This document shows positions 1 to 34,000 of a stretch of DNA of 34,000 bases, in pieces. The stretch is from Planctomycetaceae bacterium (GTDB lineage Bacteria; Planctomycetota; Planctomycetia; Pirellulales; Thermoguttaceae), in contig JAJFUI010000124.1 of assembly GCA_021372555.1 (NCBI GenBank), positions 1-34,000 of the forward strand. The letters run 5' to 3'. Both the position numbers and the translations under genes were made by a program. Position 1 is the stretch's first letter; each line of letters begins with the position of its first letter. A model generated the notes under the pieces. That model did no database searches. It was not told the DNA's origin and worked only from the letters and a program-made list of their open reading frames with translations.

Positions 1-1032
1 GAGGCGGATATCCCGCGCTACGTGGATGCCGTTGTCCGCGAGATTACGCGCCGCGGCGCGGAAACTGGCCACCCGATTGCCGATACGATTTTCCTCGGCG
101 GGGGCACGCCCTCGCTTCTCGACGAGGTCCAGGCAACAAGCATCCTGAACGCCGTGGTCGAAGCATTCCCAATTGAACAGGACGCCGAGATCACTTGCGA
201 ATGCAACCCTGGAACGCTCACAATGCCCTTTGCCCGGGCGCTGCGCAAAGCGGGTGTTAACCGGCTGTCCTTGGGCGCGCAGGCGATGCAGACGCGTCTT
301 CTGCGTCTCATCGGCCGTATCCATCATTGGGAGCAAGTGATCGCGTCCGTCGAAATTGCGCGTAAAGCGGGATTTGACAATATCAACCTGGACCTGATGT
401 TTGGTCTTCCGTCGCAAACCGTGGCGGATTGGCGGGAAACGCTGGAGGCCGCGATTGGGATCTCCCCCACGCATCTCTCCTGTTACGGCTTGATCGTCGA
501 GGAGGGCACGCCGATCTGCCGCGACATCGCCGACGGCAGGCTGGCTCTTCCGAACGAGGAAGTCGAACGCGAGATGTACGAACTTGCGCGGCAGACGCTT
601 GCCGGGCACGGCTTCGAGCAGTACGAGATCAGCAATTTCGCCCGCCAGGGCTACGCATGCCGGCACAACATCGGCTGCTGGACTCGCGTACCCTATCTCG
701 GCTTCGGCTGTGCGGCGCACAGCTTCTTCGACGACTGCCGCACGATGAACCCGGGGGCGCTCGATGCCTACCTGGCGGGCGAACCGCCGAAAAGCGAGCC
801 GATCTCCAAAGAAGAAGCTCGATTTGAGAGCCTGATGCTCGGTCTCCGCATGACCAGCGGCGTAAGCGACGAGGAATTCAGCCGGGCGCACGGCATGAGT
901 ATCCGCGAGGCCTTCGGCGAAAAACTTGACAAACCGATCGCCGCCGGCCTGCTCGAATGGCACGAAGGCGTCTTACGACTGACTCGCCTCGGCATGGATC
1001 TGCAAAACAGCGTGCTTGTGGATCTCATGTGA
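1..1032 (+). CDS. hemW: HemW-like radical SAM protein (5' end cut by window)
   Basis: The reading frame is open from the first base, so the gene starts before the window. The [4Fe-4S]-binding CxxxCxxC segment expected near the N-terminus is not visible. What remains matches the HemW / oxygen-independent coproporphyrinogen oxidase-like family: IFLGGGTPSLL, ECNPGT, the NRLSLGAQ segment, NINLDLMFGLPSQT, LSCYGLIVEEGTP, YEISNFA and the HNIGCWTRVPYLGFGCAAHS block, followed by a C-terminal winged-helix-like part. HemW proteins are heme chaperones that deliver heme to respiratory enzymes. True HemN oxidases are longer and differ in the N-terminal cysteine motif, which cannot be checked here. A gap of 113 bases with its own promoter separates it from the next gene. 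Confidence 0.88.
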   Translation, partial: EADIPRYVDAVVREITRRGAETGHPIADTIFLGGGTPSLLDEVQATSILNAVVEAFPIEQDAEITCECNPGTLTMPFARALRKAGVNRLSLGAQAMQTRLLRLIGRIHHWEQVIASVEIARKAGFDNINLDLMFGLPSQTVADWRETLEAAIGISPTHLSCYGLIVEEGTPICRDIADGRLALPNEEVEREMYELARQTLAGHGFEQYEISNFARQGYACRHNIGCWTRVPYLGFGCAAHSFFDDCRTMNPGALDAYLAGEPPKSEPISKEEARFESLMLGLRMTSGVSDEEFSRAHGMSIREAFGEKLDKPIAAGLLEWHEGVLRLTRLGMDLQNSVLVDLM

Positions 1033-1111
1033 CACGAAAGCAAAAGTCGTGCGATACGTTAGAGCAGGCCGTCGCGGCTCACGATGAATTCCGATTGTGC
1101 CCCGTATTGCT

Positions 1112-1139
1112 TTGACTTTGCGCCCCCTGCCGCTATGCT
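1112..1139 (+). promoter_or_regulatory. Predicted sigma70-type promoter of the RNA methyltransferase gene
   Basis: A TTGACT box (1112-1117) and a TATGCT box (1134-1139) are 16 bases apart. The expected transcription start, seven bases after the -10 box, is the A of the ATG at 1146. No Shine-Dalgarno sequence precedes that ATG, so the transcript is probably leaderless. This is by-eye inference. Confidence 0.5.
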
Positions 1140-1145
1140 ATCACA

Positions 1146-2339
1146 ATGGATTTCCAGAAAAAAAGCCGTTTGCTCATTACCTGTGCGCCGAGCCTGTCGC
1201 AGTGGCTGCAGAAAGAAATTGAAACCCTCGGGCACAAGGTGCTGCTCGTCCGCAGGACCGGCATCGAGATAGAAGGCACGCTTGCCGATTCGATGCGACT
1301 CAACCTCTGGCTGCATACAGCGTTCGCCGTGCTGTACAGGCTCGATGAGTTCGAGTGCCGGGATCCCGAATCCCTCTACCGGGCGGCTGCGAGGCTGCCA
1401 TGGGAAAACATCATCCCGGCCGATGAGTACATCTCCATCGTCTCGTACGTTGACAACCCTTCGATCAATAACTCGATGTTCCCCAACCTCAAGCTCAAGG
1501 ATGCCATCGTCGACCGCATCATGAGGAAGGAGCATCGGCGGCCTGACTCCGGGCCGGAGCGGACGAACATCGTCATCAACCTCTACTGGAAAGACGACCG
1601 GGCGTGGCTGTACCTGAACACCTCGGGCAACAAGCTTGCCGATCGCGGATATCGCCGAATCCCGCACAAGGCGCCGATGCAGGAGACGCTGGCTGCGGCA
1701 GTGATGATGGCGACAGGCTACACCGGGCAGATGCCCCTTGTCGCGCCAATGTGCGGCAGCGGCACGCTGGCCATTGAGGGAGCGCTCATTGCCCAGAACC
1801 GCGCGCCTGGCCTGTTGCGATCCAATTACGGCTTCATGCACCTAAAGGGCTTTGACGACGATGCGTGGAGGGCCGTCCGCCGTGAGACGATGAAGGCCGG
1901 GGAAAAGAAGCGGCCCCCTCGTATCATCGCTACCGACATCGACCCGAAGGCGGTCGTGGCGGCAAGGAAGAACGCAGCCACCGCCGGAGTAGACCACCTC
2001 ATCGAGTTCGGCGTCTGTGACTTCGCGGAAACCCCGCTGCCGCCGCCGCCGTTCATGGTCGTGATGAACCCCGAATACGGTAACCGGATGGGAGAGATAT
2101 CACAGCTCGAGAAGGTCTATGAGCGGATTGGCGATTTTTTCAAGCAGAAGTGCCAGGGCCAGACCGGATACGTCTTCACGGGCAACCTCGACCTGGCAAA
2201 GAAGGTCCACCTGACACCCAGCCGGAAAATCCCCTTCTTCAACGCCGACATCGATTGCAGGCTGCTCAAGTACGAGATGTACGCCGGCTCCCGCCGCAAG
2301 CCCCGCAAGCCCGGTCCCGTTGAGACCCAAGGCTCATAG
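1146..2339 (+). CDS. THUMP-domain class I SAM-dependent RNA methyltransferase (RlmL/YpsC-type)
   Basis: This 397-residue protein has the layout of the N-terminal half of RlmL and of YpsC/YcbY-like enzymes, which methylate N2 of guanine in 23S rRNA (G2445 in E. coli). A ferredoxin-like/THUMP region covers roughly residues 1-165. The Rossmann methyltransferase domain follows, with the SAM loop PMCGSGTLAIEGA (Cys203-Gly204 inside it), the acidic strand IIATDIDPKAV, and the catalytic-loop motif at residues 308-312. That motif reads NPEYG where the family normally has NPPYG. The protein ends in a basic Arg/Lys/Pro tail. The length suits a stand-alone enzyme without the RlmK half. The start is supported by a promoter whose predicted transcription start falls on this ATG. 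rRNA substrate identity is inferred from the family. Confidence 0.85.
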   Translation: MDFQKKSRLLITCAPSLSQWLQKEIETLGHKVLLVRRTGIEIEGTLADSMRLNLWLHTAFAVLYRLDEFECRDPESLYRAAARLPWENIIPADEYISIVSYVDNPSINNSMFPNLKLKDAIVDRIMRKEHRRPDSGPERTNIVINLYWKDDRAWLYLNTSGNKLADRGYRRIPHKAPMQETLAAAVMMATGYTGQMPLVAPMCGSGTLAIEGALIAQNRAPGLLRSNYGFMHLKGFDDDAWRAVRRETMKAGEKKRPPRIIATDIDPKAVVAARKNAATAGVDHLIEFGVCDFAETPLPPPPFMVVMNPEYGNRMGEISQLEKVYERIGDFFKQKCQGQTGYVFTGNLDLAKKVHLTPSRKIPFFNADIDCRLLKYEMYAGSRRKPRKPGPVETQGS

Positions 2340-2441
2340 CGGGCGTCGCCGTATCGCCGACAAGTGGCATTGTCGGCGACCGCAATAACGTCGAAGATGG
2401 TTGTTTTCGAGGGCCTGGAAGACGTCCGGGCGTAGCGCGTA

Positions 2442-3710
2442 ATGAAAAGCAGCCCGAAGTCTCTCCCCTCCACGTCTCCCGCCGTCGCAGTTGTTGCCGT
2501 CGATTCGCGCCGCGACCTCCAAATGCGGATCGGCGTCATCGTCGCCGGCTTTTGCACGTTTCTGCCGATTTACGCCACGCAGCCGCTGCTGCCCGAGTTT
2601 CGTCGGATATTTTCCGCCTCGGCCCTTGCGGTCAGTCTCACCGTTAGCGCCGTCACCTTGGCCATCGCGATCTCCTCTCCCTGGATCGGCTCGCTGGCCG
2701 ACGCCGTCGGGCGAAAGCGGGTAATTGTTGCCGCCATCTTGGGACTCTCCGTGCCCACCTGCCTGGCCGCCACCTCGTCGAACCTTTCCCAACTCATTGC
2801 GTGGCGTTTTACGCAAGGGCTGTTTGTCCCGGGCATCATCGCCGTCACTCTGGCGTACATTGCCGAAGAGGCATTGGCCGGCACGGCGGCCTCCGTTACG
2901 GCCGCCTACATCACGGGCACGATTATGGGCGGCATGTCAGGGCGGTTCATCGCGGCCATGATCGCGGAACATTCCGGCTGGCGACAGGCATTCGTGTCGC
3001 TTGGCCTGACCTCCTTGCTGTGCGGGCTTTTGGCGTGGGTGTTGCTGCCCCGGTCACGCCGTTTCGTGCGGCAGCGCAACCTGTTGGCGCCGCTGCGGTC
3101 GATGGTCGCCCATCTGGGAAATCGGCGGCTCTTGGCCACCTACTTCGTCGGCTTCAATGCGTTGTTCACGCTGGTGGGCGTCTTCACCTACGCCAACTTC
3201 TACCTGGCTGGCAAGCCGTTCGGCCTCGGCCTTGTTGCACTGGGCTCGGTCTTTCTCGTCTACGGCCTGGGCGTCGTCGTCACTCCGGCAGCAGGCCGAG
3301 TGATCGACCGCTACGGCTATCGCAGCGGAATGGTGATGGCGCTGACAATCGCCCTGGCCGGCCTGCTGTTGACGCTCATTCCGGTCACCTGGAGCGTGGT
3401 GCTCGGGCTGGCCCTTCTGTCGACGGGCATTTTCATCGCTCAGTCCGGCGCGTCGAGCCACGTGGGCGTGGTGGCCAAGACGGCTCGCTCCTCCGCCGCC
3501 GGGCTGTATGTCTGTTTCTACTATCTCGGCGGCTCGCTCGGCGCCACGCTACTAGGATGGCTCTGGCGGACGCACGGCTGGACCGGCTGCGTCGCGTGCG
3601 TAGCGATGCTTCAAGTCTTTTCCGCCGCGATCGCGCTGCGATGGTTCGCCCCCGCGTCATCGGAGAAGGTCGCCGCCCCAACCGGCCCCGACGCCTGTCC
3701 ACCGGGCTGA
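2442..3710 (+). CDS. MFS transporter, YnfM-like exporter
   Basis: This 422-residue membrane protein is of the major facilitator superfamily. About 12 hydrophobic helices begin near residue 30 (IGVIVAGFCTFLPIYATQPLL). The loop between helices 2 and 3 carries the MFS signature GSLADAVGRKR, and helix 5 has the GGMSGRFIAAMIA pattern seen in the YnfM/arabinose-efflux branch. These are proton-coupled drug or sugar exporters of the inner membrane, and the substrate cannot be told from sequence. The hydrophilic first 25 residues are unusual, so the true start could be the ATG at codon 28 (MRIGVIV). It stands alone, 102 bases after the methyltransferase gene, with no clear ribosome binding site. Confidence 0.85.
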   Translation: MKSSPKSLPSTSPAVAVVAVDSRRDLQMRIGVIVAGFCTFLPIYATQPLLPEFRRIFSASALAVSLTVSAVTLAIAISSPWIGSLADAVGRKRVIVAAILGLSVPTCLAATSSNLSQLIAWRFTQGLFVPGIIAVTLAYIAEEALAGTAASVTAAYITGTIMGGMSGRFIAAMIAEHSGWRQAFVSLGLTSLLCGLLAWVLLPRSRRFVRQRNLLAPLRSMVAHLGNRRLLATYFVGFNALFTLVGVFTYANFYLAGKPFGLGLVALGSVFLVYGLGVVVTPAAGRVIDRYGYRSGMVMALTIALAGLLLTLIPVTWSVVLGLALLSTGIFIAQSGASSHVGVVAKTARSSAAGLYVCFYYLGGSLGATLLGWLWRTHGWTGCVACVAMLQVFSAAIALRWFAPASSEKVAAPTGPDACPPG

Positions 3711-3735
3711 CGTACCGGGGGCTCTCGGTGTGGGT

Positions 3736-3758
3736 GTCAGGTGCGGGGAGTACCTGAC
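3736..3758. repeat. Short inverted repeat of GTCAGGT/ACCTGAC type
   Basis: GTCAGGT (3736-3742) and ACCTGAC (3752-3758) form a 7-bp stem around a 9-base loop, 25 bases after the MFS stop codon. No T-run follows, so it is a weak terminator at best. It looks like a dispersed GGTGTCAGGTAC-type palindromic repeat, a family assignment made from memory. Confidence 0.4.
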
Positions 3759-3759
3759 C

Positions 3760-3969
3760 TACGGATGCTGCGCTGATTCGGTTACGTTGGTTTTGCATCG
3801 CATGATCGCAACTGACATAGCCGGCAGCCATGCGGCGGCTACTGCCGTTGGCAAGCATGGCGAGGACCATGCGGCGTTTATCGTCGTCGAGCGCGCGCGG
3901 TCTTCCGCGCGGGTTGGGCGGCGCGAGAGAGTCGGACCTGGTGGCCCCGCGAAGTGAAGGGATGTCCAG
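3760..3969 (-). pseudogene. Decayed helix-turn-helix protein remnant
   Basis: Reading the minus strand from 3969, an open frame without a convincing start gives a stretch resembling the N-terminal helix-turn-helix of small planctomycete DNA-binding proteins: PRGRPRALDDDKRRMV, then LAMLANGSSRRMAAGYVSC. After DHAMQNQRN the similarity to what such a domain should look like fades and the frame runs antisense into the MFS gene. I read this as a truncated or frameshifted remnant. No partner gene is visible. The match is by recollection of the family, so confidence is low. Confidence 0.3.
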
Positions 3970-4296
3970 TCACGATAGAGGGCGGGGAGGGGGAATTCAA
4001 GGGAAGTGTTTGGGCCAATTGCGCCTGCCCTAACGGCGGCGGAGCAGCAAGCAAAGCGAGAAGTGCCGCGGCGTCTCCTACGCCACCCCCGACCCCGTCT
4101 CGACCGCGGCATCAAAGCCCTCAAGGAGCTGACGCGGCGGGCATAGCTAAACCAGTGCCCTAGCCTGCCCGGCCCAAAAGCCTTGCTTTCCGGGAAACTA
4201 TCGAGACCTGGTCACGTAACCCCACCATTGTCCGCTTGTTATACCGCGCAGGAATGGCTACGATGAGTCAAATTGCAGCGTGGATGGGAGAGATAG
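3970..4296. other. Gene-free stretch before the IetAS unit
   Basis: Only short, unconvincing frames occur here. The one useful signal is GGGAG at 4286-4290, a ribosome binding site six bases before the ATG at 4297. No clear promoter could be picked out for the defence unit. Confidence 0.5.
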
Positions 4297-5277
4297 ATGG
4301 CTCGTTCGGACCTGATCTTGACACTCGTGAAGGCCGGCACCCGCGGAGACAACTCGTTGTTCAGGCGGGCCGCCGAGGCGCTTATCGCGGAAGAGCGCGC
4401 CAAGCAACATCATCTGCTGGCTGAGAAGCTGGCTGACGAGTTGCGGTCCAACGCCAACTCGACGTCCGCCGGTCCACTTGTGCTCGGCGATAGACTCGCG
4501 AATCTTCTCCTCGAGGTTACGCCCCGCCGAACCTTCGACGAACTTTTTCTTCCACCGGTCGTTGGGCAAGCATGTCAAGAGTTGATAGAAGAGCACAACC
4601 GGGCGGACCTGTTGCGGTCCTACAACCTAGAGCCGCGCAGCAGAATTCTTCTTCAGGGGCCACCGGGAAATGGCAAGACGTCGCTTGCGGAGGCCTTGGC
4701 ATCGGCGCTCATGGCTACGTTTCTTGTTGTTCGCTATGAAGGTGTCATAGGTACATACCTCGGGGAGACATCCGTTCGGCTGAAGCGAGTTTTCGAGTTC
4801 GCTAGCACCCGCCGATGTGTGCTGTTCTTTGACGAATTCGACACACTCGGAAAAGAGCGTGGCGATGTTCATGACACGGGTGAGATAAAGCGGGTGGTCA
4901 GCTCCCTGCTGCTTCAAATCGACGCGCTGCCGAGTCACGTGGTTGTGATCACTGCCACCAACCACGCGGAGCTTCTCGATCGGGCGGTGTGGCGGCGATT
5001 TCAATTGCATATGACGTTGCCCAAGCCCGGACGCGATGAGATCACAAAGTGGCTCTGTCACCTTGAAGAGCGTCTGGGCCAACCTATCAGCGCTCGCAGT
5101 GAACTTGTGGACAAACTGCTCGGTGCAAGCTACGCCGACATGGAGATCTTTGCTGACGCAATTAAGCGTCGATATGTGCTGTCGCTACCCGGGGGCAGAT
5201 TGGACGCCATTGCACGCGATTGTTTGCGGCAATGGCAGACCAGACGTCTTGCTTCAAACGGAGATCGATTGCCATGA
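4297..5277 (+). CDS. ietA: AAA+ ATPase of an IetAS-type defence pair
   Basis: This 326-residue AAA+ ATPase has Walker A GPPGNGKT at residues 121-128 and Walker B CVLFFDEFD with Asp179-Glu180. Sensor 1 is VITATNH and the arginine-finger segment is DRAVWRRF. The pore-loop region (RYEGVIGTYLGET) resembles classic AAA unfoldases. The N-terminal 110 residues are helical and probably recognise a partner or substrate. The stop codon overlaps the start of a subtilisin-like protease (ATGA, 5274-5277), so the two are co-translated. An AAA ATPase directly followed by an S8 protease is the IetAS arrangement, first described for plasmid incompatibility in Agrobacterium and later as a predicted and tested anti-phage system. 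A good ribosome binding site (GGGAG) lies six bases before the ATG. The ATPase assignment is firm; the defence role is inferred. Confidence 0.82.
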   Translation: MARSDLILTLVKAGTRGDNSLFRRAAEALIAEERAKQHHLLAEKLADELRSNANSTSAGPLVLGDRLANLLLEVTPRRTFDELFLPPVVGQACQELIEEHNRADLLRSYNLEPRSRILLQGPPGNGKTSLAEALASALMATFLVVRYEGVIGTYLGETSVRLKRVFEFASTRRCVLFFDEFDTLGKERGDVHDTGEIKRVVSSLLLQIDALPSHVVVITATNHAELLDRAVWRRFQLHMTLPKPGRDEITKWLCHLEERLGQPISARSELVDKLLGASYADMEIFADAIKRRYVLSLPGGRLDAIARDCLRQWQTRRLASNGDRLP

Positions 5278-7844
5278 TCGCCGAAAGACCGATTCTGATC
5301 CTTCCCGAACCGGAGAGGACGAAACGGGACGTTGATCTGCAGCATCCAGTTGATGAGACTGTTCATCGCCCACCACGTGACCGTCAGATCGATAGGATCG
5401 GCGTGCATATGGTGCATCTGGAGAATGTTCGTTCACGCGATCAGGCATACCTTCAAACGACGCCTGATGGCGCTATGCCGGAACACGTGCTGGTGCTTGA
5501 GATCATCGGCGACGTCCCGAAGTTCATCAACGCGATCAATCGTACACCCGGGCTTGAATGGCTCGGCGAATTCGAGGAGGAAGACATCCCTCCTGACGAC
5601 GACTTCTACAGGACGACGGCGAGCGGTGGTCCGCTTAATGGCAGGCTCTACCTGATCATGGCCAATCATGCGGCTATCGATCAGCTATTGTCACTTTGGG
5701 ATTGCTACAAAACCGGCAAAAAGTTCCCTTTCGGGCAAACTAAGTGGCGCGACATCTTCGACCGCCTGAAAGACGTCCGGATGTGGGGCGTGCAAGACCG
5801 ACTCAACGAGACCGGTGTCATAGAAGACTGGAGGCACCGCATTGCTAACAAGGAGGAAACGGTCCGCTTTGAGATTGAGCTTTGGTACCGTAGAAATGCA
5901 GGCACTCGGCAGGAGCGAGAAGCGGAAATTGCTGCATTAGTTAACGCGCGCAACGGAAAAGTAATCAGCAGCGCGGTCATCGACGACATCGCCTACCACG
6001 CGATCCTGGCGGAGCTGCCAATCGGCGAAATACAGGGGATCATCGAAAACGCTAACGATCACGGCGATCTCGTCAAGTGCGAAGAAGTCATGTTCTTTCG
6101 CCCCTCCGGCCAATGCGCGGCGACGCTAGCCGAAGGTCAAACCATCCCCGTCGGTGATCGCCCGCCATACCCGATCGCGGGTGGCGAGCCGGTCGTCGCC
6201 TTGCTGGACGGCCTGCCGCTGGAAAACCATCACTTGTTACGGAATCGAATCATTATTGACGACCCGGGCGATTGGCAAGTTGACTATCAAGCACAGCATC
6301 GCCAGCATGGCACCGCGATGGCGTCGCTCATCCTGCACGGCGAACTCGACACGGACGGGGCGGCCGCCACACGGCCCATTTACGCCCGGCCGATTCTTCG
6401 ACCGAATCTAGGCGTGTGGAGTGGCCCTGCGGAGCAAGTTCCCGAAGATGCCCTGCCCGTGGATCTTGTGCATCGAGCGGTGCGACGGATTTTTGAGGGC
6501 GATGGAGTCGAGGCAGCCGCAGCGCCAACTGTCAAGATCGTAAATCTGTCCGTAGGAGACGCGTCGCGACCGTTTGATAATATTCTCAGTCCCTGGGCCC
6601 GCCTTTTGGATTGGTTGGCCTTCCGCTATCAGGTGCTTTTCGTCGTAAGCGCCGGCAACCATGTTGGCCAAGACATCGAACTGGACGTGCTTCGCGACGC
6701 TTTTCGGGGGCTCTCCGCTGAGCAGCGTGAGCGGGCAGTAATCGCATCGCTTGCAGGATCGGTCCGACACCGAAGACTCTTGTCGCCTTCCGAAGCGGTA
6801 AACGTCTTGACCGTCGGTGCGCTGCACAAGGACGCATCCAGTATCGGAGCGACAAGGCTCATTAATCCATACAACGATGACCGTTTGCCCAGCCCGATTA
6901 ACGGACTTGGTTTGGGTTATCGCCGCAGCGTCAAACCTGAGGTGTTAGTCGCTGGCGGCCGTGTGCTGTACGACGAAAAGCTTGGAAATGCGCACCCGCA
7001 CGCCACCTTGGAGCTGAGAAGCACCGCGCAACCACCGGGTCAGCGCGTTGCGACACCAGGAACGAGCGGCGGTCTCGCACAAACCTGCTACCGTTGCGGA
7101 ACTAGCAATGCCGCAGCACTGACTAGCCGACTCGCCGCCCAGTACCATGAGATATTAGAGGATCTTCGCGGCTCCGACTCCGCCAGCACCCTTAGGGAGG
7201 ATTGCATTTCTGCTCTCCTTAAGGCCATGGTGGTCCACGGCGCTGCATGGGACGAAGCGGCGGATGTCTTGGCGGATGTTCTCAGGAACGGGCAGAGCGG
7301 TCGCGGCGTCAAGGACCACGTGGCAAGATTCATGGGATACGGCGGGATCAACGCTTTTCTCTTGGCTGGTTGTACTGCGCAACGTGCGACGCTTCTCGGC
7401 TGCGGAGTGCTCGCTGACGGCGACGGGGACGTCTTCGAGATTCCGCTTCCCCCAAGTCTGAATGCGAAACGGGTCTGGCGTCAGCTAACTATTACTCTTG
7501 CGTGGTTCACACCCATCGAACCAGCAAATCGAAAATATCGAAAAGCCCAACTTTGGTTCGATCCCCCGGCGAGCTCTTTAGCCCTCAGAAGGCAACACGT
7601 CGACTCTCGCACGACAAAGCGTGGCACAGTTCAGCACGAGATTCTTGAAGGAAGAGGGGCCACTGCTTTTGAGGAGGACGGCATTCTCAAGCTAAAGGTA
7701 AGCTGCCGTGCCGACGCAGGCTCATTTAGTGACGCGATCCCTTACGGTATCGCGCTATCGTTGAGAGTTGCCGAGGAAGAGTCTATTCCTATTTATAACG
7801 AAATCCGAGAACGAATCCGCGCGAGGATCCGTCCGGAAGCGTGA
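5274..7844 (+). CDS. ietS: Subtilisin-like (S8) protease of an IetAS-type defence pair
   Basis: The start is taken at the ATG overlapping the ietA stop codon, giving 856 residues; an in-frame ATG at 5220 lies deep inside ietA and is unlikely. The catalytic triad is visible as Asp312 (VVALLDG), His345 (QHGTAMASLI) and Ser611 (CGTSNAAAL), with oxyanion Asn462 (VVSAGNHV). The Ser motif is GTSNAA in place of the common GTSxAxP, as in the subtilisin-like group that accompanies AAA ATPases. Cys605 and Cys608 sit just before the catalytic Ser. About 300 residues precede the protease domain and about 230 mostly beta residues follow it. There is no signal peptide, so it should act in the cytoplasm, presumably activated or fed by the ATPase. 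The trigger and target are unknown. Confidence 0.82.
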   Translation: MIAERPILILPEPERTKRDVDLQHPVDETVHRPPRDRQIDRIGVHMVHLENVRSRDQAYLQTTPDGAMPEHVLVLEIIGDVPKFINAINRTPGLEWLGEFEEEDIPPDDDFYRTTASGGPLNGRLYLIMANHAAIDQLLSLWDCYKTGKKFPFGQTKWRDIFDRLKDVRMWGVQDRLNETGVIEDWRHRIANKEETVRFEIELWYRRNAGTRQEREAEIAALVNARNGKVISSAVIDDIAYHAILAELPIGEIQGIIENANDHGDLVKCEEVMFFRPSGQCAATLAEGQTIPVGDRPPYPIAGGEPVVALLDGLPLENHHLLRNRIIIDDPGDWQVDYQAQHRQHGTAMASLILHGELDTDGAAATRPIYARPILRPNLGVWSGPAEQVPEDALPVDLVHRAVRRIFEGDGVEAAAAPTVKIVNLSVGDASRPFDNILSPWARLLDWLAFRYQVLFVVSAGNHVGQDIELDVLRDAFRGLSAEQRERAVIASLAGSVRHRRLLSPSEAVNVLTVGALHKDASSIGATRLINPYNDDRLPSPINGLGLGYRRSVKPEVLVAGGRVLYDEKLGNAHPHATLELRSTAQPPGQRVATPGTSGGLAQTCYRCGTSNAAALTSRLAAQYHEILEDLRGSDSASTLREDCISALLKAMVVHGAAWDEAADVLADVLRNGQSGRGVKDHVARFMGYGGINAFLLAGCTAQRATLLGCGVLADGDGDVFEIPLPPSLNAKRVWRQLTITLAWFTPIEPANRKYRKAQLWFDPPASSLALRRQHVDSRTTKRGTVQHEILEGRGATAFEEDGILKLKVSCRADAGSFSDAIPYGIALSLRVAEEESIPIYNEIRERIRARIRPEA

Positions 7845-7930
7845 ACTTTCGTCGCCGATTGCGCCAAGGGGGCTTCGTTCGCCGGGGGGTGGCCCGTTGG
7901 GCCGATAAGGGTTGCGCGTTTGATCTTGTC

Positions 7931-7949
7931 CCCAGGGCGTTGCCCTGGG
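7931..7949. repeat. Compact hairpin 1
   Basis: CCCAGGGC and GCCCTGGG form an 8-bp perfect stem with loop GTT. ACGCACCCTACTTAGC follows, a tail shared with the second hairpin. Confidence 0.55.
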
Positions 7950-8041
7950 CACGCACCCTACTTAGCTTTGGCCCGCATTGGGGGCGCGGCGGTAGGACAT
8001 CGGCCCGATCGGCGCTCGTCAGTTTTCCCTTCGCCGCAATT

Positions 8042-8061
8042 GGTGCGTGCGAGCACGCACC
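8042..8061. repeat. Compact hairpin 2
   Basis: GGTGCGTGC and GCACGCACC form a perfect 9-bp palindrome with a two-base centre. The following CCTACGTAGC matches the tail of the first hairpin except for one base. Confidence 0.55.
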
Positions 8062-8175
8062 CTACGTAGCTCTGCCTTCGGCCCGCGAGGCGAGACAAGC
8101 GTCAGGTGAGTTGGACAAAGCCGCGAACCCAAACGGGGTTCCGTACGACGAACGGTATTTGGCGCGGACCTTGTC

Positions 8176-8192
8176 GTGCCGCGACGCGGCAC
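8176..8192. repeat. Compact hairpin 3
   Basis: GTGCCGC and GCGGCAC form a perfect 7-bp stem with loop GAC. Confidence 0.5.
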
Positions 8193-8255
8193 ATGCGAGG
8201 CATTTTGATCGCATCCGCAGGTTGCGCTGCGATCCACCCGCGGCTATTCAAAGGT

Positions 8256-8270
8256 GACCGCTACGCGGTC
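8256..8270. repeat. Compact hairpin 4
   Basis: GACCGC and GCGGTC form a perfect 6-bp stem with loop TAC. Confidence 0.45.
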
Positions 8271-8326
8271 GCAGGGAGGTTGGGGTTTGCGGCGGGACTG
8301 TGCGCCCAGACAGGGGCGAGTGCATG

Positions 8327-8350
8327 GCAGGTTGACAACCTGCACCACAA
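8327..8350. repeat. Compact hairpin 5 with ACCACAA tail
   Basis: GCAGGTT and AACCTGC form a 7-bp stem with loop GAC, followed by ACCACAA. The same plan (7-bp GCAGG... stem, 3-base loop, ACCACAA) recurs at 30680-30703 in front of ftsK, so this is a dispersed repeat family. Confidence 0.6.
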
Positions 8351-8744
8351 AGACGAGAAAACTGGGCACAAAGAGAAATGACCCGAGGCCGAATTCCATG
8401 GCCCGGGGTTGTCGTGTCGTGGCCGAGAACCCACCGCTACAGACATGTCATGCTGCGATGGAAGAGACAAGCGAGGGTTGCGAACATCTCGGCGAGCCAA
8501 ACTGTCATGGTTTTGTATGCCAACAACGGTGACGCACGGCCGGCGATCCCAAAAGCACAATGTGGGTGTCCACAGAGGGAGGGTTGACTGCGTGACCTGG
8601 TCTTACCTATGCTTAGCAGCTATCTGGAAGTGGCAGCAGGAGGGCGTCCGGCTACGGCGGGGGTGATCCGTCGTTGGATGGGAAACGCCTTGTTTCTCAT
8701 CATTCGCTTGTTGCATTCCTCTGTGATTCAAGGGAGGCTCTGCC

Positions 8745-11651
8745 GTGTTTCCTATCAAGCGTCTGTCGCGCAGTCTTCGGCACAACTCTGGCCGTCCACA
8801 AAAGGGGGACCGTGAGCGGCGCCCCTTGCGACTCGAACAACTGGAAGATCGCCGGCTGCTGGCGATCTTTACCGTTAACAGCTTGGCGGACACGGTGGAC
8901 GCCAATCCCGGTGATGGGCTCGCCCTCGATGCGCAACAGCAAACTACGTTGCGCGCCGCCATCATGGAAGCCAACGCGCTGAGTGGAGCAGACACGATCA
9001 ATCTGCCGGCTGGAACCTATCACCTGACCCTGCGTGGCACGGGTGAAAACGGCGGCGCCACCGGCGATCTGGACGTTGCCGACGGTTTGACAATCGTTGG
9101 CCCCGATGCCTCGACAACGATCATCGATGCCGCGGGGCTTGGCGACCGGGTCATTCACCTTCTTACCGGCACGTACACTATGGACCCAAACGCTCTGGAA
9201 CTGCGCGGCGTTACGGTCACGGGCGGGCTGGCTTCGGGCACCGGCAGTGGCTTCGCCTTGCAAGACTACGGTGGGGGCTTGTTGAACGACTATTGGACGA
9301 AAGTGACAATTTCAGATTGCATTTTCAGAAACAACACGGCACCAAGGATCACAACCGGCGCATATACGGGCTACTATGGCATCGGAGGCGCCATCTGCAA
9401 CGGTGGAAGCCTGACAATTCTCGATAGCCTGTTTGATGGCAACTTTGCGAGCAACGCCGGTGGCGCCATTTACGTCGGCACAGGGGGCGCCAAGATCCTC
9501 ATCCGCAACACAACCTTCTCGCAAAACTCGGCAGCGCAGGGAGGCGCGGTTTACAACCACGAGATTATGACGATCGAGAGCAGCACCTTTAGCGGCAATC
9601 ACCGGTTGAGCGGCACAAATGGAGCCGGCGGCGCCATCAACAACAATGGCGGCGGACAATTGACGCTGAACAACTGCACGCTCACAGGGAATGTCTCTGG
9701 CTCGGGTGGCGGAATCATGAACTACGAGACGCTGCACGTCTACAGCAGCACCATCGTCGGCAACGTGGCGGACCGCGGCGGTGGACTTTACAGTTCGGGC
9801 TCGACGCAGACATTCGAGAATACCGTCATCAGCAACAATAGCGGCCCGAGCGGCGGGCCCGACGTCTACGGCGCGGCAACTAGCCTCGGTCACAATCTCA
9901 TCGGCGACACGACCGGTTCCAACGGTTTTGGCGCCGTTGGGGACCTGTTGAACGTTGATCCCATGCTTGGGCCGCTGGCCGACAACGGCGGCGCAACGCA
10001 AACATGCGCGCTGTTGCCTGGAAGCCCCGCGATCGACGCCGCCAAGACGGTGAGTTCGCCTGCCACAGACCAACGCGGCGTGCTACGGCCGCAAGGCGCT
10101 GCAGCCGACATCGGGGCCTTCGAGGCTGCGCCGGTCGCCAACGATGATGCGTATACGGTGGATGAAGACGGTACGCTCAATATCCCAAGCCCCGGTCTGT
10201 TGGACAACGATGCCGACGCCTACAGCGATCTGCTCGTAGCAACGCTCGTGACGTCGCCGGTTAATGGAATGCTTCAGCTGCAGCCAAACGGCTCCTTCAC
10301 CTATCGACCCAATCCGAATTTCAACGGAGCCGACAGCTTCACGTACTCTCTTAGTGATAGCCATGGCGGCGCCGACACGGCCACGGTGAGCATCACCGTC
10401 AACCCGGTGCAAGACCCGCCGTGCGCCATCGCCGGTCCGGACGTGACCAGCGTCGAAGTGGCCGCGGTCATGTTTGACGGCAGCGGCTCCTTTGATGTCG
10501 ACGGAGACAGCCTCGTCTATGTATGGGACTTTGGCGACGGCGTGACGGGCATCGGCGCGACGCCAACACATGCCTACGCCGACAATGGGGTCTACACGGT
10601 CCTCTTGACTGTCAAGGACGGCTACGGCAACAGTAGTTCCGACACGCTGGTGGCGACGGTGGACAATGTCGCGCCCCTCGGTGATGCGACCGGTCCGCTG
10701 ACGGGCGTGCGAGGACAAGCCCGGACGTTTAGTTTCACGGCTAGCGATGTCTCCGCCGTAGATCAGGCTGGCGTCTTCCGTTACGCAATTGACTGGGGGG
10801 ACGGTTCCGGAGTTCAGATAATAGATGGATCGGCCAGCATTTCGGCGGATCACGTCTTCGCCTCCAACGGCTCCTTCACGGTGCTGCTCGCCGTGGCCGA
10901 CAAGGATGGCGGCAAGAGTGCACAGATAGCTTGGACCGTAGCCATTAGCGCTGTTGCGATGCAGGGCAATACGTTGGCCGTCGGCGGTACGCTCGCAGGC
11001 GACACCATCGTGATTGAGCCTGCGGGCGCCAGCAATGGACTCACGGTAACCATCAACGGCGCGGTCCAGGGCGTCTTCCAGCCCACCGAGAGATTGCTCG
11101 TCTACGGGCAGGCGGGAAATGACACGGTGCAGTTGAAGCAAACCAAAATCAAGGGAACAACCAGGTATGTTGCTGTGTCGGCGATCATCGACGCGGGCAG
11201 CGGCAGCGATACCATCGATGCGAGGGGAAGCATCGCCAACAACGCGCTCGTCGGTTCGGATGGCGCCGATACCATTTGGGGCGGCGGCGGAAGAGACCTG
11301 CTCCTGGGCGGCGCGGGCGCCGACGCACTGCGAGCGGACAATGGCGACGATATCCTGATCGGTGGCACCACGGACTTCGACACGAACCTCGCTGCGCTGA
11401 CCGCTCTGCTAACAGAATGGGGGCGAATTGACCTCGGTTACCAGGCGCGGATCGATCATCTCACGGGGACGACAGGCGGCGGCTGGAACAGCGGCTATCT
11501 CCTCACTCCACTTTCGGTGCATTCGGATGCGGCCGTAGATCAACTGTATGGCGAACAGGGCAGAGATTGGTTCCTCTACGACGCCATCGGCCTACAAACC
11601 GACCTTCTCAAAGACCTTAAGAGGAATGAGTCGACAGTGCAGATCACCTGA
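8745..11651 (+). CDS. Giant secreted beta-helix / PKD / RTX-type surface protein
   Basis: The start is a GTG seven bases after AGGGAGG (8731-8737). The 968 residues begin with a basic stretch and the planctomycete N-terminal motif LEQLEDRRLLA (residues 30-40). A CSLREA-like segment follows (FTVNSLADTVDA..., TLRAAIMEANA; about 43-78). A right-handed parallel beta-helix with GGAI/GGGI repeats covers about 90-390 and closes in the choice-of-anchor-Q-like block DNGGATQTCALLPGSPAIDA. A cadherin-like/tandem-95 repeat opens with NDDAYTVDEDGTL (about 465-550). Two PKD-like domains follow (YVWDFGDG and YAIDWGDG), then short RTX-like calcium-binding repeats (GSDGADTIWGGGGRD, GGAGADALRADNGDD). The last 90 residues form a module ending in GEQGRDWFLYDA, common at the C-termini of planctomycete exported proteins. 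It is probably cell-surface or extracellular; function unknown, possibly carbohydrate binding or adhesion. Confidence 0.85.
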   Translation: MFPIKRLSRSLRHNSGRPQKGDRERRPLRLEQLEDRRLLAIFTVNSLADTVDANPGDGLALDAQQQTTLRAAIMEANALSGADTINLPAGTYHLTLRGTGENGGATGDLDVADGLTIVGPDASTTIIDAAGLGDRVIHLLTGTYTMDPNALELRGVTVTGGLASGTGSGFALQDYGGGLLNDYWTKVTISDCIFRNNTAPRITTGAYTGYYGIGGAICNGGSLTILDSLFDGNFASNAGGAIYVGTGGAKILIRNTTFSQNSAAQGGAVYNHEIMTIESSTFSGNHRLSGTNGAGGAINNNGGGQLTLNNCTLTGNVSGSGGGIMNYETLHVYSSTIVGNVADRGGGLYSSGSTQTFENTVISNNSGPSGGPDVYGAATSLGHNLIGDTTGSNGFGAVGDLLNVDPMLGPLADNGGATQTCALLPGSPAIDAAKTVSSPATDQRGVLRPQGAAADIGAFEAAPVANDDAYTVDEDGTLNIPSPGLLDNDADAYSDLLVATLVTSPVNGMLQLQPNGSFTYRPNPNFNGADSFTYSLSDSHGGADTATVSITVNPVQDPPCAIAGPDVTSVEVAAVMFDGSGSFDVDGDSLVYVWDFGDGVTGIGATPTHAYADNGVYTVLLTVKDGYGNSSSDTLVATVDNVAPLGDATGPLTGVRGQARTFSFTASDVSAVDQAGVFRYAIDWGDGSGVQIIDGSASISADHVFASNGSFTVLLAVADKDGGKSAQIAWTVAISAVAMQGNTLAVGGTLAGDTIVIEPAGASNGLTVTINGAVQGVFQPTERLLVYGQAGNDTVQLKQTKIKGTTRYVAVSAIIDAGSGSDTIDARGSIANNALVGSDGADTIWGGGGRDLLLGGAGADALRADNGDDILIGGTTDFDTNLAALTALLTEWGRIDLGYQARIDHLTGTTGGGWNSGYLLTPLSVHSDAAVDQLYGEQGRDWFLYDAIGLQTDLLKDLKRNESTVQIT

Positions 11652-12322
11652 CGTGTTTTGCTTAGTGTGACAATAGCAGTTGCCTGGCGCCTTCTTCTGA
11701 GTTCCGAGGAAAGCAGGTGTCAATTGGCCGAAGCCTGCCCGGCGCAGGTGGACAAAGGCTGGCTTGGGAATGCCCGAGCGTGGCCATGCGGCGTTACCCG
11801 ATGAGGCCAACGAACCGTTTGACGTGGCCATGAACGTTCAGGCGTTCGACAGTCGGCCAATGTCAGTCGAGCCCCGGGGACAATCGCCTGCGGCCCCGCT
11901 CAGTGGTCCATTGCATCACAGTCTCAAGAGGGGCTTGCGAGAATAGCGAGGGAGTTGCTGGTTTGGGCCTGTCTTCAGCAGCCAAAAAGAGAACCCCAAG
12001 CCGCTGGTTGCGATCGGGGGGGTATGAGAGTGGTGCGAAGCGAACCGTCTTCGTGTGTATTGCCGAGACAAACGAAGGTTGCGACTGTCAGAGTGGACTG
12101 AAATGTCACGCTTCGAGTCGGTTTGCCACGGGCTGTGAACCGGGTGCAAGCCGTATTGCCCCCCACCTCCCCTTTTTTCTTGGTGGTGATTTCGCCGGGC
12201 TCATCGCGACCTAGACTTGGTTCGGAACGTCCAACAGTGCTGCTGTTGTCGCATTGCAGTACATTGCGGCGGGCAGCGGTTGGCGGAGTCGCTACCATTC
12301 GTCGTGAAGAAGGGCAATTTCC
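11652..12322. other. Gene-free stretch of 670 bases
   Basis: Short frames on both strands show no domain, no codon pattern and no start signal worth calling. A motif at 12065-12084 (GAGACAAACGAAGGTTGC...) repeats one at 8464-8483 with 18 of 20 bases the same. A pyrimidine-rich run lies at 12158-12180. No hairpin followed by a T-run was found after the stop at 11651, so no terminator is assigned. Confidence 0.5.
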
Positions 12323-13186
12323 ATGAAGATCGTTTTCCGGACAGTCTTGGCGTTGTCGCTGGCTACTTTGCTTCTCGTTGCTCCCTCGCAGCTTCGCGCT
12401 TCACCCGATGCGCCAAGCAAAAACGCGTCGCCATCGGAAGAAGCCGTCAATCTCGACGGACAGTTCCCGGTGAACAAGCGCAACCCGATTCAAGTCAGCA
12501 TGGAAACGGTGACTCTGGCGGGCGACAAAGAGAACGTACGTCGCACTCTGGTTCCGACATTCGTCGCCGGCGATAAGGTATTGAAGGAAGTGATCGCCCA
12601 TCCCGAAAACGCAAATGCCTTCGAGTTGGCCACTGCGGCTTCCGGGGCCCTGCGGGCAGGCGATTTGGAGGAAGCCGGTCTCTTGATCTTTGCCGCGCGG
12701 CTTCGTGGGTTTCAAGACCTCGAAAACTACCCGCCGACGAACAACAATCCATCGGTCCGCATGGAATCGCTGTTGGGATTGGTGATCGACTTCGTGAAAA
12801 GCGAGGTGGTTCTTGAGAAGGTCCAATTTGAGCCGAAAGTGCTTGCCGGCGTCGTCAAGCGACTAGAATCGCTTGAGTTGAAAGAGCCCGCCGGTTACGC
12901 GCCCGGCTGGGACTATACCAAGCACACGGCAAAGCCCGATCTGTTTGCGAAGAACAAGGCGGAAATGCTGGACGCGTTGAGACCAGTGTCCGCTTTGTTG
13001 TCTTCGCCTGACTATTTCGCCGCATTCAAGTGCTACAGCGAGTTCAACAACCTCCCGTCGGAGTCGCAGAAGCAGCCGGCCAGGGAGAAAAGTCGCGACC
13101 AAGCCGTCAAGACGATGAAGCGGATCGAAAAGGAAAAGAACCTCCGGGGCGTGATGTACCAAGTCGACCACGCGGAAGCGAACTGA
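12323..13186 (+). CDS. Secreted protein of unknown function
   Basis: This 287-residue protein is not recognised. It starts with a clear Sec signal peptide: MKIVFR, the hydrophobic core TVLALSLATLLLVA, and a likely cut after LRA near residue 26. The mature part is hydrophilic and mostly helical. It has a segment VIAHPENANAFELATAASGALRAGDLEEAGLLIFAARLR (split here only for description) that looks like one or two TPR-like or alpha-solenoid helices. The C-terminus is Lys/Arg-rich (SRDQAVKTMKRIEKEKNLRG). AAGGG eight bases before the ATG supports the start. It stands alone between two long gene-free stretches. Periplasmic location is likely; role unknown. Confidence 0.75.
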   Translation: MKIVFRTVLALSLATLLLVAPSQLRASPDAPSKNASPSEEAVNLDGQFPVNKRNPIQVSMETVTLAGDKENVRRTLVPTFVAGDKVLKEVIAHPENANAFELATAASGALRAGDLEEAGLLIFAARLRGFQDLENYPPTNNNPSVRMESLLGLVIDFVKSEVVLEKVQFEPKVLAGVVKRLESLELKEPAGYAPGWDYTKHTAKPDLFAKNKAEMLDALRPVSALLSSPDYFAAFKCYSEFNNLPSESQKQPAREKSRDQAVKTMKRIEKEKNLRGVMYQVDHAEAN

Positions 13187-13275
13187 CTTTGTCGGCGAGA
13201 CTCGTTGACCGTTTTCTCGCCAACTTTAGACACGGCGAGACGGATTCTTTCGGACATCACATCCGACACAACAAC

Positions 13276-13310
13276 AGAGGGTTGCCTCCGGCATTCGGAT
13301 GCAACCCTCT
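13276..13310 (-). terminator. Hairpin downstream of the initiator tRNA
   Basis: AGAGGGTTGC (13276-13285) and GCAACCCTCT (13301-13310) form a perfect 10-bp stem with an inner CCG/CGG pair of arms. On the minus strand it begins 11 bases after the tRNA 3' end and is followed by GTTGTTGTGT, a weak U-rich run. It could also serve the convergent gene at 12323-13186. Confidence 0.6.
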
Positions 13311-13320
13311 TCGACAAAAG

Positions 13321-13394
<74 letters not shown>

Positions 13395-13452
13395 TCAATT
13401 GTGTCTTAAGAGACCGCAGTGGCAATCGCCACGATTGCGGCCAACCCATGTG

Positions 13453-13480
13453 ATTCTACCAGGATGTCGGCCGCTGTCTA
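13453..13480 (-). promoter_or_regulatory. Predicted promoter of the initiator tRNA
   Basis: On the minus strand TAGACA (13480-13475) and TAGAAT (13458-13453) are 16 bases apart. The predicted start near 13446 leaves about 50 bases of 5' leader before the tRNA. Confidence 0.42.
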
Positions 13481-13516
13481 GCGGGGACACTTGATAAATT
13501 GTTGGCGTGCGGAATA

Positions 13517-13549
13517 GTCGCAAATCGATGAGTTTGACGGATTTGCGAC
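13517..13549 (-). terminator. Inverted repeat after the acyl-CoA synthetase gene
   Basis: GTCGCAAATC (13517-13526) and GATTTGCGAC (13540-13549) form a perfect 10-bp stem with a 13-base loop, about 75 bases after the stop codon at 13623. No strong T-run follows, so it may be a Rho-assisted end or an mRNA 3' stabiliser. Confidence 0.4.
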
Positions 13550-13622
13550 GTTTCCGGGAGAGAACGGCCGCTTCCCCTCGATTGGCGGTAGCGTCGTAGC
13601 TAGCACCAGCGGATGCCCGAGG

Positions 13623-16310
13623 TCACTGGACTGGCTTGCTGACCAGCACGACGTCTTGCTCTTGCTGGTCGTTGAGTTCGAAGCCACGGTTGCGGAACGT
13701 CTCGAGCATGCGTTGGTTTTCCTTCGACACTTCGGCAACGATCCGCTTTACGCCCCAGGTCTTGGCCACCTCACAGCAGTAATCGGTCAGGAGGCCGCCC
13801 AGACCGTGGCCGTGCCAGCGGTCGACGACGATCACCGCGTATTCGGCGGCGGAGTGGTCGGCATCCGCAACGAGCCGGCCTACGCCGATCAGCTTTCGCT
13901 GGCCCTCTTCCTCGACCTCCGCGACGATGCCCAATTCGCGATCATAGTCGATGAAGCAATAGCGGGTGGCCATCTCGTGCGTGGTCTGCTTGAACAGGTA
14001 GCTGAAACGGGACCAAAGGGTTTGGGTCGAACAGCTCCCGAGCAGGTCGTGCCACATCGGCTCGTCTTCCGGCTTGATGGGCCGCAGCGTGACCGGAGTG
14101 CCGTCCTTCAGCTTCCGCTGTGTCACATACTCTTCGGGATACGGTCGAATTGCGAGGTGGGCAAAGGGGCGGACGCTGTGGACCATCAGACTACGGTCGA
14201 TCACCACGCGGGCGTCCAGGGCCACTACATCCTCCGGCGTGACAAGCAACGGATTGATGTCCAACTCTTTGATCTCGGGGTAGTCGGCGACAAGATACGA
14301 AAACCGCATGATGATTTCGATCAGGCGGTCGATGTTGGCGCCGGGCCGGCCGCGGTAGCCTTTCAACAAGGGCCAGGACTTGAGCGATTCGAGCATGCGG
14401 CGAGCCAGGGCCTCGTTGAGCGGTGGCAATCCCAAAGCACGATCGCGGAACACCTCCGCCGCGACTCCGCCCATGCCGATCATGATCACCGAGCCAAAGA
14501 TCGGGTCTTTCTTCGTGCCGATAATTAACTCAAAGCTGTTCGGATAGGTGAGCATCTTCTGCACGGTAACGCCGACGATGTCCGCATCGGGGCGTTTTTC
14601 CCTGGCCAGGCGGGTGATCTGCTCGAACGCGGCCCGAACCTTCTCGTCGGCGCCAAGGTTCAGCATGACGCCGCCGACGTCCGTCTTGTGCGTAATTTGA
14701 GGCGAGTGGATCTTCAGCACGACCGGATGGCCAAGCCGACGGGCCACCTCGACCGCTTCGTCCGCGCTACGGGCAACCAGCGGCTTGGTCACGGGGATTT
14801 CATAGGCTTCGAGGAATGCCTTGGAAACGTTTTCGGAAAGGATCTCGCCGCCTTCCGTCAGAATCGTGTCGAAGACGCCGCGAAGTCGCTGGCGGTCGAG
14901 GCTGAACTCCAAGGGGATGTCCTTGGGCGTTTCGTGGAGAATTTCCAGGTTTCGGGCGTAGGAAACGAGGTGCATGAACGCCCGGACCGCTTTTTCCGGG
15001 GTGCTGTAGGTCGGCACGCCGGCGTTGTTGAGCACCTGAATGCCCTCGGCCACGACGCGGCCGCCCATCCACGCGGCCAGAATCGGTTTGTGGGCGTGCT
15101 CGACGGCCTTGCTAACGGCCTCGGCCGTCGCGGTCGGGTCGGTCATCGCCTGGGGCGTGAGGATCACCAGGACGGCGTCGAAGTTCTTGTCCTTCAGCAC
15201 GATTTCGACGGTTTTAGCGAACCGGTCGGCCGGTGCGTCGCCGAGCACATCGATCGGATTGCCGTGCGACCAACAGATCGGGAGCAGTTGATTCAACTGT
15301 GAGATTGTTTCGTCGCTGAGGGGCGCCAGCTCGCCGTCGTTGGCAATCAGGGCGTCCGTGGTCATTACACCGGGACCGCCGGCGTTGGTGATGATCGCCA
15401 GCCGGGCGCCCTTGGGAGGCTGTTGGCGCGCCAGAAGCTCCGCGCAGTCGAACATGTCCTCGATTTGGAAAATGCGTTCGATGCCCGCTCGTTGAAAAGC
15501 CGCCTCGTAGACTGCATCCACGCCGGCCATCGCGCCGGTATGCGATGCCGCGGCCTGAGCCGACGCGGCGAAGCGGCCGGCCTTGAACGCGACGATGGGC
15601 TTTGTGCGTGCAAACGCACGGGCCGCGGACATGAACTCCCGGGCCTCGCTGATCGATTCGATGTAGAGGATGATCGAACGCGTTTCGGTGGCCGAGCCGA
15701 AGTAGTCGATCAGGTCGCCCATGCTCACGTCAAGCATGTTGCCGACGGAGACGAAATAGGAGAAGCCGATGCCTTCGTCGAGAGCCCAGTCGAGGACGGA
15801 GGCGCAAAGGGCGCCGGACTGGGAAATGAAACCGATGTGACCCTTGCCGGGCGTGGCGGCGGCGAAGCTGGCGTTCAGGTTGATGCCGGGCACGATGAGC
15901 CCGAGGCAGTTGGGCCCGAGGATCCGCATGCCCTCGAACTTGCGTTGCTCGTCTCGGACGAGTTGTTCGAGCTTCCGCCCCTCGTCGCCGATCTCGCGGA
16001 AGCCGGCGGATATGATGACAACGCCGCGCGTGCCCGCTTCGCCGCATTGCCGCACGAGGACCGGGACAGACGCAGCCGGTGTGCAGATGACGGCCAGGTC
16101 GGGTGCGTGCGGCAAGCTCCCGACGTCTTTGTACGCCTGGATACCCTGCACCGACTCGCGCTTCGGGTTGACCGGGTAGACAACGCCGCGGAAGCCGGAG
16201 CCGACCAGATTGCGAAGGACCATGTAACCGACGCTAGAAGGAGCGTCGCTGGCCCCGATGACGGCTACGCGATGCGGCTCGAAGATTTTGTCCAGGTTGC
16301 GAATGCTCAC
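13623..16310 (-). CDS. NDP-forming acyl-CoA synthetase fused to GNAT acetyltransferase (PatZ-like)
   Basis: The start is taken at the GTG at 16310 (V-SIRNLDKIFEPHRVAVIGAS). AGAGGAG lies six bases upstream, whereas the ATG 66 bases earlier lacks such a site. The 895-residue product has a CoA-binding domain (VAVIGASDAPSSVGY, YPVNPKRE), succinyl-CoA-ligase-like domains with the phosphorylatable His257 in ASHTGAMAG, and an ATP-grasp domain (HPVVLKIHSPQITHKTDVGG). A C-terminal GNAT domain (from TVTLRPIKPEDEPMW; acetyl-CoA loop DRWHGHGLGGLL) completes it. This is the order of E. coli PatZ/YfiQ, a protein lysine acetyltransferase in which the synthetase part is catalytically dead. Here His257 is present, so real acetyl-CoA or acyl-CoA formation is possible. 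A promoter at 16379-16407 suggests separate transcription. Confidence 0.88.
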   Translation of the reverse strand: MSIRNLDKIFEPHRVAVIGASDAPSSVGYMVLRNLVGSGFRGVVYPVNPKRESVQGIQAYKDVGSLPHAPDLAVICTPAASVPVLVRQCGEAGTRGVVIISAGFREIGDEGRKLEQLVRDEQRKFEGMRILGPNCLGLIVPGINLNASFAAATPGKGHIGFISQSGALCASVLDWALDEGIGFSYFVSVGNMLDVSMGDLIDYFGSATETRSIILYIESISEAREFMSAARAFARTKPIVAFKAGRFAASAQAAASHTGAMAGVDAVYEAAFQRAGIERIFQIEDMFDCAELLARQQPPKGARLAIITNAGGPGVMTTDALIANDGELAPLSDETISQLNQLLPICWSHGNPIDVLGDAPADRFAKTVEIVLKDKNFDAVLVILTPQAMTDPTATAEAVSKAVEHAHKPILAAWMGGRVVAEGIQVLNNAGVPTYSTPEKAVRAFMHLVSYARNLEILHETPKDIPLEFSLDRQRLRGVFDTILTEGGEILSENVSKAFLEAYEIPVTKPLVARSADEAVEVARRLGHPVVLKIHSPQITHKTDVGGVMLNLGADEKVRAAFEQITRLAREKRPDADIVGVTVQKMLTYPNSFELIIGTKKDPIFGSVIMIGMGGVAAEVFRDRALGLPPLNEALARRMLESLKSWPLLKGYRGRPGANIDRLIEIIMRFSYLVADYPEIKELDINPLLVTPEDVVALDARVVIDRSLMVHSVRPFAHLAIRPYPEEYVTQRKLKDGTPVTLRPIKPEDEPMWHDLLGSCSTQTLWSRFSYLFKQTTHEMATRYCFIDYDRELGIVAEVEEEGQRKLIGVGRLVADADHSAAEYAVIVVDRWHGHGLGGLLTDYCCEVAKTWGVKRIVAEVSKENQRMLETFRNRGFELNDQQEQDVVLVSKPVQ

Positions 16311-16378
16311 GCTGGGCTCCTCTGCTAAACGACAGCCGCCGTTGCCAAAAAGATCGCTCGTTGATCGAGCGGCCATAT

Positions 16379-16407
16379 AGTATACGTCAGAGCCCCCCGC
16401 CAGTCAC
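16379..16407 (-). promoter_or_regulatory. Predicted promoter of the acyl-CoA synthetase gene
   Basis: On the minus strand GTGACT (16407-16402) and TATACT (16384-16379) are 17 bases apart. The predicted start near 16372 gives a leader of about 62 bases containing AGAGGAG. Confidence 0.45.
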
Positions 16408-16486
16408 CGGCTCGATGGAAGAGAGACCGAGGCCAGGGGGGCGTTTCGGGCGTGTCCCGGCGGGCGAAAAACGACGGTCGCGGGGG

Positions 16487-17842
16487 TTAGCGGTCGCGAT
16501 CGACCGCCGTTTCACGCAGCACCCTGCGGCAGCCGGCCATCACCGTTTCCTCGACGCTTTCATGAAGAGGTCCGGGCAGGCCGAAATAGACGGTGCTCAG
16601 CACCGGTTCGTAGCCGCCTTCCCGCAGCATGCGAGCGGTGGGTACGTAGCACATGACGTCATTGCTGTAGCCGGCCACGACGAGGTTTTCCCCCGGATTC
16701 TCGCGTTTCAGCCGCAACGCGTACTCGACGACGACCTCCCCACCAATCGCGACCAGCGTCCATTGACGGCCGAGGCGAACCGCCTGCACCGGACAATCGA
16801 TCTGCTGCGTAGGCCGGCCGGCGTCGATCGCTTTGAGCATCCGCTCGGCTCGCCTCTTGTGGAAGCGGTCGCCGTTTTGGGCCTCCTGGACGAACGTCTC
16901 GCGGCTTTGCGGAGCAAACTTCAGCTTCACGACCTCGCGCGCGGTGCGGATGGGTGGATTGACTCGCTGCATCTCGCCGGACAATACGTGGCGGACTTCG
17001 GTGGCCAGGGTGCTCCCGTGCGTCTTGGCCAGGTCAATGGCGCCACGGGGACTGGCGTTCTGGTCGCCGCCGCAAAGCTCGATGAACATGGCGGTGACGC
17101 CTGGCATGGACTTTTCAATCTCTGCTTGGGCGAAGCCGGCGTAGTCCCCATTGAGTCGGTAGCAATTGCTCAGAAGGGTCGAGTTATGGCAGGCGTAGCC
17201 GAACAAGACCGCTCGGAGCTTTCCGCCCGGCGAGGCAATCTTGAGGACGGGCACATCGTGGTCAACCGGGCCATCGCGATTCACGCCGATGACGACACCG
17301 TGCGGCGTTGACTGGCGGCGATTCACGGCGAAACCCGCCGTGCCATGGGCGACGGACATTTCAGCCGGAGCAAGATCGGCAAACGCCGCCTCGGCCACGG
17401 CAACTAGCTTGTCAACCAGTTGGCGCGTGTACTGCCCCACACGGTCCTGCGGTTTGGAATCGGCGGCGAGCATGACCGGCGCGGCTCCCACTTCGGGACC
17501 GCAATGGGTGTGAGAGGCGTTGACGAGCAATTGCGACCGCTCGATGCCGTGGCTCTTCTTGAGGCGTGCGGCAACCTGGTCGACGATGTTTCTACGCAAG
17601 GCGATGAGATCGGCCGTAATGATGAGCACGCGTCCGCCGCGGCCGTCCTCGATGGCCAACGATTTGGCCCAAAGGTCATGGATGACGCCTTCGCTCTCGT
17701 GGGTTCGGGCTGCAAAGCCAGCCATCGGCATTGGCGTCTCGGGCGTGATGATGATGCGACCGACTCCGACCCGATAGTCGGCCGCATGGCCGACCGCCGA
17801 CAGGCAACCAAACCATATTGCAAGGGCAAGGAGGTTCTTCAC
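16487..17842 (-). CDS. Neutral/alkaline ceramidase-like hydrolase, exported
   Basis: The start is a GTG at 17842 with AAGGAG six bases upstream. The 451-residue product has a signal peptide (KNLLALAIWFGCLSAVGHA, cut near residue 21). The mature part opens with the ceramidase-family start YRVGVGRIIITPETPMPMAGFAAR. Zinc-site and active-site blocks are LLVNASHTHCGPEV and FGYACHNSTLL, followed by NGDYAGFAQ and ELCGGDQNASP, which occupies the place of the GDVSP nucleophile motif of bacterial ceramidases. Neutral ceramidases hydrolyse the amide bond of ceramide. Planctomycetes carry many paralogues of this fold whose substrates are unknown, so the activity may be another amide or ester hydrolysis. 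It lies 177 bases upstream of the synthetase gene on the same strand. Confidence 0.82.
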   Translation of the reverse strand: MKNLLALAIWFGCLSAVGHAADYRVGVGRIIITPETPMPMAGFAARTHESEGVIHDLWAKSLAIEDGRGGRVLIITADLIALRRNIVDQVAARLKKSHGIERSQLLVNASHTHCGPEVGAAPVMLAADSKPQDRVGQYTRQLVDKLVAVAEAAFADLAPAEMSVAHGTAGFAVNRRQSTPHGVVIGVNRDGPVDHDVPVLKIASPGGKLRAVLFGYACHNSTLLSNCYRLNGDYAGFAQAEIEKSMPGVTAMFIELCGGDQNASPRGAIDLAKTHGSTLATEVRHVLSGEMQRVNPPIRTAREVVKLKFAPQSRETFVQEAQNGDRFHKRRAERMLKAIDAGRPTQQIDCPVQAVRLGRQWTLVAIGGEVVVEYALRLKRENPGENLVVAGYSNDVMCYVPTARMLREGGYEPVLSTVYFGLPGPLHESVEETVMAGCRRVLRETAVDRDR

Positions 17843-17862
17843 GGGCGACTCCTTTCTGAGCG

Positions 17863-17900
17863 AAAAAAAGCAGGACGGGCTTGGCCGCCCGTCCTGCTTT
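17863..17900 (-). terminator. Strong intrinsic terminator of the Tsp gene
   Basis: AAAGCAGGACGGGC (17867-17880) and its complement (17887-17900) form a perfect 14-bp stem with loop GGCCAA as read on the minus strand. A T-run (TTTTTTT on the minus strand, overlapping the end of the stem) follows. It sits just after the stop of the minus-strand protease gene and just before the ceramidase-like gene, so it separates two units. Confidence 0.9.
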
Positions 17901-17927
17901 CATCACAAAGGATTTCAGCGTGAGTTG

Positions 17928-20018
17928 TCAGCGGGAAGCCCCGAGCGCCTCTTGCCGGGCCTTGACCGCGTTCTCAAGGGTTACGTAATCGGCGGTGATG
18001 GCCAGCACTTCGTCGAGATAGTAGTCCCGTTCGATGCCCGCGTTGTTCAGCCCACTGTGCTTCTCCAGCACGTGTTCCTCTTCTTTGTCGGCGTTCAGCT
18101 CCGCGCGTTCTTTGACGAACTGCTCCTCGTTCAGCGTCTGGTACTTCTTGGCCTTATATTCCTTGTACCGGGCGATGTTCCGGAGCGTCTTCTGAAACTT
18201 CTCGGACGCCATCACTCGCTGTTGCGAGAGCTTGCGAAGCTGATCGCAGACGCCCGGATCGACGTCGTCGAATCGCTGGAAGCGGGCGGGATCGATTTTG
18301 TCGAAGGCCAGGGCATAATCGAGGTCGGCCTCGCCGATGCCTTCCAGATGCGTAGTCAGCGACGGGAGTTCAATATCGGCCAGCACGCCCCGCTTCTGCG
18401 TGCTATCGCCATCAGGGCGATAGAACTTCTGCGTGGTGATCTTCAGCGCGCCGAGCGACGGCCCATTGAAAACCCCGAGCAACAGGGAACCCACGTCCTT
18501 GAGTTCCTGGACGGTCCCCTTGCCGTGGGTCGCGTGATCGCCGATGATCAGCCCGCGACCGTAGTCCTGGATAGCGCCGGCAAGAATCTCGCTCGCGCTG
18601 GCGCTGAACTTGCTAATCATGACGACCAGCGGTCCCGACCAGGCGATGTCCGAGTCGGGATCGTAGTAAGGCTTGACGAAGCCATCGGCGTCCTTGACCT
18701 GGACGACAGGCCCATCTTTGATGAACAGGCCGGTAAGGCTGATGGCCTCGTTCAAAGCGCCTCCACCGTTTTCGCGGAGATCAAGTGCGACGGCGTCGAC
18801 GCCGCGGCGATTGAAGTCGTCGAGAATGACGCGAACGTCCCGGGTGGTGCTGCGGAAGTCGGCAACGTGGTTCCGCTCGCCAGCCATGTCGCGATAGAAG
18901 CTCGGGAGTTTGATCACGCCGATGCGGTAGGGCGCCCCGTCGGGTCGCCGGCCGACGTCGAAGACCTTGCCTTGGGCCTCGCTGTCTTTCAATTCGATCT
19001 TCTCGCGAGCGATCCTGTAGATTTGTCGCTTGCCGCTGGCCGGAATCACTTCCAGCCGGACGAAGGTGGCCGGCTTGCCGCGAATAAGCTTGACGACGTC
19101 GCCGATTTTCATATCGACGATGTCGGCCATTTCGCCATCGTCGCCCTGGCCAACGGCGACGATCTTGTCTTCGAGTTTCAGCCGTCCGTCCTTGTCAGCC
19201 GCCCCGCCGGGAATGATCTTCTTCACGACGGTATAGCCATCCTCGCTCATGAGCGAGGCCCCGATTCCTTCGAGGTTCAGGCCCATCGCGATTTCGAAAT
19301 TCTTCTGCGTGTCCGGCGACATGTAGTCGGTGTGCGGGTCGAATGCCGTTGTGAAGGCATTCAGGTACAGTTCCAGCAGTTCGTCGCTGCTCATCTGGTG
19401 CATTCGGCGGGCATAGCTATGATAGCGGCGCGTGAGTTTGTCGCGGGCTTCCTTGCCTTCCTTCTTCTCCGCCTTTTCCGAGGTCTTCAGAACGAGCAGG
19501 TCATACTTGATCCGCTGACGCCAACGGTCCTGCGCCTCCGCGGGCGTGCGCGGGTAAACGGCTAGCTTACTGTCTTTGACCATCTGCTCGTAGGTCGTGA
19601 AATCCAACGGGCTGGCCAACAGGGCGTCGACCGTCCGCACACGCTCGTCCACGCGCTGCAGCAGCGTGTGGAAGACCTGGTAGGCAAAGCGGATATCGCC
19701 ACGGCGAATGGACTCGCAGAGAACGTCCTTCTGGCGAGTGAATTCGTCGACGTCCGACTGGTAGAAATAGACCTTCATCGGGTCCAACTCTTTCAGGAAC
19801 GTTGTCAGACACCGCTCGGAGATCTCTTTGTCCAGCGGATGGCGAGAGACGTGTTCGCGATTGACCAAGGTCGCAACGGCAAGCGTAATTTGACGGTCGC
19901 TCGAACCGGGGGCGGTCGGATCGGCCCAGGCTGCCGGGCACAAGGCGGCAACCAAGGCGACAATGAGTAAGCAGCAAAAAGTTTGCGGACGAGAGGGGCG
20001 CGCAGCTCGGTAGATCAT
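17928..20018 (-). CDS. prc: Tsp/Prc-type carboxy-terminal processing protease (S41)
   Basis: The start is the ATG at 20018 (MIYRAARPS...), preceded by GAGGAAG and followed by a signal peptide (FCCLLIVALVAALCPAAWA). An in-frame ATG at 20087 has neither. The 696 residues match the long Tsp/Prc form: an N-terminal helical domain (about 40-230), a PDZ domain (GIGASLMSEDGYTVVKKIIPGGAADKDGRLK..., described as about 240-330), then the S41 core. Catalytic Ser474 lies in KFSASASEI and Lys500 in HGKGTVQ, with one residue more between them than in E. coli Tsp. A C-terminal helical domain (YKAKKYQTLNEEQFVKERAE) closes the protein. It should act in the periplasm, degrading proteins from their C-termini and trimming cell-wall enzymes. 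It is monocistronic, ending in a strong terminator. Confidence 0.93.
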   Translation of the reverse strand: MIYRAARPSRPQTFCCLLIVALVAALCPAAWADPTAPGSSDRQITLAVATLVNREHVSRHPLDKEISERCLTTFLKELDPMKVYFYQSDVDEFTRQKDVLCESIRRGDIRFAYQVFHTLLQRVDERVRTVDALLASPLDFTTYEQMVKDSKLAVYPRTPAEAQDRWRQRIKYDLLVLKTSEKAEKKEGKEARDKLTRRYHSYARRMHQMSSDELLELYLNAFTTAFDPHTDYMSPDTQKNFEIAMGLNLEGIGASLMSEDGYTVVKKIIPGGAADKDGRLKLEDKIVAVGQGDDGEMADIVDMKIGDVVKLIRGKPATFVRLEVIPASGKRQIYRIAREKIELKDSEAQGKVFDVGRRPDGAPYRIGVIKLPSFYRDMAGERNHVADFRSTTRDVRVILDDFNRRGVDAVALDLRENGGGALNEAISLTGLFIKDGPVVQVKDADGFVKPYYDPDSDIAWSGPLVVMISKFSASASEILAGAIQDYGRGLIIGDHATHGKGTVQELKDVGSLLLGVFNGPSLGALKITTQKFYRPDGDSTQKRGVLADIELPSLTTHLEGIGEADLDYALAFDKIDPARFQRFDDVDPGVCDQLRKLSQQRVMASEKFQKTLRNIARYKEYKAKKYQTLNEEQFVKERAELNADKEEEHVLEKHSGLNNAGIERDYYLDEVLAITADYVTLENAVKARQEALGASR

Positions 20019-20146
20019 CGAGACTTCCTCGGAAGTGGGGCAAAACAGGACAGTCAGTATGGTACTGCCTTCCAGGGCCAGAGACAAGGTCGAAGAATAG
20101 GCCCTTCAAGTAGTTGCCAATCGTGATGGCGACCTTGCTTGGCGCG

Positions 20147-20182
20147 AAAAAAAACGGCCCTCGGGGAAATGCCCGAGGGCCG
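20147..20182 (-). terminator. Strong intrinsic terminator of the cold-shock gene
   Basis: CGGCCCTCGGG (20155-20165) and CCCGAGGGCCG (20172-20182) form a perfect 11-bp stem with a 6-base loop, followed on the minus strand by eight T (20154-20147). It lies 32 bases after the cold-shock stop codon. Confidence 0.93.
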
Positions 20183-20213
20183 CTTGGCCGGTTAATTCAC
20201 GGCGTGTCAGAGC

Positions 20214-20411
20214 TCAGATCACCTTGACGTTCTCGGCGCGGGGACCCTTGGGCCCACGGCCTTCGCTGAACTCGACGCGCTGACCTTCGCGGAGCTCCTC
20301 AATCGTCACGCCATCCAGAGCGGAGTGGTGGAAGAACAGCTCTCCACGCTCGCCCTCGATGAAACCAAAACCCTTGTCCATGATCAACTTCTTGATCGTA
20401 CCTTGCGGCAT
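20214..20411 (-). CDS. Cold-shock-domain RNA-binding protein
   Basis: This small protein of 65 residues is one OB-fold cold-shock domain. It carries RNP1 KGFGFIEG and RNP2 LFFHHSAL, and ends GPRAENVKVI like CspA-family proteins. These bind single-stranded RNA and DNA and melt mRNA structure. The ATG at 20411 is chosen because GAGGAG lies nine bases upstream; the ATG nine bases earlier directly abuts that site, so it cannot use it. The frame could be extended to 20651, but that part carries no domain. RNP1 reads FGFI where FGFI/FGYI is usual, so RNA binding should be intact. The gene is monocistronic with a strong terminator and a predicted leader of about 220 bases. Confidence 0.93.
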   Translation of the reverse strand: MPQGTIKKLIMDKGFGFIEGERGELFFHHSALDGVTIEELREGQRVEFSEGRGPKGPRAENVKVI

Positions 20412-20714
20412 GACTGCCATCTCCTCAAAACAACAGAAAAAACAACCACTTGGGCCGCGGCGACCGTTTGCTTTCCCCCTTCCGCATACGGCAACCCGGC
20501 TAAACAACGAAGAGGGGAGCAAATCAACCGCAATCGAAGAGCCGCATTGACCGCTGCTACAGCGAAACGCGTGTGACCGATCAAGGTCCTCGGAAGGAGC
20601 TGAGGACTTTGTCTCCGCCACCCCACTCTTGCCTGGATTATACTGCGTCAAGTCCGCGTAAGGGAAGAGGGGCCGGCCAAGTTTTTTCTCGCCACCCCCC
20701 GCCTAGGCCGCCGC
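20412..20714 (-). other. Leader and upstream region of the cold-shock gene
   Basis: No gene is seen. The stretch is taken as the long 5' untranslated region of the cold-shock mRNA plus its promoter. It includes a T-rich run GGTTGTTTTTTCTGTTGTTT on the minus strand shortly before the ribosome binding site. Confidence 0.5.
20637..20665 (-). promoter_or_regulatory. Predicted promoter of the cold-shock gene
   Basis: A perfect TATAAT box lies on the minus strand at 20642-20637; 17 bases upstream is a poor -35 (TCCCTT, 20665-20660). The predicted start near 20630 gives a leader of about 220 bases, in line with the long leaders of cold-shock mRNAs. Confidence 0.42.
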
Positions 20715-21854
20715 TCAGTTCCATAGCGACTCGGCAAGCCCAACGGCCGGCGGCACAAAGATGACCAGCGGCAACCACGCTGCCAACGCCGGACTGAGGA
20801 ACCACGAGAGCGAGCCGATGTACTGGGAGCCGATCACCACCAGCGTGAATGCCGTGGTCACGCCCATCGACATGCCCATGGCAATAAACACATTGCGGCT
20901 TTCGCGACTGACCACCAAAGGCAGGCCCAGGAAAAGAAGCGTAACATCCAGCAGCGGTTGGAGAAAGCGAGCGTGGATCGCGACGCGAATGCTTGCACCG
21001 TAATACAGACTGGGATTTCGAAGACCGCGGATAAGCTCGGGCGTCGAAGACAACTGCCCCAGGCTGTTAGCCCGGGTCAATTGGTCAAACTCGACGTCGC
21101 TAACCAGAAAGCATTGGCCGGGACGCAGCCAGCCCGGCGCGCCCTGCGGCGTGATTAGCACCGGCCGGTCGTCGAGCAAAAGGGAGGCGCGCGTGTCCAG
21201 GTTCTTCGGTTCACGAACACCGTCGAGCAAGTAGCCTGAGGGACGGCTCCCTTCCGCGGGCTTCCAATAGGCGTTTTCAGCAGTCAGCTCTCGGCCGTAC
21301 TGCTGCAAGGTGGCTGGCAGCCGAAAGTCCGGTTCCTCGATTCGCTGCTGGTCGGCGAATGTGTGTTTGCCGCGAAGCAGCACGTCGGTCCGATTATCGC
21401 ACCGTTGTACCAGCGATTGCGCCTGGTCGCCCAAGGGGTCTTGCGATCGCCGGGCAATCTCCTGGCGGTGTTGGGGAATGAGCGTCTCGCGATTGATGGC
21501 TGCCAAAATACTGATAACAGTCACTGCGACGATAATCGGCAGCAAGGCGCGAATTCGCGTCACACCAGCCGCCATGAGGGCCGTCATCTCGTTGTGCCGC
21601 TGAATCCACGCGACGGTAAACATGGCCGAGACCAGGGCCAACAGCGAACTTGTGCTGTCGAAAAAGCCGATCGCCTTGTACCCATAAAAGCGGGCGACGA
21701 ACGGCAGCAGGCCCCCGGCCTTCTCTCCGCACTTGCTGAACTCATCGAGGTTGGTCGTCAGGTCCAGCACGACGTACAGACCCATGAGGGTCGCAAAGCA
21801 GATGATGAAAGTCTGCGCGAACTTCCTCAGCAGGTATCGGTCGATGATGGTCAT
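20715..21854 (-). CDS. LptF/LptG-family permease (YjgP/YjgQ)
   Basis: The start is the ATG at 21854 (MTIIDRYLLRKFAQTFI), which fits the family N-terminus; the longer form from 21890 adds a stretch with no counterpart. The 379 residues have the typical plan: helix 1 (about 10-35), two further N-terminal helices (LLALVSAMFTVAWI, ALLPIIVAVTVISILAAI), a periplasmic beta-jellyroll-like part (about 120-270) and three C-terminal helices (LLDVTLLFLGLPLVV, AFTLVVIGSQYIG, WLPLVIFVPPAVGLAE). LptF and LptG form the membrane part of the LPS-exporting ABC transporter. Only one such gene is seen here, so whether it pairs with a distant partner or acts otherwise is open. A TTGACC/TATGCT promoter predicts a transcript starting on the ATG itself. 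Confidence 0.88.
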   Translation of the reverse strand: MTIIDRYLLRKFAQTFIICFATLMGLYVVLDLTTNLDEFSKCGEKAGGLLPFVARFYGYKAIGFFDSTSSLLALVSAMFTVAWIQRHNEMTALMAAGVTRIRALLPIIVAVTVISILAAINRETLIPQHRQEIARRSQDPLGDQAQSLVQRCDNRTDVLLRGKHTFADQQRIEEPDFRLPATLQQYGRELTAENAYWKPAEGSRPSGYLLDGVREPKNLDTRASLLLDDRPVLITPQGAPGWLRPGQCFLVSDVEFDQLTRANSLGQLSSTPELIRGLRNPSLYYGASIRVAIHARFLQPLLDVTLLFLGLPLVVSRESRNVFIAMGMSMGVTTAFTLVVIGSQYIGSLSWFLSPALAAWLPLVIFVPPAVGLAESLWN

Positions 21855-21860
21855 GGCGGC

Positions 21861-21890
21861 AGCATAGGCGGACGAGGCCAACTGGGTCAA
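21861..21890 (-). promoter_or_regulatory. Predicted leaderless promoter of the LptF/G permease
   Basis: On the minus strand TTGACC (21890-21885) and TATGCT (21866-21861) are 18 bases apart. Six bases then lead to the ATG at 21854, so the predicted transcription start is that A. No ribosome binding site is present. Confidence 0.5.
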
Positions 21891-22052
21891 TATGAATCGC
21901 CACGCGGACGCGTGCTATGAGTTAGAAATAGACGCCATTGCTGGTGGACCGGCGATGCATCTGCCGCCCTCGTCTGAAAATGACTGGGCGGGCGCCGTCG
22001 GGCTGCCTTGGTTGACGCTGGCCGTTTGTCGCTGGAGTCACGTTTCGCAACC

Positions 22053-22061
22053 TGATATGAT
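22053..22061 (+). promoter_or_regulatory. Predicted extended -10 promoter of the ComF-type gene
   Basis: TGATATGAT (22053-22061) is an extended -10 element (TGn plus TATGAT). The -35 is poor (TGGAGT, 22033-22038). The predicted start at about 22068 is one base before the ATG at 22069. Confidence 0.42.
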
Positions 22062-22068
22062 GCCTTGC

Positions 22069-22836
22069 ATGAGCGACTCGGTGGGCAGCTACTGGGCGGG
22101 AATCGGCAGCCTGTGGACGGCTGGCTGTAGCCTCTTGTTTCCTCCGCAGTGCCTGTATTGCGGGGGCGAGTTGCGCGAGCAAGTTGCCGATGGCGGGAAA
22201 TCGCCGTTTTGCGGCGCCTGCCTGGCCGGGTTCGGGGCCTTGGATTGGCACGCTTGCCCGCGCTGCGGCCACGAATTGCCCCAAGATGGTGGCTCCGACG
22301 CGGATGGTTGTTCCAACTGCAAGGGAAGGCGTCTGCGTTTTGACACCGTTGTCGCCCTCGGTCGGTACCATGGCGGGTTGCGGGAGGGCGTTCTGCGCAT
22401 GAAGCGACCGGCGCACGACGCCCTATCACTGGGCCTGGGACGGCTCTTGGCCGAACGCCGCCGAGAACACTTAGCCGCATTCCACGCCGACCTGATCGTG
22501 CCGGTGCCGATGTTCTGGCGGCGTCATCTCGGTCGCGGAAAGAACAGCCCCGAAGTGCTGGCCGGATGCCTGGCGAACTCGCTGCGAATTCCGATGCGCC
22601 GCAGCCTGCTCGTACGGTGCAGGAACACCTTGCCGCAGTCAGGGCTGGCGCCGTCGCGGCGACTGACGAACGTCCGAGGCGCGTTTCGCGTGCGTCGGCC
22701 GGCCGCCGTTCGAAACGCCCGGGTGCTGTTGGTCGACGACGTGCTGACTACTGGTGCGACCTGCAACGAAGCTGCGAAAATGCTCAAACAGGCGGGCGCT
22801 ACGGCCGTAGCCGTGGCGGTGGTGGCAAGAGCGTGA
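22069..22836 (+). CDS. comF: ComF-family phosphoribosyltransferase-like protein
   Basis: The frame is open from 21892, but the ATG at 22069 gives a product of family length (255 residues) and lies at a predicted transcription start. Eight cysteines in four CxxC pairs form a zinc ribbon: Cys28/31, Cys48/51, Cys63/66 and Cys81/84. A type I phosphoribosyltransferase fold follows, with the PRPP-binding loop VLLVDDVLTTGAT (Asp223, Asp224) and the DLIVPVPMFWRRHLGRGKN segment. ComF proteins belong to natural-transformation machinery in some bacteria, where they act in single-stranded DNA uptake, but are widespread without it. No other competence gene lies nearby. It starts the row comF-DUF502-hemC with gaps of 46 bases each. 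Confidence 0.88.
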   Translation: MSDSVGSYWAGIGSLWTAGCSLLFPPQCLYCGGELREQVADGGKSPFCGACLAGFGALDWHACPRCGHELPQDGGSDADGCSNCKGRRLRFDTVVALGRYHGGLREGVLRMKRPAHDALSLGLGRLLAERRREHLAAFHADLIVPVPMFWRRHLGRGKNSPEVLAGCLANSLRIPMRRSLLVRCRNTLPQSGLAPSRRLTNVRGAFRVRRPAAVRNARVLLVDDVLTTGATCNEAAKMLKQAGATAVAVAVVARA

Positions 22837-22847
22837 GACGCGCGGCC

Positions 22848-22875
22848 TTGTTTCCCCAACGGAAATCGGCAGAAT
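22848..22875 (+). promoter_or_regulatory. Possible internal promoter before the DUF502 gene
   Basis: TTGTTT (22848-22853) and CAGAAT (22870-22875) are 16 bases apart. The predicted start at 22882 is one base before the ATG at 22883, which has no ribosome binding site. The boxes are weaker than in the other leaderless cases. Confidence 0.35.
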
Positions 22876-22882
22876 ACCAACT

Positions 22883-23821
22883 ATGAGCGACAACGTGCAA
22901 GGACGACCGACACGAGGGCAGCCGGTTTCTCGACCCTTCCGCCGAGCCGTGCTGCGAGGGCTCGCCGTGCTCTGCCCCCCGCTGCTGACGGTGTTGATTC
23001 TGGTTTGGGCGATCAACACGACGAAGAGCTATTTCCTCGAGCCGGTCACCGGCTGGGCCCGACAGGCGATTGTCTGGGGAATCAAGGACACCAGAGAGGG
23101 CCTGCGACTGGACTCGCCAGCCGGGCGAACGGCAACGGTCGATGGTCGGCAATATCACCAGCTCGATAACGGCACGTTTATTCCGGAGGAGGTTTTTCAG
23201 GTTGTCGAGAGAAAGTCGGAAGAGCCCCTGCCGACCAGCGGCGACGGCTTCTACCGCCGCTATGTCGACTTGAGATACCTGCGGCCGTATTACACCATTC
23301 CCTTTTTCCTGTCCGTATTCATTCTATTCTTGTACTTCCTGGGCAAGTTCATGGCCGCCGGGATTGGCGGTTTCTTCACGGATCTGTTCGAGCGGTTCGT
23401 TGCTAGGGTGCCAGGGGTGCGAGCGGTCTATTCCTCGATCAAGCAGGTCACCGACTTTCTTTTCGGTCGGCAAGATGTCCGGTTCACGCACATTGTGGCG
23501 GTCGAGTTTCCACGCAAGGGAATCTGGTCCATGGGGTTTGTGACCAGCGAACACTTTGCGACAATCGCCGATGCGGCGGGCGAACCGGTATTCACCGTGT
23601 TGATCCCATACTCGCCGATTCCGCATAGCGGCTGCACCATTACCGTGCGGCGCGCGGATTGCATTGAGCTGGACATCACATTCGACCAGGCATGCCAGTT
23701 CATTTTCAGTTGCGGGGTCGTCGTGCCGCCGGAGCAAGCGGGGTTGCTGCAGAAAGCCGAGCGAACCGACGTCAAGCAAGACGCGGAAGACGATCCACAT
23801 AGTTCGGCTGGCGTCCGATGA
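22883..23821 (+). CDS. DUF502-family membrane protein
   Basis: This 312-residue protein has two main membrane segments, VLRGLAVLCPPLLTVLILVW (about 17-37) and IPFFLSVFILFLYFLGKFMAAGIGGFF (about 139-165). The latter passes into the DUF502 signature FERFVARVPGVRAVYSSIKQVTDFLF. A soluble beta-rich domain follows (VAVEFPRKGIWSMGFVT, VLIPYSPIPHSGCTITV). The loop of about 100 residues between the two membrane segments is longer than in typical DUF502 proteins. The biochemical role of DUF502 is not established; plant relatives of the fold (LCV/COV) affect vascular development and membrane trafficking. The C-terminal 30 residues are hydrophilic and variable. It sits between comF and hemC, 46 bases from each. 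Confidence 0.82.
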   Translation: MSDNVQGRPTRGQPVSRPFRRAVLRGLAVLCPPLLTVLILVWAINTTKSYFLEPVTGWARQAIVWGIKDTREGLRLDSPAGRTATVDGRQYHQLDNGTFIPEEVFQVVERKSEEPLPTSGDGFYRRYVDLRYLRPYYTIPFFLSVFILFLYFLGKFMAAGIGGFFTDLFERFVARVPGVRAVYSSIKQVTDFLFGRQDVRFTHIVAVEFPRKGIWSMGFVTSEHFATIADAAGEPVFTVLIPYSPIPHSGCTITVRRADCIELDITFDQACQFIFSCGVVVPPEQAGLLQKAERTDVKQDAEDDPHSSAGVR

Positions 23822-23867
23822 GCCTTCCAAACACGCTCCCCTGTCAAGAAGACGCTCCTTTGCCGTC

Positions 23868-24782
23868 ATGACGATTCGGATTGGAACTCGTGCGAGCGCG
23901 TTGGCCCGGTGGCAAGCCGAATGGGTCGCCGCGCAACTGCGCCAGCGCGGGAACGAAGTCGAGTTGGTGTTGATCACCACCGCGGGAGATCGCAAACGAG
24001 GTCCGATCGAGGAGACCGAGGGACGAGGACTCTTCACCAAAGAGATCCAGCTTGCCTTGCTTGATGGCCGCGCCGATCTGGCGGTCCACAGCATGAAGGA
24101 CTTGCCAACGGCGCCCGCCCAGGGTTTGCTGTTGGCGGCTGTGCCAGAGCGGGGGCCGGCGGGCGATGCGCTGGTGGCGAATAGTGCGAAGTCGCTGGAG
24201 ACGTTGCCCCAGGGCACGACCGTTGGCACCGGGAGCATACGGCGGAGCGCGCAACTTCGACACTTTCGGCCCGATCTCCAGGTGAAGGCTATCCGCGGCA
24301 ACGTCGATACCCGGGTTCGGAAACTTCGGGAGGGCGGCTACGATGCGTTGCTCCTGGCCGAGGCTGGCCTGCGGCGGCTCGGCCTTGCCAACGAAATTGC
24401 CCAGACCGTGCCGCTCGACGTTATGCTTCCCGCGCCAGGGCAAGGGGCGATGGCCATCGAGACGCGCGCCGACGACGCTCGCAGCCGTGAATCGGTCCGT
24501 CCGCTCGATCATCCGGCAACCCACGCCGCCGTCCGGGCGGAGCGGGCTATGCTGACCGCTCTGGAGGGAGGCTGCTTGGCGCCGGTCGCCGCCCTAGGCC
24601 GGGTCGACGGGGGCCGGCTAACGCTTAGGGGACGCGTTATCGGCCACGACGGCGTCGAATTGCTCGAAGCGTGCCAAGAGGCTCCCGTCGCCGACGCCGA
24701 GTTGCTTGGGCGACTCGTCGCTCAAACGCTGTTGGCCCAGGGCGCCGGCGAACTCATTCAGGCCGCACGGGACCTCACTTAG
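23868..24782 (+). CDS. hemC: Porphobilinogen deaminase (hydroxymethylbilane synthase)
   Basis: HemC joins four porphobilinogens into hydroxymethylbilane in heme synthesis. The 304 residues match the family's usual length from the ATG at 23868 (MTIRIGTRASALARWQAEWV); longer frames upstream overlap the DUF502 gene. Visible motifs are the DLAVHSMKDLP segment with the catalytic Asp, VGTGSIRRSAQL, IRGNVDTRVRKL, and LPAPGQGAMAIE. Cys236 in EGGCLAPVAA carries the dipyrromethane cofactor. All key residues are present, so the enzyme should be active in the cytoplasm. The hemW gene at the window start is the only other heme-related gene here. No ribosome binding site is seen 46 bases after the DUF502 stop. 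Confidence 0.96.
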   Translation: MTIRIGTRASALARWQAEWVAAQLRQRGNEVELVLITTAGDRKRGPIEETEGRGLFTKEIQLALLDGRADLAVHSMKDLPTAPAQGLLLAAVPERGPAGDALVANSAKSLETLPQGTTVGTGSIRRSAQLRHFRPDLQVKAIRGNVDTRVRKLREGGYDALLLAEAGLRRLGLANEIAQTVPLDVMLPAPGQGAMAIETRADDARSRESVRPLDHPATHAAVRAERAMLTALEGGCLAPVAALGRVDGGRLTLRGRVIGHDGVELLEACQEAPVADAELLGRLVAQTLLAQGAGELIQAARDLT

Positions 24783-24885
24783 GCGGCCGTCAGCCGAGCG
24801 AGACGGGTCCCAACGCCGGCGTCACTCGTTTCCTCACGCATAGACGACCGACTTGGTCGCATCTCGGGAAACATGCGGCCGCAGG

Positions 24886-26253
24886 CTAGAAGCCGTACTT
24901 CACGACAAACTCGCAGCGAACGGCATCGCCAGGCAATTGGCCGAGGTAGAGCGTTCGCCAGGAGCTGACCTCCGCGCCTACCACGATCGTCTTGGTCACA
25001 TCGTAGCACAGGTTGCCGAAGTAGAACTGGTTGTACGTCCGGGCGCTGGCCACGTGCATGTCGTTGTCGTTTGGATCGTCGATGAAGTAGCCGAAATGGC
25101 TGTGTAGTGTCGGGGTCCACTTGTACCAGAACTCGAACCAACCGCCTTGGTCGCGGATCGTGTTGCGACCTACGGGATCGATGCCTTGGCCGATGCCGCC
25201 AAAGAAGGCGTCGAGGTTGTCGCCGACATACAGTTCGGCTTGAACGCCAAATCGCTCGGTGATCGGCACGCGAATGTCGATGTTGCCCGACCACGTGCGT
25301 CGGTGCTCGTCTTGCGGCCCGCCGGTGACATCGAACTCCTCCTCGCCAATGTGCCCGGACACGCCGACCGTGATCGGCTGGCACTCAGGCTTTCGTTCGC
25401 CGATGGTCCACGCCACGCGGCCTTCGACGATCGGCCACTGCGGGTTCTCCGGTCGTATGGACGTTGTTGAGTCGCAAAAGATGTTTTGGTTGGCCGAGAG
25501 CTGGGTAGTTATCAGAGAGGTGTCCGAGATGGCGAAGTACCGTTCGCCGCGGAGTTGCGCGCGGCGGTAGCCAATGTTGCCTGCATCCCAGCCGATCGAG
25601 TACATCAACATGCACGGGTTGAGCGGGTTGATCACATCCCATGTCTGGCCTGCGAGGAGACGGAAGTCGTCGTTCCTGACCTCGGCATAAGCATGGCGAA
25701 GCAAGACGCTCGCCTTGTTCTCGGTCGACAAGAGGCTTTGCTGGAAGTCGACCTCGACTTTGCCGCCGCTCTGGGCGCCGCCAAGACAGGGAATTCTTGG
25801 CCCGATTACGTCTGTGCCTACGCGCGTGTTGCGGGCATCCACGATGAACTCACTTTCCGGACCGGTGTTTGCGGAAAGCGCGTACAACGTGTAGGAGCCG
25901 GGATAGGTGCGCTCCGTCGAGTCGACAATGTTCCCCCAGAGGCATCCATAGGGAACGATGGCGAAGTCACCTTTCTTCCAAGCGAACTTCTTGATCTCGG
26001 CATCCACCTCCGCCATGGTGGGCGACGGAGTGGCCGGAGCCGCTTGCGTGGCGTCGACCGGTGGCAGCCGGACCGGTTGCTCCCGGAGTCGTTCGACCTC
26101 AGCGCGTAGCGACTGGGTCTCGCCCTCGAGCTGTCGCACTCGGTTTGAGACGTCATCCGCTGGATTCGTTGCCGGCGGAACCGGCATCTGGGCCGACGCC
26201 GGTGCGGCGCAGCATAGCCATAGCGCCGCTATAAGCGGTAAACGCCTCGTCAT
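24886..26253 (-). CDS. Outer-membrane porin, DcaP-like, with coiled-coil stalk
   Basis: The start is the ATG at 26253 (MTRRLPLIAALWLCCAAPASAQ), a clear signal peptide with cut after SAQ. An N-terminal coiled coil (VSNRVRQLEGETQSLRAEVERLREQ) follows, as in trimeric DcaP-type porins. The rest alternates hydrophobic and polar residues in strands ending at aromatic residues, e.g. SVLLRHAYAEVRNDDFRLLAGQTW, and finishes in VVKYGF with the terminal Phe used for outer-membrane insertion. The middle part, IVPYGCLWGNIVDSTERTYPG, resembles planctomycete porin homologues. Six cysteines in the mature part are unusual for a porin and may form disulfides. Length is 455 residues. It converges with hemC and is divergent to the sugar transferase gene. 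Substrate unknown. Confidence 0.78.
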   Translation of the reverse strand: MTRRLPLIAALWLCCAAPASAQMPVPPATNPADDVSNRVRQLEGETQSLRAEVERLREQPVRLPPVDATQAAPATPSPTMAEVDAEIKKFAWKKGDFAIVPYGCLWGNIVDSTERTYPGSYTLYALSANTGPESEFIVDARNTRVGTDVIGPRIPCLGGAQSGGKVEVDFQQSLLSTENKASVLLRHAYAEVRNDDFRLLAGQTWDVINPLNPCMLMYSIGWDAGNIGYRRAQLRGERYFAISDTSLITTQLSANQNIFCDSTTSIRPENPQWPIVEGRVAWTIGERKPECQPITVGVSGHIGEEEFDVTGGPQDEHRRTWSGNIDIRVPITERFGVQAELYVGDNLDAFFGGIGQGIDPVGRNTIRDQGGWFEFWYKWTPTLHSHFGYFIDDPNDNDMHVASARTYNQFYFGNLCYDVTKTIVVGAEVSSWRTLYLGQLPGDAVRCEFVVKYGF

Positions 26254-26362
26254 CGTCACCCCCCCAACCTTCGTTCTGTGCGACAACGTCCGCTATCTCG
26301 CTAAATCCGGTATCGTCCGAAAGAGGCTTAGTCTTGATAAATCCCGCAAAACAGGAGGTGTC

Positions 26363-26407
26363 GTGGATCGCAGCGCAGGTGACCTATACTTCACTGGCCA
26401 TCTTTGA
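26363..26407 (+). other. Possible upstream ORF of 14 codons before the sugar transferase
   Basis: AGGAGG (26353-26358) is the best ribosome binding site in this intergenic region. Four bases on, a GTG opens a 14-codon frame (VDRSAGDLYFTGHL) whose stop codon (26405-26407) overlaps a TTG (26404) in the frame of the sugar transferase. This could couple translation. The alternative is that TATACT at 26385-26390 is a -10 box, so transcription starts downstream of the small frame. Confidence 0.3.
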
Positions 26408-26418
26408 CGCACGCCGCT

Positions 26419-27825
26419 ATGTCTGAGCAGCATCAAATCTATCAGCACTGGTCCGCCGCCGGCCTTTGGCACCGGCTTGCCGACGCGACGTGCATTGTGC
26501 TGGGGCTGCTGATCTCCATCCATCGAGGGCTTGTCGCCAGTACCGACCGATACGTGATTGTCGCCGCCCTGGCGACGATCGTCTTCTATCTACTGGCAGA
26601 GATGGCGCAGATGTATCGGAGCTGGCGCGGCGTATCGCTGCACCGCGAGGCATTGGGGGCGTTGGCATGCTGGTCGTTTACCTTGATGACGCTGCTGGCG
26701 CTCGGCTTCCTCACCAAACACACGGCTCAGTTTTCCCGCATTTCGACGGTCACTTGGTTTGTGGTTACGCCCGCGTTGATGATCGCCAGCCGCATCGCCA
26801 CCCGAGCGGCCCAGCGGACGTTGCTTGCCTGGGGATACAACACGCGGACGTTCGCCATCGTCGGAGTCAATCCTCTGGGGTTCCAACTGGCCAGAAACAT
26901 CAAGGAATCGCCCGAGATGGGGCTGGTGCTGACCGGCTTCTTCGACGATCGGCCGTCGCAGCGAAATCCCCAGATACCGCCGGACCTGGGACGCCACGTC
27001 GGAACGATTCAGGATCTGGTCGACCGAGCCAAAGCCGGAGAAATCGACCGCGTCTATATCGTGTTTCCGATGAGGGCCGAAGCGCGCATCCGAGGCGTTC
27101 TGAAACAGTTGGCCGATACGACGGCCTCGGTCTATATCGTGCCCGATTTCTTCGTCTTCGAATTGCTCCACTCGCGCTGGACGGATGTGCTCGGACTGCC
27201 GGTGGTTAGCGTGTTCGACACGCCGCTGTACGGCGTTGATGGTCTTGTGAAGCGCGCCTGCGATATTGTGTTTGGCGGGGCACTGCTGCTGGCCGCTGCG
27301 CTGCCGATGGCCGCGATCGCCGCGGGCGTTAAGCTCACGTCGCCCGGCCCGGCGTTCTTCCGGCAGCGGCGGTACGGACTCGATGGCCGCGAGATTCGGG
27401 TTTGGAAGTTCCGCACGATGACCGTCTGCGAGGACGGTCCGAAGGCGGTGCAGGCAGTCAAAAACGATCCTCGCGTCACTCGCTTTGGCGGCATCCTCCG
27501 CCGAACATCGCTCGACGAGCTGCCGCAATTGTTCAATGTCCTCGACGGAAGCATGTCGCTGGTGGGGCCGCGGCCGCATCCGCACGCTCTCAACGAGGAG
27601 TTCCGCACGCAGATCGGCGGCTACATGTTGCGGCACAAGGTGAAGCCGGGTATCACCGGCCTCGCTCAGGTGAACGGCTGGCGAGGCGAGACCGACGCGC
27701 CCGAGAAAATGAGGAAGCGGATCGAATTCGACCACCGGTACATTCGCGAGTGGTCGCTGCTGCTCGACCTGCAGATACTGGCGAAAACGGCGCTGGTGGT
27801 GATTTCCAGAAAAAACGCATACTAA
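26419..27825 (+). CDS. Undecaprenyl-phosphate sugar phosphotransferase (WcaJ-type)
   Basis: This enzyme transfers a sugar-1-phosphate to undecaprenyl phosphate, the first step of exopolysaccharide repeat-unit assembly at the inner membrane. It has 468 residues from the ATG at 26419, or 473 from a TTG at 26404. Four N-terminal membrane helices (about 15-115) are followed by a nucleotide-binding CoA_binding_3-like domain (FAIVGVNPLGFQLARNI). A fifth hydrophobic segment (DIVFGGALLLAAALPMAAIA) precedes the bacterial sugar transferase domain. That domain has SPGPAFFRQRRYGLDGREI, VWKFRTM, RRTSLDELPQLFNVL, GSMSLVGPRPH and VKPGITGLAQVNGWRG. The C-terminus is KTALVVISRKNAY. This is the WcaJ/PssY type. 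A GT4 gene follows after 12 bases, fitting one operon. No export genes lie within the window. Confidence 0.93.
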   Translation: MSEQHQIYQHWSAAGLWHRLADATCIVLGLLISIHRGLVASTDRYVIVAALATIVFYLLAEMAQMYRSWRGVSLHREALGALACWSFTLMTLLALGFLTKHTAQFSRISTVTWFVVTPALMIASRIATRAAQRTLLAWGYNTRTFAIVGVNPLGFQLARNIKESPEMGLVLTGFFDDRPSQRNPQIPPDLGRHVGTIQDLVDRAKAGEIDRVYIVFPMRAEARIRGVLKQLADTTASVYIVPDFFVFELLHSRWTDVLGLPVVSVFDTPLYGVDGLVKRACDIVFGGALLLAAALPMAAIAAGVKLTSPGPAFFRQRRYGLDGREIRVWKFRTMTVCEDGPKAVQAVKNDPRVTRFGGILRRTSLDELPQLFNVLDGSMSLVGPRPHPHALNEEFRTQIGGYMLRHKVKPGITGLAQVNGWRGETDAPEKMRKRIEFDHRYIREWSLLLDLQILAKTALVVISRKNAY

Positions 27826-27837
27826 GGTTCGCCGGCA

Positions 27838-29046
27838 ATGTTTCCCACCGAAAGTCTGTTGCAGCCGACGCTCGCACCCGTGCCAGTCGCGCTGCCGCCG
27901 GTCAGCACCGCCCCAACGCCGGCGACCGAGACAATCGGTGTTCTGCACGTCATCAACGGCGAGCATTATGCAGGCGCCGAACGCGTGCAGGATCTGCTGG
28001 CCAAGAGACTGCCGGAGTTCGGGTTCCAACCGGGCTTTGCGTGTGTGAAGCCGGACGTCTTCGAAGCGATGCGGGAGTCGCAAGACGCGCCGCTCTGGAA
28101 CCTGCCGATGTGGGGCAAGTTCGATCTGCGCATCGGCTGGAAGGTGGCCGACGTCGTGCGCCAACACGGCTATCGTCTGCTGCACGCCCACACGGTGCGA
28201 ACGGCGATGATCGGCGGCATTGCAGCCGCGGCGGCGGGCGTGCCGCTGGTCTATCACGCCCATAGCCCGACGGTTCGAAACAACACCGGCGGTTGGCAGG
28301 ATCGTATGAAGGCCGTTGTCGAGCGGCTTTGCCTGCGTCGCGTCGCCCATGTAATCGCTGTCTCGGAGGCGATGGCGGAGTATGTCGCCGCTGCGGGGTT
28401 CGATCGCAGCCGCATTACGGTAGTGTCAAACGGAGTGCCGCGACTCGCTTCGTTGCCGCCCAAGCCGCGACCGACGAGCTGTTGGACGCTTGGGACCGTA
28501 GCGCTCTTCCGTCCACGAAAAGGGATCGAGGTGCTTCTCGAGGCTTTGGCGATTCTCCGTCAGCACGGGTTGCCAGTGCGGCTTCGCGCGGTCGGCGGAT
28601 TCGAGTCGCACCGCTACGAAGCAGAGTTGGCGGCACGAATCCGGGAATTGGAGCTGAGTCGGCACGTTGCCTGGACCGGCTTCACCCGCGACGTAACAGC
28701 CGAACTGCAGCGGATGGATCTCCTGGTGCTCCCGAGTCTGTTTGGCGAGGGACTGCCCATGGTCGTGCTCGAGGCGATGGCCTCTGGCGTGCCGGTCGTT
28801 GCCACCCGCGTGGACGGGGTGCCCGAGGCCATTCGGAATGGTTGCGACGGTGTGCTCACTAGCCCGGGTGACGCCAAGCAGTTGGCCCAAGGAATCGCCG
28901 ATGTCATCCGAGGGCGTTACGACTGGTCGGCGATGCGCACAAGCGCCTGGTCGCGGCAGGGGAGACTGTTCTCCGATCGCAGCATGGCGGCAGGCGCGGC
29001 CGCGGTGTATAATCAGCTTCTCGCCGCCGAGTATCCCGGTCGATAG
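27838..29046 (+). CDS. GT4 family glycosyltransferase
   Basis: This 402-residue GT-B glycosyltransferase of family GT4 adds a sugar from a nucleotide donor, presumably the second sugar of the lipid-linked exopolysaccharide unit started by the preceding gene. The N-terminal domain begins at IGVLHVINGEHYAGAERVQDLL after a Pro/Ala-rich leader of about 30 residues, with RLLHAHTVRT, LVYHAHSPTVRNN and VIAVSEAMAEYV following. The C-terminal domain has the donor-binding strand LGTVALFRPRKGIEVLLEA and the catalytic EX7E motif in EGLPMVVLEAMA, then GVPVVATRVDGVPEAI. The initiation codon lies 12 bases after the sugar-transferase stop without a clear ribosome binding site, so coupled translation is likely. 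Sugar specificity cannot be read. Confidence 0.92.
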   Translation: MFPTESLLQPTLAPVPVALPPVSTAPTPATETIGVLHVINGEHYAGAERVQDLLAKRLPEFGFQPGFACVKPDVFEAMRESQDAPLWNLPMWGKFDLRIGWKVADVVRQHGYRLLHAHTVRTAMIGGIAAAAAGVPLVYHAHSPTVRNNTGGWQDRMKAVVERLCLRRVAHVIAVSEAMAEYVAAAGFDRSRITVVSNGVPRLASLPPKPRPTSCWTLGTVALFRPRKGIEVLLEALAILRQHGLPVRLRAVGGFESHRYEAELAARIRELELSRHVAWTGFTRDVTAELQRMDLLVLPSLFGEGLPMVVLEAMASGVPVVATRVDGVPEAIRNGCDGVLTSPGDAKQLAQGIADVIRGRYDWSAMRTSAWSRQGRLFSDRSMAAGAAAVYNQLLAAEYPGR

Positions 29047-29138
29047 ACAGTAGTTGGGACGCGCACCGCCAGGGACGCAATTAGTCCCCCACCGCCCAGA
29101 CGTCGGCCTCTGCCTCTGAGCTCCTGAAGGACGCCTCG

Positions 29139-30323
29139 ATGGAGAAATCGTTAGATCGCAAGCTTGCCCGCATTTTGGCTAATCCTTCCTGCCGCGACTT
29201 CATCCTGGCCGACGCCAAGGACGCGGATATGGCCCACGGTTTGGCGGCGCCCGGTCGCAGCCCCGAGAGTCACAACGGCGAAGCCCAATTCCGCACCCTG
29301 GCGGAGTACCGGCAGCAGATGCGGGACATCGTCGCACAAGGGCTCGTCGACATCATGTTGATGAGCGCCAGTTCGAACGAGGTGCTGACGATCAACGAAC
29401 GGCTGTTCGATAACAACGCCATTACCCCGGCCGTTCGCGCCAACGACACGACCGACATTTGGTTGGCCACCGGCAGTGGGCGATACGCGCAACAGCCATC
29501 GCAGCCGTTCCGCACGGCCACGATCGACCATATTCAGTGTGGCAAGGCCGAATGCTCGCCCAACGAGCGGCGGCTCGGGGCCGACTTGGGCCTCTATTCT
29601 GTAACGTTCAACAACGACGTGGCATTGGACTTGCCGACCCTCGAAGCGTACAACGCGTTTCGTATTGAGGCCGAACGCAAGGGCTTCCGCCACTTCCTCG
29701 AAGTATTCGATCCCAACGCGGCCGAGCATCCGCCAGCCGACCTCGGCCGTTTCATCAACGATCACATCGTCCGCACGCTGGCGGGCGTCACCGGTCGTGG
29801 GCGGCCGGTGTTTCTGAAGATCGCCTACCATGGCCCCGCGGCAATGGAGGCCCTCGCCCGCTACGACCGCTCGCTGGTCGTCGGCATCCTCGGCGGCTCG
29901 GCCGGCACCACCTTCGACGCCTTCCACATGCTTTGGGAGGCGAAGAAGTACGGCGCTCGCGTCGCCCTCTACGGTCGCAAGATCAACAACGCCGAGCACC
30001 AATTGAGCTTTATCGAGCTGCTCCGTGCAGTGGCCGACGACCAGATCGAGCCGGTCGACGCGGTCAAGGCGTACCACGGCGTACTCCAGCGGCTTGGCGT
30101 TCGTCCCCATCGCAGTCTGGAAGACGACCTGCAGCAAACCGAGACGGCCTCCAGCTATAGCGGCAAGAGTTCGGTCGTCAAAGGTCGCCCGGCGTCAAAG
30201 TCTCCGAAATCCAGACAGCCCGCCACGGCCAAGGCGCCGGCTGACGCGCCCGACTTCGCCAAGATGAGCCAGGCGGAAAAGGTCCAGTGGAATCTCGACC
30301 GCTGGAAACGCATCGTCGGCTAG
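29139..30323 (+). CDS. DeoC/LacD-like TIM-barrel protein with basic C-terminal tail
   Basis: This 394-residue protein is probably a class I aldolase-like (beta/alpha)8 barrel. Strand-like blocks follow in order: CRDFILADAKDADMA, GLVDIMLMSASSNEVL, FRHFLEVFDPNA, RPVFLKIAYHGPAAMEAL and SLVVGILGGSAGTTFDAF. Lys227 in FLKIAYHG is where class I aldolases keep the Schiff-base lysine, and GGSAGTT resembles their phosphate-binding loop. I do not recognise the exact family; the comparison is structural inference. About 40 residues rich in Ser, Lys and Pro (about 335-375) then lead to a short end helix, MSQAEKVQWNLDRWKRIVG. AAGGA eight bases before the ATG supports the start. It lies 92 bases after the glycosyltransferase gene and could share its operon, though no glycan link is visible. 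Confidence 0.7.
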   Translation: MEKSLDRKLARILANPSCRDFILADAKDADMAHGLAAPGRSPESHNGEAQFRTLAEYRQQMRDIVAQGLVDIMLMSASSNEVLTINERLFDNNAITPAVRANDTTDIWLATGSGRYAQQPSQPFRTATIDHIQCGKAECSPNERRLGADLGLYSVTFNNDVALDLPTLEAYNAFRIEAERKGFRHFLEVFDPNAAEHPPADLGRFINDHIVRTLAGVTGRGRPVFLKIAYHGPAAMEALARYDRSLVVGILGGSAGTTFDAFHMLWEAKKYGARVALYGRKINNAEHQLSFIELLRAVADDQIEPVDAVKAYHGVLQRLGVRPHRSLEDDLQQTETASSYSGKSSVVKGRPASKSPKSRQPATAKAPADAPDFAKMSQAEKVQWNLDRWKRIVG

Positions 30324-30375
30324 TCGCGGGCGTCGTACCGTCCTCCTGAGCGCGGCGAAGGATCTAGTCGTTCGA

Positions 30376-30420
30376 GCCGCCGAATGGTTGCTGACGGGTA
30401 GAAGTACCGGAATCCGAGAC
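30376..30420 (+). repeat. Direct repeat copy 1 (about 45 bases)
   Basis: The core GAATGGTTGCTGACGGGTAG, with the following AAGTACCGGAATCCGAGAC, recurs as a diverged copy 185 bases downstream. Identity is roughly 80 percent by eye. Confidence 0.6.
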
Positions 30421-30560
30421 CTCGCCGCTTCGGCCCTCTAGCCGGTGGCAAGGCGTGGGGCGTTCAACCGCTGATAAGACCGTCGGTACTCATCTTGACG
30501 GTTGTGCGAGAAGCGACGAATTCTTGCGTGGTTTCGCTCGCGTAAGTCGCACCGCCCCGG

Positions 30561-30606
30561 GGCCGCAGAATGGTTGCCGACGGGTAAAAGTGCCGAAGTC
30601 TAAGAC
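30561..30606 (+). repeat. Direct repeat copy 2 (about 45 bases)
   Basis: The core GAATGGTTGCCGACGGGTAA, followed by AAGTGCCGAAGTCTAAGAC, is the second copy of the repeat at 30376-30420. Confidence 0.6.
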
Positions 30607-30623
30607 GAAGCCCTGCAATGCCA

Positions 30624-30703
30624 TTGTGGTGCAGGCGTCCCGCCCACAAGGAGACGTCGGCGTTCCTTGCCAGACGAAGGCAGGCGGGACGCCTGCACCA
30701 CAA
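30624..30703. repeat. 21-bp perfect inverted repeat ending next to the ftsK start
   Basis: Positions 30624-30644 (TTGTGGTGCAGGCGTCCC...) are the exact complement of 30683-30703, with 38 bases between. The right arm itself holds a 7-bp hairpin, GCAGGCG-GGA-CGCCTGC (30680-30696), then ACCACAA, the plan also seen at 8327-8350. The element ends ten bases before the ftsK ATG. Confidence 0.75.
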
Positions 30704-30713
30704 GGTTCCGGCC

Positions 30714-33404
30714 ATGCTTGAAAACCGCAACCTGAAAACCGATCTGCTGGCGCTTGCGCTGCTGGCGGGAGTGATATTTCTTGCGGCTGCGCTGCTAAGC
30801 TACGATCCGGCCGATCCGCCCAGCAAACTGGTTTTTCCCCCGCACACGCAGCCGACAAACATGTGTGGCTATTGGGGGGCGATTGGCAGCCGGCTACTGT
30901 TCGAGGCGCTCGGCGTCGGCGCCTATTATCTCTTGATCTCGCTCGGCGCGTTCGACGCGGTGCTGCTCATCCGCCACGAGATCAACCAGTTCCGCCTGCG
31001 GTGCTGCGGCTGGGCGCTGTCGCTCGTAGGCGTTACGGCGCTGGCGGCCATGGCGGCGCCAAGGTTGTCCCCCGGCCCGGTAATCGGCTCGGGCGGCTAC
31101 CTGGGCGCGACCATCAAGACGTTGCTACAAACGCAATTCGCCAGTGTCGGCGCGTACATTCTGGCCGTAAGCATGCTGTTCGGCGGATTGTTGCTGGCTA
31201 CCGACTACGCAATCGTGCGGCTGTTGGCTTGCATTATCGAGCGAGCGACGCGCGGCTTCGGACGCGGCGTCGCTCAGGTTGGCACCGCCTACGCCCAACG
31301 GCTGAACAATCGCCGGTCCGATCTGGACGACTTCGATACCGAGTTGTCGAGTGATGGACCCGCGGTCCACATGTCCGGCCGCCCGGTTGTCGAGCAGCAG
31401 GCTCAAGCGGAGCAAGCTCACGGGGAGGCGAAAGATAAGGAAGAGGAAAAGCCGAGCGAGGACCAAAAAGAATCCTCGGCCGACAGTGGCAAGTCGCTTG
31501 GCTCGAAGGTGGGCATCAGCCGGCCAAAGTCGAAGAAGAAGGAGCCGGTGCTCGAAGAGATGAACGAGTCGGACTTGGGCGGCAACACGTCCGGCTTCGA
31601 ACTGCCAAGCTTGGATTTGCTCCTCGAAAGCGAGACGTTCAGCTTCGAGGCCCAAGAAAAAGAGGTTCGGCGGAAGGCAAAGATCCTGGAGAAGACGTTC
31701 GCCGATTTTGGCTTCAACATCCGCGTGGTCGAGATTCAGACCGGCCCGGTGATCGCCCAGTTCGAGGTCGAATTGGAGGCCGGCTTGCGGCTTAGCAAGA
31801 TTACCAGCTTGGCCGATGACTTGGCCATTGCGCTGCGGGTGCCGAGCGTGCGAATCGTGGCCCCCCTCCCCGGTAAGAACACCGTCGGCATCGAAGTGCC
31901 CAATAGCGATCGGCAGATCGTCCGCCTGCGCGAGGTCATGGAAGAGGCCAACGGCAAGGCCCAGAAGATGCGGATCCCGATCTACTTGGGCAAGGACGTC
32001 GCCGGGGCCCCATTGCTCGTCGATCTCACCAGCTTGCCCCACTTGCTGATCGCCGGACGCACAGGCACGGGCAAGAGCGTCTGCTTGAACTCCATTATCG
32101 TCTCGATGCTCATGACGCGGCGGCCGGACGAAGTCCGCATGTTGATGATCGACCCGAAGATGGTCGAGCTAAGCCCGTACCGCAGCCTGCCCCATCTCAT
32201 GCACCCCGTGGTGACCGACATGCGGAAGGCCGAGGCCATCCTCGCCTGGGCCGTCGAAAAAATGGAGGAGCGATACCACCTGCTCGCCCGGGCGGGCGTG
32301 CGTCACATCAGCGTCTACAACCAGTTGGGCGAAGAAGAGCTGATGGAGCGCATCAAGCCGGAAGACGACGAGGAACGAAAGCATATCCCCACCCACATGC
32401 CCTACATCGTCATCGTGGCCGACGAGTTGGCCGACTTGATGATGACCGCCGCCAAGGAGGTCGAGGGACACGTAATCCGGCTAGCCCAAAAGAGCCGAGC
32501 CGTTGGTATCCACCTCGTGCTCGCTACCCAAAAGCCGACTGTCGACGTCATCACCGGTCTGATCAAATCCAACTTGCCCGCCCGAATCGCGTTCCAGGTG
32601 GCAAGCCGGACGGATAGCCGCGTAGTGCTCGACGAAATGGGGGCCGACAAGCTGCTGGGCAACGGCGACATGCTCTTCCTCTGGCCGGGCACCAGTACGC
32701 TGCTCCGCGGCCAAGGCACGTATCTGAGTGACGAGGAGATTTCGCGAGTCATCGGCGCCGTGGCGACCGAAGAACCGCAGTTCGTCAAGGAATTAGTCCA
32801 GCTTAAGGTCGCGGCCCCGGGGAGCGATGGCAAGAAGCTCAGCGATCGCGACGAACTCTACGAGTCGGCCATTGAAGTTGTGATTCGCGAGGGCCGCGGC
32901 AGCGTTTCCCTCTTGCAGCGGGCCTTAGGCATCGGATACGGCCGCGCCGCCCGGCTGATTGATTTCATGGCCGAGGACGGCATTGTCGGCGCATACAACG
33001 GCTCGCAAGCTCGCGACATCCTCATTACGCTGGAGCAATGGCAGCAAATGACCGGCCAGGCGGAAGGTGATGCTTCAGACGCGAAGCCGGCCAAGCCGAA
33101 ACGGACAAACAAGATCGTCATCCAGGAACCGAAGGACGACGGCCCGGAGGAAGAAGACGAGGTCGATGACGACGACCCGCCCTGGGATGAGGAAGAGGAG
33201 TCCGACGACGAAGACGACGCGGAGGACGATGAAGGGGACCTCGACGACGAAGAAGAGGAAGAGGACGCGGACGACGATCGGGACGCGGACGACGAAGACG
33301 ATGAACTCCAAGAAGACGTAGGCGACGCCGGCGACGAAGGGGACACCCAGCCACGGCCAAGTTCTCGGCCAACCCACCGACGCTGGAAGGCGGAAAGCGC
33401 GTAA
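30714..33404 (+). CDS. ftsK: FtsK/SpoIIIE DNA translocase with acidic C-terminal tail
   Basis: FtsK is a septal DNA pump that moves chromosome ends apart at division. The ATG at 30714 gives 896 residues; earlier in-frame codons lie in a repeat. Four membrane helices fall in about 10-180. A charged linker (about 205-300, Glu/Lys-rich) precedes the motor. The motor has an alpha domain, Walker A GRTGTGKS (448-455, Lys454) and Walker B IVIVADELADLMM (Asp570). The segment VGIHLVLATQKPTVDVITGLIK is the classic FtsK signature. A gamma winged-helix domain (about 712-775, ESAIEVVIREGRGSVSLLQR... GRAARLIDFMAEDGIVG) reads KOPS-type sites. Residues about 805-880 are almost only Asp and Glu, which is not a normal FtsK part, and the last residues are basic. 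AAGG at 30702-30705 is the nearest ribosome-binding-like site. Confidence 0.96.
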   Translation: MLENRNLKTDLLALALLAGVIFLAAALLSYDPADPPSKLVFPPHTQPTNMCGYWGAIGSRLLFEALGVGAYYLLISLGAFDAVLLIRHEINQFRLRCCGWALSLVGVTALAAMAAPRLSPGPVIGSGGYLGATIKTLLQTQFASVGAYILAVSMLFGGLLLATDYAIVRLLACIIERATRGFGRGVAQVGTAYAQRLNNRRSDLDDFDTELSSDGPAVHMSGRPVVEQQAQAEQAHGEAKDKEEEKPSEDQKESSADSGKSLGSKVGISRPKSKKKEPVLEEMNESDLGGNTSGFELPSLDLLLESETFSFEAQEKEVRRKAKILEKTFADFGFNIRVVEIQTGPVIAQFEVELEAGLRLSKITSLADDLAIALRVPSVRIVAPLPGKNTVGIEVPNSDRQIVRLREVMEEANGKAQKMRIPIYLGKDVAGAPLLVDLTSLPHLLIAGRTGTGKSVCLNSIIVSMLMTRRPDEVRMLMIDPKMVELSPYRSLPHLMHPVVTDMRKAEAILAWAVEKMEERYHLLARAGVRHISVYNQLGEEELMERIKPEDDEERKHIPTHMPYIVIVADELADLMMTAAKEVEGHVIRLAQKSRAVGIHLVLATQKPTVDVITGLIKSNLPARIAFQVASRTDSRVVLDEMGADKLLGNGDMLFLWPGTSTLLRGQGTYLSDEEISRVIGAVATEEPQFVKELVQLKVAAPGSDGKKLSDRDELYESAIEVVIREGRGSVSLLQRALGIGYGRAARLIDFMAEDGIVGAYNGSQARDILITLEQWQQMTGQAEGDASDAKPAKPKRTNKIVIQEPKDDGPEEEDEVDDDDPPWDEEEESDDEDDAEDDEGDLDDEEEEEDADDDRDADDEDDELQEDVGDAGDEGDTQPRPSSRPTHRRWKAESA

Positions 33405-33655
33405 CAGTTGGGACGCCAGTTTGTGGTCGTCATCACGCGATAGTGGCGGAGCCCTTCCGGCGCGTTTGTCGCGTTGCCCGAGGGCTGCGCCGGCGTCGGG
33501 AACAGGCTCGCGGGCGAATTTCCCCCTCGTAAGGTGCGGTGGGGGTCGTTGGGTTGGGGCGAATCCGAGCCGGCCAGAGCATTTTTACGATAGCTTCGCC
33601 CTTGCGTGGATACGGACCTCGGCTATATTAAGAGGTTTACTTGGTGGCGCGACTG
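33405..33655. other. Region between ftsK and the tRNA cluster
   Basis: No gene and no clear ftsK terminator is seen. It contains the predicted tRNA promoter at 33602-33629. Confidence 0.5.
33602..33629 (+). promoter_or_regulatory. Predicted promoter of the tRNA cluster
   Basis: TTGCGT (33602-33607) and TATATT (33624-33629) are 16 bases apart. The predicted start near 33636 is 20 bases before tRNA-Thr. The -10 box is one base from consensus and the -35 is weak. Confidence 0.48.
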
Positions 33656-33728
33656 GCTAGCGTAGCTCAATCGGCAGAGCAGTTGATTTGTAATCAACAG
33701 GTTGTGGGTTCAAGTCCCTCCGCTAGCT
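33656..33728 (+). tRNA. tRNA-Thr (TGT)
   Basis: The 73-base cloverleaf has acceptor GCTAGCG/CGCTAGC, discriminator T, anticodon stem GTTGA/TCAAC, loop TTTGTAA with anticodon TGT, and T arm TGTGG... with GGTTCAAGTCC. CCA is not encoded. Confidence 0.95.
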
Positions 33729-33736
33729 TCGAGAGG

Positions 33737-33818
33737 GGGGGGTTTCCCGAGCGGTCAAAGGGGTCAGACTGTAAATCTGATGGCAATGCCTTCGAAGGTT
33801 CAAATCCTTCACCCCCCA
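33737..33818 (+). tRNA. tRNA-Tyr (GTA)
   Basis: The 82-base class II tRNA has acceptor GGGGGGT/ACCCCCC, discriminator A, anticodon stem TCAGA/TCTGA, loop CTGTAAA with anticodon GTA, and a long variable arm (TGGCAATGCCTTC). The T loop is GGTTCAAATCC. It starts nine bases after tRNA-Thr. CCA is not encoded. Confidence 0.95.
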
Positions 33819-33827
33819 CTCATTTGC

Positions 33828-33914
33828 ATGACGAAGTTCATTATTTAAATGACGAAAGGAAAGTGAACGACGAGGAATCTGTGAGTTCGTCATTCGGATT
33901 TCAGATTTCGTCAT
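33828..33914. repeat. Symmetrical ATGACGAA/TTCGTCAT repeat between tRNAs
   Basis: ATGACGAA occurs at 33828-33835 and 33849-33856, and its complement TTCGTCAT at 33886-33893 and 33907-33914. Both pairs have a period of 21 bases, so the element is symmetrical. AAATGACGAAA and TTTCGTCATTT (33847-33857, 33906-33916) pair over 11 bases. The spacer is visibly more AT-rich than its surroundings. It looks like a small non-coding mobile or palindromic repeat. Confidence 0.6.
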
Positions 33915-33923
33915 TTACCCGAT

Positions 33924-33994
33924 GCGGGTGTAGCTCAACGGTAGAGCCGTAGCCTTCCAAGCTACTCACGAGGGTTCGACTCCCTTCACCCGCT
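33924..33994 (+). tRNA. tRNA-Gly (TCC)
   Basis: The 71-base cloverleaf has acceptor GCGGGTG/CACCCGC, discriminator T, anticodon stem GTAGC/GCTAC, loop CTTCCAA with anticodon TCC, and T arm GAGGG-TTCGACT-CCCTT (one non-Watson-Crick pair). CCA is not encoded. It ends six bases before the window end. Confidence 0.94.
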
Positions 33995-34000
33995 TAACGA

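Follow-up and report, generated by a model that had tools for sequence, protein, structure and literature searches.

Several homologues of the IetAS gene pair are described as toxin-antitoxin systems. On Salmonella Genomic Island 1 the protease SgiT is toxic and is neutralised by the ATPase SgiA (PMC5006074), and in the mycoplasma pair T133/A132 toxicity again resides in the protease, with the ATPase as antitoxin (PMC8562856). The same roles are assigned to the protease and ATPase of pTiC58 by Yamamoto 2009, as cited in PMC5006074 and PMC8562856, while other IetAS have anti-phage activity, and synergy with Zorya II against phage was reported by Wu et al. (cited in PMC13427033). By description (PMC5006074, PMC8562856), SgiAT and the mycoplasma TA132/3 likewise consist of an AAA ATPase followed by a subtilisin-type protease, the mycoplasma toxin having 757 aa against 856 aa in the IetS studied here. 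An earlier note on this DNA held that control of the protease by the ATPase is not known for this family, and neither is what is cut; the antitoxin (IetA) and toxin (IetS) roles of these homologues qualify the first statement.

The pair studied here lies in a window of 34,000 nucleotides (the whole stretch of DNA that was analysed) from a Planctomycetaceae bacterium, in whose genome it is present as one copy. Its features, the domains being predicted on the basis given in each line, are as follows.

4297..5277, + strand: ietA, 326 aa; AAA+ ATPase of the classical (Cdc48/p97/PAN) clade; proposed restrainer/antitoxin
5274..7844, + strand: ietS, 856 aa; S8 (subtilisin-type) serine protease; proposed latent toxin/effector
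5274..5277, + strand: ATGA stop/start overlap coupling ietA and ietS, from the sequence
5484..6125, + strand: two tandem beta-alpha-beta-beta-alpha-beta (ferredoxin-like) modules, prodomain-like, IetS residues ~71-170 and ~196-284, from AF2 secondary structure and element order
6186..7343, + strand: S8 catalytic domain, IetS residues ~305-690, with D312, H345, N462 and S611, from Pfam, invariant columns and structural matches
7383..7769, + strand: C-terminal beta jelly-roll-like domain, IetS residues ~704-832, from AF2 strand pattern and structural matches

In profile searches, both proteins match the PADLOC models over their full length, IetA to PDLC04232 (residues 1-318, E 3.7e-141) and IetS to PDLC04233 (residues 3-853, E 0), and Pfam recognises AAA in IetA (E 1.1e-28) and Peptidase_S8 in IetS (E 8.7e-16). 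With Walker A and B motifs in the first protein, the catalytic triad in the second and the order ietA then ietS, the overlapping genes are, by their sequence, a real and intact IetAS pair of the known protease-ATPase defence or toxin-antitoxin kind. The earlier identification as IetAS, and the ATGA overlap on which it drew, are thereby upheld by profile matches, anatomy and constant pairing. The NCBIfam equivalog models of the anti-phage IteA and IteS give significant scores of 207 and 73.4 bits, which are far below the cut-offs of 510 and 900 bits, and the pair thus falls outside this narrow sub-group and inside the broader PADLOC IetAS models. These low scores make the focal pair a distinct IetAS subfamily, to which function is transferred over a real distance. 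Both protein classes are common to the focal pair, the NCBIfam IteA/IteS models and PADLOC PDLC02195-02202, again with significant scores, but against these models the focal IetS matches mainly over its protease part. The best PADLOC models are shared with a Shewanella plasmid pair and with the rhizobial plasmid IetAS (PDLC04232/PDLC04233; Rhizobium sullae pWSM1592_2), the latter also having the same gene order and overlap. However, the focal pair is chromosomal and free-standing, and its IetS is ~34% identical to that of the Rhizobium sullae plasmid. The pair itself is an ordinary addition to IetAS, which it extends to a pirellulalean planctomycete, at a locus that is free-standing and looks foreign.

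The Walker motifs of IetA, described earlier as intact, are located at residues 121-128 (Walker A, GPPGNGKT) and 176-181 (Walker B, LFFDEF), and are accompanied by sensor-1 N222, arginine-finger-like R233/R234 and the pore-loop aromatic Y154; the second region of homology is complete. Across 68 aligned IetA sequences no variation is seen at the key positions of Walker A and B, of sensor-1 and of the arginine-finger-like residues. The protein has a conserved N-terminal helical part (residues 1-50), an AAA core (76-245) and a C-terminal lid; a hydrophobic secretion-type stretch was not seen at its N-terminus. Its structure model (pLDDT 84) is nearest to p97, PAN and the proteasomal ATPases.

For IetS, the earlier note gave 856 residues and an intact triad of Asp312, His345 and Ser611, positions that prove exact and that are invariant, together with the oxyanion residue N462, in 72 aligned IetS sequences. 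Neither a hydrophobic N-terminal stretch nor an evident signal peptide was seen in the protein, from which I infer that IetS should act inside the cell. A search with its sequence against solved structures gave no match at E 0.001. The AF2 model is confident (mean pLDDT 91.6, pTM 0.93), and the N-terminal ~300 and C-terminal 230 residues, for which no domain could be named before, show recognisable folds in it. Foldseek finds as the best match 3afg (Tk-SP, a subtilase with propeptide), and also pro-Tk-subtilisin and PCSK9 with its prodomain; a second structural aligner places KP-43 first (Z 25.4, rmsd 3.4, 384 residues) and the subtilisins at Z ~23, and the alignments of KP-43 and SubHal with the model extend to residue 830. 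Both Tk-SP, at its C-terminus, and KP-43 have a jelly roll, and subtilases of the Tk-SP and KP-43 type are secreted enzymes. The model suggests that in IetS the protease is preceded by two tandem prodomain-like folds and followed by a jelly roll, the names of the non-catalytic domains being based on element order and whole-chain matches. IetS thus has in common with Tk-SP and KP-43 the catalytic fold and prodomain-like and/or jelly-roll parts, but differs from them in the absence of a signal peptide, in having two tandem prodomain-like folds and in its ATPase partner. In the alignment of relatives, conservation of the prodomain-like and jelly-roll parts is similar to that of the protease, while the linker at residues 286-304 is variable. 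As a prediction, this domain map is testable.

In all 80 genome relatives, IetA is located directly upstream of IetS, and although the spacing is variable, overlap or a near-zero gap is the rule (median -4 nt). Among 99 related genomes, the subfamily IetA is always paired, with the exception of one at a contig end. The distances of IetA and IetS are strongly correlated (mirror-tree with 68 loci, r = 0.89, with none of 1000 permutations exceeding 0.24), and the two proteins co-evolve as a unit. In four relatives (L064, L071, L089 and L122), and perhaps in a fifth (L096), IetS carries a single stop or a truncation with IetA intact. Confinement of such lesions to IetS fits a toxin, but gene length alone could account for five cases, and I rejected this polarity as proof of toxicity, the cases being too few for significance and assembly errors being possible.

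The identity of the pair, its intact active sites, constant pairing, co-evolution, mobility (see below) and predicted domain layout are the observed basis for a mechanism. As homologues have toxin and antitoxin roles and anti-phage activity, I prefer a model in which IetA restrains a latent protease: on balance it seems probable that the horizontally acquired IetAS is a toxin-antitoxin module for abortive infection, with IetS as the latent toxin and IetA as its restrainer. IetS would be made as a latent, intracellular, subtilisin-like protease toxin, with the two prodomain-like folds and the jelly roll perhaps influencing what can reach its active site. IetA is an AAA+ ATPase of the Cdc48/PAN clade and probably a hexamer. 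Translated together with IetS from one message with overlapping genes, it would bind the protease, presumably by direct contact, and hold it inactive. Phage infection or an incoming element might then disturb IetA or the complex and release IetS, and the freed protease could cut essential proteins, so that the cell stops.

Alternatively, IetA could activate rather than restrain: as an ATP-driven remodeller it would pull at phage proteins, or at the prodomain-like folds, and supply IetS with substrates, in which case phage proteins would be destroyed and the cell would survive. The proximity of IetA to PAN, proteasomal ATPases and p97, with the pore-loop aromatic and the second region of homology retained, points in this direction, and the prodomain-like folds, whose conservation comes close to that of the catalytic domain, would suit a regulated gate. 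However, the homologous ATPases that have been tested neutralise their protease, and a mycoplasma does not survive deletion of the ATPase alone (PMC5006074, PMC8562856), so that I consider activation by IetA rather improbable.

The comparison of related genomes proposed earlier reveals a patchy occurrence of the pair. An IetS-like match of some kind is found in 18 out of 99 related genomes, the focal one included, full-length IetS of the subfamily in eight, and the presence of IetA across these 99 genomes mirrors this pattern. The nearest relative (L034), from the same family, is 62% identical in IetS and 80% in IetA, and is flanked by a SpoIIE phosphatase and a DUF4838 protein, a different locus from that of the focal pair. 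In the IetS tree phyla are mixed, and planctomycete sequences appear in many places. These are the observations that bear on a housekeeping AAA/protease pair of planctomycetes at a fixed locus, the finding that was to overturn the earlier proposal: full-length IetS in 8/99 genomes, another locus in the nearest relative and a tree that runs against taxonomy refute it, no supporting point was found, and its probability is close to nil. Third-codon GC is 0.63 and 0.61 in the two genes (0.62 overall), as compared with 0.71-0.80 in the comparison set of 13 other genes of the window. Patchy occurrence, a variable locus, a tree against taxonomy and foreign composition are thus all found for the focal pair, as for a mobile module, and it was probably acquired horizontally from elsewhere. 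A phage-borne origin was considered and rejected on a search of 50,697 phage records, none of which gave a match; viral contigs gave nine hits. Separately, a Nitrospira and a Phycisphaerae genome (L037 and L098) contain nearly identical IetS, pointing to either recent transfer across phyla or mis-binning of one of the metagenome-assembled genomes.

Relatives of IetS are also present on 98 plasmid records. On one Shewanella plasmid (L130, 1992-8598), IetAS adjoins genes for TnsD and TnsE and a helix-turn-helix gene, and is there probably Tn7-like cargo. The many plasmid copies and the foreign composition of the focal pair, together with homologues that stabilise pTiC58 and SGI1 (PMC5006074), would also suit a maintenance (addiction) module with no defence role here, a selfish toxin-antitoxin remnant of a plasmid or island. 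However, the focal pair is chromosomal, with core genes alongside, no mobile-element genes were recognised at its flanks, and relatives sit inside defence operons; this reading is accordingly quite unlikely.

The embedding in defence operons concerns three different DNA-modification systems. Recurrent neighbours of IetAS in the relatives are HsdM, HsdS, HsdR, PglX, BrxH, BrxC, PglZ, HmaB and HmaC/DUF499, and in 29 out of 80 loci a member of one or more of ten seed families is located within 6 kb, an enrichment that was judged by eye, the narrow gaps between genes being independent of this judgement. In three loci from different bacterial groups (L058, L068, L086), IetAS is embedded in BREX, between PglX (gap 0) and BrxH (gap 8). 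It is located between HsdS and HsdR in L083 and L097, with gaps or overlaps below 30 nt, and likewise in L047, with 22 and 134 nt, between HsdM and HsdS in L042, and between a helicase and HmaB of an Hma (helicase-methylase-ATPase) operon in L082. Counting those that adjoin IetAS as well as those that contain it, type I restriction (hsd) operons are seen in L042, L046, L047, L083, L088, L095 and L097, often with the pair between specificity and restriction genes. In L061, IetAS lies beside or within an Hma operon, where a large protein matching TmtA is also encoded. The embedded states are scattered over the IetS tree, which indicates that they were gained or lost more than once. As the words subtilisin and serine protease are absent from the main text of the 2026 BREX survey (PMC12839542), the association of IetAS with BREX may be unreported so far.

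PrrC offers a precedent for such an arrangement. In EcoprrI its toxin gene lies among hsd genes, like several IetAS relatives, and within this type I restriction locus the restriction enzyme silences the toxin and a phage anti-restriction peptide frees it (PMC2610378). PrrC is, however, an anticodon nuclease, and a comparable embedding in a restriction, BREX or Hma operon is found in relatives and not at the focal locus, which has no adjacent restriction genes. By analogy, the embedding suggests that IetAS can guard DNA-modification systems. A wider version seems unlikely, in which IetAS would be a general guard that, like PrrC in EcoprrI, plugs repeatedly into DNA-modification defences (type I restriction, BREX, Hma). 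It would keep quiet as long as its host system is unharmed and, once a phage puts that system out of action, set free a protease that stops the cell. Free-standing copies would then have to watch in trans, for example over a type I methylase elsewhere in the focal genome. An HsdM of the same family is indeed present there, on another contig (C79), while HmaB and PglXI were searched for in the focal genome and not found. With relatives inside three different DNA-modification defences, some at gaps of a few bases, the question of the IetAS trigger becomes approachable via the host system.

At the focal locus itself, the free-standing placement described in the earlier note is borne out, with an MFS transporter on one side and a PKD/cadherin surface protein on the other. 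The decayed DNA-binding gene reported upstream is not supported, as Pfam finds no DNA-binding domain in the remnant open reading frames, and promoter and terminator scans returned nothing above chance. An RlmL-type methyltransferase is encoded at 1146-2336 of the window and is unusually divergent, its best counterpart in 60 related genomes being 36% identical; because of this low identity, an empty-site comparison via this neighbour gave no result. The description of one stretch as repeat-rich keeps slight support: it has a single direct pair of 22 bp, and its short matches to other parts of the genome number about a dozen. After IetAS, at 8325-8350, the window contains a dispersed short repeat that matches about ten other places in the genome.
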